Shown: positions 1 through 64,000 of the stretch, piece after piece
Position numbering within the stretch: position 1 is the stretch's first letter
Layout of the letters: every line of letters begins with the position of its first letter
NCBI GenBank assembly: GCA_026985095.1
Contig: JALSQW010000008.1
Span: 124,001 to 188,000 of the forward strand
Source: Acidimicrobiia bacterium
GTDB taxonomy: Bacteria; Actinomycetota; Acidimicrobiia; Spongiisociales; UBA5794
Direction of reading: 5' to 3'
DNA: 64,000 bases
Translations under genes and position numbers: made by a program
Notes under the pieces: generated by a model
Database searches by the model: none
What the model was told of the DNA's origin: nothing
The model's input: only the letters and a program-made list of their open reading frames with translations

Positions 1-110
1 CCGTCGGTGTGGCCCGACGCGACTATCCGACGATCGTCGTGACCCTCGAGCCCCTCGACGGTGACCCGCGCCCGTCGGGGGTCGCGGTCCTCCGATCCGG
101 CGACGCCTGA
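1..110 (+). CDS. Anti-sigma-K factor RskA-like protein, C-terminal fragment
   Basis: Only the last 35 residues are inside the window, in frame 3, ending at TGA 108-110. The tail contains a V-T-L-E-P-L-D-G-D-x-R-P-S-G stretch. This resembles the extracytoplasmic C-terminal domain of RskA-type anti-sigma factors, which usually ends with an EPxGGxPxPTGP-like segment. If correct, the protein would be a single-pass membrane anti-sigma factor that holds an ECF sigma factor encoded upstream of the window. The call rests on a short segment, so the family is probable rather than certain. Confidence 0.55.
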   Translation, partial: VGVARRDYPTIVVTLEPLDGDPRPSGVAVLRSGDA

Positions 111-195
111 CCCCGACGCGATGTGACCGATCCCGCACATCGCGCGTCAGTACAGGTGAAGGGAACGAACGAACCTCATCGGAGGAGGAACCGCC

Positions 196-411
196 ATGAA
201 GAAGAACGAAGGAACCATCGACCGGGCCCTGCGGGTCGCCCTCGGGATCGTCTTGCTGATCGTCGGCTTCGGCGTCGTCGGCGGAACCGGCGGCACGATC
301 CTCGGGATCGTCGGCCTCATCCCGCTGGTGACGGGCCTCGTGGGGTGGTGCCCGATCTACTCGATCTTCAAGCTGAGCACCACCGAGGACCAAGAGACCG
401 CCAACGCCTGA
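196..411 (+). CDS. Small DUF2892 (YgaP-like transmembrane domain) protein
   Basis: This 71-residue protein has a basic N-terminus, two hydrophobic segments (about residues 13-29 and 32-50) and a G-W-C-P-I-Y motif at 50-55. That pattern is typical of the DUF2892/YgaP transmembrane family. These proteins sit in the cytoplasmic membrane, often beside rhodanese or redox domains, but the domain alone has no settled function. A strong Shine-Dalgarno (GGAGGAGG, about 181-188) precedes the ATG. A 14-bp hairpin follows the gene, so it is likely a monocistronic unit. Confidence 0.8.
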   Translation: MKKNEGTIDRALRVALGIVLLIVGFGVVGGTGGTILGIVGLIPLVTGLVGWCPIYSIFKLSTTEDQETANA

Positions 412-426
412 CCAGAGCCTGCCTCC

Positions 427-461
427 GACGCCCGGACGGTACCCGCCACCGTCCGGGCGTC
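427..461 (+). terminator. Strong hairpin after the DUF2892 gene
   Basis: A perfect 14-bp inverted repeat (427-440 with 448-461) encloses a 7-nt loop. It starts 15 nt after the stop codon. There is no T-tract, as is common for actinobacterial terminators. Confidence 0.6.
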
Positions 462-505
462 ACCGCGCCCGGAACGGTCGAACCTCGCCGATTCCGTGGT
501 TTCCG

Positions 506-511
506 TAGTAT
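506..511 (+). promoter_or_regulatory. -10 element (TAGTAT), leaderless start of ECF sigma gene
   Basis: TAGTAT lies 6 nt upstream of GTG 518, the spacing seen for many starts in this window. No convincing -35 is visible. Confidence 0.45.
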
Positions 512-517
512 CGGAGG

Positions 518-1027
518 GTGACCGCAGCCGCCACCCCGACCGTCACCTCCCTCTTCGAGGAGTTCGCCGACGGCATCTACACCCTGGGATACCGTCTGAC
601 GGGCGACCGTCACCTCGCCGAAGACGTCGTGCAGGAGACCTTCATCAAGGCCATGCGGGCATTGTCGACCTACCGAGGAGACGGACCCATCGCCGCCTGG
701 CTGTACCGCATCGGGTACCGGGAAGCCATCGCCATCACCCGGAAACGCCGGGACCAGCCGGTGGAACCCGACACGATGGTGTACCTGGCCGACCGCAGCG
801 CCGACGACGTCGAAGGCGAGATCGTCTCGAGGGAGCTGGCCGCCGTCCTCGACGCCGCGATCTCGTCGTTGACGCCCCCGCTCCGCGCCGCCTTCGTGCT
901 CCGTGACGTCGAAGGCCTCAGCACCGCCGAGGTGGCCGCCGCCCTCGACGCGTCCGAATCGGCCGTCAAGATGCGCCTCGCCCGCGCCCGGGAGGCCCTC
1001 CGCGTCCAACTGAAGGAGTACCTATGA
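518..1027 (+). CDS. ECF-family RNA polymerase sigma factor
   Basis: This 169-residue protein has the two-domain ECF layout. Sigma region 2 spans about residues 10-80, with the D-V-V-Q-E-T-F helix at 36-42. Region 4 (about 115-165) has a helix-turn-helix ending in the R-L-A-R-A-R-E-A-L-R recognition helix. It would direct RNA polymerase to a stress regulon. The stop overlaps the start of a zinc-finger anti-sigma gene by 4 nt, so the two are co-translated. The GTG start is supported by a -10 hexamer 6 nt upstream, implying a leaderless message. The signal it responds to is not visible. Confidence 0.9.
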   Translation: MTAAATPTVTSLFEEFADGIYTLGYRLTGDRHLAEDVVQETFIKAMRALSTYRGDGPIAAWLYRIGYREAIAITRKRRDQPVEPDTMVYLADRSADDVEGEIVSRELAAVLDAAISSLTPPLRAAFVLRDVEGLSTAEVAAALDASESAVKMRLARAREALRVQLKEYL

Positions 1028-1272
1028 CCGACCTGACCTGCGACGAACTCGACGCCCTCCTCCCCGAGTTCCTCGACGGGACCGTGACCGACGACCAGCG
1101 CGACGCCGCCCTGGCGCATCTGGCGACCTGCGACGCCTGCACCGTCGTCATCACCGAGATGCGCGGCGTGGGCGCCCTCTTCCGACAGCACGGACGCCTC
1201 CAGCTCCCCGACGCCGCCAGAGCGCGGATTCGCGCCCAGCTCGAAGCCAGCGAACGGGACCGAAGGCCCTGA
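1024..1272 (+). CDS. Zinc-finger (zf-HC2/ZAS) anti-sigma factor
   Basis: This 82-residue soluble protein carries Cys6 and an H32-x3-C36-x2-C39 cluster, the hallmark of ZAS anti-sigma domains. It lacks a membrane segment. It overlaps the upstream ECF sigma gene by 4 nt (ATGA), the normal arrangement for a sigma/anti-sigma pair. Soluble ZAS proteins such as RsrA release their sigma factor when the zinc cysteines are oxidised, so a thiol-redox signal is a reasonable guess. It could also sense another ligand. Confidence 0.85.
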   Translation: MTDLTCDELDALLPEFLDGTVTDDQRDAALAHLATCDACTVVITEMRGVGALFRQHGRLQLPDAARARIRAQLEASERDRRP

Positions 1273-1297
1273 CCCCGGCGCCGACCACACGGACCCG

Positions 1298-1474
1298 TCA
1301 GGCGTCGGGATGGACCGGACGACGACCTTGGAGGGCTCGCTCGAACTCGCAACGCCACTCGTAGTCGACCGCCCAATCGACCAGCGCCAACGACGCGGCG
1401 CGGGCGCCGTCCCGGCGGCGACGGGCGCGGAGCCGTGCGAACGCACCAGGGTCGCCTCGCAGGAGGTCTCTCAT
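1298..1474 (-). CDS. Small hypothetical protein (58 aa)
   Basis: This short minus-strand frame begins M-R-D-L-L-R-G-D-P and contains a plausible helical segment ending in W-A-V-D-Y-E-W-R-C. Its ATG (1472-1474) has GGGGA about 6 nt upstream; an alternative ATG lies at 1478-1480. It fills the gap between the anti-sigma gene and the DsbA-like gene. The reading frame stays open further upstream, but that part overlaps the DsbA-like gene and is a shadow. The family was not recognised. Confidence 0.45.
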   Translation of the reverse strand: MRDLLRGDPGAFARLRARRRRDGARAASLALVDWAVDYEWRCEFERALQGRRPVHPDA

Positions 1475-1540
1475 CTGCATCCCCGAACGGTACCGCCGAG
1501 CGCCCGGTACCGATACGTCACCGAGGTCCGCGAATCGTGT

Positions 1541-1546
1541 CAAGCT
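1541..1546 (+). promoter_or_regulatory. -10-like element (CAAGCT) before the DsbA-like gene
   Basis: CAAGCT is 6 nt upstream of ATG 1553. It keeps the A at position 2 and T at position 6 of the TANNNT pattern. Confidence 0.3.
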
Positions 1547-1552
1547 GACCCC

Positions 1553-2173
1553 ATGGCAGACGAGCTGATCTACGTCGGAGATCCCATGTGCTCGTGGTGC
1601 TGGGGCTTCGCCCCCGTCATCGACGCAGTGGCGGCACGGGCGACGGTGCCGCTGCGGATCGTCATCGGTGGACTCAGGCCCGAAGGGGCCGCCCGACCCC
1701 TCGACGGTTCCCTCCGTGCCTTCCTCCACGGCGAGTGGGCGCGGATCGCCGAGCGCACCGGCCAGCCCTTCTCGACGGCACGTCTCGAACACGACGACTG
1801 GATCTACGACACCATGACCGCCGACACCGCCGTCGTGGCGATGCGTTCCCTCCATCCCCCCTCCACCCTCCGGTTCTTCACCACCATCCAGCGGGCCTTC
1901 TACGCCGACGGGGTCGACGTGACCGAACCCGACGTCTATCGGGATCTGGTCGCGGCGTTCCCCGTCGACCCGGAGCGGTTCATGGCGGCACTGACCGACC
2001 CTGCCATCGTCGCGGCGACCAGGGACGACTTCCGGGAAGCCCGCGAGCTGGGAGCGACCGGGTTCCCCACCCTCCTTCACCGCCGCGGAGACGAGGTCCG
2101 TACCATCACCCGCGGCTACGTCGATCTCGACCGGATCCTCCCGCCCCTCACCGACGTCCTCGCCGCTTCCTGA
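1553..2173 (+). CDS. DsbA-family (FrnE-like) thioredoxin-fold oxidoreductase
   Basis: This 206-residue protein has a C13-S-W-C16 redox motif directly after strand 1, followed by a helical insertion. A G-F-P-T segment near the C-terminus supplies the cis-proline loop of a thioredoxin fold. There is no signal peptide, so it acts in the cytoplasm like FrnE/2-hydroxychromene-isomerase-type DsbA relatives. The ATG at 1553 was chosen because the motif sits 13 residues in, as in homologues; the longer open frame upstream is not coding-like. The substrate is unknown. Confidence 0.8.
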   Translation: MADELIYVGDPMCSWCWGFAPVIDAVAARATVPLRIVIGGLRPEGAARPLDGSLRAFLHGEWARIAERTGQPFSTARLEHDDWIYDTMTADTAVVAMRSLHPPSTLRFFTTIQRAFYADGVDVTEPDVYRDLVAAFPVDPERFMAALTDPAIVAATRDDFREARELGATGFPTLLHRRGDEVRTITRGYVDLDRILPPLTDVLAAS

Positions 2174-2199
2174 TCGTCACCGCATCGACCCGGCGCGGG

Positions 2200-2205
2200 T
2201 ACGCT
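2200..2205 (+). promoter_or_regulatory. -10 element (TACGCT), leaderless start at 2212
   Basis: TACGCT lies 6 nt before ATG 2212. Confidence 0.45.
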
Positions 2206-2211
2206 CGAACC

Positions 2212-2838
2212 ATGGACACGGTGGGTACCGTCACCGCACATCCCGATCTCTCCGACATCGGGTCCGACATCCCCGTGGTTCGCCGCATCTGGGCGATCGC
2301 CCCCGAACCGCGCCGGGACGGCAGCATCGAGCCGCTGCTGACGGGCATCTTCGGGTTCCCGTGGCGAACCGCGGCCCTCGATGCCAAGTGCACCATCGTC
2401 GAACGCGACCATGGCAGTGTCGGCGGACGAACGCGCCTGGTCGACCGACATCACCGGGTCGTGCCGGACCCCGACTGCACCTGCGGGATCTACGCCACCG
2501 TCGACGTCGATGGGCATCCGGCGGCGCTGGTCGCCCGCACCCGCCCCGTCGCGACGGGGTTCGTGGCGCTCATGGGCAGGATCCTCCGCACGGGCAACAC
2601 CCTGCGTGCCCAACGCGCCGCCGTCGTCGGGCCGCTCGCCGTCGACCTCGGGCGGCCCCCGCTGGCCGCCGTCCCGCTCATGGGCACATCACGGCCTCCG
2701 CATCCCCTCCGTGTGACCATCGAAGCGGGCTCGTTCAAGGTGCTGTGGGGATGGGGCGCCGACCGCACCGGCGAGTGGCTGGACGAGACCGCCGCCGCCC
2801 TCGCCGACCGCTACGGGCTCGAGGTGACCCGCCTCTGA
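2212..2838 (+). CDS. Hypothetical protein with a C-x-C-G-I-Y-A motif
   Basis: This 208-residue protein was not assigned to a named family. It has a W-A-I-A-P-E-P segment near residue 28, a Cys at 60, and a D-P-D-C-T-C-G-I-Y-A motif at about 86-95. No transmembrane or signal segment is seen. The two close cysteines after a histidine-rich stretch (D-R-H-H-R) could bind a metal, but that is a guess. The gene is leaderless by its -10 spacing and stands alone between the DsbA-like gene and the histidine kinase. Confidence 0.7.
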   Translation: MDTVGTVTAHPDLSDIGSDIPVVRRIWAIAPEPRRDGSIEPLLTGIFGFPWRTAALDAKCTIVERDHGSVGGRTRLVDRHHRVVPDPDCTCGIYATVDVDGHPAALVARTRPVATGFVALMGRILRTGNTLRAQRAAVVGPLAVDLGRPPLAAVPLMGTSRPPHPLRVTIEAGSFKVLWGWGADRTGEWLDETAAALADRYGLEVTRL

Positions 2839-2921
2839 GCGACCGCACCCGCACGCACCATCCACCTCGCGACCGAGCCGTCATCAGCCTCCAGGCGGAT
2901 GCGTCCGGCCCCGCCACCCGA

Positions 2922-2927
2922 TACGAT
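2922..2927 (+). promoter_or_regulatory. -10 element (TACGAT) favouring the ATG at 2936
   Basis: TACGAT is 8 nt before ATG 2936 but only 2 nt before ATG 2930, so it favours the downstream start. Confidence 0.45.
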
Positions 2928-2935
2928 CGATGCGC

Positions 2936-4111
2936 ATGTCCGGATCCTCTCCCAAGCCGTGGATCATCGACACCGCCCTGGCAGCGTTCCTGTCGGTCGG
3001 GGCACTCGTCGACCTGTCGACCTTCCCGCAGCGGTTGACCGACGCGGCCGGGTTCCGCCCCGTCGACCCCGTCGCCGTCGCCCTGGCGCTCGCCCAGACG
3101 CTCCCCCTCGCCTTCCGCCGCCGCTTCCCGACCACGGTCCTGCTAGCGATCTCGGCCGCCTTCGTCGTCGATCGCAGCTTCGGCTACCCGTCGACCCTGG
3201 CGGTCTTCGGGCTCATGTTCGCCTTCCACGCCATCGGATCCGAGCTTCCTCGGCCCAAAGCCCAGGTCGTGGGATGGGCGACCATCACCTTCCTCGTGCT
3301 CTTCACCGTCTCGGGGGCGCTCTTCACCGAGTCGGTGAGCGTCGGCACCGTGCTCGTCATGGTGGTCTTCACCGGCTTCCCGTTCCTGCTCGGCCGAGAG
3401 GTCCACGACCGACGAGCCGAGTCCGCACACCTCGAGGCTCAGGCCATCGCGATGGAGCTCCAGCGTGACGTCGAGGCCCAACGGGCCGTCCGCGAAGAAC
3501 GCGAGCGCATCGCCCGTGAGCTCCACGACATCGTCGCCCACGAGATGACGGTGATGACCCTGCAGACCTCCGCCGCCAAGCGACTCGTCGACCGCGACCC
3601 GGACCGCACCAGGCAAGCCCTCGACGCCGCCGAGCACGCAGGCCACGAGGGTCTCACCGAGATGCGGCGGCTCCTCGGGCTCCTCCGATCGGACGACGGC
3701 GCCTCTCTCGCTCCTCAGCCCGGCGTCGACCGCATCCCCGACCTCGTCCAGCAGACCACCGAAGCCGGCAGGACCACGACCTATCAGGTCGAAGGCCGGC
3801 CCTTCCCCCTCCCTCCGGGCATCGACCTCAACGCCTACCGCATCGTCCAGGAGGCGCTCACCAACGTCCTTCGACATGCCGGACCCGACGCGTCCGCCCG
3901 CGTCGTGCTCCGCTACGAGGCGGACCACCTCGGTGTCGTCGTCGAGGACGACGGACACGGCCTCGCCGCCGACCCGGCACGCATCGGATCCGGCCACGGC
4001 CTCATCGGGATGCGCGAGCGACTCGCCATGCTGGGCGGCCGGATCGACGCCGGACCCCGGCCCGGTGGAGGGTATCGGGTCCGCGCCCGGATCCCGGTAA
4101 CGGCACGATGA
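2936..4111 (+). CDS. NarL-type (HisKA_3) membrane sensor histidine kinase
   Basis: The 391-residue protein has about five hydrophobic segments in the first 155 residues. A dimerisation/phosphoacceptor helix follows with the R-E-L-H-D-I-V-A-H motif (His about 197), then a C-terminal HATPase domain with an N-A-Y-R-I-V-Q-E-A-L-T-N box and G-H-G-L-I-G-M. It autophosphorylates and passes phosphate to the response regulator that overlaps it by 4 nt. The membrane domain resembles sensors that pair with drug- or envelope-stress ABC transporters. The adjacent ABC/FtsX transporter is the likely target, which is inference from position. Confidence 0.9.
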   Translation: MSGSSPKPWIIDTALAAFLSVGALVDLSTFPQRLTDAAGFRPVDPVAVALALAQTLPLAFRRRFPTTVLLAISAAFVVDRSFGYPSTLAVFGLMFAFHAIGSELPRPKAQVVGWATITFLVLFTVSGALFTESVSVGTVLVMVVFTGFPFLLGREVHDRRAESAHLEAQAIAMELQRDVEAQRAVREERERIARELHDIVAHEMTVMTLQTSAAKRLVDRDPDRTRQALDAAEHAGHEGLTEMRRLLGLLRSDDGASLAPQPGVDRIPDLVQQTTEAGRTTTYQVEGRPFPLPPGIDLNAYRIVQEALTNVLRHAGPDASARVVLRYEADHLGVVVEDDGHGLAADPARIGSGHGLIGMRERLAMLGGRIDAGPRPGGGYRVRARIPVTAR

Positions 4112-4815
4112 GCATCTCGGTCCTGGTCGTCGACGATCAGGCGCTGATCCGGTCCGGGTTGACGATGATCCTCGAGACCGAAGTCGACCTCGACGTCGTC
4201 GGGGAAGCGTGCAACGGGTCCGAGGCGGTGCAGTTGGCCAAACGCCTCCGCCCCGACGTCATCTTGATGGACGTGCGCATGCCGGAGATGGACGGCATCG
4301 AAGCCACCCGCCGTCTCGTGACGGACCGGACCGACGCGCCACATTGCCGGGTCGTGATCCTCACCACCTTCGATCTCGACGAGTACGTCTTCGATGCCCT
4401 GCGGGCGGGAGCCAGCGGGTTCCTGCTCAAGGACACGCCCCCCGACGAGCTGGCGGCGGCGATCCGCGTCGTCGCGGCCGGAGAGGCGCTGCTGTCACCC
4501 TCGGTCACCCGGAAACTGATCTCCGAGTTCGCCGCTCAGCCCGGCGTGCGGTCCGACGGCCGACTCGACGAGCTCACCGAGCGAGAGCGAGAGGTCCTCC
4601 GTGAGATGGCGCGGGGACTGTCGAACGCCGAGATCGCCGAAACCCTCTTCGTCGGGGAGGCGACCGTCAAGACCCACGTCTCCCACATCCTGACCAAGCT
4701 CGGCGTTCGAGACCGGGTGCAGGCCGTCGTCGCCGCCTACGAGGGTGGGCTCGTTCGCCCGGGGACCACCGACCCTCATCCTGGCGACCGACCCGCGAAT
4801 CATCCCTACGCCTGA
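4108..4815 (+). CDS. NarL/FixJ-family response regulator
   Basis: This 235-residue protein has an N-terminal receiver with acidic pair D9-D10, phosphoacceptor D55 (in L-M-D-V-R-M-P) and a conserved F-L-L-K-D lysine. The C-terminus carries a LuxR-type helix-turn-helix (L-T-E-R-E-R-E-V-L ... V-K-T-H-V-S-H-I-L). The start overlaps the kinase stop as ATGA. The ABC transporter genes begin 59 nt downstream, behind their own -10-like TACGGT (4838-4843), and are plausible regulon members. Confidence 0.92.
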   Translation: MSISVLVVDDQALIRSGLTMILETEVDLDVVGEACNGSEAVQLAKRLRPDVILMDVRMPEMDGIEATRRLVTDRTDAPHCRVVILTTFDLDEYVFDALRAGASGFLLKDTPPDELAAAIRVVAAGEALLSPSVTRKLISEFAAQPGVRSDGRLDELTEREREVLREMARGLSNAEIAETLFVGEATVKTHVSHILTKLGVRDRVQAVVAAYEGGLVRPGTTDPHPGDRPANHPYA

Positions 4816-4874
4816 CGACGTCGCCGCCGGCGCCACGTACGGTTCCTCGAGCGATCCCCACCGAAGGAAGACCC

Positions 4875-5618
4875 ATGACCCCCGAACACACGAGCGGAAC
4901 CGCAGCCCGGATGGAGCAGGCGACGAAGGTCTACGGCGAAGGCACCGCCGCGGTGACCGCCCTCGACGCCGTCGACGTCGACTTCGACGCCGCCCGGTTC
5001 ACCGCGATCATGGGGCCCTCCGGCTCGGGCAAGTCGACCTTGCTCCATTGCATCGCCGGGCTCGACGACCTCACCGCCGGCCATGCCTACATCGGCGATA
5101 CGGAGCTCGGAGGCCTCAAGGACGCCGAGCTCACCGTCCTCCGCCGCGAACGCGTCGGGTTCATCTTCCAGGCGTTCAACCTCATCCCGACGCTCGACGC
5201 CGAGGAGAACATCCGGCTCCCCTTGACGATCGCCGGCCGCGCCCCCGACCCGGAGTGGATGGCGAACGTCGTCGGGATCCTCGGCCTGGAGGATCGCCTC
5301 GACCATCGCCCCGCCGAGTTGTCCGGCGGTCAGCAGCAGCGGGTCGCCGCCGCCCGCGCCCTCGTCTCGCAACCCGACATCGTCTTCGCCGACGAGCCCT
5401 CCGGGAACCTCGACTCGCGCTCCGGCGCCGAGCTCCTCGGGTTCATGCGCCGCGCCGTCAAGGAATTCGGTCAGACGATCGTCATGGTGACCCACGATCC
5501 GGTCGCCGCGTCCTACGCCGATCGCATCGTGTTCCTCGACGACGGGAAGATCGAGGACGAGATGTTCGCACCCACGCCCGAGCGGGTCCTCGATCGCATG
5601 AAGACGCTGGGGGCCTGA
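4875..5618 (+). CDS. ABC transporter ATP-binding protein (LolD/MacB type)
   Basis: The 247-residue ATPase has Walker A G-P-S-G-S-G-K-S-T (47-55), Q-loop F-Q-A-F-N, signature L-S-G-G-Q (149-153) and Walker B I-V-F-A-D-E-P (169-175). The H-loop is T-H-D. The order and spacing match the LolD/MacB/FtsE subgroup that powers FtsX-like permeases. It ends one base before the permease gene, so they form one unit. A GAAGGAAG Shine-Dalgarno precedes the ATG. The substrate is probably a lipid, lipoprotein or peptide, or the complex may be mechanosignalling; the sequence does not decide. Confidence 0.93.
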   Translation: MTPEHTSGTAARMEQATKVYGEGTAAVTALDAVDVDFDAARFTAIMGPSGSGKSTLLHCIAGLDDLTAGHAYIGDTELGGLKDAELTVLRRERVGFIFQAFNLIPTLDAEENIRLPLTIAGRAPDPEWMANVVGILGLEDRLDHRPAELSGGQQQRVAAARALVSQPDIVFADEPSGNLDSRSGAELLGFMRRAVKEFGQTIVMVTHDPVAASYADRIVFLDDGKIEDEMFAPTPERVLDRMKTLGA

Positions 5619-5619
5619 G

Positions 5620-8163
5620 ATGCTGCGCGCCTCACTCACCGGCCTCCTGGCCAACAAGCTGCGCCTGTCACTGACCGCCTTGGCGATCGTCATCGGGGTG
5701 GCGTTCGTCTCCGGCAGCTTCGTGTTCACCGACACCATCAACGCCCGCTTCGAGCGGCTCATCGGGGACGTCAGCAGCGGGGTCGACGTCTACGTGCGCC
5801 CGGCCCAGCCCGACTTCGTCGATTCGTTCCAGAACGCGGAGCTCGCCTCCCTCGACGCCGCCGTCCTCGACGACGTCGCCGCGTTCGAGGGTGTCGACCG
5901 GGCATCGGGCGGTGTCGCCGGCTTCGCCCAGCTCGTCGGTCCCGACGGCGAGCCGATCGGAGGCCAGGGGCCCCCGACCCTCGGGTTCTCCTGGACCGAG
6001 GATCCTGGGTTCAACCCGCTACGGATCGCCCCGGAGAACGGACGGAGCCCGGAGCGGGCCGACGAGATCGTCGTGGATGTCGCCACCGCGACCCGACACG
6101 GCCTCGCCGTCGGCGACGAGATCGTCGTCCTGACCCTCGTCGGGCCAGGCACCTACCGGATCGTCGGCCTCGCCAACTTCGGGGACGAGGACTCCCTCGC
6201 CGGCGCCACCCTGACGGCCTTCACCCTCGCGGAGGCGCAGCGGGTCTTCGGGCTCGAAGGGCGGCTGTCCTCGATCGACGTCGCCGCCGCCGACGGCGTC
6301 GACCCACGGGCCCTCGCCACGGACCTCGATGCCGCCCTCGGGACGGAGGTCGAGGCGGTCACCGCCGACCAAGCGGACGCAGAGCAGCTTGCCGACATCG
6401 CCGAGGGCCTCGGCTTCCTCAACACGGCGCTGCTCGCCTTCGCCGGGGTGGCGATCTTCGTGGGGGCGTTCATCATCACGAACACGTTCCGTATCATCGT
6501 TGCCCAACGGACCCGCGAGCTGGCCCTCTACCGGGCGATCGGCGCCACCGGACGCCAGGTCACCGCGATGGTGCTGATCGAGGCCCTGGCCGTGGCGGTG
6601 GTGGCATCGACGGTAGGGATCGGCGGCGGGGTGATCCTCTCCGAGATCCTCGCCTCGGCGATGAACGCCCTCGGCTTCAGCCTCCCCGACGGGCCCCTCA
6701 CCGTGCTCCCGCGGACCGTGGTCGTGGGGCTCGCCGTCGGCATCGGGGTGACGCTGTTCGCCGCGCTCCTCCCTGCCCGCAAGGCTTCCAAGGTGCCGCC
6801 CATCGCCGCGCTCCGCGACGACGCCGCCCGGCCGAGGCGTCGCTCCCTGCGGGCACGGACGATCGGTGGAGCCGTCCTCGTCGGGATCGGGCTGCTCGGC
6901 CTCGCCGTCGGCCTGCTCGCCGGGGTGGCGAACCCCCTCGCGTACGTCGGTGCAGGGGCGCTGGTGTTCTTCCTCGGCGTCTCCGTGCTCGCCCCCCTGG
7001 CCGCGAAGCCGGTGGCGATCGTCCTCGGCTTTCCCGTCGCTCGGCTCTTCGGGGTGGCAGGCACCCTTGCGAGGGAGAACACGATGCGCCAACCCCGCCG
7101 GACCGCAGCGACGGCCTCGGCGCTCACGATCGGCGTCGCGATGGTGGTGTTCGTGGCGATCTTCGCGGCATCCATCAAGTCCACCGTGGCCGACACGGTC
7201 CGGTCGACCTTCCCCGCTGACTTCACGATCACGTCCACGAACTTCGACGGAGGCATCAGCCGGTCCCTCACCGAGGAGCTGAAGACCATCGACGAGGTCG
7301 GAACCGTCTCCGCGCTGGTGTTCGATCAAGCCGCCTTCGACGGCTCCGGGATCGCCATCGTGGCGGTCGATCCGAACACGGCCGGAGCGGTGGTCGACCT
7401 CGACGCCGGCGAGGGAGCCTTCGCCGCGATGGCGGAAACCGACGGCGTGCTCGTCGCCCGCTCGTTCCTGGACGACCACGGCCTCGCCGTCGGCGACGAC
7501 CTGACCTTGTCGTTCCCTCGAGCACTCGACCGGAAGCTCCCCATCGTGGGCAGCTTCGGGAACGCCGACCTCGCTCCCGTCGCCATCACGAGGACGACGT
7601 ACGACGCCGGCTTCACGAACCGATTCGACGACCTGGTGCTGGCCGTCGCCGCCGGCGACATGGCCGAAGCTCGTGCCGCGGTCGAGGCGGTCGCCGAGCC
7701 GTACGCCAACGTCCAGGTCCAGACGAAGGACGAGGCCATCGCCGAGGCTGAGCAACAGATCGATCAGCTCCTCGCACTGTTCTCCGGCCTGCTGTTCCTG
7801 GCGATCGTGATCGCCGTCCTCGGCATCACGAACACGCTCGTCCTGTCGATCATCGAACGGACCCGGGAGATCGGCCTGCTCCGCGCCCTGGGCATGGTGC
7901 GGCGCCAGACCCGACGGATGGTGCGTTGGGAAGCCGTCATCATCGCCGTATTCGGCGCGGTGATGGGCATCCTCACGGGCACCTTCCTGGGATGGGCCGT
8001 CGTTCGGTCCCTCGCCGACGAAGGCCTCGGATCCTTCGCGATCCCCGTTGGACAGCTCGTGACCCTCGTCCTGCTCGCCGGGCTGGCCGGCGTCGTTGCC
8101 GCCATCTACCCGAGTTGGAAGGCATCACGGGTGGCGATCCTCGAGGCGATCGCCTACGAGTGA
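5620..8163 (+). CDS. ABC transporter permease with two FtsX domains
   Basis: The 847-residue protein begins with a transmembrane helix (about 12-34) and a MacB-like periplasmic domain. A first FtsX core follows (four-helix region about 265-400), then a linker, a second N-terminal helix and extracytoplasmic domain, and a second FtsX core at about 715-845. This duplicated layout is the usual actinobacterial form working with a LolD-type ATPase. It follows the ATPase gene by one base. The stop codon directly abuts the stop of the convergent gene (8161-8163 and 8164-8166), leaving no spacer for a terminator. Confidence 0.92.
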   Translation: MLRASLTGLLANKLRLSLTALAIVIGVAFVSGSFVFTDTINARFERLIGDVSSGVDVYVRPAQPDFVDSFQNAELASLDAAVLDDVAAFEGVDRASGGVAGFAQLVGPDGEPIGGQGPPTLGFSWTEDPGFNPLRIAPENGRSPERADEIVVDVATATRHGLAVGDEIVVLTLVGPGTYRIVGLANFGDEDSLAGATLTAFTLAEAQRVFGLEGRLSSIDVAAADGVDPRALATDLDAALGTEVEAVTADQADAEQLADIAEGLGFLNTALLAFAGVAIFVGAFIITNTFRIIVAQRTRELALYRAIGATGRQVTAMVLIEALAVAVVASTVGIGGGVILSEILASAMNALGFSLPDGPLTVLPRTVVVGLAVGIGVTLFAALLPARKASKVPPIAALRDDAARPRRRSLRARTIGGAVLVGIGLLGLAVGLLAGVANPLAYVGAGALVFFLGVSVLAPLAAKPVAIVLGFPVARLFGVAGTLARENTMRQPRRTAATASALTIGVAMVVFVAIFAASIKSTVADTVRSTFPADFTITSTNFDGGISRSLTEELKTIDEVGTVSALVFDQAAFDGSGIAIVAVDPNTAGAVVDLDAGEGAFAAMAETDGVLVARSFLDDHGLAVGDDLTLSFPRALDRKLPIVGSFGNADLAPVAITRTTYDAGFTNRFDDLVLAVAAGDMAEARAAVEAVAEPYANVQVQTKDEAIAEAEQQIDQLLALFSGLLFLAIVIAVLGITNTLVLSIIERTREIGLLRALGMVRRQTRRMVRWEAVIIAVFGAVMGILTGTFLGWAVVRSLADEGLGSFAIPVGQLVTLVLLAGLAGVVAAIYPSWKASRVAILEAIAYE

Positions 8164-8730
8164 TCAGCCCGGCCGGGTCATCCACGCCGGGGCGTGCTCC
8201 ACCAGGAACATGCTCACCGCATGGACCCGGTCGAGGACATCGCACAGGGTCTCCTGGTGGAACATCAGGGTCACGAGCGACACCTCGACCTGGCCGACGA
8301 GCGACAACCTGCGCTCCTCGCGCTCGGACAGGGCACCGAACGAGTCGACCGCCGACACCTCGATGGGCAGGTCCACCCCACCGACCGCGGCGAGGTCGGT
8401 GGCCAGGACGATCAGGTCGGGAGGCGACTCGAGCGGAGGGAGGGACCAGTTGAACAGGAACGGCACCACGTACTGGCCGTCGGGATCCTCCGGGATGTCG
8501 TTGGTGGTGTCGAACAGCTCGGTCAGGTCCAACAGCACCGCAGGATCCACGTTGATCGCCATGTGGAGGTCGAGGGGACCTTCGCATGCCTCTTCGGGAT
8601 GGACGTCGATCTCCCAGGACTGACGCAACGTGTACGTCTCGAGGAAGTGACGCTCGTCGTGCACGTGGAAGCCGTGCTCGATGGCGTGATCCTTCAGGTA
8701 GGTGATGGTCCCGGCGAGGTCGACAGCCAT
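8164..8730 (-). CDS. Hypothetical protein (188 aa)
   Basis: The protein begins M-A-V-D-L-A-G-T-I-T-Y-L-K-D-H-A-I-E and is acidic, mixed alpha/beta, with no signal or membrane segment. It was not recognised. A TAGCCT element 7 nt upstream of ATG 8730 supports this start over the longer open frame, whose N-terminal part is arginine- and glycine-rich shadow sequence. It converges on the FtsX permease gene and diverges from the TPR gene. Confidence 0.75.
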   Translation of the reverse strand: MAVDLAGTITYLKDHAIEHGFHVHDERHFLETYTLRQSWEIDVHPEEACEGPLDLHMAINVDPAVLLDLTELFDTTNDIPEDPDGQYVVPFLFNWSLPPLESPPDLIVLATDLAAVGGVDLPIEVSAVDSFGALSEREERRLSLVGQVEVSLVTLMFHQETLCDVLDRVHAVSMFLVEHAPAWMTRPG

Positions 8731-8737
8731 GGCCCGC

Positions 8738-8743
8738 AGGCTA
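8738..8743 (-). promoter_or_regulatory. -10 element (TAGCCT), leaderless start at 8730
   Basis: TAGCCT on the minus strand, 7 nt before the ATG. Confidence 0.45.
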
Positions 8744-8795
8744 CCGCCCCAGCCACCGCCCATGGCGCGCCTATCCTCGGCGGCACGGAGGAACG

Positions 8796-8864
8796 ATGGC
8801 CGACGCGCTCGACAGCCACGACGATCGACCCCGCACCGGGAGGCTCCACCGGTGGGCGCCGTGA
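8796..8864 (+). CDS. Possible coupled leader ORF (22 aa)
   Basis: An ATG with a good Shine-Dalgarno (GGAGGAA, 8788-8794) opens a 22-codon frame starting M-A-D-A-L-D-S-H. Its TGA (8862-8864) overlaps a GTG start (8861) of the TPR gene as GTGA. A -10-like TATCCT lies at 8772-8777. The layout would couple TPR-gene translation to the leader. The peptide has no recognisable family and could be fortuitous. Confidence 0.35.
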   Translation: MADALDSHDDRPRTGRLHRWAP

Positions 8865-9817
8865 ACCCCGGAGGGGCGATCGGCCGCGGCGATCGGGACC
8901 TCGTGTTCACCGACGGCCGCTGGTTCTACGACCCGGGTCGCGGCGAGTTCGGTGACCGGCCGGACTCGGTCGAGGCGCTCGACTGGCGCGAGTTCCCCTG
9001 GCACTTCCCCGGCCCCGACCGGTACCCACGACTGGCTGCCGACACGAAACCCGGTCTGCTGGCACCGTCGTGGGAGAAGGCGCTCCATTCGGCCCTCGTC
9101 GATGGCGACCCGTCCGCCGTCCGCGCGGTCGGCGACCGGTACCCGGCACATCGCGCTCTCTCCGAGATGCTCGCCGGCCTGATGGAGCTGGCGACGAACC
9201 GGGCCTCGGCCAAGGAGCTGCTCGCCCACGCCGACGGGTTCGTCCCGGAGAAGGACCCGTTCATCCGTCGCTACCTCCCGGAAGCGGGCGTCACGGTCCC
9301 GGTCGCCCCCGGCGTCGTGGTCGAACAACCCCTCCGACGAACGGCGATCGCCCTGGTCCTCGCCGAGCTGCACCAAGCGACCGGCGACCTCGACGACGCC
9401 ATCGCGGTGCTCCAATCGACCGAGCGGACCACCCACGTCCGCCTCTCGCTCGCCGAGGCCCTCTTCCAGGCCGGCCGGTTCGACGACGTCGTGGAGGTGA
9501 CCGAGGGCATCTTCAACGACGAGGACGTCACCGCGTTGACGCTCGTGTTCCGGGCCGCCGCCCTCCGACGTCTCGGGCGCCTCGACGATGCGACCACCGC
9601 CATCGAGCGGGCACTGGCCTACGAGAACCGGTCGACGCCGGTGCTCCGCTTCGCGCGGATGGAGCGGGCTCGGATCGCCGCCGAGCGAGGCGACCTGGAC
9701 GTGGCGCGAGCTGACGTGGAGGCGATCTTGACCGACGAGCCCGACCATCCTCCCGCGGTGGCGCTGCGAGATCGTCTCGCGGACGACGCCGGATCGGGCA
9801 TCGAGTCGCAGACGTGA
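8861..9817 (+). CDS. TPR-repeat protein
   Basis: From GTG 8861 the protein has 318 residues. The C-terminal half contains repeated helix pairs of the tetratricopeptide type (for example A-I-A-L-V-L-A-E-L-H-Q-A-T-G-D-L-D-D-A followed by R-L-S-L-A-E-A-L-F-Q-A-G-R-F-D-D). The N-terminal part has a W-F-Y-D-P-G-R-G motif and is of unknown role. GTG 8852, with GGGAGG 8 nt upstream, is an alternative start. Its stop overlaps the fdhD start (GTGA). It is likely a protein-interaction scaffold. Confidence 0.8.
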   Translation: MNPGGAIGRGDRDLVFTDGRWFYDPGRGEFGDRPDSVEALDWREFPWHFPGPDRYPRLAADTKPGLLAPSWEKALHSALVDGDPSAVRAVGDRYPAHRALSEMLAGLMELATNRASAKELLAHADGFVPEKDPFIRRYLPEAGVTVPVAPGVVVEQPLRRTAIALVLAELHQATGDLDDAIAVLQSTERTTHVRLSLAEALFQAGRFDDVVEVTEGIFNDEDVTALTLVFRAAALRRLGRLDDATTAIERALAYENRSTPVLRFARMERARIAAERGDLDVARADVEAILTDEPDHPPAVALRDRLADDAGSGIESQT

Positions 9818-10623
9818 GCGGACCGACGGCGCCGGACTCCAAGGCGATCCATCGGCCGGTGCGACGTCACGGCGACGGCGATCGCCCAACCGACGACCAG
9901 GCGGTCGTCGTCGCCGAGGAGCCCCTCGAGATCCGCCTGTCGGGTACGCCCCTGGCGGTCGTGATGCGCACCCCGGGAGACGACGTGGACCTGATCACCG
10001 GCTTCGCCTTGACCGAGGGCATCCTCCTGGCTCCAGGCGAGCTACGGGACGTCACCGAGCTGGGCGACGGACGGTGGGAGATCGGACTCGCCGACGGGGT
10101 CGACGTCGATCCGGAGCAGTTCCGACGGAACCTCTACGCCACCTCGTCGTGTGGCGTGTGTGGCAAGGCGAGCATCGATGCCGTCCGGATCGCCGCCGCG
10201 GCTCCCGAACCCCTCGGCCGCGTCGATCCCGACGTCCTTCGCGGTCTTCCCGAGACGATGTTCTCCCGCCAGGAGGTGTTCCATGCCACCGGCGGCCTCC
10301 ATGCGGCGGGTCTGTTCGCGGTGGACGGGACGCTGGAGGTCGTCCGCGAGGACATCGGGCGTCACAACGCCGTCGACAAGGTCGTCGGCGCCGCGGCGCG
10401 GCGGTCGTGGCGGCTCCCGGGCCGGATCCTGCTGGTGTCGGGCCGGGTGTCGTTCGAGATCGTCCAGAAGGCGGCGGTCGCCGGGATCCCCGCCGTCGCC
10501 GGGATCTCCGCACCGTCGAGCCTGGCGATCGACCTCGCCGACGAATTGGGGATGCTCCTGGTCGCGTTCCTGCGGGGCTCGACCTTCAACGTCTACGCGG
10601 GAGCCGACCGGATCGGCTCGTGA
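9814..10623 (+). CDS. fdhD: Formate dehydrogenase accessory sulfurtransferase FdhD
   Basis: This 269-residue protein has the FdhD signature S-S-C-G-V-C-G-K, with both redox cysteines, in the middle. It also has F-A-L-T-E-G-I near the N-terminus and E-D-I-G-R-H-N-A-V-D-K later. FdhD passes sulfur from a cysteine desulfurase to the molybdenum cofactor of formate dehydrogenase. No formate dehydrogenase is in the window, so its partner must be elsewhere. The GTG start overlaps the upstream TPR stop codon. Confidence 0.95.
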   Translation: MSGPTAPDSKAIHRPVRRHGDGDRPTDDQAVVVAEEPLEIRLSGTPLAVVMRTPGDDVDLITGFALTEGILLAPGELRDVTELGDGRWEIGLADGVDVDPEQFRRNLYATSSCGVCGKASIDAVRIAAAAPEPLGRVDPDVLRGLPETMFSRQEVFHATGGLHAAGLFAVDGTLEVVREDIGRHNAVDKVVGAAARRSWRLPGRILLVSGRVSFEIVQKAAVAGIPAVAGISAPSSLAIDLADELGMLLVAFLRGSTFNVYAGADRIGS

Positions 10624-10632
10624 CCCGGCGGA

Positions 10633-11523
10633 TCAACGCGCCGCCTCGTAGGGAGCCTCGGCCTCGGCGACGCCGAAGCGTTGCACCAACCCCACGGCAC
10701 CGGCGACGGCCAGGACACCGGCGATCTGGCCGACCGCGAGCCGCTGAGAGACGATCACCCATCCGGCGATCGAAGCGATGACCGGCTCGGAGGTGGCCAC
10801 GATCCCCACGACCCCCGCCGAGATCCGGCGCAGTGCCGACATCTCGGCCAGGAACGGCACGACGGTCCCGGCGACGCCGATCCACAGGACCTGTCTCCAG
10901 ACGTCCTGGATCGCCCCCGGCGATGCCGTCCACGGGGGAAGCGCGACGAGCCAGGTGACGGAGGCGAAGGTGAAGCCCCACGCCAGCACCGTCACCGGCG
11001 GGAGGTCACGACCGAGCCGTTCCCCCAGGAGCAGGTACACAGCGAAGAACACCGCCGCCGATCCGCCGGCGGCGACGCCGAGCCAGTCGACCCCCTGCAA
11101 GCGCCATGCCTCGGTGACCAGTGCGACCCCGGCCACCGCGAGTCCGCCTGCCACCCAGGCGACGCGGGAGATCGAGGTCCCCTGGACGGCCGCCATCCAG
11201 ACGAGCACGAGGAGCGGCCCGAGGAACTGGATGGTCACGCCCGGTCCCACCCCGAGACGATCGATCGACCAGTAGTAGGTGGCGGTGACGACGGCCAGGA
11301 CGATCCCGAGCGCCGCCAGCCGCCGAAGCTGCCCCGAGGGATGAAGCACCTTGGTCGCCGCCGCGATCGGGACCAGCACCACCGCAGCGACGATCGCCCG
11401 CGACTGCGCGACCCGGGCCGGGGACAGGACGTCGAACGCGGAAGCGGCCACCGCCCCGGACACTCCCCACAGCGCCGCCGCGGTGAACGCCAGCGCAACC
11501 CCGCGAGGATCCTGCCGTTCCAC
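10633..11523 (-). CDS. EamA/DMT-family transporter
   Basis: This 296-residue protein has ten hydrophobic segments arranged as two EamA repeats (about 8-140 and 150-285), the RhtA/YdcZ-like drug/metabolite exporter layout. The start is GTG (11521-11523), supported by a TACGCT element 6 nt upstream. The substrate is not predictable; relatives export amino acids or metabolites. It converges with fdhD (9 nt between stops) and diverges from mug. Confidence 0.88.
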   Translation of the reverse strand: MERQDPRGVALAFTAAALWGVSGAVAASAFDVLSPARVAQSRAIVAAVVLVPIAAATKVLHPSGQLRRLAALGIVLAVVTATYYWSIDRLGVGPGVTIQFLGPLLVLVWMAAVQGTSISRVAWVAGGLAVAGVALVTEAWRLQGVDWLGVAAGGSAAVFFAVYLLLGERLGRDLPPVTVLAWGFTFASVTWLVALPPWTASPGAIQDVWRQVLWIGVAGTVVPFLAEMSALRRISAGVVGIVATSEPVIASIAGWVIVSQRLAVGQIAGVLAVAGAVGLVQRFGVAEAEAPYEAAR

Positions 11524-11529
11524 GCCGCC

Positions 11530-11535
11530 AGCGTA
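11530..11535 (-). promoter_or_regulatory. -10 element (TACGCT), leaderless start at 11523
   Basis: TACGCT on the minus strand, 6 nt before the GTG. Confidence 0.45.
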
Positions 11536-11588
11536 GGCACCCCGGCATCGATGCTGCCGCCGCGGCTGCGGTGCGCGAGACTGGGCCG

Positions 11589-12182
11589 ATGGGGTTCACC
11601 AGGCAACAGCTCCAAGCCGCGCGGGGCCGGTCGGTCCCGGACCTCCTCGGTGATGGCGTGCGGTTACTGTTCGTCGGCATCAACCCCGGACTGTGGACGG
11701 CGGCAGCGCAGGCCCACTTCGCGCACCCGGCGAACCGCTTCTGGAAGGCGCTGTACGAGGCCGGTCTCGTCGATCACCCGATCGATGCATCGGCCGGGCT
11801 GTCACCGCGGGACGCCCAGCTCCTGATCGAACGGGGGATCGGGATCACCAACCTGGTCGACCGGGCGACGGCGCGGGCAGACGAACTCGACGACGACGAG
11901 CTGCGGACCGGAGCCCTGGCGCTGGTCGAGAAGGTACGGCGCCTCGGTCCGCGGGTGGTGGTCATCCTCGGGCTGGGTGCCTATCGCAAAGGGTTCGCCA
12001 GACCGAAGGCCAAGCGTGGCAGGCAGCCCGAGCGCCTCGGCGGCGCGGTGCTGTACGTCCTCGGCAATCCCAGCGGTCTCAATGCCCACGAGACGGTCGA
12101 GTCCCTCGCCGAAGCCTTCGCCGATGCGGCCGACGCCGCCGGCGTCCCACGAGCCCCTCATCGCGGCGTCGACGCCGGGTAG
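11589..12182 (+). CDS. mug: G/U mismatch-specific DNA glycosylase (Mug/TDG family)
   Basis: This 197-residue enzyme has the family-1 motif G-I-N-P-G-L (30-35), H-F-A-H-P-A-N-R-F-W and the second active-site motif N-P-S-G-L-N-A (160-166). All are diagnostic of Mug/TDG uracil-DNA glycosylases. It removes uracil or ethenocytosine opposite G as the first step of base excision repair. ATG 11589 fits the family start and has GAGACT 6 nt upstream. The 3' end overlaps the convergent aquaporin gene by 25 nt. Confidence 0.93.
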   Translation: MGFTRQQLQAARGRSVPDLLGDGVRLLFVGINPGLWTAAAQAHFAHPANRFWKALYEAGLVDHPIDASAGLSPRDAQLLIERGIGITNLVDRATARADELDDDELRTGALALVEKVRRLGPRVVVILGLGAYRKGFARPKAKRGRQPERLGGAVLYVLGNPSGLNAHETVESLAEAFADAADAAGVPRAPHRGVDAG

Positions 12183-12817
12183 AGAGCCCGAGCCGTGACC
12201 GAGGCGAACACGGCGCCCAGCACCTGGGCGACGACGAACCCGACGGCGGAAGCGGGGGCGATCCCCGCCGACGACCCGGTGAACATCCTGGCCACGGTCA
12301 CCGCAGGGTTGGCGAACCCCGTGGAGGCGATGAAGAAGTAGGCGGCCGCCACGTAGGCTCCGACGATGAGCCCGAGCGCAGCGCTGCGTCCCGCCCTCAC
12401 CGCCGCCTCGATGACCAACACCAGACCGAACGTCGCCGCCGCCTCGGCCAACAGCAGGTGCATCCCTTCCCGCGGGATCCCGGCGACGGTCACCAACCGC
12501 GCCGCGAACATCACATGAGCCACGATGGTGCCGGTGAGCGCGCCGACGATCTGAACCGCCCCGTACGCGACCGCGAGTCGGGGGCGCATCGCACCGCCGA
12601 GGGTCGCAGCCAGGGTCACCGCAGGGTTGAGGTGGGCGCCCGACACCGGCTGCAAGGCCCCGATGACCGCCCCCAGAGCGAGACCGGTCACGAGCGCGCC
12701 GATGAGCAGCGCCAGTGCCGGTTCGCCCGAGGCCAGCCGGTCCCCGGCGATGGCGCCGCCGACGACGGCGGCCAGCAGCAACGCGGTGCCCACGAGCTCG
12801 CCGAGCAACGCCCTCAT
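12158..12817 (-). CDS. MIP-family aquaglyceroporin of the arsenic cluster
   Basis: The protein has six membrane helices and both pore motifs: the first as H-L-N-P-A-V-T and the second as F-A-N-P-A-V-T-V-A-R. The second motif, with its Arg, forms the selectivity filter. Aquaglyceroporins next to arsR and arsC (AqpS type) let arsenite leave the cell down its gradient, replacing an ArsB pump. ATG 12815-12817 gives the family-like start M-R-A-L-L-G-E-L-V-G; in-frame ATGs at 12829 and 12838 are alternatives. The gene diverges from arsR-arsC with an operator-like palindrome over both starts. Confidence 0.9.
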   Translation of the reverse strand: MRALLGELVGTALLLAAVVGGAIAGDRLASGEPALALLIGALVTGLALGAVIGALQPVSGAHLNPAVTLAATLGGAMRPRLAVAYGAVQIVGALTGTIVAHVMFAARLVTVAGIPREGMHLLLAEAAATFGLVLVIEAAVRAGRSAALGLIVGAYVAAAYFFIASTGFANPAVTVARMFTGSSAGIAPASAVGFVVAQVLGAVFASVTARALYPASTPR

Positions 12818-12827
12818 GGTAGGATTC

Positions 12828-12847
12828 ATCTCAATCATGGTTGAGGT
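12828..12847. promoter_or_regulatory. Operator-like palindrome over the divergent ars start codons
   Basis: A 20-bp imperfect palindrome has 8 of 10 matching pairs, with CTCAA-N6-TTGAG as its core (12830-12845) and a central CATG. The ATG of arsR-arsC lies in its centre. The TCAA/TTGA half-sites look like ArsR/SmtB operators. Bound repressor would block both divergent promoters. Confidence 0.6.
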
Positions 12848-13520
12848 ACCTTACCGGCTCGAGGAGCGCGCCCGGCGTCTGGCCGCCCTCGGCCAACCGC
12901 ACCGCCTCGCCCTCGTCGAGGCGCTCGCGTCGACGGACCTGGCGCCAACCGAAGCAGCTCGACTCCTCGACATCGACAGCAACCTCCTCGCCCATCATGT
13001 GGCGACCCTCGAAGCCGCGAACATCGTCCGACGCTCCCCGTCCGCCGGAGACGGTCGACGCCGCTACCTGCGCCTCGTCCCCGGCGCCGTCGACGGGCTC
13101 GTGCGACCCACCATGCCGACGGCGTCGTCGGTGCTCTTCGTGTGCACGGGCAACAGCGCCCGGTCCCAGTTCGCGCAAGCCCTGTGGGAACGCACCGTCG
13201 GCGGAGACGCCCAGAGCGCGGGCCTGCAACCGGCACCGCGCGTCCACCCGACCGCCGTCGAGGTGGCCGCAGCCCATGGCATCGACCTGCGCGACCGCGC
13301 GCCGAAGGGCTACCGAGACGTCACCGGCCACCCCGACCTGGTCGTGTCGGTGTGCGATCGGGCCAAGGAAGCATCGACCCCCTTCCGTGCCCGCACGCTG
13401 CACTGGTCGATCCCCGACCCCGTGGAAGGTGGCCGACGACGGGACTTCGAGGCGGCGTTCGAGGAGATCGAGCGCCGGATCCGACAGCTCGCGACCCACG
13501 ACACGAGGGAGACACGATGA
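12837..13520 (+). CDS. ArsR-type repressor fused to an ArsC/LMW-phosphatase domain
   Basis: This 227-residue protein has an N-terminal winged helix-turn-helix (about 7-85). A low-molecular-weight phosphatase/arsenate reductase fold follows (about 97-222), with P-loop C103-T-G-N-S-A-R109-S and a late D-P motif (I-P-D-P). The ArsR half contains no cysteine at all, so the classic metal-binding site is missing. Metalloid sensing, if any, must use the C-terminal domain or non-thiol residues. Its stop overlaps the arsC start (ATGA). It probably represses itself and the divergent aquaporin gene. Confidence 0.9.
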   Translation: MVEVPYRLEERARRLAALGQPHRLALVEALASTDLAPTEAARLLDIDSNLLAHHVATLEAANIVRRSPSAGDGRRRYLRLVPGAVDGLVRPTMPTASSVLFVCTGNSARSQFAQALWERTVGGDAQSAGLQPAPRVHPTAVEVAAAHGIDLRDRAPKGYRDVTGHPDLVVSVCDRAKEASTPFRARTLHWSIPDPVEGGRRRDFEAAFEEIERRIRQLATHDTRETR

Positions 13521-13948
13521 CCCGCGAGCCCCCACCGGAGGTCCTGTTCGTCTGCGTCCACAACGCGGGACGATCCCAGATGGCCGCCGCCTTGCTCCAC
13601 CACCATGCCGGCGGCGACATCGTGGTTCGCTCGGCCGGATCGACGCCCGCCGACGAGATCAACCCGGCCGCCGTCGAGGCCCTCGCCGAGCTCGGGATCG
13701 ACATCTCCGAGGAGTTCCCCAAGCCCCTCACCGACGAGACCGTGCGCGGCGCCGACGTCGTCATCACGATGGGGTGCGGCGACACCTGCCCGATCTTCCC
13801 TTCCAAGCGCTACCTGGATTGGGACATCCCCGACCCCGCCGGTCTTCCCCTCGAAGAGGTGCGGCCCATCAGGGACGAGATCGACCGAAGGGTCCGCGAG
13901 CTCGCCGACGAGCTCCTCGCCGGCACCCGCCGCAGCGACACTCGGTAG
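13517..13948 (+). CDS. arsC: Arsenate reductase ArsC (LMWP fold, thiol-transferase type)
   Basis: This 143-residue enzyme has the active-site loop C13-V-H-N-A-G-R19-S-Q-M. A M-G-C87-G-D-T-C91-P segment and a D-W-x-I-P-D-P motif follow. The pattern matches actinobacterial ArsC enzymes that use mycothiol/mycoredoxin or thioredoxin to reduce arsenate to arsenite. The product would leave through the adjacent aquaglyceroporin. It overlaps the ArsR-ArsC fusion by 4 nt. Confidence 0.93.
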   Translation: MTREPPPEVLFVCVHNAGRSQMAAALLHHHAGGDIVVRSAGSTPADEINPAAVEALAELGIDISEEFPKPLTDETVRGADVVITMGCGDTCPIFPSKRYLDWDIPDPAGLPLEEVRPIRDEIDRRVRELADELLAGTRRSDTR

Positions 13949-13997
13949 GGTCCGACACCCAAGTGCAACCCGAACCAACCGACCGGGGTTCTCTCCC

Positions 13998-14576
13998 ATG
14001 ATGCAGCCCGACCCGCACCCCGAGACCCTCCCCTCCCGGCTCGCCGAGGACGTCGATGCCGCGTTCGCCGATCTGGTTCGCGTCTACCAGAACGGGATCT
14101 ACGCCGGTGCCTTCCAGCTCACCCGCGACCGTCACGAGGCCGAGGACGTCGCGCAGGAGACGTTCCTCCGCGCCTACCGAGCCTTGCGCGGCTTCCCGCC
14201 CAGGCGCCGAGCGGAACTCCGCCTCGGGGGCTGGCTGTGGACCATCGCCCTCAACGTCTGCCGCAACCGGCACCGATCCCGCTCGAGACGACCCGGCGAG
14301 ACCGCGCTCACCGGTCGGATCGACCCACCCGACCGCGTCGGAGACGAGCCCGAGACGGTGATCGACGGATCCGCCGACCTCGAGGTCTGGCGCCGCCGCC
14401 TCGCGACGCTCCCCGAACCGCAACGCACCGCCGTCGTGCTCCGGCACGTCGTCGGCCTCCGCTACGACGAGATCGCGCACGCCACCGACCGTCCCATAGG
14501 AACCGTCAAAGCCGACGTCCATCGCGGCATCCGCCGCCTCGAGAGGATCCTGGCCACCGAGGAGGTGACCCTGTGA
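13998..14576 (+). CDS. ECF-family sigma factor linked to an alkylation-repair protein
   Basis: This 192-residue protein has region 2 with D-V-A-Q-E-T-F and a tryptophan-rich W-L-W-T-I-A helix. A long charged linker precedes region 4 (about 132-185: L-P-E-P-Q-R-T-A-V-V-L-R-H ... G-T-V-K-A-D-V-H-R-G). A TAGGGT hexamer at 13946-13951 may be its -10, with a roughly 40-nt leader. Its stop overlaps the start of a methyltransferase/Ada protein (GTGA), the slot where an anti-sigma gene normally sits. This suggests it runs an alkylation-damage response, which is inference from context. Confidence 0.9.
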   Translation: MMQPDPHPETLPSRLAEDVDAAFADLVRVYQNGIYAGAFQLTRDRHEAEDVAQETFLRAYRALRGFPPRRRAELRLGGWLWTIALNVCRNRHRSRSRRPGETALTGRIDPPDRVGDEPETVIDGSADLEVWRRRLATLPEPQRTAVVLRHVVGLRYDEIAHATDRPIGTVKADVHRGIRRLERILATEEVTL

Positions 14577-15331
14577 CCGACATCGAACGCCGCCTCCGCG
14601 CCCTCCGCACCTCGGCGCCCTCAGGGCTCCTCCCGTCGATCCTGATGGCCCTGTCGTTGGGCGACGCCTACACCATCGTCGACGGACCCGCCGGAGCGAT
14701 GTACGTCGCCTGGAACGACCGCGGCGTGACGGCCTGCGTGCCCATGACCGCCGTCGAGGGCGCGTTCGAGGATGCCCATCCCCGCCAAGCGCACTACGTC
14801 GAGCACCCACCAGACCGCATCGGGCGCCCCCTCGACCGTGCCCTCCGAACCGGCCGCCTCGGGGACCTCCCGGTCGATCTCGACGCCCTGGGCGACTTCC
14901 AGCGCCTCGTCCTCCGCAAGTGCGCGGAGATCCCGCCCGGCGAGATCCGACCGTACGGATGGATCGCCAAGGAGATCGGCCGGCCCGGGGCGGTCCGCGC
15001 GGTCGGGACCGCGCTCGCACGCAACCCGATCCCCATCCTGATCCCGTGCCATCGGGTCGTCCGCACCGACGGCAAGATCGGACGCTACGCGTACGGCGCC
15101 GACATGAAGCGGGAGCTCCTCCGGCGCGAGGGCGTCGACCCCGACGCCCTCGAGGATCTCGCCCGCCGCCACGTGCGGTACGTCGGCTCGGACACCACGA
15201 TGATCTACTGCTACCCCACCTGCCGGCACGCAGAACGCATCGCTGCGACCCATCGGGTCACGTTCCGTTCCCACCTCGACGCCCAAGCAGCCGGCTTCCG
15301 AGCGTGCCAGGTCTGCCGACCGGCCGCGTGA
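14573..15331 (+). CDS. O6-alkylguanine-DNA alkyltransferase with C-terminal Ada zinc domain
   Basis: This 252-residue protein has three parts. An N-terminal stretch (M-T-D-I-E-R-R-L-R-A-L-R) is reminiscent of anti-sigma proteins. The methyltransferase domain has R-A-V-G-T-A-L-A-R-N-P and active-site P-C159-H-R-V-V. A C-terminal Ada-type metal-binding domain has C213-x3-C217 and C245-x2-C248. In E. coli Ada this zinc domain is N-terminal, takes the methyl group from DNA phosphotriesters and turns Ada into an activator. Here the order is reversed and no AraC-type DNA-binding domain is present. The 4-nt overlap with an ECF sigma gene suggests that it controls the sigma factor. Confidence 0.9.
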   Translation: MTDIERRLRALRTSAPSGLLPSILMALSLGDAYTIVDGPAGAMYVAWNDRGVTACVPMTAVEGAFEDAHPRQAHYVEHPPDRIGRPLDRALRTGRLGDLPVDLDALGDFQRLVLRKCAEIPPGEIRPYGWIAKEIGRPGAVRAVGTALARNPIPILIPCHRVVRTDGKIGRYAYGADMKRELLRREGVDPDALEDLARRHVRYVGSDTTMIYCYPTCRHAERIAATHRVTFRSHLDAQAAGFRACQVCRPAA

Positions 15332-15338
15332 CACCGAG

Positions 15339-15344
15339 TACCCT
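15339..15344 (+). promoter_or_regulatory. -10 element (TACCCT), leaderless start at 15352
   Basis: TACCCT lies 7 nt before ATG 15352. Confidence 0.5.
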
Positions 15345-15351
15345 TCCGGCG

Positions 15352-17025
15352 ATGCCTGATCTCGTCGAGACCATCCGCTCATCGATCATCGGGAACGACT
15401 TCGCCGTGCCGGGCCCCTTCGGACCTCGGCGGGTCACGTACGCCGACTACACCGCATCGGGTCGGTCGCTGTCGTTCATCGAGGACTACATCCGCGACGT
15501 CGTCCTGCCGCTGTACGCCAACACCCACACCGAGTCGTCCGGGACGGGCCTCCAGACGACCCGGTTCCGCGAGGAGGCCCGCGACATCGTTCGACGCTGC
15601 ACCAACGCCGGGGACGACTACGTCGTGCTCTTCGCCGGATCGGGGACCACCGGGGCGATCGACCGGTTGCTGGGCGTGCTCGGCATCCGGATCCCGTGCA
15701 CCCTCGAGGACCGGTACCACCTCTCCGAACGGATCCCCCCCGAGGAGCGCCCCGTCGCGTTCATCGGCCCCTACGAGCACCATTCCAACGAGCTGCCGTG
15801 GCGTGAATCGATCGCCGACGTCATCACCATCGCCGAGGACGCCGATGGCCACATCGACCTCGACCACCTCGAAGCCGAGTTGATCGCCCACGCCGACCGA
15901 CCGCTCAAGATCGGGAGCTTCTCGGCGGCGTCCAACGTCACCGGCATCATCTCGGACACCCGCGCCATCGCCGAGCTCCTCCACCGCCACGGAGCGCTCT
16001 CGTTCTGGGACTTCGCCGCCGCAGCCCCGTACGTCGGCATCGACATGGCGCCGGCCGATGCACCCCACGCCTACAAGGACGCCATCTTCCTCTCCCCGCA
16101 CAAGCTCATCGGGGGACCCGGCACCCCCGGGGTGCTCATCGCACGTCGCGAGCTGTTCACCAACCGGGTCCCTGCGGTTCCCGGTGGCGGCACCGTCGCC
16201 TACGTCAACCCGTCCGACCATCGCTACCTCGACGACATCGAGCACCGCGAGGAGGGCGGCACGCCTGCGATCGTCGAGTCCATCAGGGCCGGCCTCGTGT
16301 TCCAGTTGAAGGAAGCCGTCGGCTCCGAGCGGATCGAACGACTCGAGAAGGGGTTCGTCGAACGCGCCATCGCACGCTGGAACGCCCACCCACGCATCGA
16401 GGTGCTCGGGAACCCCGACGCGGCTCGCCTCTCGATCGTGTCGTTCGTCGTCCGCCACGGCGACCAATACCTCCATCACAACTTCGTCGTGGCCCTCCTC
16501 AACGACCTGTTCGGGATCCAGTCCCGCGGCGGATGCTCCTGCGCCGGCCCCTACGGCCATCGGCTGTTGGGGATCGACCTCGAGACGTCCCACGAGTTCG
16601 AGCGGGAGATCGCCCGGGGCTGCGAGCTGATCAAGCCCGGATGGGTGCGGGTCAACTTCAACTACTTCATCTCCGAAGCCGTGTTCTCCTACATCATCGA
16701 TGCCGTCGAGCTCATCGCCGAGGAGGGCTGGAAGCTGCTGCCCTGGTACCGCTACGAGCCCGCCACCGCCCTCTGGGAGCACCTGGGGGGGAGAGGAGAG
16801 GCTCCCCTCAGCCTCCATGAGATCGACTACGCCACCGGTGCGATGCGGTACCAGCACCGTCCCAGGCGGGATCCCGACCACGTCCTGACCGACTACCTCG
16901 AGCAGGCCCGCCGGATCCTCGCCGATCCCGGGGTCCCCGAGCAGGTCGCGACGATGGAGCGCTCGGCCGACTTCGAGCACCTCCGCTGGTTCCCGCTTCC
17001 CCACGAGATCGCGGCCGATGCCTGA
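15352..17025 (+). CDS. Class V aminotransferase (cysteine desulfurase-like), large form
   Basis: This 557-residue PLP enzyme has the SGTTGA phosphate-binding loop (97-102), D220 and the Schiff-base lysine in S-P-H-K251-L-I-G-G. It resembles SufS/NifS-like and isopenicillin-epimerase-like fold-type I enzymes but is about 150 residues longer. A G-G-C-S-C-A-G-P-Y-G-H motif is in the place where desulfurases have their mobile cysteine loop. The true reaction (desulfurase, lyase or transaminase) is uncertain. Its stop overlaps the hydrolase start by 8 nt, so they are co-translated. Confidence 0.85.
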   Translation: MPDLVETIRSSIIGNDFAVPGPFGPRRVTYADYTASGRSLSFIEDYIRDVVLPLYANTHTESSGTGLQTTRFREEARDIVRRCTNAGDDYVVLFAGSGTTGAIDRLLGVLGIRIPCTLEDRYHLSERIPPEERPVAFIGPYEHHSNELPWRESIADVITIAEDADGHIDLDHLEAELIAHADRPLKIGSFSAASNVTGIISDTRAIAELLHRHGALSFWDFAAAAPYVGIDMAPADAPHAYKDAIFLSPHKLIGGPGTPGVLIARRELFTNRVPAVPGGGTVAYVNPSDHRYLDDIEHREEGGTPAIVESIRAGLVFQLKEAVGSERIERLEKGFVERAIARWNAHPRIEVLGNPDAARLSIVSFVVRHGDQYLHHNFVVALLNDLFGIQSRGGCSCAGPYGHRLLGIDLETSHEFEREIARGCELIKPGWVRVNFNYFISEAVFSYIIDAVELIAEEGWKLLPWYRYEPATALWEHLGGRGEAPLSLHEIDYATGAMRYQHRPRRDPDHVLTDYLEQARRILADPGVPEQVATMERSADFEHLRWFPLPHEIAADA

Positions 17026-17947
17026 CATCGCCCCAGACGCTCCCGCGTGGTTCCGGCGCGCCGTCGACGCCCCCCGTCGGGAGGAGTCGGTGGATGTCGA
17101 CGGGACACCCATCCACTACCTGGCCTGGGGCGACGCCGACGCCCCCGGCCTCGTGTTCGTCCACGGCGGCGCGGCCCACGCGCACTGGTGGTCGTTCCTC
17201 GCCCCCATGTTCACCAACCGATGGCACGCCGTGGCCCTGGACCTGTCCGGGCACGGCGATAGCGGGCGGCGGGACGCCTACAGCCACGACCTGTGGGCGC
17301 GAGAGGTGCTCGCCGTCGCCGAGGCGGCCCGGTTCCCCGGCCCGCCGGTCGTCATCGGCCACAGCCTCGGCGGCATGGTGACCATCAAGGCGGCATCGAC
17401 CTACGGCGACGAGCTCGCCGGAGCCATCATCGTCGACGCTCCCGTCCGTCGCCCCGACCCCGAGTCCGAGGAAGCCGCCAAGGGCCGGGCCTTCCGGGCC
17501 CCCGGGGTCTATCGGGACCTGGAGACGGCCGTGTCGCACTTCCACCTCATCCCCCCGCAACCCTGCGACAACGGGTTCATCATCGACTACATCGCCCGTC
17601 ATTCGCTCACCGAGACGCCCGAGGGCTGGACGTGGAAGTTCGATCCGGGGGTCTTCAGCCAGACGCTCGTCGCACTCCGGGAGGAGCTGGCCTCGGTCCG
17701 TACCCGGGTCGCGCTCCTGCGCGGTGAGCACAGCGTCGTCGTGCCTCCCGACACGGCCGACTACATGTACGAGCTCATGGGCGGCACGGCCCCTGTGGTC
17801 TCCATCCCCGAGGCGCACCACCATCTCATCCTGGACCAACCGATCGCCTTCGTCTCCGCCGTCCGGGCGCTGCTCGCCGACTGGGCACACTCGATCCCCC
17901 ATCCGGTCGCCGACGCGCATGCCGTGCATCGGCCGGCGGGCTCCTAG
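17018..17947 (+). CDS. Alpha/beta hydrolase
   Basis: This 309-residue protein has V-F-V-H-G-G-A-A for the oxyanion hole, the nucleophile elbow G-H-S116-L-G-G, and a late E-A-H-H-H-L that supplies the catalytic histidine. L-L-R-G-E-H-S holds the likely acid. The fold is the lipase/epoxide-hydrolase group; the substrate is unknown. It overlaps the class V aminotransferase, so the two may act in the same pathway. Confidence 0.88.
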   Translation: MPDIAPDAPAWFRRAVDAPRREESVDVDGTPIHYLAWGDADAPGLVFVHGGAAHAHWWSFLAPMFTNRWHAVALDLSGHGDSGRRDAYSHDLWAREVLAVAEAARFPGPPVVIGHSLGGMVTIKAASTYGDELAGAIIVDAPVRRPDPESEEAAKGRAFRAPGVYRDLETAVSHFHLIPPQPCDNGFIIDYIARHSLTETPEGWTWKFDPGVFSQTLVALREELASVRTRVALLRGEHSVVVPPDTADYMYELMGGTAPVVSIPEAHHHLILDQPIAFVSAVRALLADWAHSIPHPVADAHAVHRPAGS

Positions 17948-17950
17948 GAT
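17945..17950 (+). promoter_or_regulatory. -10 element (TAGGAT), leaderless start at 17958
   Basis: TAGGAT lies 7 nt before ATG 17958; its T and A belong to the TAG stop of the preceding gene. Confidence 0.45.
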
Positions 17951-17957
17951 TCCGGCG

Positions 17958-18761
17958 ATGAGCGATACCGGGTCGGCCCAACTGAGCCTCGACGAGGCCT
18001 ACGAAGCGACCTTCCACTGGTTCGACGCGTTCGGGGAGATCCCGACCGAGATCTCCGAACCGACCGACGGCGTCATCGAACTGCGATCCGACACGCTGCT
18101 GACCCGGATCCGATGGAGCCCCTCACCGGTCAGCCAAGGCGCGGTGCTGGCGATCCTCCGGGCCGCCGGCGCCGAGGATCGACGTCTCGTGATCTTCTCG
18201 ACGAGCGGATACTCCCCGGGTGCACGTTCGCTCGCCGAGACCCAGAACGTGGCGCTGTACGACCTCGACGCCAAGGGCGTCGCTTCTCCGGTCACCAGCG
18301 TGGCTCGCAACCTCCAACCCGACGTCGTCCCCACCCCCTTCGACGAGGAGCCCGAACCGAGGCCGGTGCGCCTCGAATCGCTCAAACCGCTCGACGAGGC
18401 CCTCCGCGACGGTGGTGCGCCCGCCCCGCTCGAATCGCTCGAACCGCTCGACAGCCTGCAACCACTCGAGCCTCTCGATGCCCTCTCCACCTTGCAGCCC
18501 CTCGATGCCTCCACCACCACCGGCGAGCATCCCGAGCTGGTCTTCATCGACGACCAGCCGCACGATCCCGAGCCCACCTGCCCCTCCTGCCAACACCCCA
18601 ATCCCCCGGGGTCACGCTTCTGCGCCCGATGCGGCCACGCCCTCGAGGCCGACCGACACCACGACGAGGCGCCCGCCCCGTCGTCCGACGCCGGCCCGCC
18701 TCGGTTGCGCTGCCGCACCTGCGGCTCGGAGGACATCGAGCTGATCCGGCCCGGCGAGTAG
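17958..18761 (+). CDS. Mrr-like domain protein with LxPLD repeats and zinc ribbons
   Basis: This 267-residue protein was not matched to a named family. Residues 35-108 resemble the Mrr/restriction-endonuclease fold: a strand with R-I-R-W, then L-V-I-F-S-T-S-G-Y-S-P-G-A-R-S-L-A and V-A-L-Y-D-L-D. The usual catalytic D...QxK is not obvious, so it may be inactive. Residues 138-184 carry a leucine-proline repeat (S-L-x-P-L-D repeated). A zinc ribbon (C208-x2-C211 ... C222-x2-C225) and a second C252-x2-C255 pair follow. It may bind DNA or proteins at the membrane or nucleoid. Confidence 0.75.
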   Translation: MSDTGSAQLSLDEAYEATFHWFDAFGEIPTEISEPTDGVIELRSDTLLTRIRWSPSPVSQGAVLAILRAAGAEDRRLVIFSTSGYSPGARSLAETQNVALYDLDAKGVASPVTSVARNLQPDVVPTPFDEEPEPRPVRLESLKPLDEALRDGGAPAPLESLEPLDSLQPLEPLDALSTLQPLDASTTTGEHPELVFIDDQPHDPEPTCPSCQHPNPPGSRFCARCGHALEADRHHDEAPAPSSDAGPPRLRCRTCGSEDIELIRPGE

Positions 18762-18814
18762 CCGGACCCCGCCACCCGAGGAATGCACGGAGCCGCAGAC
18801 CGGTTGGCCGGACC

Positions 18815-19702
18815 ATGGGAGCGGGACGCACCAGATGGACCCTGCCCTTGTCGGCAAGCAAGGCGGCGACCCGCGATCGGGTCACCCGACGAACGCTGAG
18901 TCGGGTCGGAGCGACTCGACTCGTCCCGTGCTACGTGGCCGCGCTCGTGGCCGGCGCCGCAGGCGCCCCTCGAATGAGCCACCGCATCGCCCGACGGTGC
19001 GCCACCACGGTGCTCGACGCCCTCTCGGTGACGGTCACCGTCACCGGACTCGACCACGTCGACCCCTCACGCCCGTACCTCGTCGCGCCGCTCCATGAAG
19101 GTCTCGCCGACCCGGTGGTCCTCGCCGCCCAGCTTCCCCTCGACCTGACCTTCGCCGCCAGGGACGAGCTGTTCTCGTGGCGGTCCCTCGGCCCGTACCT
19201 CTCCGCCGCCGGCCATCTCCGACTCCCCGAGGAGGGGCCCGCCGCCTACCGAACGCTCCTCGCCGGCGCCCCCGACGTGGTCGCCCGCGGAGAGAGCCTG
19301 GTCGTGTTCCCTCAGGGTTCGGTCCTCGGCATCGAGATCGCCTTCGCGCGAGGCGTCCCGGCATTGGCGAGACGGCTCTCGATGCCGGTGCTGCCGGTGA
19401 TCCTCACCGGTACCCACCGGATCTGGCATCATCCGTTCGATCCGCTCGTCGAGACCCACCGGCGGGTTCGGATGCGGATCCTCCCCCCGGTCCCCGCCTC
19501 CGCCGCGTCCCGGCGATGGAACGACCTCGAACGGACGATGAAGGCCATCGCCATGGACGACCCCGACGTCCGCAGGTACGACCCCGATCGCGACGGCTGG
19601 TGGGACGGCTACCGCTTCGAGATCGATCCCGCCTTCCCCGATCTGGCCGCACGCGTCGCCGACCACCGAAGAGCCCTGGCGGAGGAACCGGCGTGGACCT
19701 GA
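18815..19702 (+). CDS. PlsC-like 1-acyl-glycerol-3-phosphate acyltransferase
   Basis: This 295-residue protein has the acyltransferase motif H94-E-G-L-A-D99 (H-x4-D) and F-P-Q-G-S (164-168) in place of F-P-E-G-T, followed by a V-L-P-V-I-L-T-G-T motif. These are the four PlsC blocks in order. It would acylate a lysophospholipid or another glycolipid acceptor at the membrane. Q replaces the usual E of block III, which is unusual and may change the acceptor. Its ATG has no clear Shine-Dalgarno. Confidence 0.8.
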   Translation: MGAGRTRWTLPLSASKAATRDRVTRRTLSRVGATRLVPCYVAALVAGAAGAPRMSHRIARRCATTVLDALSVTVTVTGLDHVDPSRPYLVAPLHEGLADPVVLAAQLPLDLTFAARDELFSWRSLGPYLSAAGHLRLPEEGPAAYRTLLAGAPDVVARGESLVVFPQGSVLGIEIAFARGVPALARRLSMPVLPVILTGTHRIWHHPFDPLVETHRRVRMRILPPVPASAASRRWNDLERTMKAIAMDDPDVRRYDPDRDGWWDGYRFEIDPAFPDLAARVADHRRALAEEPAWT

Positions 19703-19779
19703 ATCTGTGGCGGCTCTTCCCGTGGAGATCCTCGGGCGCCTCGCCACGGTCTCGGTGCCGCCGGCGATCGACGACACCG

Positions 19780-20442
19780 TCAACCCGACGGAGCCACCTC
19801 GACGACGATCGCGTCGTGGTCGCTGAAGGCCAACCGCTCGACGGTGAACGACACCGGCTCGACGTCCCGACCGAACGCATGATCGATCCGCAGCAGCCGC
19901 GGGAGACGGTGCCGGTACGACCACGTCGGTGGCGGCTTCCCGACGGCAGCCACGGCCAGGTCGACGAACCCTCCCGCCAGCCGCCGGTAGGCCGACCAGG
20001 CGGGTGACGCGTTCATGTCTCCGACGATCACGAACGGGCCGTCGACCTCGACCGCGTGACGCTCCACCGCGGCGAGCTGAGCCGAGCGGATCGCCGCCGA
20101 CCGCCGCCACGGGCGCTCCACCGGATTGGCGAGATGCAGATCGACCACCTCGAGCGTTCCCGCGCCGAAGGGCACCGTGGCGGTCCGGGCATCCCGCAAC
20201 GCCATGGCGATCGTCCCCAGACGGGCGCCGGACCGGGCGGCGATCCCGAGGCCGTTGGCATCCTCACGCGGGTCGAGGGACACCACCTCGAACGCGCCGG
20301 CGATCACCTCGGCGTTGACCGGGTCGAGCTCTTGCACGCACAGCACGTCGGGATCGACCCGACGCAGGGTCCCGGCCAGCACGTCGGCCCGCGCCCGGCC
20401 CTTGAACAGGTTGGCGGACATGATCCGCACCGATCCGGTCAC
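19780..20442 (-). CDS. Endonuclease/exonuclease/phosphatase (EEP) family protein
   Basis: This 220-residue protein has the EEP landmarks in order: S-A-N-L-F, V-Q-E-L-D (metal-binding Glu), a central D-L-H motif, V-I-V-G-D-M-N-A-S, R-I-D-H-A-F and the terminal S-D-H-D-A catalytic His. It has no signal peptide. The GTG start overlaps the glgB stop as GTGA, so it is translated with glgB. Family members cleave phosphodiesters in nucleic acids, lipids or cyclic dinucleotides; the substrate is not clear. Confidence 0.88.
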   Translation of the reverse strand: MTGSVRIMSANLFKGRARADVLAGTLRRVDPDVLCVQELDPVNAEVIAGAFEVVSLDPREDANGLGIAARSGARLGTIAMALRDARTATVPFGAGTLEVVDLHLANPVERPWRRSAAIRSAQLAAVERHAVEVDGPFVIVGDMNASPAWSAYRRLAGGFVDLAVAAVGKPPPTWSYRHRLPRLLRIDHAFGRDVEPVSFTVERLAFSDHDAIVVEVAPSG

Positions 20443-22316
20443 CTCGACGACCCCGCCGGCGCGAGCATCAGGATCCCGAGAGGCGGGAGCTCCAACACCA
20501 TCGACCACGGCCGCCCATCGGCAGGCAGGTCCTCTGCCACCACCGATGCCCCCGGACCCACCCCCGAACCGCCGTACGCCTCCGCGTCGGAGTCGAGCAG
20601 CACCTCCCACCTCCCGGCCACCGGCACCCCGATCCGGTACCCGTGACGAACCACCGGGGTCAGGTTGGCCACCACCACCACCGGCCGGCTGCCGGACGCC
20701 CGCCGCTCGAAGGCGTACACCGACGCCTCCGAGTCGCTGGCCACGATCCAGGCGAACCCGTCGGGGTCGTCGTCGCCTGCCGCCAGCGCCGGCTCACGGC
20801 GGTACACGGCGTCGAGATCCCCCACCCACCGTCGCACACCGTCGTGCCATGGATCAGCCAGGACATCCCACTCGAGCTGCCCGTCGACGGACCATTCCCC
20901 CTGCTGGGCGAACTCGTCGCCCATGAACATGCACTTCTTCCCCGGCAGGCCGTACATGTAGCCGAACAGCGCCCTGACGTTCGCCAGCTTCTGCCACCGA
21001 TCCCCCGCCATCTTGCCGTACAACGATCCCTTCCCGTGCACGACCTCGTCGTGGGACAGCGTGAGGACGAAGTGCTCGTCGTAGGCGTACAGCATCCGGA
21101 ACGTCAACGCGTCGTGATGATGCGACCGGTGGATGGGGTCGAGCGAGAAGTACGCGAGCGTGTCGTGCATCCAACCCATGTCCCACTTGTACCCGAACCC
21201 CAACCCTCCGGCATCCACCGGTCGGGTGACCCCAGGCCACGCCGTCGACTCCTCCGCGATCGTCTGGATCCCCGGATGGTCCCGGTACGTCGCCGTGTTC
21301 ATCGCCTGGAGGAACGAGATCGCCTCCAGGTTCTCGTTCCCGCCGTGGACGTTGGGCACCCATTCACCGGGACCCCGTGAATAGTCCAAGTACAACATGG
21401 AGGCCACCCCGTCGACCCGCAATCCGTCGGCGTGGTATCGCGTCAGCCAGAAATCGGCGCTCGACAGCAGGAAGCTGCGGACCTCGTTCCGCCCGTAGTT
21501 GAAGACGTAGCTCTTCCAGTCCGGATGGAATCCCTGACGCGGATCCTCGTGCTCGTACAGGGCGGTCCCGTCGAACCGCCCGAGCCCATGACCATCGGTG
21601 GCGAAATGTGACGGAACCCAGTCCAAGATCACGCCGATCCCGGCCCGGTGGAGCTCGTCGATCAGGTACATCAGGTCCTGCGGCGTCCCGTAGCGGCTCG
21701 TGGGAGCGAAGTAGCCGACCACCTGATACCCCCACGACGGGTAGAACGGATGCTCCATGACCGGCATGAACTCGACATGGGTGAAGCCCATCTCCCGCAG
21801 GTAGGCGATCAGCGGCACGGCCAGTTCCCGATACGACAGCGAGTGGCCGTTGGGCTCCTTCCGCCACGAGCCCAGATGCATCTCGTAGATGGCCACCGGG
21901 GCGTCCAAGGCCAGACGCGCACCCCGATCGGCCATCCACTCGTCGTCCCGCCACCGGTAGTCGAGGCCCCACACCACCGTGGCGGATCTCGGCGGCACCT
22001 CGAACAGGAACCCGTACGGGTCGGCCTTCTCACGAAGCACGCCGTCGGCCCCTCGAACCGCGTACTTGTAGGTCTGCCCGACCTGCGCGTCGGTGACGAA
22101 CACCGTCCAGATCCCGGCGTCGGAGGGCAACATCGTGTGCGCCCCCGCGTCCCACCGGTTGAAGTCCCCCACCACACTCACCGCCGAGGCGTTCGGCGCC
22201 CACACGGCGAAATGCACCCCTTCGTCGAGGACCTGCGCACCGAGGTGTTCGTACATGCGGGTGTGGGTGCCCTCCCGGAACAGGTACCGGTCGGTGTCGC
22301 CGAGGATGGTGCGCAT
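20439..22316 (-). CDS. glgB: 1,4-alpha-glucan branching enzyme GlgB
   Basis: This 625-residue enzyme has an N-terminal CBM48 domain (F-A-V-W-A-P-N-A near 36-43) and a GH13 barrel. Catalytic residues are D302 (G-L-R-V-D-G-V), E355 (I-A-E-E-S) and D423 (L-S-H-D-E-V). The C-terminal beta domain is present. It lacks the extra N1 domain of E. coli GlgB, as many bacterial enzymes do. It creates alpha-1,6 branches in glycogen. ATG 22316 is supported by a TAGGCT element 7 nt upstream. The GH13 glucosidase at 59.1 kb may work on the same polymer. Confidence 0.95.
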   Translation of the reverse strand: MRTILGDTDRYLFREGTHTRMYEHLGAQVLDEGVHFAVWAPNASAVSVVGDFNRWDAGAHTMLPSDAGIWTVFVTDAQVGQTYKYAVRGADGVLREKADPYGFLFEVPPRSATVVWGLDYRWRDDEWMADRGARLALDAPVAIYEMHLGSWRKEPNGHSLSYRELAVPLIAYLREMGFTHVEFMPVMEHPFYPSWGYQVVGYFAPTSRYGTPQDLMYLIDELHRAGIGVILDWVPSHFATDGHGLGRFDGTALYEHEDPRQGFHPDWKSYVFNYGRNEVRSFLLSSADFWLTRYHADGLRVDGVASMLYLDYSRGPGEWVPNVHGGNENLEAISFLQAMNTATYRDHPGIQTIAEESTAWPGVTRPVDAGGLGFGYKWDMGWMHDTLAYFSLDPIHRSHHHDALTFRMLYAYDEHFVLTLSHDEVVHGKGSLYGKMAGDRWQKLANVRALFGYMYGLPGKKCMFMGDEFAQQGEWSVDGQLEWDVLADPWHDGVRRWVGDLDAVYRREPALAAGDDDPDGFAWIVASDSEASVYAFERRASGSRPVVVVANLTPVVRHGYRIGVPVAGRWEVLLDSDAEAYGGSGVGPGASVVAEDLPADGRPWSMVLELPPLGILMLAPAGSSR

Positions 22317-22323
22317 TCCGGGG

Positions 22324-22329
22324 AGCCTA
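22324..22329 (-). promoter_or_regulatory. -10 element (TAGGCT), leaderless start of glgB
   Basis: TAGGCT on the minus strand, 7 nt before ATG 22316. Confidence 0.5.
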
Positions 22330-22358
22330 CCGCCGCCCCGATGTGGCATCGTGAGGCC

Positions 22359-23117
22359 ATGACGTCGGCTTCGGCATCCCCGGCATTGACGTTCCTCGGG
22401 ACCGGCGCCGCCGGCGGCACCCCGGGAACCGGACGGTCCCGCCGGCGGGAGAGCTCGGCGCTGGCGACGGCCGGCGCGGTCACGGTGCTGATCGACGTCA
22501 CCCGCGACCTCCCCACGCAACTCGACCGGATCGAACGCATCGACGGCATCGTCCTCACCCATGGCCACGCCGACGCGATCGGCGGCTTCGCCACCTTGGG
22601 TCGGTGGTGGCGACGGCGAACGACCACGCCGATCCCGACCTACGCCTCGGCGGCGACCATCGACGCCGTTCGTCGCCGCTTCCGCCGCCTCCAGCACGTC
22701 GCGTTCGTCGCCACCGCCCCCGACGAACGACGACGGATCGGACCGTGGGACCTCGTCGCCGTCGAGGTCCCCCACGCCCGCGATCCCGTCCGCTTCCCCA
22801 CCTACGCGTGGCGGCTGACGGCCTCCGGGCGGTCCGTCACCTACGCCTCGGACGTCGCCCGGCCCACCCACGCCCTGGCCGCCTCGTCCGCCGGATCCAC
22901 CCTGTTGGCCATCGACGGCGCCACCTACCGGCGCGCCATCTCGAGCCACCTCCGCATCGACCGGGACCTGCCGACGATCTGTCGATGGGACGTCCGACGG
23001 ATCGCCCTCACCCAGATCGGGCGCAGCGCCCCGCCCCACGATCGGCTGGTCCGGATCGCCGCGGACCTCTGCCCCAAGGCGTTCCCCGCCTACGACGGGC
23101 TCGAGGTCGCCCTCTGA
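22359..23117 (+). CDS. Metallo-beta-lactamase-fold hydrolase
   Basis: This 252-residue protein has the metal motif T-H68-G-H70-A-D72-A, a later Y-A-S-D metal-ligand motif, and the terminal P-A-Y-D-G-L-E segment often seen in cytosolic MBL-fold phosphodiesterase-like enzymes. No signal peptide is present. CATCGT sits 6 nt upstream of ATG 22359. It diverges from glgB. The substrate is unknown. Confidence 0.82.
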   Translation: MTSASASPALTFLGTGAAGGTPGTGRSRRRESSALATAGAVTVLIDVTRDLPTQLDRIERIDGIVLTHGHADAIGGFATLGRWWRRRTTTPIPTYASAATIDAVRRRFRRLQHVAFVATAPDERRRIGPWDLVAVEVPHARDPVRFPTYAWRLTASGRSVTYASDVARPTHALAASSAGSTLLAIDGATYRRAISSHLRIDRDLPTICRWDVRRIALTQIGRSAPPHDRLVRIAADLCPKAFPAYDGLEVAL

Positions 23118-23173
23118 CCCCAGGGTGCCGGCCGGCCGACGACAATGGAGCCGACGACACCAGGAAGGACACC

Positions 23174-24553
23174 ATGCCGTACAGGACCATCATCGAGCCG
23201 TTCCGGATCCACAGCGTTCAGGCCATCGACCTTCCCGACCGGGAGGAACGGGAAGAGGCCCTCCAGCAGGCCGGCTTCAACCTGTTCGGCCTCCACGCCG
23301 ACCATGTCATCATCGACCTGCTGACCGATTCGGGCACGGGAGCCATGTCGTCGGAGCAGTGGGCGGGGATGATGCGAGGCGACGAGTCGTACGCCGGCAG
23401 CCGCTCCTTCTACCGCTTCGAGTCCATCGTCCGGGACATCACCCAGATGGCCCAGATCATCCCCACCCACCAAGGCCGGGCTGCCGAGCGGATCCTGTTC
23501 TCGGTCATGGTCGACGAAGGCGACGTCGTTCCGAACAACACCCACTTCGACACGACCAGGGCCAACGTCGAGTACCGCGGTGCCGAAGCCCGTGACCTGG
23601 TCGTCCCCGAAGGCAGGGATCCGGCCATCGACCTGCCGTTCAAAGGGAACATGGACGTCGACGCGCTCCGTGCCACCATCGAGGAGGTGGGACGGGACCG
23701 GGTTCCGCTCGTGATGGTCACCGTCACCAACAACTCGGGCGGTGGCCAACCCGTGTCCCTCCAGAACCTCCACGAGGTTCGGGCGGTGTGCGACGAGTAC
23801 GAGATCCCGCTGTTCCTCGATGCCTGCCGGTTCGCAGAGAACGCATGGTTCATCAAGCTACGCGAACCAGGTCACGAGCATCGCACCCCCGCCGAGATCG
23901 CCCGCGAGATGTTCTCCCTTGCGGACGGGTGCACGATGTCGGCCAAGAAGGACGGGCTCGCCAACATCGGCGGTTTCCTCGCGCTCAACGACGAAGACGT
24001 CGCCTCCCGATGCCGCAACCTGCTCATCTTGACCGAAGGGTTCCCGACCTACGGCGGCATGGCCGGCTACGACCTCGAAGCCGTCGCCCAGGGTCTCGCC
24101 GAGGTCCTCGACGAGAACTACCTGCGGTACCGCATCCGATCCACCGCCTACCTGGGCGAGAAGGTCGCCGCCGCCGGGGTGCCGATCGTCCAACCCCCCG
24201 GCGGCCACGCCATCTACCTCGACGCCAAGGCACTGCTGGCGCACATCCCACCCCACGAGTACCCGGCTCAGGCGCTCGCCGTCGAGCTGTATCGCAACGG
24301 CGGCGTCCGCGGCGTGGAGATCGGCACCGTCATGTTCGGACGACCGTCTCCCGACGGGGGACCCGACGAGCCGGCCGCGATGGAGCTCGTTCGCCTCGCG
24401 ATCCCACGGCGGACCTACACCCAGAGCCACATCGACTACGTCGCCGAGGTCGTCATCGACGTCGCCGCCCACGCCGAGCGTCTGCGCGGCCTGCGGATGG
24501 TCGACCAGGCTCCGTGGCTCCGTCACTTCACCGCCCGATTCGAGCCGCTCTGA
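23174..24553 (+). CDS. tnaA: Tryptophanase (beta-eliminating lyase)
   Basis: This 459-residue PLP lyase matches the tryptophanase/tyrosine phenol-lyase family along its whole length, including I-D-L-L-T-D-S-G-T, P-T-H-Q-G-R and S-A-K-K259-D. Two specificity positions favour tryptophanase. H-F-D126-T-T has the Asp of tryptophanase, and V-E-I383-G has Ile where tyrosine phenol-lyase has its phenol-binding Arg. It would split tryptophan to indole, pyruvate and ammonia. AGGAAGGA precedes the ATG. No TnaC-like leader peptide or tnaB permease is adjacent. Confidence 0.88.
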   Translation: MPYRTIIEPFRIHSVQAIDLPDREEREEALQQAGFNLFGLHADHVIIDLLTDSGTGAMSSEQWAGMMRGDESYAGSRSFYRFESIVRDITQMAQIIPTHQGRAAERILFSVMVDEGDVVPNNTHFDTTRANVEYRGAEARDLVVPEGRDPAIDLPFKGNMDVDALRATIEEVGRDRVPLVMVTVTNNSGGGQPVSLQNLHEVRAVCDEYEIPLFLDACRFAENAWFIKLREPGHEHRTPAEIAREMFSLADGCTMSAKKDGLANIGGFLALNDEDVASRCRNLLILTEGFPTYGGMAGYDLEAVAQGLAEVLDENYLRYRIRSTAYLGEKVAAAGVPIVQPPGGHAIYLDAKALLAHIPPHEYPAQALAVELYRNGGVRGVEIGTVMFGRPSPDGGPDEPAAMELVRLAIPRRTYTQSHIDYVAEVVIDVAAHAERLRGLRMVDQAPWLRHFTARFEPL

Positions 24554-24563
24554 GACGCGACCC

Positions 24564-24586
24564 CAGGGGCCGGCCGACCGCCCCTG
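24564..24586 (+). terminator. Hairpin after tnaA (first)
   Basis: A 7-bp stem (24564-24570 with 24580-24586) with a 9-nt loop lies 10 nt after the stop codon. Confidence 0.5.
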
Positions 24587-24615
24587 CCGAGAGCTCCGTG
24601 GCTCGAGCACGCCTC

Positions 24616-24656
24616 GGCCCGTGGGATGGTCCCCGAGCGGGATCCTCCCACGGGCC
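24616..24656 (+). terminator. Hairpin after tnaA (second, 11-bp stem)
   Basis: A perfect 11-bp inverted repeat (24616-24626 with 24646-24656) encloses a 19-nt loop. It lies between tnaA and the next leaderless gene. No T-tract follows. Confidence 0.5.
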
Positions 24657-24691
24657 ACCGTGGCCGTCACGACCCTCCTCCGGCGTGCCAC

Positions 24692-24697
24692 TACCCT
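24692..24697 (+). promoter_or_regulatory. -10 element (TACCCT), leaderless start at 24706
   Basis: TACCCT lies 8 nt before ATG 24706. Confidence 0.5.
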
Positions 24698-24705
24698 TCG
24701 CCTCC

Positions 24706-25284
24706 ATGGCGTTGCTCGACACCTTCAAAGGGAAGGTCCTCGATCTCGGCCGCAGCGAAGCCCGCGCCAAGGCGCGGCCGTTGCTCGTCGAGGACGAGCA
24801 GGTCGACCGATCCGCCGCCGGCCTCGACCGACGGATCCACGAATCGTTCGTCCTGTTCTGGCTCCTCAGCGACCGGGCCCTCTTCCTCGTCGCCGGCGGC
24901 GGGGGAGACGACGTCGCCCTCCGCATCCCCTTCGAGGCACTCGCCGAGGCCTCCTTGGACTTCGACGAGAACGCCACCTTCCTCCCCTGGTACTTCCGGA
25001 TCGCGGTCCTCCCGGACGGTCCGGGCACGATCTCGACGCTGGACGAGGAACCCGACGCGGGGAACCCGCTTGCCGCCCCCCCGGCTCGGACCATCGACCT
25101 CGACGAGCGACGTCGCATCGCCCGCGGCGAGGTCGTCCCGCTCAGCGGCTTCGCCACCGTGCCGAAGAAGTTCCGCACCGCGCTCGGGCGGCGGATGGAA
25201 CTGGCCGGCCGTCCCCTCACCGTCACCGGCGCCGAAGCCGCCGACCGACAGTGGAAACGGACCCGCCGCCGTCGGACCCGATGA
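24706..25284 (+). CDS. Hypothetical protein (192 aa)
   Basis: This soluble protein begins M-A-L-L-D-T-F-K-G-K-V and ends in a strongly basic tail. The middle has a strand-rich stretch (F-V-L-F-W-L-L-S-D-R-A-L-F-L-V) that may form a PH-like barrel, but no family was recognised. It starts a tightly packed three-gene run: it overlaps the thioesterase gene by 4 nt, which in turn overlaps the CPBP protease gene. Confidence 0.7.
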   Translation: MALLDTFKGKVLDLGRSEARAKARPLLVEDEQVDRSAAGLDRRIHESFVLFWLLSDRALFLVAGGGGDDVALRIPFEALAEASLDFDENATFLPWYFRIAVLPDGPGTISTLDEEPDAGNPLAAPPARTIDLDERRRIARGEVVPLSGFATVPKKFRTALGRRMELAGRPLTVTGAEAADRQWKRTRRRRTR

Positions 25285-25994
25285 TCCGCGACCTCCCGTG
25301 GACCACACGGGTCAGGGCCGACGAGTGCGACCCATACGGCCACCTGAACAACGCCGTCTACGTGCACTACGTCATGGATGCGGCCCGCGCCGGCGGTCGG
25401 ACCGGAACGCCGGCGGCCCTCCACATCGAGTACTCGGCCTCGGCGGGTCCGGGCGACCACATCCAGGTCGAACCCGTCGACGACGACGCCGACGCGTCCT
25501 CCTACCGCCTCGCCGTCGGCGACGCGACGGTGGCCACGGCGACGATCTCATGGCGTCCGGCGCCGATCTCGGCCCCCGACGTCCCGGCCGGCGCCTTCAC
25601 GATCGAACGGCCCGTCGAGTGGCGCGACCTCGACCGGGACGGCCGCCTGTCGCCGGGGGCGATCGCCTCCCTCGCCGAAGACGCCGGCATCCAGGTCACC
25701 GCCGCCCATCGGTGGCCGATGTCACGCTGCACCGCAGCGGGCTTCGGCATCGTCCTGCGCAGCCACCGCATCGTGTTCGGCGGTCCCGTGACCATCGAGG
25801 ACACGATCCGGATCGCCACATGGGTCCGCGATCCTCGCCGGTCCATGGCGACCCGCCGCTACGTCCTCACCCGGCACGGCGACCTCGTCGCCGACCTCTC
25901 CAGCCTGTACGTGTGGGTGGACCTCGACTCGGGTCGGCCCATCCGCATCCCCGAGGACTTCCTCGCCGACTTCTCCCCCAACTTCCTGCCGTGA
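25281..25994 (+). CDS. Double-hotdog acyl-ACP/acyl-CoA thioesterase
   Basis: This 237-residue protein has two hotdog halves. The first carries E-C-D-P-Y-G-H-L-N-N-A-V-Y, the typical thioesterase motif with catalytic Asp/His-Asn. The second begins near E-W-R-D-L-D-R-D-G and has R-S-H-R-I-V-F-G-G. The arrangement matches bacterial FatA-like thioesterases. It would free fatty acids from acyl carriers. It is linked by 4-nt overlaps to both neighbours. Confidence 0.85.
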   Translation: MIRDLPWTTRVRADECDPYGHLNNAVYVHYVMDAARAGGRTGTPAALHIEYSASAGPGDHIQVEPVDDDADASSYRLAVGDATVATATISWRPAPISAPDVPAGAFTIERPVEWRDLDRDGRLSPGAIASLAEDAGIQVTAAHRWPMSRCTAAGFGIVLRSHRIVFGGPVTIEDTIRIATWVRDPRRSMATRRYVLTRHGDLVADLSSLYVWVDLDSGRPIRIPEDFLADFSPNFLP

Positions 25995-26773
25995 CCGACG
26001 GGTCCCCCGATCCGTTCGTCGGCGCCAGGGAGGGACTCTGGCGACCATCGTCGTGGTTGACGCCGCCGCCGCACCCCCGGCCCACCCACTGGTGGCACGT
26101 CGCCGCCATCGTCGCCCTCACCGGATACGCCAACGTCGTCGCCAACCAGGCGCTCAGCGACGCCTGGGACATCCCGTTCAACCTGGCGACGCTCGCCGTC
26201 GCCATCGGCATCGCCCGCCGCAGCGAACTGACCTGGCCCGAGATGGGGCTCCGTCGGGACCGGATCCGCCGCGGCCTGGCCGTCGGAGCAGCTGCGATGG
26301 CGCTCGTCGCCATCGGGGTCGTCGTGCTGGCCCTCGTACCAGCGTCGCACGCCTACTTCCGGGACGACCGCGTCATCGGCGTCTCCGCCGGCGCCATCGC
26401 CTTCCAGGTCCTGATCCGGATCCCGCTGGCCACGGCCCTCTACGAGGAGACCCTGTTCCGGGGGGTCCTCTTCGGCATGTTCGCCCGGCACTTCCGGCCG
26501 CTCACCGCGGCGCTCCTGTCGGCATCGCTCTTCGGGTTGTGGCACCTGCTGCCCACCGTCGCCACCTTGCGAACGAACCCGGCCGGCGACGTCGTCTCCG
26601 GCCCGCTGCAACTCGTCGGCGCCCTCGCCGCGGCCGTCGCCGGCACCTTCGTCGCCGGACTGGTGTTCCAATGGCTCCGCCTCCGCGCCTCGTCGATCGT
26701 GGCGCCGACCATGGCCCATATCGCCACCAACGGATTCGCTCTCATCGCCGCGTTCTGGATCGCCAACACCTGA
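25991..26773 (+). CDS. CPBP-family intramembrane glutamic metalloprotease
   Basis: This 260-residue membrane protein has about seven hydrophobic segments. It carries the CAAX/Abi motifs E152-E-T-L-F-R-G, F-G-L-W-H185 and a late A-P-T-M-A-H-x-x-x-N. These are the metal and catalytic residues of Rce1-like proteases. Its GTG start overlaps the thioesterase stop. Bacterial members process peptides or take part in bacteriocin immunity, and the target here is unknown. Confidence 0.87.
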   Translation: MTDGSPDPFVGAREGLWRPSSWLTPPPHPRPTHWWHVAAIVALTGYANVVANQALSDAWDIPFNLATLAVAIGIARRSELTWPEMGLRRDRIRRGLAVGAAAMALVAIGVVVLALVPASHAYFRDDRVIGVSAGAIAFQVLIRIPLATALYEETLFRGVLFGMFARHFRPLTAALLSASLFGLWHLLPTVATLRTNPAGDVVSGPLQLVGALAAAVAGTFVAGLVFQWLRLRASSIVAPTMAHIATNGFALIAAFWIANT

Positions 26774-26784
26774 GACACCTCCGA

Positions 26785-26790
26785 TATCCT
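26785..26790 (+). promoter_or_regulatory. -10 element (TATCCT), leaderless start at 26797
   Basis: TATCCT lies 6 nt before ATG 26797. Confidence 0.5.
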
Positions 26791-26796
26791 TCGACG

Positions 26797-27852
26797 ATGC
26801 GCACCACCGGGACCCTCGCACTCGTCGTGGCAGCCATCGTCGCCGCTTGCACCTCGCCGGTCGCCACGACCACCGTTGGCGCCCCCACCACCACGGTCGC
26901 CGCCCCGCCGCCGGCGACCGGCGGCCTCGACCTGTACGACGTGTCCCCGCTCGTCGACCGGGTCATCGACGGCGTCGTCGCCGTCACCCAAGCCCGGCTC
27001 GTCCGCGACCTCCAAGGCAACCCCACCGAGGTGCCGGCAGGGGCGGGGACCGGGATCGTCATCGACGACGCCGGGCACATCCTGACCAACTTCCACGTCG
27101 TCGCCGGAAGCGATGCCCTGATCGTGACCTCCGCCGACGGCAAGGACCGCGAGGCCGTCATCGTCGGACGCGCCCCGCACCGCGACCTGGCATTGCTGCG
27201 GGTGACCGACACCAGCGGGCTCGAGCCGCTCCCGCTCGGATCGAGCCAGGCGATGGACGTCGGCGATCCCGTCATCGCCATCGGCAACGCCCTCGCCCTG
27301 GATGCGACCACCCCGTCGGTGTCCGCCGGGATCCTGTCGGCCAAGGAACGCACGATCCGCACCGAGAGCACCACCTTGGATCACCTTCTCCAGACCGACG
27401 CGGCCATCAACCCCGGCAACTCGGGAGGCCCGCTCCTCAACGCCGCAGGCGAGGTCATCGGCATCAACACCGCAGTCGCCGGAGGCGCCCAGAACATCGG
27501 CTTCGCGATCGCCATCGACTCGGTCAAACCGACCATCGCCCGGTTCCTCCGCGGCGTCGGCGAACCGTTCCTCGGCGTGTCGATGGTCGACAACAGCCCT
27601 CTCGCCCGCGACCGGTTGGGTCTGGCCATCGACACCGGCGCCCTGATCGTCGAGGTCGTCCCCAACTCGCCGGCGGCGGCGGCGGGGATCCGCCAGTACG
27701 ACGTCATCGTCGCCATCGACGGCACCCCGGTGTCCACCGCCCAGGACGTCATCGATCTCCTCGGGACGAAGGATCCCGGCGACACCGTCGCGCTACAGCT
27801 CCGGCGCGGAACCGACACGGTCGCCATCGACGTCACCCTCACCGAACGCTGA
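26797..27852 (+). CDS. HtrA/DegP-type serine protease with PDZ domain, lipoprotein
   Basis: This 351-residue protein starts with a lipoprotein signal peptide (lipobox I-V-A-A-C, Cys about 18) and a Thr/Pro-rich linker. A trypsin-like domain follows with the triad H100 (T-N-F-H-V), D130 (H-R-D-L-A) and S209 (G-N-S-G-G-P). A single PDZ domain is at the C-terminus. It would be a lipid-anchored extracytoplasmic quality-control protease. Most actinobacterial HtrA proteins are held by a transmembrane helix, so a lipid anchor is a variant. Confidence 0.92.
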   Translation: MRTTGTLALVVAAIVAACTSPVATTTVGAPTTTVAAPPPATGGLDLYDVSPLVDRVIDGVVAVTQARLVRDLQGNPTEVPAGAGTGIVIDDAGHILTNFHVVAGSDALIVTSADGKDREAVIVGRAPHRDLALLRVTDTSGLEPLPLGSSQAMDVGDPVIAIGNALALDATTPSVSAGILSAKERTIRTESTTLDHLLQTDAAINPGNSGGPLLNAAGEVIGINTAVAGGAQNIGFAIAIDSVKPTIARFLRGVGEPFLGVSMVDNSPLARDRLGLAIDTGALIVEVVPNSPAAAAGIRQYDVIVAIDGTPVSTAQDVIDLLGTKDPGDTVALQLRRGTDTVAIDVTLTER

Positions 27853-27933
27853 GTCCCTTGACGTGGGATCCTCCCGCTGCCAGGCTGCAGGGCGTCACGG
27901 GGCACCTCCCGGACCTCGAACGAAGGAGGAACG

Positions 27934-27999
27934 ATGTTCGATATGACCCATACGGTCTCGGCACCGACCCTCCTCGGCACCGTCCCCCGGTTCCACTGA
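27934..27999 (+). CDS. Possible 21-aa leader peptide upstream of ABC exporter
   Basis: ATG 27934 is preceded by a strong Shine-Dalgarno (AAGGAGGA, 27923-27930) and opens a 21-codon frame beginning M-F-D-M-T-H-T-V-S-A-P and ending P-R-F-H. The stop is 3 nt before a perfect hairpin. Such an arrangement is typical of translation-dependent attenuation of antibiotic or metabolite exporters. The peptide has no recognised family. Confidence 0.4.
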   Translation: MFDMTHTVSAPTLLGTVPRFH

Positions 28000-28002
28000 A
28001 CC

Positions 28003-28021
28003 GACGGCCCTGAGGGCCGTC
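28003..28021 (+). terminator. Attenuator-like hairpin after the leader peptide
   Basis: A perfect 8-bp stem (28003-28010 with 28014-28021) has a TGA loop, just downstream of the leader ORF stop. No U-tract is seen, so it could be a terminator of the U-less type or only a structural element. Confidence 0.45.
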
Positions 28022-28094
28022 TCCGCCGCAGTCCGTCTCCGCGCCGGGACCCGCGCGTCCCGCGGACACGTCGCTGCCTGCATGAGGACCTCCG

Positions 28095-29846
28095 ATGATC
28101 CCCGTCCGTTCGTATCTCAGACTGCTCGCCCGACACCTCCGGCATCAACGGGGCCGCGTGGGAGGCCTCGCCGCGCTCCTGACCGCCGCCATCGCCCTCC
28201 AGCTCATCGGGCCGCAGCTCATCAAGACCTTCATCGACCGCGCCATCGCCGGCCGGCCCGCCGCGGCGTTGATCCCCATCGCGGCGGTCCTCATGGTGCT
28301 CGCCGTCGTCCAGCAGGCGATCGCCGTGTGGGCAGCGTATCTCGCCGAGACGGTCGGGTGGACGGCGACCAACCGGCTCCGTTCCGAGCTGACCGCCCAC
28401 GTGCTCTCGCTCGACTTGGGGTTCCACAAGCGCCACACGTCCGGCGAGCTCATCGAACGCATCGACGGGGACGTCAACGCGCTGTCGAACTTCTTCTCGG
28501 CGATGATGATCAAGGTCGTCGGGAACGGTGCGCTGGTGCTCGGGATCATCGTGCTGCTGTGGATCGAGAGCTGGCCCGTCGGGGCCGGTGTCCTCGCCTT
28601 CACCGCCGCCACCGGCCTCGTCATGGGGCGCCTGCATCTGATCGCCGTGCCTTGGTGGAAGCAGGTCCGGGCGTCGTCGGCCGAGTTCTTCGGCAGCGTG
28701 GGTGAGCAGGTCGAAGGCACCGAAGACCTCGAAGGCAACGGCGCCGCCGACTTCATGCTCGGTCGGTTCGCCGCCATCCTGCGCCGCTGGCTCCCCGAGA
28801 CGGTCCGAGGATGGTCGGGATGGGCGATGCTGTGGAGCGCCAGCGTGGTCCTCTACGTGGCCTCGCTCGTTCTCGTCTTCGTGCTCGGCTGGTGGCTGTT
28901 CGGGATCGGGACCCTCGGCCTCGGCTCGGTCTACCTCGTCCTGCAGTACGTGCAGATGAGCCATCAGCCCGTGGAGGAGATCCGGGAGCAGCTCGTCGAT
29001 CTCCAGAAGGCCGGAGCGTCGATCGACCGGGTCGCCGGCATCCTCGCCACCCGAACCGACCTCCGGGCGACCGGGGCCCGATGCCTCGACGACGGTCCCC
29101 TGGCGGTGGAGTTCGAGGACGTCACCTTCTCGTACGACGACGACGCCGGAGACGACATCACGCTCCACGAAGTGTCGTTCGCCGTCGAACCCGGACGGGT
29201 CCTCGGCCTCCTCGGTCGCACCGGCAGCGGGAAGTCGACCATCGCCCGCCTCGTCACTCGACTGTACGAACCCCAGGCCGGCCACGTCCGCCTCGGAGGC
29301 GTCCCCACGTGGGACGTCGACCCCGAGGTGCTGCGCCGCCGCGTCGGGATGGTCACCCAGGACGTGCAGATCTTCCGCGCCACGGTGCGAGACAACCTGA
29401 CGTTCTTCGATCCGACGATCTCCGACGACCATCTCGTCGAAGCGATCGGCCGTCTCGAGCTGGATGCGTGGCTATCGAGCCTGCCCGACGGGCTCGACAC
29501 CGTCCTAGAGTCGGGATCGGGCGGCCTGTCCGCCGGACAGGCCCAGCTCCTGGCCTTCACCCGCATCTTCCTCCGCGACCCGGGAGTCGTCGTCCTCGAC
29601 GAAGCCTCGTCCCGCCTCGACCCGGCCACCGAAGGCCTCATCGAGCGCGCCGTGGACCACCTCCTCGCCGACCGCACCGGGATCATCATCGCCCACCGCC
29701 TGTCGACCGTCCAACGAGCCGACGACATCCTCATCCTCGACGCCGGGAAGGTCGTCGAGTTCGGCCCCCGCACCGAGCTCGCCGCCGATCGGACCTCGCG
29801 GCTGTCGCGTCTCCTCGCGGCCGGCATGGAGGAGGTGCTCCGATGA
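28095..29846 (+). CDS. ABC exporter half-transporter, catalytic subunit
   Basis: This 583-residue protein has six membrane helices followed by an ATPase domain. Walker A is G-R-T-G-S-G-K-S-T (374-382), the signature is divergent L-S-A-G-Q (478-482), Walker B is V-V-V-L-D-E503, and the H-loop histidine is H534. It retains the catalytic Glu and His, but its signature is altered. The next gene overlaps by 4 nt and encodes the complementary half. Together they form a type IV heterodimeric exporter, probably for a drug or lipid-like molecule. Confidence 0.93.
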   Translation: MIPVRSYLRLLARHLRHQRGRVGGLAALLTAAIALQLIGPQLIKTFIDRAIAGRPAAALIPIAAVLMVLAVVQQAIAVWAAYLAETVGWTATNRLRSELTAHVLSLDLGFHKRHTSGELIERIDGDVNALSNFFSAMMIKVVGNGALVLGIIVLLWIESWPVGAGVLAFTAATGLVMGRLHLIAVPWWKQVRASSAEFFGSVGEQVEGTEDLEGNGAADFMLGRFAAILRRWLPETVRGWSGWAMLWSASVVLYVASLVLVFVLGWWLFGIGTLGLGSVYLVLQYVQMSHQPVEEIREQLVDLQKAGASIDRVAGILATRTDLRATGARCLDDGPLAVEFEDVTFSYDDDAGDDITLHEVSFAVEPGRVLGLLGRTGSGKSTIARLVTRLYEPQAGHVRLGGVPTWDVDPEVLRRRVGMVTQDVQIFRATVRDNLTFFDPTISDDHLVEAIGRLELDAWLSSLPDGLDTVLESGSGGLSAGQAQLLAFTRIFLRDPGVVVLDEASSRLDPATEGLIERAVDHLLADRTGIIIAHRLSTVQRADDILILDAGKVVEFGPRTELAADRTSRLSRLLAAGMEEVLR

Positions 29847-31636
29847 CCGACCACCGACCGATCCGCCCGCTGCGCATCATCGTGGAGCTGATCCGACAGC
29901 AGCCCCGCCGGTACGGCGCCAGCCTGGCGCTGTGGGTCACCATCTGGACCATGCCGATCCTGGTCGGCGTCGTGGTGGCTCGCTACTTCGACGCCCTGAC
30001 CGGCTCACGGGCGACCACCGAGCTCACCGTCGTCGTCGCCGCGATCGTCGCCTACGCCCTCGCCAGGGTGTCGGTCATCTGGTCCGCCATGCGGCTCCAT
30101 GCCAACGTCCTGTTCCGGGCCGGAGCGGGGATCCGGCGGCGCATGATGCGCTGGATCTACCGGCTCCCGGGCGCGCGACCCGTCGCGGAGTCCGGAGGAG
30201 AGGTCGTCAGCCGGTTCCGCGACGACGTCGACCACATCGTCGAGGCGTTCGACTTCACCGTCGATCTCGTCGGCGCCGCCGTCTCGGGGATCGCCGCCCT
30301 CGTCGTCTTGTGGCGGATCGATACCACCATGACCCTCGTGGTGGTGGCCCCCGCTGCGGCCGTGATCGTCATCGCCAGCCGGACGGGCACGCTCGTCCGC
30401 CGCTACCGCAAGGCGGCCAGGGACGCCACCGAGGCCATCACCGGCTTCCTGGGTGAGACGCTCGGATCGGTCCAGGCGATCAAGGTCGCCGGGGTGGAGG
30501 ACCAGATGCTCCGACGCTTCGACGCGCTCAACGAGACCCGCAAACGCATGATGGTGAGGGACCGGACCCTCACCGAGGGTCTCCACGCGGTGTTCCGCAA
30601 CACCGTCAGCCTCGGTACCGGGTTGATCCTCATCCTCGCCGCCGGCACCCTGGCGACGCCGGATGGACTCACCGTCGGCGAGTTCAGTCTGTTCGTGTTC
30701 CTCCTCACACGGATCACCGACTCGGCCTACTTCACCGGGCGCTACATCGCCCAGTTGAAGCAGGCCGGCGTGTCGATGGAACGGAGCGTCGACCTCCTGC
30801 CCGGGGCGCGGTGGCAGGATCTGATGGGGGCGCCCATCGAAGCCCTCGAAGATCCGGACCCTCCGGTCGTGCCCCGTCGCGACGCTCCCGAGCTGACCCG
30901 CCTGGAGGTGCGGGGCCTGTCGTACCGGTATCCGGGAGCGGCGGCACGGATCGAAGGGATCGACCTGGAGATCCGCTCCGGCGAGTTCGTCGTCGTCACC
31001 GGTCGGGTCGGCTCGGGCAAGACGACGTTGCTGCGCGCGCTGCTCGGCCTGCTTCCGGCCGATGCCGGGACGATCACCTGGAACGGGGAACCGGTCGACG
31101 ACCCCGCGACGTTCATGGTGCCGCCCCGCACCGCCTACACACCCCAGGTGCCGCGTCTGTTCTCGATGACGCTGCGCGACAACCTCCTGCTCGGCGAGCG
31201 CCGAACCGACACCGAGGTCCGCAGCGCCATCGCCGACGCCGTCCTCGAACGCGACGTGGCCGACATGCCCGACGGTCTCGACACGATGGTCGGCCCGCGA
31301 GGTGTCCGCCTGTCGGGAGGCCAGATCCAACGCGCCGCAGCCGCCCGGATGTTCCTCCGCCGCCCCCAGCTCCTCGTGTTCGACGACCTGTCCAGCGCCC
31401 TCGACGTCGAGACCGAAGCCGCCCTGTGGGACCGCCTGTTCACCGACGGATCGAACGCCACCGCCCTCGTCGTCTCCAATCGGAGAGCCGCCCTGGAGCG
31501 GGCCGACCGGGTCGTGGTGCTCGTCGAGGGCCAGGTCGTCGCCACCGGGACCGCCGCCGAGCTCCGGAACCACCCGGAGTTCCGCCGCCTCTGGGACGGC
31601 ACCGCGGCGACCCGACGGCCGCCTACTCCCGGGTGA
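29843..31636 (+). CDS. ABC exporter half-transporter, degenerate-ATPase subunit
   Basis: This 597-residue protein has an N-terminal six-helix domain. Its ATPase has Walker A G-R-V-G-S-G-K-T-T (387-395) and a canonical signature L-S-G-G-Q (490-494). Walker B ends in D-D515 instead of D-E, and Asn546 replaces the H-loop His (V-S-N-R). Its own Walker site is therefore non-hydrolytic, while its intact signature completes the active site of the partner. This is the TM287/288-type division of labour. Confidence 0.93.
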   Translation: MTDHRPIRPLRIIVELIRQQPRRYGASLALWVTIWTMPILVGVVVARYFDALTGSRATTELTVVVAAIVAYALARVSVIWSAMRLHANVLFRAGAGIRRRMMRWIYRLPGARPVAESGGEVVSRFRDDVDHIVEAFDFTVDLVGAAVSGIAALVVLWRIDTTMTLVVVAPAAAVIVIASRTGTLVRRYRKAARDATEAITGFLGETLGSVQAIKVAGVEDQMLRRFDALNETRKRMMVRDRTLTEGLHAVFRNTVSLGTGLILILAAGTLATPDGLTVGEFSLFVFLLTRITDSAYFTGRYIAQLKQAGVSMERSVDLLPGARWQDLMGAPIEALEDPDPPVVPRRDAPELTRLEVRGLSYRYPGAAARIEGIDLEIRSGEFVVVTGRVGSGKTTLLRALLGLLPADAGTITWNGEPVDDPATFMVPPRTAYTPQVPRLFSMTLRDNLLLGERRTDTEVRSAIADAVLERDVADMPDGLDTMVGPRGVRLSGGQIQRAAAARMFLRRPQLLVFDDLSSALDVETEAALWDRLFTDGSNATALVVSNRRAALERADRVVVLVEGQVVATGTAAELRNHPEFRRLWDGTAATRRPPTPG

Positions 31637-32195
31637 TCGAGACGAGCTCGATCTCGAACGTCAGCGCCTGCCCGGCGAGGGGATGGTTGGCGTCGAGGAC
31701 CACGGTGTCGTCCTTCACCTCGAGGACCACCGCAGGCTGCCCGTTGGAGAGCGTCACCCGATCTCCGACCGCAACGTCGCCCTGAGACGGCGCATACGGG
31801 ACCTCGATGATCAGCTCGTCCGACGGCTGACCGTATGCGTCTTCGGGCTCGATGCGTACCGTCGTCACCTCACCGACCTTCATCCCGCGCACGGCGTCGT
31901 CGAACCCGCCGATCACCTGACCGGCGCCGACGACGAACGACAGCGGCTGGCCTCGATCCCGAGACGAGTCGAACTGCGAACCGTCGTCCAGCGTCCCGAC
32001 ATAGTGGACCTCGACGAGATCTCCGTCCTGGGCCACACGGCCTCCTTGCTGGGTCGACGACGCGGCAGCGGTCGACGTCGTGGCGTCGCCGCCGGAAACG
32101 GTCGTCGGGGCCGAGTCGGCACCCGACGAGCAGGCGGCCAGGACCAGCCCGGCGGCGGCGACGATGGTGAGGGATCGAGAGAGAGGGCTTTTCAT
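31623..32195 (-). CDS. FKBP-type peptidyl-prolyl isomerase, SlyD-like, lipoprotein
   Basis: This 190-residue protein has a lipoprotein signal peptide (V-L-A-A-C22) and a Ser/Thr-rich linker. An FKBP domain follows (V-E-V-H-Y-V-G-T-L-D-D-G-S-x-F-D-S-S). An insert ending D-x-N-H-P-L-A-G-Q-A-L-T-F-E is the SlyD/insert-in-flap hallmark. SlyD itself is cytoplasmic; this version is exported and lipid-anchored. GGAG precedes the ATG. Its 3' end overlaps the exporter gene by 14 nt. It likely assists folding of secreted proteins. Confidence 0.9.
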   Translation of the reverse strand: MKSPLSRSLTIVAAAGLVLAACSSGADSAPTTVSGGDATTSTAAASSTQQGGRVAQDGDLVEVHYVGTLDDGSQFDSSRDRGQPLSFVVGAGQVIGGFDDAVRGMKVGEVTTVRIEPEDAYGQPSDELIIEVPYAPSQGDVAVGDRVTLSNGQPAVVLEVKDDTVVLDANHPLAGQALTFEIELVSITRE

Positions 32196-32223
32196 GGGTG
32201 CTCCGCGGTCGACGTTGGTTAGG

Positions 32224-32244
32224 GGAGGGTACGACCTACCCTCC
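32224..32244. repeat. Inverted repeat between divergent genes
   Basis: A perfect 8-bp inverted repeat (32224-32231 with 32237-32244, 5-nt spacer) lies between the FKBP gene and the small downstream gene. Each arm contains a TACCCT-like -10 hexamer for one direction. It may be a shared operator or bidirectional promoter. Confidence 0.5.
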
Positions 32245-32264
32245 GATACGAACGAACCATCGGG

Positions 32265-32498
32265 ATGGAGAACCGACCCATGAGCGTTGGAACCGATATG
32301 GAACGGAACACCGAAACCGTCGACACCGCAGTGCCGGCCGCCGAGGCCGTGGCGTTCATCGACGCCTGGCTCGAGGAGCATGGCTGGGTCCTCGACGCTC
32401 GCGCGATCGACTTCGCCTTGGACCTGCGTCACCTGCTGTCGGGATCCCGTTCCGAGACCGATCGGGACGAGACCCGCCAGGTTCCCGAGCCCGTCTGA
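32265..32498 (+). CDS. Small hypothetical protein (77 aa)
   Basis: The frame encodes a mostly helical acidic protein with a central A-V-A-F-I-D-A-W-L-E-E-H-G-W-V-L segment and a D-F-A-L-D-L-R motif. Alternative in-frame ATGs at 32280 and 32298 would shorten it. It has no membrane segment and no recognised family. It lies between the bidirectional inverted repeat and the acyl-CoA dehydrogenase gene. Confidence 0.6.
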   Translation: MENRPMSVGTDMERNTETVDTAVPAAEAVAFIDAWLEEHGWVLDARAIDFALDLRHLLSGSRSETDRDETRQVPEPV

Positions 32499-32541
32499 CC
32501 TCCACGCCGCGTCCGGCGACTCCACCCGCCGTCGACGGCGA

Positions 32542-32547
32542 TAAGCT
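32542..32547 (+). promoter_or_regulatory. -10 element (TAAGCT), leaderless start at 32554
   Basis: TAAGCT lies 6 nt before ATG 32554. Confidence 0.5.
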
Positions 32548-32553
32548 CGGGGC

Positions 32554-34329
32554 ATGCCCGAGTACACACCACCGCTGCGTGATATCTCGTTCGTCCTCGA
32601 CCACATCGCCGACATCGATGCGATCACGGCGCTTCCCGGCTTCGAGCACGTCGACCGAGACACCATCGACGGCGCCCTCGCCGAAGCCGGACGGTTCATG
32701 GCGGAGGTCTTCGCCCCCACCAACCGCGTCGGCGATCAGGTCGGCGCTCGGCTCGTCGACGGCCACGTGGTGACCCCCGACGAGTTCAAGAAGGCCTGGA
32801 CCCAGTACGTCGAAGCCGGATGGAACGCCGTGTCGGGCCCCGCGGAGTTCGGCGGGCATGGCTTCCCGCACGTCGTCGGATTCGCCATCAGCGAGATGAT
32901 GACCGCCGCCAACCTGGCGTTCAGTCTCTGTCCCATGCTCACCGGCAGTGCCATCACGGTGCTCAGAGATCACGGCGACGACCATCTGCGCTCGACCTAC
33001 CTCGAGAAGCTCGTCACCGCCGAATGGACCGGAACGATGGTCCTCACCGAGCCGGAGGCCGGGTCCGACGTCGGTGCGCTTCGCACCAAGGCCGAGCCGA
33101 ACGACGACGGCACCTGGTCCATCACCGGCACGAAGATCTTCATCACTTGGGGCGACCACGACCTGGCCGACAACATCGTCCACCTCGTCCTCGCCCGCAT
33201 CCCCGATGCGCCGCCGGGAACGAAGGGCATCTCGCTGTTCGTCGTCCCCAAGTTCCTCGTCGACGCCGACGGGGGTGTCGGCGAGCGCAACGCCATCCAA
33301 TGCGTGTCGATCGAACACAAGCTCGGCATCCACGCCAGCCCCACCTGCGTGCTGAGCTTCGAAGGCGCCACCGGTTGGATGCTCGGGGAGCCGAACCGAG
33401 GCATGCGCGCCATGTTCACGATGATGAACCAGGCCAGGGTCGAGGTCGGACTGGAGGGATTGGCCGTCTCCGAACGGGCCTATCAGAAGGCCCTCCACTA
33501 CTCGAAGGAACGCCGACAAGGCCGAGCCATCGACGCCCCGAGAAACGAGCAGTCGCCGATCATCGAGCATCCCGACGTTCGTCGGATGTTGATGACGATG
33601 CGGGCGTACAACGAGGCGATGCGGGCACTGTTGTACGACACCGCCGGCGCCGTCGACCGGGCCACCCACCATCCCGACGAGCACGAGCGGAACGCGGCCC
33701 GCGAACGAGCGGCGCTGCTGACACCGGTCGCCAAGGCCTGGTCGACCGACCTGGCGGTGGAGATGACCTCCATCGGGGTGCAGATCCACGGCGGGATGGG
33801 ATACATCGAAGAGACCGGCGCCGCCCAGTTCTACCGCGACTCGCGGATCACGCCCATCTACGAGGGAACCAACGGCATCCAAGCCATCGATCTGGTCATG
33901 CGGAAGCTCCCCATGGCCGGCGGTGACGTGGTTCGCGGCTACCTCCGTGAGATCGAGGACCTCGACGGTCCGCTCGCCGCGGCCGGGGAGCGCTTCGCGG
34001 CGATCCGGTCCCGCCTCGCCGCCGGCCTCGAGGTGCTGTCGAACGCCACGTCGTGGATGCTGACCCGGGACGATCCCCGCGACGTCCTCGCCGGAGCCAG
34101 CCCGTACCTCCGCATCTTCGGCACCGTCGCCGGAGGAGCGTACCTGGCCCGTCTGGCCCTGGCAGCCACCCCGACATCCGACGACGCGTGGGCGGAGGCG
34201 AAGATCGCCACCGCCGAGTTCTATGCGAACCAGCTCCTTCCCCAGGTGGAAGGTCTCGTCGCGGCGGTCGAAGCGGGCGCCGACGAGCTGTACGCGATCG
34301 ATCCCGCCCACCTGGAACCGGCATCCTGA
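32554..34329 (+). CDS. Acyl-CoA dehydrogenase (long form with C-terminal extension)
   Basis: This 591-residue flavoenzyme has the ACAD parts in order: an N-terminal helical domain, the FAD/substrate region V-L-T-E-P-E-A-G-S-D and I-T-G-T-K-I-F-I-T, and the C-terminal motif P-I-Y-E-G-T-N-G-I-Q, whose Glu is the catalytic base in this class. An extra C-terminal helical domain of about 120 residues matches the AcdA/DmdC-like long group. It would oxidise an acyl-CoA in beta-oxidation or a related pathway. Chain-length preference cannot be read off. Confidence 0.93.
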   Translation: MPEYTPPLRDISFVLDHIADIDAITALPGFEHVDRDTIDGALAEAGRFMAEVFAPTNRVGDQVGARLVDGHVVTPDEFKKAWTQYVEAGWNAVSGPAEFGGHGFPHVVGFAISEMMTAANLAFSLCPMLTGSAITVLRDHGDDHLRSTYLEKLVTAEWTGTMVLTEPEAGSDVGALRTKAEPNDDGTWSITGTKIFITWGDHDLADNIVHLVLARIPDAPPGTKGISLFVVPKFLVDADGGVGERNAIQCVSIEHKLGIHASPTCVLSFEGATGWMLGEPNRGMRAMFTMMNQARVEVGLEGLAVSERAYQKALHYSKERRQGRAIDAPRNEQSPIIEHPDVRRMLMTMRAYNEAMRALLYDTAGAVDRATHHPDEHERNAARERAALLTPVAKAWSTDLAVEMTSIGVQIHGGMGYIEETGAAQFYRDSRITPIYEGTNGIQAIDLVMRKLPMAGGDVVRGYLREIEDLDGPLAAAGERFAAIRSRLAAGLEVLSNATSWMLTRDDPRDVLAGASPYLRIFGTVAGGAYLARLALAATPTSDDAWAEAKIATAEFYANQLLPQVEGLVAAVEAGADELYAIDPAHLEPAS

Positions 34330-34350
34330 GGATCGCCCCCGTCCCGGCAG

Positions 34351-34370
34351 ACGGCCGGGATCCCGGCCGT
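34351..34370 (+). terminator. Perfect 20-bp palindrome after acyl-CoA dehydrogenase
   Basis: The sequence forms an 8-bp GC stem with a GATC loop, 21 nt after the stop codon, before the helicase promoter. It has no T-tract. Confidence 0.5.
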
Positions 34371-34386
34371 AGCGCCCCGCGACGAC

Positions 34387-34504
34387 TACCTTTCGGGTCG
34401 GGCCGGCGCAGGAAACCGCCAGGACGGAGAGGTTCCGTTCCTCCCATGGCCACCTCCGGTGGTGTCGGGATCAGGCCCCTTCTCCAGTACCGACCCGAGG
34501 GAAC
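34387..34504 (+). promoter_or_regulatory. Promoter and long leader of DEAD-box helicase gene
   Basis: A TACCTT -10-like hexamer is at 34387-34392, so transcription would start near 34399 and leave a leader of about 105 nt. That is long for this window, where most messages appear leaderless. The leader contains short inverted repeats (for example CCACC-TCC-GGTGG near 34450-34462). Long leaders are common before cold-shock RNA helicase genes. Confidence 0.4.
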
Positions 34505-35746
34505 ATGCCCGATACGACCACCGATCTGTCCACCGACGTCTCCTTCGCCGATCTCGGCGTCCCCCAGGACCTCACCGAGCTCCTCGCCTCGCAGGGGATC
34601 GAACGTCCCTTCCCCATCCAGGCCATGACGATCCCCGATGTGCTCGCCGGCCGCGACGTCCTCGGCAAGGCGAAGACCGGATCGGGCAAGACCCTCGCCT
34701 TCGGACTTCCGATGGCCATCAAGCTCGAGGAGGCCCGCCCCGGCCGACCCCGCGGCCTGGTCCTCGTCCCCACCCGCGAGCTCGCCCAGCAGGTGACCTC
34801 GGCGCTGCGGCCGCTGCTGGCGACCCGCGGCATGCACCTGATCGCCGTCTACGGTGGATCATCCATGCAGGAGCAGATCGACGCTCTCGAGGGTGGGGTG
34901 GAGGTGGTCATCGCCACTCCGGGAAGGCTCATCGATCTGCTCGAGCGCCGCAAGGTCCGCTTCGACGACATCGAGGTCGTCGCCATCGACGAAGCCGACC
35001 AGATGGCCGACATGGGGTTCATGCCGCAGGTCCGTCGGATCATGTCCGCCATGCCCGAGTCGCATCAGACGGTGCTGTTCTCGGCCACCTTGGACCACCA
35101 GGTCCAAGAGCTCGTCGATCGCTACCTGACCGAACCGATCGACCACGCGGTCGAATCCCCCACCGAGACGGTCAGCACGATGTCGCATCGCTTCTTGAAG
35201 GTGCACCACATGGACAAGGTCAAGGTGGCCGCCCGCATCGCCGGCGCTGCCGAACGCACCTTGATGTTCACCCGCACCAAGCACGGCGCCGACCGGCTCG
35301 CTCGCGACCTCGCCGACGAGGGCGTCCGCGTCGCGGCGATCCACGGGGACCTTCCCCAGCACAAGCGGGAACGGTCCCTCGAGAGCTTCCGCTCCGGAAC
35401 GATCGCGGTCCTCGTCGCCACCAACGTCGCCGCCCGCGGCCTCCACATCGACGCCGTCGACATCGTCGTCCATTTCGATCCGCCGGACGACCCCAAGACG
35501 TACCTGCACCGCTCGGGCCGTACCGCCCGCGCCGGCGAGTCGGGGCTCGTGGTCACGCTGGTCGAGTGGGATCAGGTGAACGAGGTCCTCGGGATCCAAC
35601 GACGAGCCGGGTTGAACGTTCCGATCATCAAGATGCTCTCCAACGACGATCGGCTCGACGATCTGGCCGGGTGGGAGCCGCCGCCGGACCTGGCACCCTT
35701 CAAGGGTCGCACCCGACGCAGCCTCAGCCGGCGTCGCCGGCGCTGA
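34505..35746 (+). CDS. DEAD-box RNA helicase
   Basis: This 413-residue protein has the Q motif (F-P-I-Q), motif I A-K-T-G-S-G-K-T, Ia P-T-R-E-L-A, Ib T-P-G-R, II D-E-A-D, III S-A-T, V A-R-G-L and VI H-R-S-G-R-T-A-R. It ends in a short basic tail, like RhlE/DeaD-type enzymes. It unwinds short RNA duplexes in ribosome assembly or mRNA turnover. The cyclophilin gene follows 40 nt downstream. Confidence 0.95.
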   Translation: MPDTTTDLSTDVSFADLGVPQDLTELLASQGIERPFPIQAMTIPDVLAGRDVLGKAKTGSGKTLAFGLPMAIKLEEARPGRPRGLVLVPTRELAQQVTSALRPLLATRGMHLIAVYGGSSMQEQIDALEGGVEVVIATPGRLIDLLERRKVRFDDIEVVAIDEADQMADMGFMPQVRRIMSAMPESHQTVLFSATLDHQVQELVDRYLTEPIDHAVESPTETVSTMSHRFLKVHHMDKVKVAARIAGAAERTLMFTRTKHGADRLARDLADEGVRVAAIHGDLPQHKRERSLESFRSGTIAVLVATNVAARGLHIDAVDIVVHFDPPDDPKTYLHRSGRTARAGESGLVVTLVEWDQVNEVLGIQRRAGLNVPIIKMLSNDDRLDDLAGWEPPPDLAPFKGRTRRSLSRRRRR

Positions 35747-35786
35747 GAACCGACTCGTCCGCTCACACAGGAGGAACGAACCCACC

Positions 35787-36293
35787 ATGTCCAAGCAGTA
35801 CGACGCTCCCCCGGCGATGACCCTCGACCTCGACTCCACCTACGAGGCGACCCTGCACACCACCGAGGGTGCGATCACGATCCGCCTGTTCGCCGAAGAC
35901 GCCCCCATCACGGTGAACAACTTCGTGACCCTCGCACGAGACGGCTTCTACGACGAGGTCATCTTCCATCGGGTCGTGCCCGGATTCGTGATCCAGGGCG
36001 GCGACCCGACCGGAACCGGGCGAGGCGGCCCGGGATACCGCTTCCGCGACGAGCTCGACAAGCCCCGGCGCTACTCGCGGGGTACCGTCGCGATGGCGAA
36101 CGCCGGACCCAACACCAACGGCTCGCAGTTCTTCATCTGCCTCGACGACGTGGGCTTGCCTCACCAGTACACGATCTTCGGGGAGGTCACCGACGGCATG
36201 GACGTCGTCGACGCCATCGCGGCATCGGACCTGCGGGGAGAACGTCCCGTCGAGGACGTCACCATCACCACGGTCGACGTCGTTCAGACCTGA
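35787..36293 (+). CDS. Cyclophilin-type peptidyl-prolyl isomerase
   Basis: This 168-residue protein has the cyclophilin core: F-H-R-V-V-P-G-F-V-I-Q-G-G-D, M-A-N-A-G-P-N-T-N-G-S-Q-F-F-I and F-G-E-V. The catalytic Arg and the Q-F-F segment are intact. It has no signal peptide, so it is cytoplasmic. CAGGAGGA precedes the ATG. It converges on the cytochrome c gene. Confidence 0.95.
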   Translation: MSKQYDAPPAMTLDLDSTYEATLHTTEGAITIRLFAEDAPITVNNFVTLARDGFYDEVIFHRVVPGFVIQGGDPTGTGRGGPGYRFRDELDKPRRYSRGTVAMANAGPNTNGSQFFICLDDVGLPHQYTIFGEVTDGMDVVDAIAASDLRGERPVEDVTITTVDVVQT

Positions 36294-36308
36294 ACCCGTC
36301 GGTCCCGA

Positions 36309-36830
36309 CTACTGCAGAGTGCGCAGGAAGGCGACGACGTCGGCGATGTCCTGATCCGACAGCGACGGGTTGCCGCCCTTGGGTGGCATCGCCACCCCGG
36401 TCGTGTTGGCCGGATCGTCCACCGGGCGGCCCGTCTCGATGAAGGCCACGAGCTCCTCGTCGGTGAGGCCCTGGATGAACTCGCTGTTGGTCAGGTCCTT
36501 GCCCAGACCCGGGATGCCCGTGGCATCCGGACCGTGACAAGCCACGCAGGTGCCCTTGTAGATCTCCTCACCGCGGGCTGCCGCCTCGCCGTCGCCGGCC
36601 CCACCGTCGCCCGGGACCGTCGTCGGGCCTCCACCGCCAGGGGCCGAGGTGGTGGTGGGCGGCACCGCCACCGATCCGGACGGCGACCGGTTCGCCGCCG
36701 CGACGGCGCCCCACGCGAGGGCGATGACCGCCACCGCGATCAGGAGCGGGACGAGCCACAGCACGGGCGAGCCGTCGTCGTCGTGGTCCGCGGGGGAAGC
36801 AGCGCCTTCGGGGTTCACGGAGTCGTTCAT
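36309..36830 (-). CDS. Membrane-anchored cytochrome c
   Basis: This 173-residue protein has one N-terminal membrane helix (about 23-45), a Pro/Gly/Thr-rich linker, and a class I cytochrome c domain with C95-V-A-C98-H99 and likely axial Met148 (V-A-M-P-P). It is an extracytoplasmic one-electron carrier tethered to the membrane. No oxidase genes are nearby, so its partner is not known. Confidence 0.9.
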   Translation of the reverse strand: MNDSVNPEGAASPADHDDDGSPVLWLVPLLIAVAVIALAWGAVAAANRSPSGSVAVPPTTTSAPGGGGPTTVPGDGGAGDGEAAARGEEIYKGTCVACHGPDATGIPGLGKDLTNSEFIQGLTDEELVAFIETGRPVDDPANTTGVAMPPKGGNPSLSDQDIADVVAFLRTLQ

Positions 36831-36922
36831 GGGCGATCCACTCGTCTCGACGTCGGTACCGCCGAGAGCCTAGCGTCGCCACCGGATTCGCCATATTCCC
36901 CGACGAGAGCGACCGCGATCTG

Positions 36923-37204
36923 TCAGCTCGCCAACCGGCGCCGACGGTCCCGGATGCGACGGCGAAGCCGGCGGCGGTCGTCGGCGTCCATCCCACCCCA
37001 CACGCCTTCGGTCTGGTTCGTGCTGAGGGCGAACTGGAGGCACGCCTCCCGGACGGGACATGCGGCGCAGATCTCCTTGGCGACCCGGGAACCCGCAGGA
37101 TCCTCCTCCGTGGGGAAGAACAGCTCCGTCGGAGCCTCCGCGCACGCCGCCTGTCGGCGCCAGTCCTCGTTCGGTTCCCACGTCAGATCGTGAAGCGCAA
37201 GCAT
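36923..37204 (-). CDS. WhiB-family iron-sulfur transcriptional regulator
   Basis: This 93-residue protein has the four cysteine ligands C21, C46, C49 and C55 (C-x2-C-x5-C in the last three), the G-V-W-G-G turn (67-71) and a C-terminal basic tail. WhiB proteins bind a 4Fe-4S cluster and regulate genes with the primary sigma factor in response to oxygen, NO or redox state. They occur only in Actinobacteria and their phages, which supports the host assignment. The start M-L-A-L-H-D fits the family; the longer open frame upstream is not coding-like. Confidence 0.93.
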   Translation of the reverse strand: MLALHDLTWEPNEDWRRQAACAEAPTELFFPTEEDPAGSRVAKEICAACPVREACLQFALSTNQTEGVWGGMDADDRRRLRRRIRDRRRRLAS

Positions 37205-37325
37205 GCCGCCTACCGTCCCTTCGTCGCCGCATCCAGAGAACGTTGCCGGATGCAACCGTGTTCCCACCTTCTTCCTGGACGGCGAGGGTCGCACCTCGGC
37301 GAACGAGACGAGCGAACGGACCGGT

Positions 37326-37985
37326 TCAGGACGGCATACGGGTGTCGTCGAACTCCCAGCCGAGATCATCGGCACGCACCGCGATCACGCCCTCGAGACG
37401 ATGCACCAGTTCGACCAGGATCCGGGCATCCGACCGGTTGGGCACCGTGCCCGACACGGTGGCGATGCCCTCGGTGACGTCGACGTCGACCACTGCGGGA
37501 TCCAACAGGAGGATCCGTTCCACCACGTCGTGGCGGATCTCGTCGGCGATGACCGAGTCGGGTCTGGCGAACGCCGCGACGATGTCGGCCCGGGAGACGA
37601 TCCCCTCCAAACGTCCCTCCGGGTCGACCACGGGGAGGCGCTTGACACCGTGCTGGGACATCTTCCGGGCGGCTTCGGAGATGTCCGAATCCATGTCGAT
37701 GCAGATCGGGTTCCGCGACATCGCGTCGGCGACCAGGGTTCCTTCCCGCGGCTTGCGCTCGCCGAACACGGTCGCCAGGAGACGACGGCGCTGGTTCCCC
37801 CAGGCCCGATCCGCCTCGGCCTCGACGAAGTCGGCCTCGGTGATGATCCCGACGACCGTGCCGTCGGGATCCAGAACCGGGAGACCACTCACACCGGCAT
37901 CGATCATCTTCCGCGCCGCCTCCTTGAGACCGGCCGTCGGCTCGATCGCGACGACGTCGGTCGACATGACGTCCCTGACCTTCAC
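37326..37985 (-). CDS. CBS-pair protein with C-terminal BON domain
   Basis: This 219-residue protein has two CBS motifs (about 1-60 and 83-140) and a BON domain (about 145-210). CBS pairs bind adenosyl nucleotides; BON domains bind phospholipids or other surfaces. In mycobacteria a CBS-pair protein (Hrp1) belongs to the DosR hypoxia regulon, and here a DevR/DevS-like pair lies beside it. The GTG start (37985) has AAAGGA upstream. Confidence 0.88.
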   Translation of the reverse strand: MKVRDVMSTDVVAIEPTAGLKEAARKMIDAGVSGLPVLDPDGTVVGIITEADFVEAEADRAWGNQRRRLLATVFGERKPREGTLVADAMSRNPICIDMDSDISEAARKMSQHGVKRLPVVDPEGRLEGIVSRADIVAAFARPDSVIADEIRHDVVERILLLDPAVVDVDVTEGIATVSGTVPNRSDARILVELVHRLEGVIAVRADDLGWEFDDTRMPS

Positions 37986-38043
37986 GATGGTTCCTTTCGA
38001 CGTCCGTTCCGGGGCCAGGCTAGTGAGCCGCCCGGCAGGTGGC

Positions 38044-38730
38044 TCAATCCTCCCAGTCCTCCGGCGGATAGTGGTGCTCCCGCATGGTGGCGATCCTCGC
38101 CGCGTACGCAGCCGCCTCCGACCGGCGCCGCATCTCCATCTTCGACAGCAGGTTCGAGACGTAGTTCTTGACCGTCTTCTCGGCGAGGAACAGCTCCTCG
38201 GCGATCTGCCGGTTCGTCTTCCCTTGGGCGATGAGGTCCAGGATCCGACGCTCCTGCGGCGAGAGCCTCGCCAGCAGCGGATCCTCGGCGTGCTGCTTGC
38301 GGAGCTTCTCGAAGAGCCGCTCGGTCATCTCGGGATCGAGCAGCGACTCACCGGCGCCGACCTTGCGGATCGAATCGATCAGCGCAGCCGAATCGATCCG
38401 CTTGAGCACGTACCCGGCGGCGCCGGCCATGATGGCCGCCATGAGCGCCTCCTCGTCGGCGTAGGAGGTCAACATGAGGACCCCCACATCGGGCCAGCGA
38501 GCCTTGATCTCCCGGCACGTCTCGACGCCCGAACCGTCGGGAAGGCGCACGTCGAGAACGACCACGTCGGGAGCGTCGTAGCCGACCCGACGGATCCCAT
38601 CCGCCGCGGTCCCGGCCTCCCCGACCACCGTGAACCCCTCCTGGGCGTCGAGGAGCGCTTTGAGCCCCTGACGGACGACCTCGTGATCGTCCACCAACAC
38701 GATCCGGAGATCTCTCGCTGCGTCGCTCAT
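38044..38730 (-). CDS. DevR/DosR-like response regulator
   Basis: This 228-residue protein has a receiver domain with D15-D16 (in V-D-D-H-E-V-V) and phosphoacceptor D60, then a LuxR-type helix-turn-helix (L-S-P-Q-E-R-R-I-L ... K-T-V-K-N-Y-V-S-N-L-L). A V-G-A-G-E-S-L-L-D linker matches DosR. It diverges from the GAF histidine kinase gene over 83 nt holding back-to-back promoters. It is probably a hypoxia or redox regulator, by analogy. Confidence 0.9.
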   Translation of the reverse strand: MSDAARDLRIVLVDDHEVVRQGLKALLDAQEGFTVVGEAGTAADGIRRVGYDAPDVVVLDVRLPDGSGVETCREIKARWPDVGVLMLTSYADEEALMAAIMAGAAGYVLKRIDSAALIDSIRKVGAGESLLDPEMTERLFEKLRKQHAEDPLLARLSPQERRILDLIAQGKTNRQIAEELFLAEKTVKNYVSNLLSKMEMRRRSEAAAYAARIATMREHHYPPEDWED

Positions 38731-38737
38731 GTCCTCA

Positions 38738-38743
38738 ACGGTA
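38738..38743 (-). promoter_or_regulatory. -10 element (TACCGT), leaderless start at 38730
   Basis: TACCGT on the minus strand, 7 nt before ATG 38730. Confidence 0.45.
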
Positions 38744-38800
38744 ATGGTTCGCGGTCGCTTCGGCCGGGTTCCCCAGGAACCGAACCCGGATCCGGAGCGT

Positions 38801-38806
38801 TACCCT
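38801..38806 (+). promoter_or_regulatory. -10 element (TACCCT), leaderless start at 38814
   Basis: TACCCT lies 7 nt before GTG 38814. Confidence 0.5.
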
Positions 38807-38813
38807 GGTCCTC

Positions 38814-39926
38814 GTGGATCCCCATCCGTTCGGCCCCGAGCGCCTCAAGGCCCTGGTCGAAGGAGCCGCGTCGGTCGCCGGCCAGACCGACCTGCAGGCG
38901 GTCCTCGCCAACACCGTGGACACCGCCATGGAGATCACCGGGGCCCGCTATGGAGCGCTCGGCGTCCTCGGCGATCACGGGTCGCTGGTGGACTTCGTGT
39001 ACCGCGGGTTGACGCCCGCCGAAGCCCGGGCCATCGGGGAGCTGCCCAAAGGACGCGGTGTGCTGGGACTCATCGCGCGCGCCGGCGAGACGATCCGCCT
39101 CGACGATCTGGAGCAGCATCCCGACGCCGTCGGCTACCCCCCTCATCATCCGGAGATGCACACCTTCTTGGGGGTGCCGATCCGGGCCGGCAACGAGCTG
39201 TTCGGGAACCTCTACCTGACCAACAAGCCCTCCGGCTTCACCGCCGAAGACGAGGCCCTGGTCGAAGCCCTCGCCCTCATCGTGGGAGCCGCCGTCCGCA
39301 CCGTGCGTCTCCAGACCCGCCTCCGCACCTTGGCGGTGGCCGAAGACCGCGAACGGATCGCCATGGACCTCCACGATGCCATCATCCAGGACCTGTTCGC
39401 CGTCGGCCTGTCCCTCCAGGCGCAGACGCTCAAGGTCGCCGACCCCGAAGTCCGCGAAGCATTGGAAGCCAACGTGGCGAGCCTCGACGAGGCCATCGCG
39501 GCCCTCCGCCGCTTCATCTTCGAGCTGCCCACGGAAGCCCCGACGGACATCCGCTCCGATCTGCGGGAGGTCATCACCGCCCTCACCGGACCGTACGACG
39601 ACGTCTCGGTCGAAGTGAGCTACACCGGCGACCTGGACGCCTTGACACCCACCGTCTGCAAGGACGTCCGACAGTTTGTCTCCGAGGCCGTCTCCAACGC
39701 GCTCCGTCATTCCGGGAGCGACCGCATCACCGTGCGGGTGGATGGCCGACCGGACCGGCTCGTGATCGAAGTGACCGATCACGGCTCCGGCTTCGACCCC
39801 GAGACGGCCGTGTGGGGACTGGGGCTCGCGAACCTCCAGAGCAGGGCTCACCGGGCCGGCGGCACCCTCGACATCGACTCGGAACCCGGCAAAGGCACGA
39901 CCCTGCGCGCGTCGCTGCCCCTCTAG
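38814..39926 (+). CDS. DevS/DosS-like GAF sensor histidine kinase
   Basis: This 370-residue cytoplasmic kinase has one GAF domain (about 15-165), a HisKA_3 helix with D-L-H187-D-A-I-I-Q-D-L-F, and an HATPase domain with G-L-G-L-A-N-L. The GAF segment P-P-H-H-P-E-M-H-T-F-L-G-V-P-I (109-123) looks like the region that binds heme in mycobacterial DosS/DosT GAF-A. A heme-based O2/NO/CO sensor is therefore possible. It has one GAF rather than two. The partner regulator is divergently encoded. Confidence 0.9.
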   Translation: MDPHPFGPERLKALVEGAASVAGQTDLQAVLANTVDTAMEITGARYGALGVLGDHGSLVDFVYRGLTPAEARAIGELPKGRGVLGLIARAGETIRLDDLEQHPDAVGYPPHHPEMHTFLGVPIRAGNELFGNLYLTNKPSGFTAEDEALVEALALIVGAAVRTVRLQTRLRTLAVAEDRERIAMDLHDAIIQDLFAVGLSLQAQTLKVADPEVREALEANVASLDEAIAALRRFIFELPTEAPTDIRSDLREVITALTGPYDDVSVEVSYTGDLDALTPTVCKDVRQFVSEAVSNALRHSGSDRITVRVDGRPDRLVIEVTDHGSGFDPETAVWGLGLANLQSRAHRAGGTLDIDSEPGKGTTLRASLPL

Positions 39927-40041
39927 GGGAGTCGATCGCTGCGAGCGCTCCCGCCGGGACGGAGAAGTTCGCTGCAGTGTGCGCGCATGGCTACCCTTCG
40001 GGCGCTCGCGAACGACCGGCGAGACCAGGGGAGACTGCACC

Positions 40042-40572
40042 ATGGTCATGAAGATCACCTACCGCGGAACCGAGACCGTCGTACCCGACGGCGGCTCCGC
40101 CGTCATCGGCGCCGACCCGGAGGCCACCGTTCGGATCGCCAAGCCGGGTATCTCTCGCCGACACGTCGTGATCTCGGGCAGCGATGGCATGTGGGTGCTC
40201 GAGGACGCGGCCTCCAAGAACGGCACCTTCCACAACGGGACCCGCATCCGCCGCCTCGAGCTGACCGGCCCCACCACGGTGCGCCTCGGCCATCCCACCG
40301 AAGGCGAGCTGGTCGCGTTGACCCCCGGCGATCGGGAGGCGACGAAGGTCGTGACGCCAGCCCCCGCATCGCGACCGACCCCGGCGAGGCCCGCGGCCCG
40401 GAGCGTGCCGGGGTCCGCGGCGACCTCCACCGACCCCCGACTGGACGACCTCGTCGCCACGCTCGCCGACACGGTCAAGGCGGTGCGAGGGTTGACGTTC
40501 TCGGTCTGGGCGATGATCGCGATCACCGCCGTCCTGGCGCTGCTGACCCTCTTCGTGGGCATCCTCGGCTGA
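40042..40572 (+). CDS. FHA-domain membrane protein
   Basis: This 176-residue protein has an N-terminal FHA domain (about 5-95) with the phosphothreonine-binding residues in I-S-R-R-H and S-K-N-G-T. A Pro/Ala-rich linker and one C-terminal membrane helix (about 148-172) follow. It would recruit Ser/Thr-phosphorylated proteins to the membrane. GGGGAG precedes the ATG, and a TACCCT -10 at 39992-39997 gives a short leader. No Ser/Thr kinase is in the window. Confidence 0.88.
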   Translation: MVMKITYRGTETVVPDGGSAVIGADPEATVRIAKPGISRRHVVISGSDGMWVLEDAASKNGTFHNGTRIRRLELTGPTTVRLGHPTEGELVALTPGDREATKVVTPAPASRPTPARPAARSVPGSAATSTDPRLDDLVATLADTVKAVRGLTFSVWAMIAITAVLALLTLFVGILG

Positions 40573-40591
40573 TCCGACCGCCTCGGCGCGG

Positions 40592-41452
40592 TCATTGCTC
40601 CCCGGTGGAGTCCCGCAGGAAGCGCTCGATCTCGTCGACGAGCTCGTCGGCGGTCGGCAACGACTCGAACGACGGTGGGGGCGTCTGCGCATCGACAGCC
40701 GATTCGAGCTTCGCGACGTACGCCCTGGCGTCTTCTCTCCCGGCCACGATCCGGTCCAGCTCCTCGCGTTGCGCCGCCGCCTCCTCGGCCACGGTGCCCA
40801 CCGGAACGTCGATCCCGAGCTGACGCGACAGGTGCTCCAAGAGGGCGAGCTCCCCTGCGTGGTAGGGCTCGTTGACGTAGTGCGGGACCTGCGCCCAGTA
40901 GCCGACGGCGGGGATCCCCGCATCGGCGAACCCGGCCCGGATGATGCTGACCGCGGCCGCCGGCACGACCAGCTCGTTGTGCAGGACCTCGTCGCCGGGG
41001 GCGAGAAGGCCGTCGTCCGAGACGGTGCACACCACCCGCACCGGTCGCGTGTGCGGCACCGGTGCGGGGACGGCACCCAACGTCACCAGCTTCGAGACGC
41101 CGATGCGGCGACCGAGATCGACCAGCTCTGCGGTGAGACGCTGCCAACGGAAATCCGGTTCGCTCCCGGAACCCACCAGGACGGTCTGGCCTCCGACGTC
41201 GGCGCGCACGATCTCGAAGGAGGGCCACACGACCTCATCCAGGTTCCCCTCCGAGAAATGCAACACCGGCCGGTTGGACCGGAAATCGAACACCCGATCG
41301 GAATCGACCTCCGCGACCAGGTTCCCCTCGGCAGCGAGCCTCCGGGCGGCTCCGCTGGCGACGCCCGAGGCGTCTCCCCAGCCCGCCAGGGCCAGCACGA
41401 ACGGAGCCCCGGCGGTTCCCTCCAGGTCGACGATCCGAACCAGGTCGCTCAT
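40592..41452 (-). CDS. PAC2-family protein
   Basis: This 286-residue protein matches the PAC2 (proteasome assembly chaperone 2-like) family. It begins with a conserved strand and A-G-W-G-D-A-S-G, and includes P-H-T-R-P and G-Y-W-A-Q-V-P-H-Y-V. Its role in actinobacteria is not firmly known. The start overlaps the PPOX gene stop as ATGA. The Bpa proteasome activator gene lies just upstream, which is suggestive but not proof of a link. Confidence 0.88.
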   Translation of the reverse strand: MSDLVRIVDLEGTAGAPFVLALAGWGDASGVASGAARRLAAEGNLVAEVDSDRVFDFRSNRPVLHFSEGNLDEVVWPSFEIVRADVGGQTVLVGSGSEPDFRWQRLTAELVDLGRRIGVSKLVTLGAVPAPVPHTRPVRVVCTVSDDGLLAPGDEVLHNELVVPAAAVSIIRAGFADAGIPAVGYWAQVPHYVNEPYHAGELALLEHLSRQLGIDVPVGTVAEEAAAQREELDRIVAGREDARAYVAKLESAVDAQTPPPSFESLPTADELVDEIERFLRDSTGEQ

Positions 41453-41898
41453 CGTGACCTCCGCGCGGGGTGGGGGATCGGACCGAGGCCGTCGCCGGAA
41501 CGGTGCCCGGCGAGCCTGCCGATCGAGACCGTCACGACCGCCTCCCCGGGGAGCATCTCGGGGATCGGCCAGCTCGACGCCCGGTACTTGTCGACGAACA
41601 GTGCCGCCACCTCTGCTTCGAATCCGGGGTCCGTCACCACCGACGCGGTCCCCCACACGGTGACGGCCTCCCATTCGCCCATCAGCTCATCGAACCTGGT
41701 CACGGTCACGCACACGTCGGGCTTCTTCAGCACCGCGTCGAGGCGAGGCCCCGGGCGAGTGCGGAAGACGATCCGATCTCCGAACAGGACGAAGAACACG
41801 GGCGACACGTACGGCTCCGAGTCGATGATCGTCCCCAGATGGGCGACCTCCACCTCGGTCAGGATCTCGTGGCAGCGTTCGAGGGAGATCTCCGGCAT
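41449..41898 (-). CDS. Pyridoxamine 5'-phosphate oxidase-family flavoprotein
   Basis: This 149-residue protein has the split-barrel flavin fold: V-A-H-L-G-T, Y-V-S-P-V-F-F, a central strand and W-E-A-V-T-V-W-G-T-A. Short PPOX-like proteins bind F420, FMN or heme; the cofactor here is not certain. The start is supported by a TAGGCT element 7 nt upstream. It is co-translated with the PAC2 gene. Confidence 0.85.
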   Translation of the reverse strand: MPEISLERCHEILTEVEVAHLGTIIDSEPYVSPVFFVLFGDRIVFRTRPGPRLDAVLKKPDVCVTVTRFDELMGEWEAVTVWGTASVVTDPGFEAEVAALFVDKYRASSWPIPEMLPGEAVVTVSIGRLAGHRSGDGLGPIPHPARRSR

Positions 41899-41905
41899 GC
41901 CCCGA

Positions 41906-41911
41906 AGCCTA
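41906..41911 (-). promoter_or_regulatory. -10 element (TAGGCT), leaderless start at 41898
   Basis: TAGGCT on the minus strand, 7 nt before ATG 41898. Confidence 0.45.
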
Positions 41912-41943
41912 CGACGCCGATCGGCTCGTCGCGGCGCGGATCG

Positions 41944-42450
41944 TTACAGGTACAGGCCCGAAGGGGTCTCTTCCGCCTTCGCTTCGAGGGCCTGCTTCCG
42001 CCGGAGCTGTTCGAGCTGGGCGGCAGCCGACACCTGTTGGGACCACAGGGACGCCTGGATGCCGTGGAACAACCCTTCGAGCCATCCGACGAGCTGAGCC
42101 TGTGCCAGTCGCAGCTCCGACTCCGAGGGAGCTTCCGCCTGCAGCGGCAGGAAGATCGCGTCGACCTCGTCGCGAAGCTCGTCCGACAGCGCCTCCTTCA
42201 GCTCGTCGAGGGATCCCTCGTAGATCTTGACGAGGCGCCGACGGCCGGCTTCGTCGAGGGGTGCCTGGCGCACTTCCTCGAGCATCGCACGGGTCATCGA
42301 GGCGATGCGCATCAGCTTGCTCGGTTCGGCCACCAAGGCCGGCGGCGAGACGGTGGGCGCCTCCTCGGTCGCCGTCGGGGGATCCACCACCTCGGGGGTG
42401 AGCGGCGTCGATCCTGTCGGGGTTTCGTCGGTGAGCGGTTCGTGGGACAT
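41944..42450 (-). CDS. bpa: Bacterial proteasome activator Bpa (DUF2587)
   Basis: This 168-residue protein has a disordered N-terminus (about 1-40), a four-helix core including E-G-L-F-H-G-I-Q-A and L-W-S-Q-Q, and ends G-L-Y-L. Mycobacterial Bpa/PafE ends G-Q-Y-L, a motif that docks into the 20S proteasome alpha ring. Bpa opens the gate without ATP. Its presence implies a proteasome elsewhere in the genome. A TATGCT element is 6 nt upstream of the start. Confidence 0.9.
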   Translation of the reverse strand: MSHEPLTDETPTGSTPLTPEVVDPPTATEEAPTVSPPALVAEPSKLMRIASMTRAMLEEVRQAPLDEAGRRRLVKIYEGSLDELKEALSDELRDEVDAIFLPLQAEAPSESELRLAQAQLVGWLEGLFHGIQASLWSQQVSAAAQLEQLRRKQALEAKAEETPSGLYL

Positions 42451-42456
42451 GACGCA

Positions 42457-42462
42457 AGCATA
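42457..42462 (-). promoter_or_regulatory. -10 element (TATGCT), leaderless start of bpa
   Basis: TATGCT on the minus strand, 6 nt before ATG 42450. Confidence 0.45.
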
Positions 42463-42488
42463 CGCCGACGAGGACCGGTCCGACGCGG

Positions 42489-42494
42489 TAGCCT
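42489..42494 (+). promoter_or_regulatory. -10 element (TAGCCT), leaderless start at 42501
   Basis: TAGCCT lies 6 nt before GTG 42501. Confidence 0.45.
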
Positions 42495-42500
42495 GCCGAG

Positions 42501-45065
42501 GTGGAGGGAAGCGACCGCGCAGGGGAGACCGGCGATGGTAGCCCGCGCCCGAAACGACGCCTGTTGCGCCGTCTCGGGCTCACCGCGGCGGTGATCGTCG
42601 CCCTCACCGCCGTCACCATCGCGGCGGTGTTCGTCGTCGGCCCGAGACGGGCGCTCCCGCAGATCGACGGGGTCCTGCCGGTCGATGGACTCCACGGCGA
42701 GGTGCGGGTCGTCCGCGACGCCCTCGGCGTGCCGTACGTCGAAGCGTCCGACACCCACGACCTGTTCTTCGCCCAAGGATGGGTCCACGCCCAGGAACGG
42801 TTCTGGCAGATGGACGTCTGGCGCCACATCGGTGCGGGAACGTTGGCGGAGATGTTCGGCGCCGATCAGGTCGAGACCGATGCGTTCTTGCGGACGATGG
42901 GGTGGCGACGACTCGCCGAAGCCCAGTACGCCGCCATGCCCGACGCCGAACGGCAGGTGCTCGACGCCTACACCGCCGGCGTCAACGCCTACCTCGCGAC
43001 CCGCTCTCCGTCTCGGCTCGCCTTCGAGTACTCGCTGCTCGATCTGCTCAACCGGTCCTACGACCCGGCACCCTGGACGCCCGAGGACAGCCTCACGTGG
43101 GGCAAGGTGATGGCGTGGGATCTCGGCGGCAACCTCGGGGCGGAGATCGATCGGGCCATGCTGGCGGGCGTGCTCGGTCCGGACCGGGTCGATCGCCTCT
43201 ACCCGAGCTACCCCGAGACGAACCCGGTGATCGTTCCCTCGACGGACCGGGATGTCTCTCCGGCCGCCTCTCTCCGGCTCTCGCCGGCGATGACCGCGGC
43301 GCTCGAACGCGTCGACGGGCGCCTCGGGGCGTTGCGGGCGTTGGCCGGCAGGGGAGATCCCGACGTCGGGATCGGATCGAACTCATGGGTCGTCTCCGGT
43401 CGGCTGACGGCGACCGGAGCACCGATCCTCGCCAACGACCCGCACCTGGGGATCCAGATCCCGTCGATCTGGTACCAGATCGGCCTCCGATGCCGACCGG
43501 TCTCCGCCGACTGCCCGTACGACGTGGTCGGCTTCTCGTTCGCGGGTTCCCCGGGGATCGTGATCGGACACAACGCCCGGATCGCATGGGGTTTCACGAA
43601 CCTGGGTCCCGACGTTCAGGACCTGTACATCGAGAAGATCGATCCGAACGACCCGGATCGCTACCGGGTCGGCGAACGATGGGTCGACATGGAGGTTCGG
43701 GTCGAGACGATCGACGTGGCCGGTGGAGACCCCGTCCAGATCCGCGTTCGGTCCACCCGCCACGGTCCGGTCATCTCCGACGTCTACGGCCCACTGTCGG
43801 ACTTCGACGCCGCCGGGGTCGAACGGCCCGAGCCGTACGCGGTGGCACTGCGATGGACGGCACTCGACGACGTGCCCAGCATCCTCGAACCCCTACTCGG
43901 ACTGAACCGCGCCACCGACTGGGAGTCGTTCCGTGCCGCCTTGGAGCGCTTCGACGCCCCGGCGCAGAACGTCGTCTACGCCGACGTCGACGGCCACATC
44001 GGCTACCAGGCACCCGGGCGCATCCCGATCCGCCGCAGCGGAGACGGCACGTTGCCCGTCCCCGGCTGGACCGACCGCTACGAGTGGGAAGGCTTCGTCC
44101 CCTACGACGACCTGCCGCGCCTGTTCGATCCCGAAGCCGGCTACATCGTGACGGCCAACAACGCGGTCGTCGACGGCGGCTACCCCTACCTGCTGACCAC
44201 CGACTGGAACTACGGGTACCGGGCCCGACGCATCGACGATCTCCTCTCGTCGAATCCGGGGCTCACCCTTCGGGACCATGGCTGGATCCAGTTCGATACC
44301 TACGACCTGTGGGCCGAGGAACTCGTCCCGGCCCTCCTGGCGGTCACCAGCTCCGGGTTCGACGACACCGATACCGAGGCGAGACGGATCCTCGCCGCGT
44401 GGGACCGCCACGACGACGCCGACTCCGCCGGTGCCGCCATCTTCAACGTCACCTGGCGACGGATCCTCGCCAACACCTTCCAGGACGAGCTCCCGGTGGA
44501 TCGATGGCCGATCGGCGCGTCGCGATGGGTGACGGTCGTGTCCGATCTGCTCACGACCCCCGACGACGCGTTCTGGGACGACATCTCCACCCCCGAACGC
44601 GAGAACCGCGACGCGATCCTCCGGCGTTCGTTCCTCGAATCCGTCGACGAGCTCACCGACCGGTTCGGGAACCGACCCGAGGAATGGCGCTGGGGAGACC
44701 TCCACACCTCCACCTTCGTCAACCAGACCCTCGGCAGTACCGGGATCGGGCTCGTCGACGCCCGGTTCAATCGGGGAGCGTTCGCCACGTCGGGGAGCAA
44801 GGACGCCGTCAACGCCACCGGCTGGACCGCCACCGACGGTTATGCGGTCGACTGGGTCCCGTCGATGCGGATGCTGGTCGACCTCGGCGACCTGGACCGG
44901 TCCCTGACCGTGCACACGACCGGCCAGTCCGGCCACATCGCGTCGCCGCACTACGACGACATGATCGATCGGTGGCTGCGGGGCGACTACTACCCGATGT
45001 GGTGGGCGCCATCGTCGATCGCGGCGGATGCCCGATCGACCCTGGTGCTGGTCCCGGGGGGATAG
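42501..45065 (+). CDS. Penicillin acylase-family Ntn hydrolase
   Basis: This 854-residue protein has an N-terminal membrane helix or signal (about 25-47), an alpha chain with A-Q-G-W-V-H-A-Q-E-R, and the autoprocessing site G292-S293-N-S-W. Ser293 becomes the N-terminal nucleophile of the beta chain. A later R-Y-E-W-E-G region and a conserved Asn/Arg framework follow. Relatives cleave penicillins, cephalosporins or acyl-homoserine lactones, so quorum quenching or lipid deacylation are possible. The GTG start is supported by a -10 hexamer 6 nt upstream. Confidence 0.92.
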   Translation: MEGSDRAGETGDGSPRPKRRLLRRLGLTAAVIVALTAVTIAAVFVVGPRRALPQIDGVLPVDGLHGEVRVVRDALGVPYVEASDTHDLFFAQGWVHAQERFWQMDVWRHIGAGTLAEMFGADQVETDAFLRTMGWRRLAEAQYAAMPDAERQVLDAYTAGVNAYLATRSPSRLAFEYSLLDLLNRSYDPAPWTPEDSLTWGKVMAWDLGGNLGAEIDRAMLAGVLGPDRVDRLYPSYPETNPVIVPSTDRDVSPAASLRLSPAMTAALERVDGRLGALRALAGRGDPDVGIGSNSWVVSGRLTATGAPILANDPHLGIQIPSIWYQIGLRCRPVSADCPYDVVGFSFAGSPGIVIGHNARIAWGFTNLGPDVQDLYIEKIDPNDPDRYRVGERWVDMEVRVETIDVAGGDPVQIRVRSTRHGPVISDVYGPLSDFDAAGVERPEPYAVALRWTALDDVPSILEPLLGLNRATDWESFRAALERFDAPAQNVVYADVDGHIGYQAPGRIPIRRSGDGTLPVPGWTDRYEWEGFVPYDDLPRLFDPEAGYIVTANNAVVDGGYPYLLTTDWNYGYRARRIDDLLSSNPGLTLRDHGWIQFDTYDLWAEELVPALLAVTSSGFDDTDTEARRILAAWDRHDDADSAGAAIFNVTWRRILANTFQDELPVDRWPIGASRWVTVVSDLLTTPDDAFWDDISTPERENRDAILRRSFLESVDELTDRFGNRPEEWRWGDLHTSTFVNQTLGSTGIGLVDARFNRGAFATSGSKDAVNATGWTATDGYAVDWVPSMRMLVDLGDLDRSLTVHTTGQSGHIASPHYDDMIDRWLRGDYYPMWWAPSSIAADARSTLVLVPGG

Positions 45066-45085
45066 CACGGATCGGCCGCGGCCGT

Positions 45086-46645
45086 CTACGCGACGGTGAA
45101 CTCGATCGTGTGCCAGCCGGTCGCCCCGTCGGGACGAGGATCGTGACGCTCCTCGGTCTGGGTGACCCCGGTTCCGTCGGTCGCCCTGACCCGGAGCCGG
45201 TGCCTTCCGACAGACGCATCGATGGGCAGCATCCACTGCACCCAGGCGTCTTCGGACAACGGCTCGGAGAGCTCAGCCTCCTGCCACGGTTCGTCGTCGA
45301 GCTGGACCTCGACCTTGGCGATCCCCCGAGTCGGTGCCCACGCGACACCGGCGGCGATCACCTCTCCGACGACGCGGCCCCCGAAGAGGGGACGATCGAT
45401 GCGCGACTGGGTCTTGATGGGGGCCTGCTTCGCCCATCCGCGGGGGATCCAGTACCCGTCGAACGCATCCCATGTGGTGAGCTCGATCTCCGCCAGCCAC
45501 TTGGTCGCCGACACGTACCCGTAGAGGCCGGGAACGATCAGTCGGGCCGGGAAGCCGTGCCGGCGCGGCAACGGCTCGCCGTTCATGCCGACCACGATGA
45601 GCGGGTCGCGACCGTCGAAGGCGGCCGCGGTCGGGAACCCCGCAGTCCATCCGTCGACCGACCGACCGACGATCTGTGATGCATCGGGGTGGACGCCGGC
45701 CGTCTCGAGCACGTCGACCAGGCGGACGCCCTGCCACTTGGCGTTCCCGACGAGGGTGTCCCCGACCGGGTTCGAGACACACGAGATGGTCACGTAGCGC
45801 TCGACCTGGGGCATCGAGAGCAGGTCGTCGTAGGTGAGTTCGAGCTCGCGATCGACCATACCGGTGACCTTCAGGGTCCAGGTCTCGGGGTCGACCACGG
45901 GAACCACGAGCGCCGTATCGACCCGGTAGAAACGCGGCTCACCGAGCACGATCGGCGTGAGTCCCGGGATGTCGAAGGCATGTTCCGCCGAGACCGGGAC
46001 GACTCTGATCTCGGGTTCGGGGAGGACCGCCGACACCCGCACCGCCTCCGAGCGACGGATGATGAGCTGCCGGCCTGCGATCGTCGCGACCAGCGCACCG
46101 GCGGCCACGGTCCCGAGCAACCCGACGAACCGGCGGCGCTCGATGACGTCCGGACCCGGAACCGCCGCCGCCGGGTTCGACGCAGACGATCTCCGGTCGG
46201 CGTCGAGGAGAAGACGCAACGCCAGGGCGCCGACGGCGGCCGCCGATGCGGTGGCGAGGATGGTGGCCGCCGGCGCGGACGCCCCCGAGGCGAGCTGGGC
46301 GGCGATCCCCACCAGCGCGAAGGCGGCGAACACGGCCGGACCGACCCACGGGCGGCGTGACGTGGCCCGACCGGTCACGGCGCCGACGACGAGCGCCACG
46401 ACGACCGTACCGATGGCGAGCGCGCCCTTGTCGGCGGTGCCCAGAACCGAGATGGCGGTCCGCGCCAGCCATCCCGGCGAGATGTCGACGATGACGGCTC
46501 CGATCGACGAGATCGCCGATGGGATCCCGGGGGACAGGCCGGCCGCGAACTCGGTGATCCCCAGCGCGAGACCTGCCGCCGCCGCACCGGACCACCCGGC
46601 GCGACGCGGCACGATCGCCTCGGTGGTGGGGCTCGTGTCGCTCAT
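45086..46645 (-). CDS. Membrane-anchored molybdopterin oxidoreductase (sulfite oxidase family)
   Basis: This 519-residue protein starts with about four membrane helices (residues 18-145). A basic E-R-R-R-F-V-G-L-L-G segment and another helix (about 170-192) follow. The sulfite-oxidase Mo-binding domain has Cys289 in T-I-S-C-V-S-N-P-V-G as the Mo ligand. A C-terminal Mo-co dimerisation domain (about 410-519) has W-x-I-P-R-G-W-A near its start. YedY/MsrP and plant-type sulfite oxidases share this core. The catalytic domain would lie outside the membrane; the substrate is unknown. Confidence 0.9.
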   Translation of the reverse strand: MSDTSPTTEAIVPRRAGWSGAAAAGLALGITEFAAGLSPGIPSAISSIGAVIVDISPGWLARTAISVLGTADKGALAIGTVVVALVVGAVTGRATSRRPWVGPAVFAAFALVGIAAQLASGASAPAATILATASAAAVGALALRLLLDADRRSSASNPAAAVPGPDVIERRRFVGLLGTVAAGALVATIAGRQLIIRRSEAVRVSAVLPEPEIRVVPVSAEHAFDIPGLTPIVLGEPRFYRVDTALVVPVVDPETWTLKVTGMVDRELELTYDDLLSMPQVERYVTISCVSNPVGDTLVGNAKWQGVRLVDVLETAGVHPDASQIVGRSVDGWTAGFPTAAAFDGRDPLIVVGMNGEPLPRRHGFPARLIVPGLYGYVSATKWLAEIELTTWDAFDGYWIPRGWAKQAPIKTQSRIDRPLFGGRVVGEVIAAGVAWAPTRGIAKVEVQLDDEPWQEAELSEPLSEDAWVQWMLPIDASVGRHRLRVRATDGTGVTQTEERHDPRPDGATGWHTIEFTVA

Positions 46646-46698
46646 CGGCGACAGTCAACCATCTCCACGGCGTTTCGGGAGACACCGGCGGGCGAAGT

Positions 46699-48453
46699 TC
46701 ACGCTTTGTTCACCGGCCGGGCACGCTTGCCCCATGCCAGGAAACGCTCGCGCGGGAAGGTGTTGAGGACCCGGGACGCGGGAACCCATCCGCGTTGGGC
46801 GTTGCGAACCCCCCAGCGGATGTTGGCGAGCTCCGAGACGTGGTGGGCGTCGGTGTCGATCACGAACACGACGTCGTCACGGTCTCGGATCGAGAACAGC
46901 ACGTCGGCGGAGACGTCGAGCCGATCGAGGTGGGAGTTGATCTCGATGGCGGTGCCGGTCTCGGCGGCGACGTCGAAGACCTCGTCGAGATCGAGCTCGA
47001 TCCCCGGGCGGATCCCGATCCGACGTCCCGTGAGGTGCCCGATGGCGTCGACGGCACGGTGACGCATCGCAGCGACGATGCGGGCGGTCTGCTGGTCGCG
47101 GGGGAGGTCGAAGGACGAGTGCACACTGGCGACGCACCAATCGAAGGCCATGAGGAACTCGGCGTCGTAGTCGAGCGATCCGTCCTTGCCGATGTTCAGT
47201 TCGCTGCCGTGGAGGATCGTCAGGTCCGGGTAGCGCTCCCTCAGATCTTCGATCCGGGCCCGCTGCTGGAGCACCTCGTCTCGCGACAGGCCGTTGATCG
47301 TCAGGTTCTCGGCGTGGTCGGTGATCGCGACGTACTCGAGCCCGCGCTCGACCGCTGCAGCCACCATCTCCTCCAGCGTGCTCCTCCCGTCGCCCGACCA
47401 CGCCGAGTGCACGTGCAGGTCGCCGACGATGTCGTCGACGGCCACGACCTTCGGCAACGTCCCGGCGAGCCCGGCTTCGATCTCGCCGCGGTCCTCACGC
47501 AGCGGCGGAAGGATGGGCGGCAGGTCGAGCGCCGCGTAGATGTCCTCCTCGGTGGACGACGCGACCACTTCGCCCCCATCGGTCTCCGACAGCGCGTACT
47601 CGTTCAACGTCCAGCCATGCTCGAGCGCGAGCTGCCGGAGATGGATGTTGTGCGCCTTCGATCCGGTGAAGTACAGCAGCGCCGCCCCGTACTGGTCTGC
47701 GCCGACGACCCGCACGTCGACCTGCATCCGGGTCGTCGTGACGATCGAGGTCTTCGTCTCCCCTTGGACGATGACCTCGGCGACCAGCGGGAGTCCCACG
47801 AAGGCCTCCATCACGCTCGCCGGGTCGGCGGAGGCGACGATGATGTCGAGGTCGCCGATGGTCTCGCGGAACCTGCGCAAGCTCCCGGCGTACTCGACCC
47901 GGTCGACCGCGGGAAGGCCGCCGAGCGCGGCGACGATGTCCTCTGCGAGCGGGAGCGCGTCGGCGATGGGTGTGCGATGCTCCTCGCCGTGCAGGCCGAG
48001 CCGTTCGATCGCCTTGCCGATCTTCTGCTCGGTCTTGGCTGACATGCGAGGGAGCTCTTGGATCCGATGCTCCTCGATGGCGCGTTGGAGATCCTCGATC
48101 GTCTCGACGCCGAGGCGCCGCCACAACAGGAGCACCGTCTTGGGCCCGACACCGGGGATCCTCATCAGCTCGAGCAGCCCAGGCGGGTACTTCTGTCGCA
48201 GCCGATCGAGCTTGCCGATGTGTCCCGTTTCGACGAACTCCCGGATCCGGCGGGCCGTGTGGTCACCGATCCCCTCGATCGCCTTCAGCTCGTCGAGACC
48301 CAGCTCGGCCACGTCGACGCCGGCAGTGCGGATCGCGTCAATCGCCTTGTCGTAGGCCCGAACCCTGAAGGCCTGGGCGGAGCCTTCGTCGAGCTTCTCC
48401 AGCTCGGCGAGCTCCCGCAGGGCCTGGATGATCTCCTCGTTGCTCCGCCGCAT
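46699..48453 (-). CDS. polX: PolX-family DNA polymerase with PHP exonuclease domain
   Basis: This 584-residue protein has N-terminal helix-hairpin-helix motifs (I-E-G-I-G-D-H, I-P-G-V-G-P-K-T), a nucleotidyltransferase core with G-S-L-R-R and G-D-L-D-I-I, and a C-terminal PHP domain. PHP metal residues are in D-L-H-V-H-S, T-D-H-A-E, H-G-S-E, and D-T-D-A-H-H. It acts in gap-filling base excision repair with 3'-5' exonuclease activity. A TACCTT element is 7 nt upstream of the start. Confidence 0.95.
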   Translation of the reverse strand: MRRSNEEIIQALRELAELEKLDEGSAQAFRVRAYDKAIDAIRTAGVDVAELGLDELKAIEGIGDHTARRIREFVETGHIGKLDRLRQKYPPGLLELMRIPGVGPKTVLLLWRRLGVETIEDLQRAIEEHRIQELPRMSAKTEQKIGKAIERLGLHGEEHRTPIADALPLAEDIVAALGGLPAVDRVEYAGSLRRFRETIGDLDIIVASADPASVMEAFVGLPLVAEVIVQGETKTSIVTTTRMQVDVRVVGADQYGAALLYFTGSKAHNIHLRQLALEHGWTLNEYALSETDGGEVVASSTEEDIYAALDLPPILPPLREDRGEIEAGLAGTLPKVVAVDDIVGDLHVHSAWSGDGRSTLEEMVAAAVERGLEYVAITDHAENLTINGLSRDEVLQQRARIEDLRERYPDLTILHGSELNIGKDGSLDYDAEFLMAFDWCVASVHSSFDLPRDQQTARIVAAMRHRAVDAIGHLTGRRIGIRPGIELDLDEVFDVAAETGTAIEINSHLDRLDVSADVLFSIRDRDDVVFVIDTDAHHVSELANIRWGVRNAQRGWVPASRVLNTFPRERFLAWGKRARPVNKA

Positions 48454-48460
48454 CGGACTG

Positions 48461-48466
48461 AAGGTA
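48461..48466 (-). promoter_or_regulatory. -10 element (TACCTT), leaderless start of polX
   Basis: TACCTT on the minus strand, 7 nt before ATG 48453. Confidence 0.45.
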
Positions 48467-48480
48467 CCCGGACGCGCCGG

Positions 48481-49485
48481 TCAGAACACGTACAGGCCGT
48501 ACGCGACGAAGGCGACGAGGAGGAGGACCCCTTCGAGCCGGACGATCCGCTGGCCGGTGAACGCGAACAGCCCGGCCATGAACGACGCCGCCACCATGAG
48601 GCCGACGATGATCGGCGTGACGTCGACGAGCGGGCCGGGGCCGATCGTGGCGGCCAGGCCGGCCACCCCCAACGAGTTGAAGATGTTCGAACCCAAGATG
48701 TTGCCCAAGATCAGATCGGATTCCCCATGACGGGCAGCGGCGATGGCCGCAGACAGCTCAGGCAGGCTCGTACCGACGCCGGTCATGAGCCCGAGGAAGG
48801 CGGCCGACAGTCCGAACCGCTCGCCGAGGCCGATGGCACCGTCCAGGAGCTGGTCGGCGGCGACCAACGTGATCCCCAGCGCGACGATCCCGATCACGAG
48901 CTCGCGGCCGACGTCGGATCGGAGACGCCGGAAGCGGCTTTCGAGCGCGGCCTCGGTCGTGGGTTCGCCGTCGGCTTCGGTCTCGTCGCCTCCCAGTTCC
49001 TCCTCGATCTCGGCGAGGACGGCGTCGGGATCCTCCGACGCCCAGCGTGCCATCAACGTGGTCGCGACCCCCAACGACCCCAACAGGAGGAGCCCTTGCC
49101 ACAGCTCGGGATGACCCCCGGCGAGGACCGCGGCGAGGGTGACCACCGACGCGAACATGAGGGCCCCCTCGCGGCGGATGACCGCCCTCCGCGACGCGAT
49201 GGGGGTCAGCAGCGCGGCCGCCCCGAGCACGAGCGACACGTTGGCGGTGTTCGAGCTGGTGACGTTCGATACGGCGAGGTCGATGTTGCCCTCGAGCGCC
49301 GCGAGGCCCGACACGAGGAACTCGGGGACCGATGTGCCGAAGCCGACGATGACCGCCCCGATCAGGATGACCGAGACCCCGAGCGAACGCGAGACACGGA
49401 TCGAGGATCGGACCATGCGATCCGCGGCGAGCACCAGGACGACGAGACCGACGACCGCCTGGATGATGTCAACCATGCCGGTCAC
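48481..49485 (-). CDS. Sodium/calcium exchanger (CaCA) family antiporter
   Basis: This 334-residue protein has ten membrane helices in two inverted halves. Each carries an alpha-repeat: G-F-G-T-S-V-P-E-F near residue 50 and G-V-G-T-S-L-P-E near 240. An acidic loop of about 40 residues separates the halves. This is the YrbG/CaxA-like layout for Ca2+ or Na+ exchange. The annotated start is GTG; a second ATG four codons on is possible. It diverges from nhaA, so two cation transporters are side by side. Confidence 0.9.
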   Translation of the reverse strand: MTGMVDIIQAVVGLVVLVLAADRMVRSSIRVSRSLGVSVILIGAVIVGFGTSVPEFLVSGLAALEGNIDLAVSNVTSSNTANVSLVLGAAALLTPIASRRAVIRREGALMFASVVTLAAVLAGGHPELWQGLLLLGSLGVATTLMARWASEDPDAVLAEIEEELGGDETEADGEPTTEAALESRFRRLRSDVGRELVIGIVALGITLVAADQLLDGAIGLGERFGLSAAFLGLMTGVGTSLPELSAAIAAARHGESDLILGNILGSNIFNSLGVAGLAATIGPGPLVDVTPIIVGLMVAASFMAGLFAFTGQRIVRLEGVLLLVAFVAYGLYVF

Positions 49486-49573
49486 CCATGGTCAGGCATG
49501 CTACCGGCGGGCCCCCACGCCTTATCCCGCCATGCGCGTGGCCGACCGAGACGCTAGCTAACCTCGGAGCATC

Positions 49574-51001
49574 ATGACCCCAGACACCGAACGCGTCCAC
49601 AAGACCTGGCTGCACTCGGACCGGTACATCCCCCGGCGTTTCGTTCGGCCCGCCATGCAGTTCATGGAGACGGAGTCCGCCGGCGGCATCGTCCTCATCG
49701 TGGCCGCCGCCGTCGCGATCATCTGGGCCAACTCGCCGCTGTGGGAGTCCTATTTCCGGTTCTGGGAGACCCACCTGACGATCGAGGTCGGCTCCTGGTT
49801 CCACTTCAACGAGTCACTCAAGGATCTCGTCAACGACGGCTTGATGGCGATCTTCTTCTTCGTCGTCGGTCTCGAGATCAAGCGGGAGCTGGTGGTCGGG
49901 GAGCTCAACGAACCGAAGAAGGCAGCCCTGCCGGCGATGGCGGCGATCGGCGGCATGATCGTCCCTGCGCTGATCTACACCGGGTTCATCCTCTCGTCGG
50001 GGGGCGGCGAGGCCATCAAGGGATGGGGCATCCCGATGGCGACCGACATCGCCTTCTCCGTCGGCATCCTGGCGCTCCTGGGATCCCGCGTCTCGATCGG
50101 CGCGAAGCTGTTCCTCTTGGCGTTGGCGATCGTCGACGACCTCGGCGCCATCATCGTGATCGCCGTGTTCTACACCGAGTCGCTCCAGTTCGCATGGCTG
50201 CTGGCGGCCATCGCGGGCCTGGCATTGGTGGCCGTGGCCGGGAAGGTCGGGATCAGGACGTACCTGTTCTACGGGACGATCGCCCTGTTCGTATGGTTCG
50301 CCGTGCTCGAATCGGGCGTGCATGCCACCATCGCGGGCGTCGCTCTAGGGCTGCTCACACCCGTCCATGCGCTCTATTCGGACGAGGAGTTCCGACGCAA
50401 GGCACGCTGGATCCTGGAACGGTTCGACATGGACGCCGCGGCGCCGAACTCGAAGGCTCGCCTCGACGAAGACGCCCTTCAGCTCGCCGCCGTCGCCACC
50501 GAATCGGTGCCGCCGCTCAACCGCCTCGAACATCGTCTCCACGGCTACTCGTCGTTCCTCATCATCCCCATCTTCGCCCTCGCCAATGCCGGCGTCCGGT
50601 TCATCGGCCTCGACATGGGCACCGTGGTGACCAGCCCGGTGATGCTCGGCGTCGCCTTCGGCTTGATGATCGGAAAGCCCGTCGGGATCGTCGGAGCCAC
50701 CTGGCTGGCCGTGAAGATGAAGCTCGGTGAGCTGCCCCGGCGCACGGACTTCAAGAAGGTCGTCGGGCTCGGGTTCATCGCCGGCATCGGATTCACGGTG
50801 TCGCTGTTCGTCACCGAACTGGCGTTCCGCGGTTCGGATCTGGCGGAGCTCTTCGGCGACGAGGCGAAGATCGGGATCTTCCTCGGGTCGTTCGTCGCCG
50901 GTTTGATCGGGTTCCTGATCCTCCGCTCCAACAAGACGCCGCAGGAGGAACTCGAGGACGCCAGGGAGGCCGTCGGCGTGGCCGCCGTCGCCGCCGACTG
51001 A
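49574..51001 (+). CDS. nhaA: Na+/H+ antiporter NhaA
   Basis: This 475-residue protein has the NhaA helices, including the ion-binding pair in A-I-V-D-D-L-G-A and the A-T-D-I-A-F motif. G-F-T-V-S-L-F occurs late in the protein. It exchanges Na+ for protons to control pH and salt. A TAACCT element is 9 nt upstream of the ATG. The C-terminal extension is acidic and poorly conserved. The putative selenoprotein gene starts 25 nt downstream, perhaps in the same transcript. Confidence 0.95.
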   Translation: MTPDTERVHKTWLHSDRYIPRRFVRPAMQFMETESAGGIVLIVAAAVAIIWANSPLWESYFRFWETHLTIEVGSWFHFNESLKDLVNDGLMAIFFFVVGLEIKRELVVGELNEPKKAALPAMAAIGGMIVPALIYTGFILSSGGGEAIKGWGIPMATDIAFSVGILALLGSRVSIGAKLFLLALAIVDDLGAIIVIAVFYTESLQFAWLLAAIAGLALVAVAGKVGIRTYLFYGTIALFVWFAVLESGVHATIAGVALGLLTPVHALYSDEEFRRKARWILERFDMDAAAPNSKARLDEDALQLAAVATESVPPLNRLEHRLHGYSSFLIIPIFALANAGVRFIGLDMGTVVTSPVMLGVAFGLMIGKPVGIVGATWLAVKMKLGELPRRTDFKKVVGLGFIAGIGFTVSLFVTELAFRGSDLAELFGDEAKIGIFLGSFVAGLIGFLILRSNKTPQEELEDAREAVGVAAVAAD

Positions 51002-51026
51002 TCCAGCCCCTGCCAGACTCGGTGAC

Positions 51027-51572
51027 ATGAACATCGCCGACATCACCGTCGTGGACGTCGCGGGCGTCGCGCGCAGGCTGGGATCGGTCCTCGACCGTCC
51101 CACCGTCGTGCTCCTCCCCCGGTACTTCGGCTGAGCACCCTGCCTCGAGATGCTGGCGCAGTTCGCGTCGGTCCACGAGGAGATCCTCCGAACCGGAGGA
51201 GCGGTCATCGCGATCGCTCCGGCGGCGGCGTACCAGGCGCGCCATCTGGCGGCGACCTCGGTACCGTTCGCGCTGTTCATCGACGAAGGCTCCGCGGTGA
51301 CCCGGCGTCTGGCGTTCCGCCGCCGCTCCTTACCGGCGTTCGTGTTCGACCTGCGGGCATGGTCGCGATGGCTCGTCGCCCTCGCTCGTCACCGCCGGCA
51401 GGGCCGGATCACCGGGCACCATTCGTCGGTCCCGGGGGTCGCGGTCGTCACCGCCGAAGGGCACGTCGCGTGGTTGCACGAAGGCCGCGGCATCGGCGAC
51501 TACCCGTCGCCGGCCGAGATCCGCGCCGAACTCGATCGCCTCATCGCCTCCGAGGAGAGGAACCGGCGATAG
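51027..51572 (+). CDS. Putative selenoprotein: peroxiredoxin-like (AhpC-TSA_2/SelL-related), UxxC
   Basis: From ATG 51027 the frame runs 35 codons to an in-frame TGA (51132-51134) and then continues open to TAG 51570-51572, 181 residues if the TGA is read as Sec. The sequence around it is L-P-R-Y-F-G-U36-A-P-C39-L-E-M-L-A-Q-F. This aligns with the R-x-F-G-C-x-x-C redox motif of peroxiredoxin-like 2 proteins, with Sec replacing the first Cys. Homology continues on both sides of the TGA (strand before, helix after). A SECIS-like hairpin lies 25 nt downstream. A pseudogene is the main alternative, but the exact placement at the catalytic Cys argues against it. CAGACT sits 7 nt before the ATG. 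Function: probable thiol/peroxide redox enzyme. Confidence 0.85.
51152..51172 (+). other. Candidate bacterial SECIS element
   Basis: An 8-bp hairpin (51152-51159 with 51165-51172; five Watson-Crick and three G-U pairs) has a 5-nt loop AGUUC with G at the second position. Its loop begins 25 nt after the UGA. This fits the known bacterial SECIS rules: a small loop, G among the first two loop bases, and 16-37 nt from UGA. It lies inside the coding region, as bacterial SECIS elements do. Confidence 0.65.
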
Positions 51573-51691
51573 CGGCCCGCGGACGGTGCGCCATCGACGC
51601 GCCTCGCGACGTCCCGAGACGGGTGCTCGGTCTCGGCGCCGTCGACGTCCCCGGGGAACAGACGACGGTGATCCGCGGTTGGCACGTCACG

Positions 51692-52507
51692 ATGACCCAA
51701 CCGAACCCCCTGCGCGTCGCGTGGTCGGTCCTGCGGGCCCGACGCGTCCGTCCGCCCGCTCCTCGAGCTTCCGAGCCGGTAGACGAGCCGGACCGTCACG
51801 AGGACCTGGCGACGATCCTCGAGACGCTGGCCGCCGCCGGAACGCCGGCCCTCGTCGACCTGCGTTCCCGCCTCGATCGGTACCGCGATCGTCTCGCCGG
51901 CGTCGACCCCGACGATCTGGACCGACCGTCGGCGCTCGCGTACTGGATCGACCTGTACAACGCCGGGGCCCTCCGGCTCGCAGGGGATGCGCTCGCCGCA
52001 GGTCGGACGACCGTGCTTCGGGTCCCCGGTGCGTTCGACGACCCGTGGGTCGAGGTGGCCGGCGAGGCCCTGTCCCTCAACGACGTCGAACACGGCAAGA
52101 TCCGCCGGTTCGGCGATCCCCGCATCCACGGCGCCCTCGTGTGTGGGTCGGTGTCGTGCCCCACCCTGCGCTACGAGCCCTTCGTCGGGGACCGGATCGA
52201 TCGGCAGCTCGACGACCAGATGCGATCGTTCCTGGCGGCGGGAGGGGCGAGCTACGGACCGGCGGAGGGAACCCTGACCTTGTCGAGGGTGTTCCTCTGG
52301 TACGGGGGCGACTTCACCCGGCCATCTCGGATGCCCACGTGGCTCCCCGCTCGGGCCTCGAACCTGGCCGCAGCCGTCTCGCGATGGCTCGCCGACGACG
52401 TCGCCCGCGCGATCGAGGCGTCGGATCCGAAGGTTCGTTTCGCCTCCTACGACTGGGGGCTGGCCTGTTCATTGGCGGCTCGCCCGCCGTCGCCGCCGAG
52501 CTCCTGA
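51692..52507 (+). CDS. DUF547-domain protein
   Basis: This 271-residue protein matches DUF547: R-L-D-R-Y-R-D-R, A-L-A-Y-W-I-D-L-Y-N-A, L-S-L-N-D-V-E-H-G, H-G-A-L-V-C-G-S-V-S-C-P and a later W-Y-G-G-D-F. The Y-W-I-N/D-x-Y-N-A and C-x-S-x-S-C-P motifs are well kept. Function in bacteria is unknown. The start is uncertain: an in-frame GTG at 51623 would add 23 residues. It lies 119 nt downstream of the selenoprotein gene and may share its transcript. Its 3' end overlaps the convergent membrane-protein gene by 61 nt. Confidence 0.82.
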   Translation: MTQPNPLRVAWSVLRARRVRPPAPRASEPVDEPDRHEDLATILETLAAAGTPALVDLRSRLDRYRDRLAGVDPDDLDRPSALAYWIDLYNAGALRLAGDALAAGRTTVLRVPGAFDDPWVEVAGEALSLNDVEHGKIRRFGDPRIHGALVCGSVSCPTLRYEPFVGDRIDRQLDDQMRSFLAAGGASYGPAEGTLTLSRVFLWYGGDFTRPSRMPTWLPARASNLAAAVSRWLADDVARAIEASDPKVRFASYDWGLACSLAARPPSPPSS

Positions 52508-53139
52508 CGGCTCGACCGCCACGCACCGGCGATGAGCGCCGTCGACCCGGCGAACGCCGCCATGACGTCGAACGGGATCACGTACCGGAACAGCGCATCC
52601 CCGTCGACGATCCAGGAGCCGTCGGGGCCGAGCCCGACGGCCGACAGGTACGTCCCGATCGACCACACGCATGCCGCACCGAGCAGGAGTCCGCCGCCGA
52701 CGGCGAGGCCGCGGCCGCCGAGATGTCCCAGCCCGACGATCAACGCCGACATGGCCCAGGCGATGTCGAGGGCCGATAGGAGTTGGAGGAACTGCGTGGA
52801 GGGAGGCATACGGAGCGCTGCGGCCGACGCCAGGGTGACCAGCGCGGTGGATCCGGTGACCAGGAACACGACCCCGACGCCTGCCGCCAGCGCCGCGGCG
52901 AACGGGGACCAGCCGGCCCACGGGAACCAATCAGCGGAGGCGAAGCCCGAGAGCCGCATGGACACGACGAGCGCGAAGCCGACGAGTACGGCGAGATGAG
53001 CGAGGAACACCGTCACCGTCGTGGGCCACGGCACGACCAGGAGGCCGGCGGACACCACCACCCCGCCTGCGAGGAACGGCACGCCGGCGACCACTGCCCG
53101 TCCCATCGCCTCGGCGCCGTCGGGCGACGCGCCGGTCAC
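52447..53139 (-). CDS. Hypothetical multi-pass membrane protein (230 aa)
   Basis: The protein has about six or seven hydrophobic segments separated by short loops and ends in a polar tail. No family was recognised. The GTG start (53137-53139) overlaps the stop of the upstream gene as GTGA, making it the last gene of the methyltransferase-nuclease operon. A membrane protein at the end of a nuclease operon could be an effector, but it could equally be an unrelated gene that shares the transcript. Confidence 0.72.
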   Translation of the reverse strand: MTGASPDGAEAMGRAVVAGVPFLAGGVVVSAGLLVVPWPTTVTVFLAHLAVLVGFALVVSMRLSGFASADWFPWAGWSPFAAALAAGVGVVFLVTGSTALVTLASAAALRMPPSTQFLQLLSALDIAWAMSALIVGLGHLGGRGLAVGGGLLLGAACVWSIGTYLSAVGLGPDGSWIVDGDALFRYVIPFDVMAAFAGSTALIAGAWRSSRQELGGDGGRAANEQASPQS

Positions 53140-54194
53140 GAGCCGAACACGAGCTGGGCGTCTCCGACTCGCTCGTCCAGCGGGAAGTAGCCGGGCACGT
53201 CGTGGTGTGGCGTGTCGAGATAGACCTTGGCCTCGGGAACCTGTGCGAACCGACCGTGACTCCACCGGACCTCGACGTGACCGGACACGATGCGCTCCTC
53301 GTCGCGGTCACGGTCGGAGACCACTGCGATCCAGCCGACCACGGGCTGGTCGCGTTCGGTGGCGGCGGCGACGGTGAAGGCCTTGAGCTCGAAGCGTGTC
53401 CGGAAGTCCCATGGCGTGCCGACCCGGAACCGCAGCGGGACACCCGCCGCCGACTCACCGAGCACGAAGTAGGGCGCGGACTGGAGTCGCAACAGCCGCC
53501 AGAGCATCTCCTCCCGACGGGCCGGCGTCGAGAGACTCCCTCGCCACCGACGGGCAGAGGCTTCGGCCACGATGTGGGCGAAGGCGCGGTACGCCTCCGC
53601 CGGACGACCGGTCAGCTTCCTGGGAAGGCGGCGCTTCAGCACGGTGCGGGCCTCGGGATCGAGATCTCCGACATGCTCGGGGAGCGCAACGTCACCGTGG
53701 AGGTCGGAGCGGATCCACTCGCGGCAGACGGCGTACAGATCCTGATAGGCATCCGGTGCCACTTCGGCGAACCAGTCGAGGCGATGGTGCCGACGGTCGG
53801 CCAGTCGACGATCGAAGAGGTTGGCGGGCGACGAGTTGGTGAGGATGTTGCTGCCGTACTTGCACGACACCAGGTACACGTGGTCCACCCTGAGGTCGGC
53901 CGGGATCTGCTCGTAGCGAGGAGGGCGGTGGTTGCCCTTCCACTCGATCCACCACGGCGGTCTCCCGCGCAAGCCCTCGGCTGCGGCGGCGAACTCGACC
54001 CCGTTGCGCCACGACACGGCGAAGTCCTCGACGTACCTCCCGTCGCGCCGCGCCGCCACCAGTCGGTCGTAGTGCTCGTCGGTGACGTTGGTGATCACCG
54101 CCGGCCGCGCATCGAGTGCCTGATCGAGGTCCCGGAAGCCGAGCATGCCGAGGCCGGTGACGATCTCGGTGACGAGGGTGAGATCGGCTGCCAT
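53136..54194 (-). CDS. Unknown protein with possible PD-(D/E)xK-type nuclease features
   Basis: This 352-residue protein was not recognised. It has W-W-I-E84-W-K86-G followed by D104-H-V-Y-L-V-S-C-K112-Y-G-S-N, with N-S-S-P-A-N-L-F-D next. Acidic-x-Lys triplets on strands with nearby acidic residues are typical of PD-(D/E)xK nucleases, but the fold call is a guess. The C-terminal region (about 250-350) is a separate strand-rich domain. The gene starts 1 nt after the stop of the small protein and overlaps the membrane-protein start, so it belongs to the methyltransferase operon. It may be the restriction partner. Confidence 0.7.
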   Translation of the reverse strand: MAADLTLVTEIVTGLGMLGFRDLDQALDARPAVITNVTDEHYDRLVAARRDGRYVEDFAVSWRNGVEFAAAAEGLRGRPPWWIEWKGNHRPPRYEQIPADLRVDHVYLVSCKYGSNILTNSSPANLFDRRLADRRHHRLDWFAEVAPDAYQDLYAVCREWIRSDLHGDVALPEHVGDLDPEARTVLKRRLPRKLTGRPAEAYRAFAHIVAEASARRWRGSLSTPARREEMLWRLLRLQSAPYFVLGESAAGVPLRFRVGTPWDFRTRFELKAFTVAAATERDQPVVGWIAVVSDRDRDEERIVSGHVEVRWSHGRFAQVPEAKVYLDTPHHDVPGYFPLDERVGDAQLVFGS

Positions 54195-54195
54195 C

Positions 54196-54519
54196 TCAGC
54201 GATCCAAGAACAGCGGTGTGAACTGGAGCTGTGCGCCGATCATGTCCTCGGGGAGGTCGTCGCCGGTCGCCACCCGTTCGGTGTAGACGTCGATCGGGAT
54301 CCCGGTGTGACGGATCCAACGCGACACGGCGTCGCCCCACCGCTCCTCGAGCAGCGCCGTGCGGAGGAGATCGACCTCGGATGGCGGCAGGCGACCGGGA
54401 TCGGTCCGGGCCACGACCTTGAGGGCCAGGAGACGCTGCAACACCGCCATGTCCTCGGCGATGTACACGGTGGGAGGATCGTCTCTGACCACCCCGTAGG
54501 CGACGAGGGCGCCACTCAT
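54196..54519 (-). CDS. Small conserved-looking protein (107 aa) of the methyltransferase operon
   Basis: This soluble protein begins M-S-G-A-L-V-A-Y-G-V-V-R-D-D, has a basic helical centre and ends Q-L-Q-F-T-P-L-F-L-D-R. The family was not recognised. The start overlaps the methyltransferase stop by 4 nt (ATGA), and the next gene begins 1 nt after its stop. This tight coupling suggests a required subunit, such as a specificity or immunity factor, but that is inference. Confidence 0.72.
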   Translation of the reverse strand: MSGALVAYGVVRDDPPTVYIAEDMAVLQRLLALKVVARTDPGRLPPSEVDLLRTALLEERWGDAVSRWIRHTGIPIDVYTERVATGDDLPEDMIGAQLQFTPLFLDR

Positions 54520-56018
54520 GAGAGGCGGTCGATCTCCTCACGCGTCCAGAACCCTTCGAGCGGACGATCGTGGGTTCCGGTGGCGTAGGCGGCGAGCCGT
54601 GCCCTCCCACCCTCGGAGAGCATCTCCACCGCGTCCCAGAACGAGTTCGTCCCGGCGGCGTGGAGCGCCTTGTCCCCCTCCGAACCCGCCTTGGGGAGAT
54701 GGGAGGTGAGCAGCAGCAGCCGGGGCGGCGGATCGATCGCCTGTCGCTCGTGCTGCTCCCTCAGGACGAGCGCCCTTCCCAGCGTCTTCCAGACCGAGTC
54801 GGTGCGCAACAGGCCGCCGCGGGTCGTGGTGAACGCTCCGGTCACGTCCACGTACCACTGCTCGCCTCCCTGATCGGTGACGAGGAAGTTGAACTGGACA
54901 CCGAGACCTCTCGGACGGTACCCCTTCTTCACGATGGTGAACCCGGCATCCTCGAGGACCTGTCGGGCGATCTCCTGGGCGACGCGCCCCTGCTGGGTGG
55001 CCCTGGCCTGGAAGTTGTCGGCCGGATCGACGACCGGTGCGGTGACGTCGCCGGCGGCATGGGGCTGATGGTGGTGGCCGTGCATCCGGGCCCGCTCCCG
55101 AGCCAACCGCTCCCGAGCCAGCTCGACGTAGGTCGGGTCGAGGTCGTAGCCGGCCCCTCGCCGGTTTTCCTTCAGGGCCGCGACGAGGGTGGTGCCCGAG
55201 CCCATGAACGGATCGAGGACCAGGTCGCCTTCATAGGTGTAGAGCTTGATGAGGCGACGAGGCAGCGCGACCGGGAACGGGGCGGGGTGATTGACCCGCT
55301 TGGCGCTCTCGGCCTCGATCTCCCACACGTCGAGGGTGGCGGCGAGGAACTCGTCGGCCGTGGTCTTGGTCTCGTGGGGGAGACCCTCGGCCGCTCGTTG
55401 CTTGGGGGTGCGGGCCCGATCGAACCTCCCCTTGCTGGCGATGACGACCCGCTCGGTGACGTCCCGCAGGACCGGATTCGCCGCGCTCCGGTAGGAGCCC
55501 CAGGCCACCGAGCCGACCGCGCCCTTCGCCTTGACCCATACCACCTCGCCGCGGAGCAGGAGTCGGAGGTCGTCTTGGAGGATGCGGATCACGTCCGCCG
55601 ACAGGCTCCGGTAGGGCTTGCGACCGAGGTTGGCGACGTTGACGGCGATCCGGCCGCCGGGTTCGAGCACCCGGACGCATTCGGCGAAGACCTCTCGCAG
55701 CATCTCCAGGTACTCGAGGTACGACGACGGCACGCCGTCGGCGTCGAGGTTCTCCTCGTATTCCTTCCCGGCGAAGTAGGGCGGTGAGGTCACCACGAGG
55801 GCGACCGAGCGGTCGGGGATGTGGTGCATGTCCCTGGCATCCCCGACGAAGCACGGATCGTCGAATTCGGGGGCGAGGGCGACCCGGTCGTCGTCGGAGA
55901 TCCCGGGTGCGGGGAACCGCTCGTAGAACTTCGTCGCGTCGTGGCTCTCGCGCCGCCCGACCCCGAAACTCGACGTCTCCGTCGAGGGCCGCCTGTTCCC
56001 GCCGTCCGCCTTCACCAT
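54516..56018 (-). CDS. Site-specific DNA methyltransferase with C-terminal nuclease-like domain
   Basis: This 500-residue protein has motif IV T-S-P-P-Y (77-81) before the SAM-binding motif I D-P-F-M-G-S-G-T-T (269-277), the order of beta-class N4-cytosine/N6-adenine methyltransferases. H-P-A-P-F-P is the family's motif X. After a His-rich linker (about 312-320), residues 345-440 form a separate domain. It has V-Q-F-N-F-L-V, W-Y-V-D-V-T-G-A-F-T and V-W-K-T-L-G, reminiscent of a PD-(D/E)xK fold without an obvious E-x-K. The start M-V-K-A-D-G was preferred over an upstream frame. It heads a four-gene operon. Confidence 0.88.
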   Translation of the reverse strand: MVKADGGNRRPSTETSSFGVGRRESHDATKFYERFPAPGISDDDRVALAPEFDDPCFVGDARDMHHIPDRSVALVVTSPPYFAGKEYEENLDADGVPSSYLEYLEMLREVFAECVRVLEPGGRIAVNVANLGRKPYRSLSADVIRILQDDLRLLLRGEVVWVKAKGAVGSVAWGSYRSAANPVLRDVTERVVIASKGRFDRARTPKQRAAEGLPHETKTTADEFLAATLDVWEIEAESAKRVNHPAPFPVALPRRLIKLYTYEGDLVLDPFMGSGTTLVAALKENRRGAGYDLDPTYVELARERLARERARMHGHHHQPHAAGDVTAPVVDPADNFQARATQQGRVAQEIARQVLEDAGFTIVKKGYRPRGLGVQFNFLVTDQGGEQWYVDVTGAFTTTRGGLLRTDSVWKTLGRALVLREQHERQAIDPPPRLLLLTSHLPKAGSEGDKALHAAGTNSFWDAVEMLSEGGRARLAAYATGTHDRPLEGFWTREEIDRLS

Positions 56019-56053
56019 GCTGCCACGATACCCCCCGGGTGCGACACGTCCGG

Positions 56054-56878
56054 TCAGTCCTCCACGGAGCGGTAACTGCCGAGGATCTCGAAGTGGGCGC
56101 ATGTGGCGGGCGGGGGGTCGACCACCGCGGCCAGCCCCTCGGGGCCCGGTGCGTGGACGAGATCGATGAAGAACCGGTAGCTCCAGGCCTCGTCGGAAGG
56201 GCGCGACTCGATCCGGGTCAGGTTGGCGCCACGGAGCCCCAGCTCGGTCAACGCCAGGGCCAGGGCCCCGGGCCGGTGCTCGGTCGTGAACACGATCGTC
56301 GTCTTGTCGTCGTCGGGATCGACCTGCGGCGCCCCCGGGGCGAGCACGAAGAACCGGGTCGTGTTGTGGGCCCGGTCCATCACCTCACGGGCGAGCACCA
56401 CCAGACCGTGGGCTGCACCGGCTTCCTCCGGAGCGAGCGCGGCCACCGACGGATCCCCGAGGCGAGCGACCTCCCGCACCGCGCCGGCGGTGTCGTGCGA
56501 CGCCACCGGCTCGATAGCCAACTCGGCCAGCGCGGCTTCGGCCTGAGCCAGGGCCTCGGCGTGGGACCGGACCTCCGAGATGCCCTCGATGGTGGAGCCG
56601 CGGATCCCCAAGAGCGTGTGTTGCACCTCGACCCGGTGCTCGGCCACGATGGCCAGCGGCTTGCGGCCCTCGACGTGCGGAAGCCGGTCCAGCACCGGCA
56701 GGACCGAGCCGGTGGTCGAGTTCTCGACGGGCAGCACCAGCCGATCCACCTCGCCGGCCTCGATGGCGGCGAACGCGGCGACGAAACTGCGCATGCCGAC
56801 CGCGACGCCGTCGGGGAACAACTCCGACACGGCGCGGTGGCTGTAGGAGTGCTCTTCTCCCTGGTAGCCGATCCGCAT
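56054..56878 (-). CDS. pheA: Prephenate dehydratase
   Basis: This 274-residue enzyme begins R-I-G-Y-Q-G-E-E-H-S-Y-S-H and has P-V-E-N-S-T-T-G and the catalytic H-N-T-T-R-F motif. A C-terminal ACT domain follows (G-A-L-A-L-A-L ... N-L-T-R-I-E-S-R-P, Y-R-F-F-I-D) that binds phenylalanine for feedback control. It converts prephenate to phenylpyruvate in phenylalanine synthesis. It is monofunctional, without a chorismate mutase domain. Confidence 0.95.
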   Translation of the reverse strand: MRIGYQGEEHSYSHRAVSELFPDGVAVGMRSFVAAFAAIEAGEVDRLVLPVENSTTGSVLPVLDRLPHVEGRKPLAIVAEHRVEVQHTLLGIRGSTIEGISEVRSHAEALAQAEAALAELAIEPVASHDTAGAVREVARLGDPSVAALAPEEAGAAHGLVVLAREVMDRAHNTTRFFVLAPGAPQVDPDDDKTTIVFTTEHRPGALALALTELGLRGANLTRIESRPSDEAWSYRFFIDLVHAPGPEGLAAVVDPPPATCAHFEILGSYRSVED

Positions 56879-56909
56879 CACGATGGCCAGACGATAGGGC
56901 GCAGCGGGC

Positions 56910-57821
56910 TCATCGCCGGCGTTCCAGGTCGCGGACCCGGGACATCCGGAACCGTCCGGGCGGGACCGGCGCCCCGACCCGCCGCAATGCCAGGTACCAC
57001 GAGGGCGAGGCACCGAGCGCCCAGCGGAGGGCCCGCACAGCGGTCCTGCCCGCACCGGCGGCGCCCCATCGCTCTCGAAGACCCAACAGGCCACGCAGGG
57101 GAGGGTCGATGGTGGCGACCGCCGCCTCGAACAGGACGCGGTAGGCGGGTCGCACGCTCCTGGGTAGCGGCGGTCGACGGAGGAACCCCACCGTGTCGGC
57201 GACCCCCGGCGACGGTGCCACGTCGGGATGCTCGAGGATCCACCGTCGGAGCGCCCCGGCGGTGTCGGGCAGCGGCGCCGCGCCGAGCAGGGCCCCGAGA
57301 CGGGTCTGCTCGAACACGAACCGGTCGGCCTCGGTGGCGTCCAGTCGGCGCGGGCCGTAGGCGACGAAGGCGGCGAGGAACGAGTCGACGAGCACGTTGT
57401 GGACCCATGCGGCATGGGCCGGATCGGCCGCCGCGTACGGCCGGCCCCGATGCGAGGTGCCTTCCACACCTCGATGCGCGCGGCGTACCGCGGCGACGGC
57501 CGCCTCGACCTCGACGTCGGCACCGAAGGCGGTCGCGGTCACGTAGGCGGAGGTGCGGGACAGTCGACCCAACGGGTCGACCCGATATCGCGAATGTCCC
57601 ATCACCCCGGCCAGGACCTCCGGGTGTGCGGACTGCACGAGCAGCGCCCGGATCCCGCCCACGAAGGCAGCCGCATCCCCGACGATCTCCCAGGTCATCG
57701 AGCCCGGCCCGAACAGCCCGGCCGAGCCACGATGCTCCATCGTCTGCGCTAGCGGGTAGGGCGCATGAGAGAAGAGCGCGCCCGTCGTCGCGACGACCCG
57801 GTCTCTGATGGGTTCCAGCAT
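56910..57821 (-). CDS. MpaB-like oxygenase (DUF2236)
   Basis: This 303-residue protein matches DUF2236/MpaB: an early R-A-L-L-V-Q-S-A-H-P-E-V, G-H-S-R-Y, D-P-x-G-R-L-x-R-T, and W-V-H-N-V-L-V-D-S-F. Family members are heme b proteins related to latex-clearing protein and mycophenolate-pathway oxygenases. The conserved His residues fit heme binding. A TAGCCT element is 8 nt upstream of the start. It lies 11 nt downstream of the MFS gene stop. Confidence 0.85.
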   Translation of the reverse strand: MLEPIRDRVVATTGALFSHAPYPLAQTMEHRGSAGLFGPGSMTWEIVGDAAAFVGGIRALLVQSAHPEVLAGVMGHSRYRVDPLGRLSRTSAYVTATAFGADVEVEAAVAAVRRAHRGVEGTSHRGRPYAAADPAHAAWVHNVLVDSFLAAFVAYGPRRLDATEADRFVFEQTRLGALLGAAPLPDTAGALRRWILEHPDVAPSPGVADTVGFLRRPPLPRSVRPAYRVLFEAAVATIDPPLRGLLGLRERWGAAGAGRTAVRALRWALGASPSWYLALRRVGAPVPPGRFRMSRVRDLERRR

Positions 57822-57829
57822 CCCGCTGC

Positions 57830-57835
57830 AGGCTA
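57830..57835 (-). promoter_or_regulatory. -10 element (TAGCCT), leaderless start at 57821
   Basis: TAGCCT on the minus strand, 8 nt before ATG 57821. Confidence 0.4.
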
Positions 57836-58996
57836 TCGGCGCGCCGGCGATGCGGAACGTCCGACCGCCAGCACGATCCCCGCCGCGGCCACCGAGGCCG
57901 CCGCCACGACCGCCCACACCACCGCGAACGACGCCCGCTCGGCCACCAACCCGACCATGAGGGGTCCCAGCCCCGCCCCGACGAAGACGCCGGCCTGGGT
58001 GACCCCCGACGACGTCGCCGCCGTCGTCCGGTTGGCGTTGACGACGATGAAGGTCATCAGACCGGGCCATGCCCAACCCGTGGCGAAGGCGGCCACGATC
58101 AGCCCAGCGAACCACGGGCCGGAGGCGACGACGAGACCGGAGAAGACGCCCGCCCCGACTGCCATGACGGCCGCCGCCGCCACGAACCCGCGGCCACCGA
58201 CCCGATCGGTGAGCCAACCGACGGCGACACGACCGGCGATGCTCGCCGCCGAACCGGCGAACAGGAGCCACCCCGCGGTGGCGACGTCGACACCGCGGTC
58301 CACGGCCGCGGCCACGGTGAAGCCGCCGAGGGCCAACGCGGCGATCGTGGCGAGACCGGCGGCGAGGGCCAGCGAACGGAGCGGTCCGGAGCCGAGCCGG
58401 ACCGCCGGACGGCGCGGATCGTCGCGCTGGGCGTGGTCCACACCGGCATCGGGCACCGTCCGCGCCAGGGCGATGGGCACCGGTGCCAGGACGGCGCCCA
58501 ACGCGAACGCCCAGCGCCAACCGGCATCGACCACCACGAGCGGAACCGCCAAGCCCGCCAGGAGCGACGCCAGGGGGATCCCGGCATGCTTGAGGCCGAA
58601 GATCAACGCTCTCTGGGTCGGATCGACGTGCTCGGCGAGGGCAAGGTTCGCCGCGGGGTTCGCCATGCCGTAGAACGCGCCGGCCACCACCAACGCGACC
58701 GTCAGGGTCCACACGGAGCGAACGAGGCCGGCGATGCCGACGAGAACGACCGCCGAAGCAACGGCGCCGACCAGCAGCGCCCGTCGCCATCCGAGGCGCT
58801 GCACGGCACGACCCAGCGGCGCCGACGTGACCGCAGAGGTCAAGAAGAACGCGGCGGCCAAGGCCCCGAGGCCTCCGACCCCGAAGCCGAGTTCGTCGCC
58901 CATCGGCACGATCGACGCGCCGACCAGGAACACCGGGAGTGCACTGACCGACACGAGCAGCACGGAGACGACCAAGAGCCGCACAGGAAGACGCAT
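57833..58996 (-). CDS. MFS transporter
   Basis: This 387-residue protein has twelve hydrophobic segments. An R-A-V-Q-R-L-G-W-R-R loop after helix 2 and D-R-V-G-G-R-G in the second half are the usual MFS A-motif positions. It is a single-polypeptide exporter or importer with unknown substrate. A TACCAT element is 6 nt upstream of the start. It diverges from the GH13 glucosidase gene. Confidence 0.9.
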   Translation of the reverse strand: MRLPVRLLVVSVLLVSVSALPVFLVGASIVPMGDELGFGVGGLGALAAAFFLTSAVTSAPLGRAVQRLGWRRALLVGAVASAVVLVGIAGLVRSVWTLTVALVVAGAFYGMANPAANLALAEHVDPTQRALIFGLKHAGIPLASLLAGLAVPLVVVDAGWRWAFALGAVLAPVPIALARTVPDAGVDHAQRDDPRRPAVRLGSGPLRSLALAAGLATIAALALGGFTVAAAVDRGVDVATAGWLLFAGSAASIAGRVAVGWLTDRVGGRGFVAAAAVMAVGAGVFSGLVVASGPWFAGLIVAAFATGWAWPGLMTFIVVNANRTTAATSSGVTQAGVFVGAGLGPLMVGLVAERASFAVVWAVVAAASVAAAGIVLAVGRSASPARR

Positions 58997-59002
58997 CCCC
59001 CG

Positions 59003-59008
59003 ATGGTA
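59003..59008 (-). promoter_or_regulatory. -10 element (TACCAT), leaderless start at 58996
   Basis: TACCAT on the minus strand, 6 nt before ATG 58996. Confidence 0.45.
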
Positions 59009-59098
59009 CGTCGCGCCCCGGTGACCGCCGCCACTCGACCGCGTGTCCGACATAACATGATCGACCGTCGTGCCGACGGGAACCACAGGAGCCTCGCC

Positions 59099-60574
59099 AT
59101 GACCGGAACCCCGAACCTGCCGCCCGCCTGGGTCCGAGACGCCGTCTTCTACCAGATCTTCCCGGACCGTTTCGCCCGGTCGGACTCCGTTCCCAAACCG
59201 ACCGGGCTCGAGGCGTGGGACTCGCCGCCGACGACCTTCGGCTACAAGGGCGGCGACCTCGTCGGGGTGATCGAGCATCTCGACTGGCTCGCCGACCTCG
59301 GGATCGACGCGATCTACTTCAACCCCATCTTCCAGTCCGGCGCCAACCACCGCTACCACACCCACGACTACTTCCATGTCGATCCGATGCTCGGCGGCGA
59401 CGACGCCTTCGAACGCCTCCTCGACGCGTGCCACTCCCGCGGGATCAGGGTGGTCCTCGATGGGGTGTTCAACCACTCGGGCCGCGGACTGCTCCAGTTC
59501 CACGACATCGCCGAGAACAACGAACACTCCCCGTACGTCGACTGGTACCACATCCACGGCTTCCCCATCCACCCCTACGAGACCTCCGAGCCGGCCAACT
59601 ACGAGTCGTGGTGGGGCATCCGAGCCCTCCCCAAGTTCAACACCGACAACCCGCTCACCCGCGAGTTCCTCATGCAGGTCGGCGAGCACTGGGCCCGCAA
59701 GGGCATCGACGGCTGGCGCCTCGACGTCCCCGAGGAGATCGAGACCGAGGGCTTCTGGGAAGAGTTCCGGACCCGCGTCAAGGAGGTCGCCCCCGACTGC
59801 TACATCGTCGGCGAGATCTGGGGCGACGCCTCGTGGTGGATCGACTTCGGAGAGCGCTTCGACGGGACCATGAACTACCGCTTCGCGGCCGCGACGATCG
59901 CCTTCGCCGTCGGCGATGCCTTCGACCCCACGACCCGGATCGACAATCCCCATTACAACGTGACCCCGGCGATCGACGCCGACGGCTACCGGAGGCGGAT
60001 CCACGGCATCCTCCACGACTACACCGGCTTCGCCCTCGCCGCCAACCTCAACCTGCTCGACTCCCACGACACGCCGCGCATCCTGACCATGGCGAACAAC
60101 CACGTCGACCGGGTCGTCCTGTCGCTCCTGCTCCTGTTCACCTTCCCCGGTGCGCCGTGCCTGTACTACGGAACCGAGATCGGGCTCGAAGGGCACAAGG
60201 ATCCCGACAACCGACGGACGTTCCCGTGGGACCACCCCGACCGTTGGAACACCGACCTGCTGCACACGACCAAGGAGCTCATCGCCCTCCGCAAGGCGCA
60301 TCCGGCGCTGCGATCCACCGACTACCGCGTCCTGTGGCCGACCGACGAAGGCGACGGCTCGAAGGCCTACGCCTTCGAGCGCACCGACGGTGACGACCGG
60401 ATCGTCGTGCTCGTCAACGCCGGCGACGAGCGCGAAGCCGGAACGATCCCCTACACGGACCTGCGCGCCGACAACGCCGAGCTCCTGTGGGGGAAGGCCG
60501 ACGTCGAGTTCGGCGAGCACCATCTGCGGGTCTCGATCCCTCCCCGCACCGGGGCGGTCTGGCAGCTCGGCTGA
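59099..60574 (+). CDS. GH13 alpha-glucosidase (neopullulanase/cyclomaltodextrinase-like)
   Basis: This 491-residue cytoplasmic enzyme has the GH13 blocks: D-G-V-F-N-H (121-126), G-W-R-L-D209-V nucleophile, I-V-G-E239-I-W acid/base and L-L-D-S-H-D324-T-P. Y-H-T-H-D-Y-F at about 86-92 is typical of neopullulanase/maltogenic enzymes. Unlike them it lacks the long N-terminal dimerisation domain. It likely hydrolyses maltodextrins from glycogen. The ATG has AGGAG upstream and a TAACAT -10 at 59052-59057. Confidence 0.92.
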   Translation: MTGTPNLPPAWVRDAVFYQIFPDRFARSDSVPKPTGLEAWDSPPTTFGYKGGDLVGVIEHLDWLADLGIDAIYFNPIFQSGANHRYHTHDYFHVDPMLGGDDAFERLLDACHSRGIRVVLDGVFNHSGRGLLQFHDIAENNEHSPYVDWYHIHGFPIHPYETSEPANYESWWGIRALPKFNTDNPLTREFLMQVGEHWARKGIDGWRLDVPEEIETEGFWEEFRTRVKEVAPDCYIVGEIWGDASWWIDFGERFDGTMNYRFAAATIAFAVGDAFDPTTRIDNPHYNVTPAIDADGYRRRIHGILHDYTGFALAANLNLLDSHDTPRILTMANNHVDRVVLSLLLLFTFPGAPCLYYGTEIGLEGHKDPDNRRTFPWDHPDRWNTDLLHTTKELIALRKAHPALRSTDYRVLWPTDEGDGSKAYAFERTDGDDRIVVLVNAGDEREAGTIPYTDLRADNAELLWGKADVEFGEHHLRVSIPPRTGAVWQLG

Positions 60575-60697
60575 CGGCGCTGCCGCGGCCACCGAGGCCG
60601 GGGTCACGAGATCCGGGTGAAGCCGCAGGGCGATCCATCCAGGCCCCGACCGGCGCACGCCCGAGGGGATAGACACGGTATCGGCATCTCCCGGGGA

Positions 60698-60703
60698 TAC
60701 CAT
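60698..60703 (+). promoter_or_regulatory. -10 element (TACCAT) before kgd
   Basis: TACCAT lies 7 nt before ATG 60711, which favours that start over ATG 60702. Confidence 0.35.
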
Positions 60704-60710
60704 GGCCTCT

Positions 60711-63700
60711 ATGCGCAGTGCGGCCTCCGAGGACACCCCAGAGATCGACGCGCTCGGCCCCAATGCGTGGCTCGTCGAAGAACTCCGACGGCGCTACCTG
60801 ACGGATCCCGCATCCGTGAGCGAAGCCTGGCGCCGCTACTTCGCCGGGCACGGCGAGTTCCCTTCCGGGCCCACTCCCCCGCCACCTCACCCGGCCGAGA
60901 CCGTGCCGGTGGCGCCGGCCTCGATCCCCGCGACGGCGCCGTCTCCGCCGCAGACCGCCCCGTCGGTTGGGACACCGCAGATGACCGAGGGGCTACCCGT
61001 GGTCGGCGACGACGCCGAGGTGATCGAGCTCCGTGGCGCCGCCGCGGCGATCGCCCGGCGCATGAACGAGAGCAAGGATCTCCCGACCGCCACGTCGGTC
61101 CGGACGCTCCCAGCGAAGCTCATCGAGGTCAACCGGCGCATCCTCAACAACCAGCTCGCCCGCCTCGTCGACGGCGGCAAGGCGTCGTTCACCCACGTCA
61201 TCGGCTGGGCCGTCGTCCGGGCGTTGCGGGAGCGGCCGGGGATGAACGTCGCCTACCTCGAGCATGCGGGCACCCCCTATCTCGTCCGCTACCGGCACGT
61301 CAACCTCGGCCTCGCCATGGACGTCGCCCGCAAGGACGGCAGCCGGTCACTGCTGGTTCCGGTCATCCGCCACGCCGAGGAGATGGACTTCCGCACCTTC
61401 TGGGAGTCCTACGAGGAGCTCGTGGCGAAGGTCCGCACCGGCCGGGTCACGCCCGACGACTTCGCCGGGACGACAGCCACCTTGACGAACCCCGGCACGG
61501 TCGGAACGGTGCAGTCGGTGCCGCGTCTCATGCCCGACCAGGGGGTCATCGTCGGCGTCGGCGCCATCGGCTTCCCCCCCGAGTACCAGGGAGCGGATCC
61601 TGCCACCCTGGCCGCCTCCGGCGTCGGCAAGACCCTGACGGTCACCAGCACCTACGACCATCGGGTCATCCAGGGGGCCGAGAGCGGCCTCTTCCTGCGA
61701 CGCATCCATGAGCTTCTGCTCGGCGAGGACGGCTTCTACGAAGAGATCTTCGACGCCATGCAGATCCCCTACGTCCCTGCCCGCTGGGCGGTCGACTCCA
61801 ATCCCCCGCCCGGGAGCCGGGAGTGGGCCGAGAAGCAGGCCCGGGTCTTCCAACTCATCAACATGTACCGGGTCCGGGGCCACCTCATCGCCGATCTCGA
61901 CCCCCTCCGCCAGAGCCCGCCGCGCATCCACCGGGAACTCGATCCGCTCACCTACGGGTTGACCATCTGGGACCTCGACCGCGAGTTCGCCACCGGTGGC
62001 CTGGCCGGCCGGACGAGGATGACCCTCGGGTCGATCCTCGGCGTCCTCCGCGACGCCTACTGCCGCACGACGGGGATCGAGTACACCCACATCCAGGAGG
62101 CCGACCAGAAGGTCTGGATCCAGGAACACGTCGAAGGCGTCGAAGGCGACCTGACCGACGAGGATCGCCGTCGGATCTTGCGGCGCCTCAACGAGGCGGA
62201 GGCGTTCGAGCGGTTCCTCCACACCAAGTACCTCGGCGCCAAGCGGTTCTCGCTCGAAGGGGCCGAGACCCTCGTGCCGCTCCTCGACGCGCTCCTCGAC
62301 GAAGCCGCCGACTCGGGCATGGAGCACGCCGCCATGGGGATGGCACATCGGGGTCGCCTCAATGTCCTGGCCAACGTCGTCGGCAAGGAGCTGACCCAGA
62401 TCTTCCAGGAGTTCGAGGGGGTCGAGCCCGACCCCGACGACGGGTTCTCCGGCGACGTCAAGTACCACCTCGGAGCCACCGGACGTCACCGGTCCCCGAC
62501 CGGTACCTCCATCGACGTGTCGATCGCCAACAACCCGAGCCATCTCGAGGCGGTCGATCCCGTCCTCGAAGGGATCGTGAAGGCCAAACAGGACGACCGG
62601 GGCGACGGGGCCGAGGACCTGATCCTGCCCATCCTCGTCCACGGCGATGCCGCCTTCGCCGGTCAGGGGGTCGTCGCCGAGACCCTCAACCTGTCCCAGC
62701 TCGAGGGCTACGCCACCGGCGGGACCGTCCATGTCGTCGTCAACAACCAGGTCGGGTTCACGACGAGCTCCGTCCAGGCGCGATCGTCGCAGTACGCCAC
62801 CGACGTCGCCAAGATGGTCCAAGCTCCGATCTTCCATGTCAACGGCGACGACCCCGAGGCGGTGGTGCGCGCCACCAGGCTGGCGTTCCGGTTCCGTCAG
62901 GCGTTCCACAAGGACGTCGTCATCGATCTGATCTGCTACCGGCGGCTGGGACACAACGAGGGCGACGAGCCGACCTACACCCAGCCACGCATGTACGCCC
63001 TCATCAAGGAGCACCGCTCGGTCCGGGACCTGTACCTCGACCGCCTCGTCCGCACCGGCGTCATCTCCGACGAGGAGGCGGCCGACGTGATCACCCGGTT
63101 CCGGACGCTCCTCGACGAGGCGCTCGCCCAGACGAAGACCGCGGCCGCGCCGAAGCCGACGATCCCTGCCGAGGCCCCGGAACCGGCCTCGACGGCCATC
63201 ACCACCGAGACGCTGCGAACGGTCGAGGAGGCCCTACGACGGCTCCCCGAGGGTTTCGTGGTGCACCCCAAACTGGCACGCGTCCTCGAGGCCCGCCACG
63301 AGACCTTCGCCGGCGGCAAGCTCGACTGGGGACTGGCCGAGGCCGAGGCCTTCGGCTCCCTGGCGATGGAGGGGCGTCGGGTCCGCCTCGCCGGTGAGGA
63401 CTCGGGCCGAGGCACGTTCAGCCACCGCCACGCCGTCCTCGTCGACTATGTCACCGAGGACCGGTACGTCCCCCTCCAGCATATCGCCGCCGACCAGGCG
63501 CCGGTGGACATCATCGACAGCCTCCTGTCGGAGTTCGCGGCGCTCGGTTTCGAGTACGGTTACTCGGTCGAATCGCCCGGGGCGTTGGTCCTGTGGGAAG
63601 CCCAGTACGGCGACTTCGCCAACGGCGCCCAGGTCATCATCGACCAGTTCATCACCTCCGGACACGACAAGTGGCTCCAGGAGAGCGCCCTGACGATGCT

Positions 63701-64000
63701 CCTCCCCCACGGCTACGAGGGGCAGGGCCCGGAGCATTCCAGCGCCCGGATCGAACGGTTCCTCCAGAACGCCGCCGAGGACAACATCCGTCTCGTCGTG
63801 CCCACCACCACCGCCCAGTACTTCCACGTCCTCCGCCGCCAGGCCCTGTGGGAGAAGCGGCGGCCGCTCATCATGGCGACGCCCAAGTCGATGCTCCGCC
63901 TGGCCGACACCTTCAGCGAGGTGCACGAGTTCACCGAGGGGCGCTTCCGCAAGGTGCTCCCCGATCCTCGCCCGACCAAGCAGGTGCGGCGGGTGCTGTT
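60711..64000 (+). CDS. kgd: Multifunctional 2-oxoglutarate dehydrogenase Kgd (E2-E1 fusion), 3' truncated by window
   Basis: The open frame continues past position 64000. The N-terminus (A-L-G-P-N-A-W-L-V-E-E-L ... W-R-R-Y-F) and Pro/Ala linker match mycobacterial Kgd/SucA. A catalytic E2-like succinyltransferase domain follows (about 110-345, with T-Y-D-H-R-V-I-Q-G-A). The E1 domain begins near residue 365 and carries H-R-G-R-L-N-V-L and the thiamine-diphosphate motif G-D-A-A-F-A-G-Q. It has no lipoyl domain, as in Kgd. It oxidises or decarboxylates 2-oxoglutarate in the TCA cycle. ATG 60702 is an alternative start. Confidence 0.94.
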   Translation, partial: MRSAASEDTPEIDALGPNAWLVEELRRRYLTDPASVSEAWRRYFAGHGEFPSGPTPPPPHPAETVPVAPASIPATAPSPPQTAPSVGTPQMTEGLPVVGDDAEVIELRGAAAAIARRMNESKDLPTATSVRTLPAKLIEVNRRILNNQLARLVDGGKASFTHVIGWAVVRALRERPGMNVAYLEHAGTPYLVRYRHVNLGLAMDVARKDGSRSLLVPVIRHAEEMDFRTFWESYEELVAKVRTGRVTPDDFAGTTATLTNPGTVGTVQSVPRLMPDQGVIVGVGAIGFPPEYQGADPATLAASGVGKTLTVTSTYDHRVIQGAESGLFLRRIHELLLGEDGFYEEIFDAMQIPYVPARWAVDSNPPPGSREWAEKQARVFQLINMYRVRGHLIADLDPLRQSPPRIHRELDPLTYGLTIWDLDREFATGGLAGRTRMTLGSILGVLRDAYCRTTGIEYTHIQEADQKVWIQEHVEGVEGDLTDEDRRRILRRLNEAEAFERFLHTKYLGAKRFSLEGAETLVPLLDALLDEAADSGMEHAAMGMAHRGRLNVLANVVGKELTQIFQEFEGVEPDPDDGFSGDVKYHLGATGRHRSPTGTSIDVSIANNPSHLEAVDPVLEGIVKAKQDDRGDGAEDLILPILVHGDAAFAGQGVVAETLNLSQLEGYATGGTVHVVVNNQVGFTTSSVQARSSQYATDVAKMVQAPIFHVNGDDPEAVVRATRLAFRFRQAFHKDVVIDLICYRRLGHNEGDEPTYTQPRMYALIKEHRSVRDLYLDRLVRTGVISDEEAADVITRFRTLLDEALAQTKTAAAPKPTIPAEAPEPASTAITTETLRTVEEALRRLPEGFVVHPKLARVLEARHETFAGGKLDWGLAEAEAFGSLAMEGRRVRLAGEDSGRGTFSHRHAVLVDYVTEDRYVPLQHIAADQAPVDIIDSLLSEFAALGFEYGYSVESPGALVLWEAQYGDFANGAQVIIDQFITSGHDKWLQESALTMLLPHGYEGQGPEHSSARIERFLQNAAEDNIRLVVPTTTAQYFHVLRRQALWEKRRPLIMATPKSMLRLADTFSEVHEFTEGRFRKVLPDPRPTKQVRRVL

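Follow-up and report, generated by a model that had tools for sequence, protein, structure and literature searches.

Ada and Cada2 are two known ways of turning cysteine methylation into transcription. In the Ada response of E. coli, a cysteine of the zinc domain is the switch, whereas in the Cada2 response of Caulobacter a transcription regulator is switched by methylation of its PCHR cysteine; both known methylation-switched regulators work by gain of function (PMC10957082). Among ECF sigma factors, the review PMC8999054 lists the group ECF122 under "unknown mechanism", with an example from Cellulomonas, no anti-sigma gene, and a 6-O-methylguanine DNA methyltransferase as conserved neighbour. 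Finally, cytoplasmic anti-sigma factors of the RsrA/ZAS type are encoded directly behind their ECF factor and are switched by reversible thiol oxidation in a zinc-finger anti-sigma fold. Literature searches for ECF122 returned only that review, and searches on combinations of ECF, anti-sigma, alkylation, Ada and MGMT listed no experimental study of the pairing among the entries shown. With ECF122 on record, the neighbourhood of a sigma gene and an O6-methylguanine methyltransferase (MGMT) gene is not new in itself.

The locus studied here lies in a 64,000-nucleotide stretch (referred to as the window) of a 2.9 Mb genome of an Acidimicrobiia bacterium (GCA_026985095.1, contig JALSQW010000008.1, positions 124,001 to 188,000). 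An ECF sigma gene (ATG at 13998, stop at 14576) overlaps by the shared bases GTGA (14573-14576) the gene of an MGMT with a C-terminal Ada zinc domain (GTG at 14573, stop at 15331). The following features were assigned:
13964-13969, + strand: predicted -35 element TGCAAC of a putatively autoregulated promoter.
13986-13992, + strand: predicted -10 element GGGTTCT; the ATG follows 5 nt later, from which a leaderless mRNA is inferred as probable.
13998-14576, + strand: ECF sigma factor (192 aa) with regions 2 and 4.
14573-15331, + strand: MGMT with C-terminal Ada zinc domain (252 aa), proposed alkylation sensor and regulator of the sigma factor.
14573-14668, + strand: N-terminal extension of the MGMT, residues 1-32, LxxLxxxAPxxLxxxVL pattern, proposed sigma-docking segment.
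15047-15049, + strand: codon of C159, methyl-acceptor cysteine of the PCHR site.
15179-15322, + strand: C-terminal Ada-type zinc domain, residues 203-250, with C213 (15209-15211) at the place of the E. coli Ada acceptor cysteine.

Pfam analysis of the first protein identified only sigma regions 2 and 4 (Sigma70_r2, 1.6e-14; Sigma70_r4_2, 6.7e-13), an assignment further based on an alignment of 67 sequences and a model (mf691d58efdf6). The second protein showed DNA_binding_1 (MGMT, PF01035; 6.9e-32) at residues 108-188 and Ada_Zn_binding (2.4e-9) at residues 203-250, but no AraC or other HTH family. Its cysteines are at positions 55, 117, 159, 213, 217, 245, and 248; C159 is located in IPCHR, and C213-x3-C217-x27-C245-x2-C248 has the Ada spacing, with residues 207-250 aligning to the E. 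coli N-Ada structures 1adn/1u8b. An AlphaFold2 model from the 68-sequence alignment (mean pLDDT 95, pTM 0.87) predicted two short helices, 3-11 and 19-26, before the MGMT fold. Foldseek retrieved E. coli Ada-C first (E 3.5e-12) and, weakly, N-Ada (1u8b, E 0.022, rmsd 1.2 over 48 columns). Thus, the original prediction, made from the sequence alone, was correct in every detail of its observation that could be tested: the sigma gene, the GTGA overlap, the PCHR site, the four zinc cysteines, the C-terminal position of the zinc domain, and the lack of an AraC domain. The one item not confirmed as stated is its "anti-sigma helix" at the N-terminus, because no Pfam anti-sigma domain matched any of 68 members at E 0.1; only a sub-threshold DUF7158 match was found in one member.

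To test whether this gene order recurs in other genomes, as the original prediction had proposed, the MGMT protein was searched in 99 genomes of relatives, of which 96 had some match. The best named relatives were MAGs labelled Actinomycetota or Acidimicrobiia, up to 79% identical over full length. In the loci L018-L087 (L numbers denote loci, G numbers genomes), the sigma gene was directly upstream in 68 of 70, the other two being cut by contig ends. In 61 of 68 aligned loci, the overlap was exactly 4 nt, which is far beyond chance, and an artefact was rejected because order, overlap, and promoter are conserved. In a 396-genome sample of the phylum, 27 of the top 30 loci had the sigma gene upstream, 21 of them (L094-L114) from families not seen before. 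Of 20 weaker matches chosen mostly because they covered the N-terminus (L118-L137), 17 were sigma-linked, and of 20 chosen because they did not (L239-L258), 6 were linked; these rates are thus not unbiased. The pair is therefore old and widespread in Actinomycetota. A contig labelled Proteobacteria (L013) also carries the sigma-MGMT-Ada pair (46% identity), owing to transfer or mis-binning. The 68-row alignment left out L032, L085, L086, and L087 (cut by contig ends), L001-L011 (judged to cover the same genes as later loci), L014 and L015 (cut), and L016 and L017 (no sigma hit).

C159, H160, and R161 were invariant in 68 of 68 aligned proteins. One genus (L065, L067, L068, L071) has ACHR instead of PCHR and a shortened N-terminal extension, and is still sigma-linked. 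In contrast, the whole zinc domain was missing in 13 of the 68; in the 55 proteins that have it, the cysteines at 213, 217, and 245 were kept in 55 and that at 248 in 54, the missing one being cut by a contig end. Genomes with the short form had no PF02805 hit anywhere, except G047, which also carries a long form, and most of the more distant sigma-linked MGMTs looked at lack the domain too. Since sigma gene, extension, and promoter stay the same in the short forms, the zinc domain looks like an addition rather than the core.

Upstream of the sigma gene, 64 of 66 loci carry TGCAAC-N16-NNGTT, with GKGTT as the common form, mostly followed by CT; L070 has N15, and in L030 the start was misassigned. 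In the window, the motif lies at 13964-13992 in the 49-nt gap behind an arsenate-reductase-like gene (13517-13945, +), which is preceded by a gene for an ArsR-like HTH fused to a low-molecular-weight phosphatase/arsenate-reductase domain (12837-13517, +), the second gene also being LMWPc-like. A second family (f30) has its own motif, TGAAAC-N16-KTGTTNTA, upstream of its sigma-MGMT operon in 13 of 18 genomes (positions compared by hand), and a fourteenth, G312, has a CGAAAC variant; a stricter motif found too little and was widened to this form. In G421, a genome of f30, a small open frame of 148 aa that looks SnoaL-like by eye lies between the promoter motif and the sigma gene (L263). In the third, most distant group, a possible promoter (CTCAC...CGTT) was seen by eye only. 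That -35 and -10 elements change together with the sigma subfamily supports autoregulation, although self-activation remains a prediction from the conserved promoter.

Candidate targets were sought with the same motif. In the genome of the window, TGCAAC-N16-GKGTT occurs exactly once, and the longer pattern with up to two mismatches gave 33 matches versus 52 in the reversed control; no second target is detectable there. An EamA exporter gene (10633-11523, -) and a uracil-DNA-glycosylase family gene (11571-12179, +) near the pair lack the motif with up to two mismatches; one hit with three mismatches lies inside the EamA gene, and the window has no more hits than chance. In the 99 relatives, a looser pattern (N15-17) gave 252 matches versus 118 in the control. 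We examined 75 places with spacing 16 outside the known loci, those with the best-looking -10 first and then further ones (at least three hits of G029 lie outside this set; L237 was left out as a copy of L222). Two were further sigma genes (L185, L187). Of the other 73, 11 lie before EamA exporters in ten genomes of four families (G003, G012, G050, G055, G062 twice, G070, G084, G088, G089, G098), 10 of them with the start codon 7-9 nt after the motif, close to the geometry of the sigma gene, versus 0 of 17 places with spacing 15 or 17. The EamA identity rests on phmmer for all 11 and on Pfam for two. With 12-22 EamA domain matches per genome in five genomes checked, mostly two per protein, 11 of 73 is far above background (binomial p 1e-13 at an assumed 0.5%), though the contrast with wrong spacings alone is not significant (Fisher p 0.12). 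One place precedes an MFS exporter in G088 (L175), and one an HhH-GPD (AlkA-like) glycosylase in G050 (L220:398-1303, +), predicted with a signal-peptidase S26-like N-terminus (start codon chosen by a simple rule). The other 60 places show no pertinent gene that we recognised and are probably chance.

In G421, a second motif copy precedes an unextended MGMT followed by a PF09859 DNA-repair oxygenase (L273). The oxygenase is absent from all 99 close relatives and cannot be a target there. As operon neighbours, EamA follows the MGMT-Ada in five f30 loci (L097, L099, L105, L106, L109), a second MGMT in L114, and in L121 the order is sigma, MGMT, PF09859 oxygenase, and then an Ada zinc fragment at the cut-off score. 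In the window, a class-V aminotransferase/cysteine-desulfurase-like gene (15352-17022, +) lies directly downstream, and a similar protein start follows the MGMT in several relatives (L019, L025, L063, L064, L075, L079, L081-L084). The functions of the candidate targets and of the EamA, MGMT, and oxygenase operon neighbours all fit defence against alkylating compounds, but the repair genes were seen only in relatives, each in few genomes.

Among the 99 relatives, six genomes with an Ada domain in another protein (G051, G058, G065, G071, G082, G087) lack the sigma-MGMT pair at the loci inspected, while G057 has both. Two of these proteins were checked and have Ada, AraC-type, and AlkA domains (L315 from G058, L318 from G057); the MGMT next to L315 has no extension. 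This is a pattern of substitution for Ada, but the six genomes belong to two families only, so that few events are involved.

Sigma-linked MGMTs carry 26-68 residues before the core (111 cases) versus a median of 18 in 19 unlinked ones (Mann-Whitney p 0.0017); for the latter, the most upstream ATG or GTG was taken as start, which overstates their extension. The extension has conserved L8 (59 of 68), L11 (58), P16 (67), V23 (43), L24 (48), and D31 (61). Extended MGMTs without a detected sigma gene exist in L326 and in L117, the latter in an alkylation-repair cluster with a second MGMT and a methyladenine glycosylase (PF03352). In the Acidimicrobiia-type set, pairwise distances of extension and sigma factor correlate beyond the MGMT C-domain (partial r 0.50), as do those of the MGMT N-domain (0.49), and less so those of the zinc domain (0.26). 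At the residue level, the top 50 couplings from 111 sigma-MGMT pairs, a signal dominated by clade structure, were not enriched in the extension (p 0.22 to 0.92 by null).

Taken together, the locus is most probably (at roughly 50%) a self-contained adaptive response to DNA alkylation run by an ECF sigma factor, in which the MGMT is both repair enzyme and regulator. In this view, the sigma factor transcribes its own operon from TGCAAC-N16-GKGTTCT and, in some relatives, exporters and further alkylation-repair genes. An ECF factor that drives its own operon needs a brake, and the core operon offers only the MGMT, which stands where an anti-sigma gene would. Unmethylated MGMT would bind the sigma factor through its N-terminal extension and keep it off; irreversible methyl transfer from O6-methylguanine to C159 would change the shape of the protein and release the sigma factor; the induced operon would make more MGMT, which repairs the DNA and, once unmethylated protein accumulates, captures the sigma factor again. 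In lineages with the zinc domain, methyl-phosphotriesters read by C213 may be a second input. Gene order, catalytic residues, the conserved promoter, and the candidate targets come directly from the analysis, whereas binding and release, induction, the direction of control, and the identity of the switch cysteine are inferred. A more far-reaching version, held only tentatively, is a new class of anti-sigma factor that is itself a suicide DNA-repair enzyme: each methylation of C159 would take one inhibitor molecule out of action, so that the cell counts O6-methylguanine lesions and converts the count into free sigma factor. Such a system would be widespread in Actinomycetota, would run an adaptive response with exporters, AlkA-like, and oxygenase genes, and in some branches would have picked up a second, zinc-based sensor for methyl-phosphotriesters.

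Of the alternatives, the one surviving best, though unlikely, is that the MGMT is only an effector co-transcribed with a sigma factor that is controlled by something unlinked (another anti-sigma factor, proteolysis, or transcription). In agreement, many ECF groups are controlled without a neighbouring anti-sigma gene (PMC8999054), and the MGMT has no known anti-sigma domain; the residue couplings do not decide the matter. Against it stand the conserved partnership across the phylum with translational overlap, the extension that goes with sigma linkage, and a predicted self-activating promoter with no other conserved operon product. Less likely still, methylated MGMT may be a co-activator rather than a removed brake, only the methylated form helping the sigma factor engage RNA polymerase or its promoter; gene order and extension fit this equally well, and Ada and Cada2 both act by gain of function, but a sigma gene followed by a cytoplasmic regulator gene with a 4-nt overlap is the usual arrangement of sigma and anti-sigma genes, and ECF factors are generally active alone. 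The mechanism in the original prediction, a one-step sensor in which methyl transfer to the zinc cysteine frees the sigma factor, is doubtful despite the conservation of the four cysteines and the example of E. coli Ada, and was rejected as the general switch because 13 of 68 sigma-linked proteins lack the domain yet keep sigma factor, extension, promoter, and PCHR; distance correlation with sigma is also weakest for this domain. The interpretation in that prediction was thus partly supported: the conserved pairing, the promoter and target evidence for an alkylation response, and the association of the N-terminal extension with sigma linkage favour it, but the invariant C159 is the better candidate for the switch.

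How actinomycetotes without Ada sense alkylation is, to our knowledge, an open question, which the promoter, the candidate targets, and a single candidate switch residue make directly testable. If the main reading is right, it would be an anti-sigma mechanism based on consumption of a repair enzyme, and a third way, after Ada and Cada2, of turning cysteine methylation into transcription. With ECF122, the locus shares the MGMT gene as conserved neighbour and the absence of an anti-sigma gene; the C-terminal zinc domain, promoter, targets, and N-terminal extension are not described for that group in the parts of PMC8999054 consulted. With RsrA/ZAS-type factors, it shares a cytoplasmic protein encoded right after its ECF factor and, as proposed here, switched by chemistry on a cysteine, but with irreversible methylation and an MGMT fold. 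With E. coli Ada and the Ada-AraC-AlkA proteins of relatives, it shares the PCHR site, the zinc domain, predicted self-activation, and AlkA-like and oxygenase repair genes among the candidate targets; it differs in the missing AraC domain, the C-terminal position of the zinc domain, transcription through a dedicated ECF sigma factor, and exporters among the candidate targets. With Cada2, it shares a dispensable zinc A-box domain, methylation of the PCHR cysteine as the (here proposed) switch, and the control of MGMT and oxygenase genes (here candidate targets), but Cada2 is itself a DNA-binding activator, whereas here the DNA-binding part is a separate sigma factor.

What the first reader, a model, noticed from the sequence alone, without database searches (positions are those of the whole stretch)
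51027..51572. Likely selenoprotein: peroxiredoxin-like protein with Sec at its first redox position
An in-frame TGA at 51132-51134 sits exactly where peroxiredoxin-like 2/AhpC-TSA_2 proteins have the first Cys of F-G-C-x-x-C. Upstream (P-T-V-V-L-L-P-R-Y-F-G) and downstream (A-P-C-L-E-M-L-A-Q-F) sequence are both in frame and family-like, giving F-G-U-x-x-C. Ordinary gene callers would split it or begin at ATG 51150 and lose the active site. Sec use in this family within a GC-rich actinobacterium is uncommon.
Basis: partly seen in the sequence, partly recalled or inferred. Interest (0 to 1): 0.92.

Follow-up and report, generated by a model that had tools for sequence, protein, structure and literature searches.

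The report
Selenocysteine peroxiredoxin-like gene, actinobacterial
The in-frame stop codon in this gene almost certainly encodes the rare amino acid selenocysteine at the active site of a peroxiredoxin-like redox enzyme; the case is solid, but the protein belongs to an already known kind of bacterial selenoprotein that turns out to be common in this bacterial class.

Summary
Window 51027-51572 (+) is one gene: a 181-residue peroxiredoxin-like protein with in-frame TGA at 51132-51134, giving R-Y-F-G-U-A-P-C.

Its own genome has SelA, SelB, a tRNA-Sec with UCA anticodon, and a SelD that is itself Sec-containing. The same-genus relative (89% identical) keeps the TGA. TGA falls in the same column in 61 of 70 distinct homologues from the class; the other nine have Cys. 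Genomes with the Sec form nearly always have selA (48/52; Cys form 4/9, p=0.002).

A bacterial SECIS hairpin (51152-51172, loop AGUUC, 25 nt after UGA, -11.1 kcal/mol) fits the published model. Across 84 Sec and 15 Cys sequences, strong hairpins go with Sec (p=2e-7) and show compensatory changes.

The predicted fold (pLDDT 95.6) best matches human PRXL2B; U36/C39 align with its C44/C47.

NCBIfam's SelL-related model is the nearest family (70.7 bits, cut-off 120), and UxxC Prx-like selenoproteins are long known. Verdict: a genuine new member of a known kind. Biochemical function is inferred, not shown.

The parts
51027..51572 (+). Sec-containing peroxiredoxin-like protein, 181 aa, start ATG 51027, stop TAG 51570-51572
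   Evidence: Translation with TGA=U; homologues over the full length; AhpC-TSA 26.3 bits against cut-off 26 and AhpC-TSA_2 23.6 against 27; NF040769 70.7 against 120
51132..51134 (+). Sec codon TGA (U36), first residue of the UxxC motif
   Evidence: TGA in 61 and Cys codon in 9 of 70 distinct homologues at this column; C/U36 column invariant in a 49-row alignment
51141..51143 (+). Cys39 codon TGC, expected resolving residue of UxxC
   Evidence: Invariant column in A1; aligns with C47 of human PRXL2B
51152..51172 (+). bSECIS-like hairpin GCUGGCGC-AGUUC-GCGUCGGU, loop 25 nt after UGA
   Evidence: RNA fold; -11.1 kcal/mol, synonymous-shuffle p=0.04; strong hairpins go with Sec homologues; compensatory changes in the wider set
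51159..51161 (+). Gln codon CAG, 9 residues after Sec, forming the start of the apical loop (A,G) and its closing C
   Evidence: Gln in 79/84 Sec forms, always CAG; 4/15 Cys forms
49574..51001 (+). NhaA Na+/H+ antiporter, 25 nt upstream, probably co-transcribed
   Evidence: PF06965, 482.8 bits; co-transcription is inferred from spacing
51692..52507 (+). DUF547 protein, downstream, same strand
   Evidence: PF04784, 69.2 bits

Best explanation
The gene encodes a selenoprotein. UGA at codon 36 is decoded as Sec by SelB carrying Sec-tRNA-Sec, directed by a hairpin 25 nt downstream inside the coding sequence. The product is a thioredoxin-fold, peroxiredoxin-like (PRXL2-type) oxidoreductase. By inference, the U36 selenolate at the N-terminus of helix 37-55 attacks a peroxide, endoperoxide or disulfide; C39 then resolves the oxidised selenium to a Se-S bond, which a thioredoxin- or mycothiol-type donor reduces. 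Shown here: the read-through gene, Sec machinery, hairpin, homologue pattern and predicted fold. Inferred: substrate, electron donor and physiological role.
For: Own genome: SelA 334.7 bits, adjacent SelB 294.3 bits, tRNA-Sec 73.6 bits with anticodon tca, SelD 396 bits with its own in-frame TGA at SHGAGUACK. Homologues: TGA/Cys exchange at one column; the label needs 6 changes on the tree. selA co-occurrence 48/52 against 4/9. bSECIS: best hairpin mean -9.4 kcal/mol in 84 Sec forms and -2.9 in 15 Cys forms, p=2e-7; both-side changes in 6 of 8 pairs, reached by 5 of 1000 shuffles. Model constraints taken from PMC13188914. Fold: pLDDT 95.6, top hit human PGFS/PRXL2B 9usa, E 2e-10; U36/C39 align with C44/C47.
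Against: No protein-level evidence. The window hairpin alone is not exceptional by whole-fold z-score (-0.2 to -1.7), and the pair count on the 11 closest sequences is uninformative. Four genomes with the Sec form lack a selA hit (G304, G188, G343, G232), attributable to incomplete assemblies but not proven. Substrate and donor are untested.
Confidence: 0.95

Rival explanations
1. Pseudogene or sequencing error: an ancestral Cys codon became a premature stop, and only a truncated product from ATG 51150 is made.
For: Standard ORF calling gives only the 140-aa ORF from 51150.
Against: Same TGA in the same-genus genome and in 61 of 70 homologues; low pN/pS on both sides; the truncated form lacks the active-site motif; Sec machinery present.
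Confidence: 0.02
2. TGA is read as another amino acid (reassigned code or a near-cognate tRNA) rather than as Sec.
For: Only that the frame is open under any TGA sense reading.
Against: TGA is an ordinary stop next door (NhaA and the DUF547 gene both end in TGA); a tRNA with anticodon tca is present and is tRNA-Sec; strong hairpins go with TGA-bearing homologues.
Confidence: 0.01
3. Sec is right, but the protein is mainly a disulfide or regulatory oxidoreductase (ResA/Trx-like UxxC chemistry), not a peroxidase. This is a rival on function only, and is compatible with the best explanation on identity.
For: UxxC spacing is Trx-like; ResA structures match the profile and the fold; the Sargasso Sea paper calls the Prx-like UxxC motif thioredoxin-like (PMC1088965).
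Against: Closest sequence and fold match is PRXL2B/PGFS, an enzyme named for reducing prostaglandin-type endoperoxides; the N-terminus (MNIADITV...) shows no obvious export signal by eye.
Confidence: 0.4

Closest known systems
SelL-related redox protein (NCBIfam NF040769)
   Same: Only NCBIfam hit of the window protein; full-length alignment 3-168
   Different: 70.7 bits, under the curated cut-off of 120; one Sec (UxxC), not the UxxU form known for SelL
Prx-like thiol:disulfide oxidoreductase, UxxC/UxxU (PF00578), including the Prx-like UxxC selenoproteins of the Sargasso Sea and GOS surveys
   Same: Same Pfam family (marginal score) and the same Sec motif (PMC13188914, PMC1088965, PMC2398784)
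   Different: Described there without reference to this actinobacterial clade; the listed sequences themselves could not be compared here
PRXL2B / prostamide-PGF synthase (9us9, 9usa) and eukaryotic selenoprotein SelU
   Same: Top profile and fold hit; U36/C39 align with C44/C47. From general knowledge SelU is a Sec form of the PRXL2 family
   Different: About 20% identity; Cys in the human protein; eukaryotic SECIS lies in the 3' UTR
Peroxiredoxin-like family protein cd02970 (AhpC-TSA_2), UxxS
   Same: PF13911 relationship; Sec at the first position
   Different: Ser, not Cys, at the second position

Membership tests
Bacterial selenoprotein | In-frame UGA aligned with Sec or Cys of homologues | tested here: met
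   61 TGA, 9 Cys at one column
Bacterial selenoprotein | SelA, SelB, SelD, tRNA-Sec in the genome | tested here: met
Bacterial selenoprotein | bSECIS: loop 3-9 nt, stem 4-16 bp, G in first two loop bases, 16-37 nt from UGA, energy <= -7.5 | tested here: met
   loop AGUUC, 8 bp, 25 nt, -11.1 kcal/mol
Bacterial selenoprotein | Selenium in the protein | not testable with these tools
   needs 75Se labelling or mass spectrometry
NF040769 SelL-related redox protein | Score over curated cut-off of 120 bits | tested here: not met
   70.7 bits; some clade B and C relatives pass (123.1, 120.6)
PF00578 AhpC-TSA | Score over gathering cut-off | tested here: met
   26.3 against 26, marginal
PF13911 AhpC-TSA_2 | Score over gathering cut-off | tested here: not met
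   23.6 against 27 for the window protein; all 49 aligned members match at E<=0.001, best 9e-24
PRXL2-type protein | Thioredoxin fold with CxxC/UxxC at the N-terminus of the first long helix, PRXL2 as nearest structure | tested here: met
SelL (UxxU diselenide) | Second Sec three residues after the first | tested here: not met
   Cys at position 39

The most novel reading that the evidence does not exclude
A distinct actinobacterial Sec subfamily (Y-F/Y-G-U-x-x-C, the window protein well below the NCBIfam cut-off) in which the recoding hairpin dictates part of the protein: Gln at Sec+9 is kept because its CAG codon builds the SECIS loop, and is usually lost when Sec becomes Cys. In the window's own clade the gene often sits directly behind a secondary transporter gene (NhaA or Atg22-like MFS), which may point to a shared stress role.
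Probability: 0.5. Interest if true: 0.5.

Novelty: new member of a known kind. Interest (0 to 1): 0.42.

Why it matters
It is a strongly supported selenoprotein that ordinary annotation truncates at its active site. It also shows that a class of GC-rich actinobacteria uses Sec widely in PRXL2-type enzymes. The Sec/Cys pairs within one family, with and without the hairpin, make it possible to test directly what Sec buys the enzyme and how far an RNA element constrains a protein sequence.

Tried and rejected
Plasmid collection: no match. Rfam at gathering threshold on 44-60 kb: nothing, so no curated RNA family covers the hairpin. Whole-fold z-scores of the window hairpin: weak. Pair counts on the 11 closest sequences: uninformative because most pairs never vary; the wider set was needed. 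Direct literature on Sec in this class: no held paper has selenoprotein, Acidimicrobiia and selenocysteine together, and three incidental papers came from the looser search. A second homologue in the window was sought and not found.

Full report
What is there. The frame 51027-51572 on the + strand has one in-frame TGA at 51132-51134 and ends with TAG. Read with TGA as Sec it gives a 181-residue protein with RYFGUAPC. Ordinary calling finds only 51150-51572 (140 aa), which lacks the active site. Coding-type third-position GC is high on both sides (0.94, 0.86), but 26 TGA codons in the window pass a similar filter, so this alone is weak.

Homologues. A class-wide protein search found matches in 83 of 395 genomes, most with one internal TGA. 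Among well-aligned homologues the TGA falls in the column of U36; of 70 distinct sequences 61 have TGA and 9 a Cys codon. R32, G35, C/U36, C39, D86 and D158 are invariant in 49 aligned members. The same-genus gene is 89% identical and keeps the TGA; pN and pS are 0.039 and 0.107 upstream, 0.060 and 0.191 downstream of it, so both parts look to be under purifying selection, although the upstream part is short. On a tree of 99 proteins the Sec/Cys label needs six changes and Cys forms nest inside Sec clades (for example L087/L094, L108, L118). The root is unknown, but Sec-to-Cys replacement is the simplest reading of these nested cases. The class assignment (Acidimicrobiia) rests on the record title of the same-genus genome.

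Machinery. The genome in which the window lies holds SelA, adjacent SelB, tRNA-Sec with anticodon tca and SelD. SelD itself has an in-frame TGA at its active site, SHGAGUACKLGP, an independent and classical selenoprotein. In the class, selA is over cut-off in 262 of 395 genomes. Genomes with the Sec form have selA in 48 of 52 cases, those with the Cys form in 4 of 9 (Fisher p=0.002). The four exceptions are draft assemblies, three of them under 85% complete.

SECIS. [quoted passage not shown] The window has an 8-bp hairpin at 51152-51172 with loop AGUUC, 25 nt from UGA, -11.1 kcal/mol; synonymous shuffles average -3.3 (p=0.04). Across 84 Sec and 15 Cys sequences the best such hairpin averages -9.4 and -2.9 kcal/mol; 64 of 84 and 1 of 15 pass the energy limit (p=2e-7). 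In 42 Sec sequences chosen by loop sequence, 6 of 8 pairs show changes on both sides; 5 of 1000 shuffles reach that. Shuffles and the rank test do not correct for relatedness. In another group the hairpin has loop GGUCA at 21 nt. Gln nine residues after Sec is present in 79 of 84 Sec forms and always CAG, while other Gln codons in these proteins are CAG in 402 of 490; only 4 of 15 Cys forms have it. I infer that the RNA, not the protein, holds this residue.

Fold and mechanism. AlphaFold gives pLDDT 95.6. The best solved matches by profile and by fold are human prostamide/prostaglandin F synthase (PRXL2B), 9us9 and 9usa; U36 and C39 align with C44 and C47, the two residues mutated in 9usa. U36 lies at the start of helix 37-55. 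From established thioredoxin-fold chemistry I infer nucleophilic attack by the selenolate, resolution by C39 and reduction by a thioredoxin- or mycothiol-type donor. Peroxidase against disulfide reductase remains open.

Context. NhaA (49574-51001) ends 25 nt upstream; a DUF547 gene (51692-52507) follows. In 8 of 11 loci of the window's clade a secondary transporter gene ends 2-41 nt upstream on the same strand: NhaA in three, an MFS protein in five (Pfam confirmed for the window and for four of the others; the rest by clustering).

Known or new. UxxC Prx-like selenoproteins have been known since at least the Sargasso Sea survey (PMC1088965) and are in current tables (PMC13188914). NCBIfam's SelL-related model is the only NCBIfam hit, below its cut-off. 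The gene is therefore a new member of a known kind.

Noticed in passing
51159-51161 and homologues: Gln at Sec+9 is nearly universal in Sec forms (always CAG) and mostly absent in Cys forms, suggesting that the SECIS loop constrains the protein sequence.
   Followed up: yes
49574-51001; L054, L055, L056, L058, L061, L062, L063: In 8 of 11 loci of the window's clade a secondary transporter gene (NhaA or Atg22-like MFS) ends 2-41 nt before the Sec gene on the same strand.
   Followed up: partly
L056, L058, L062: Two different Sec-containing Prx-like genes (RYFG/RYYG type and RHFG type) lie within about 4 kb of each other on one contig.
   Followed up: partly
L052:1501-2424 (G000 C32:14580-15503): SelD of this genome is itself a selenoprotein (SHGAGUACK), so ordinary calling would truncate it too.
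   Followed up: yes
L091, L097, L119: A small group has a different hairpin, GCGAGCAGNCUGCUCGC, only 17 nt from UGA, again with CAG at the loop.
   Followed up: no
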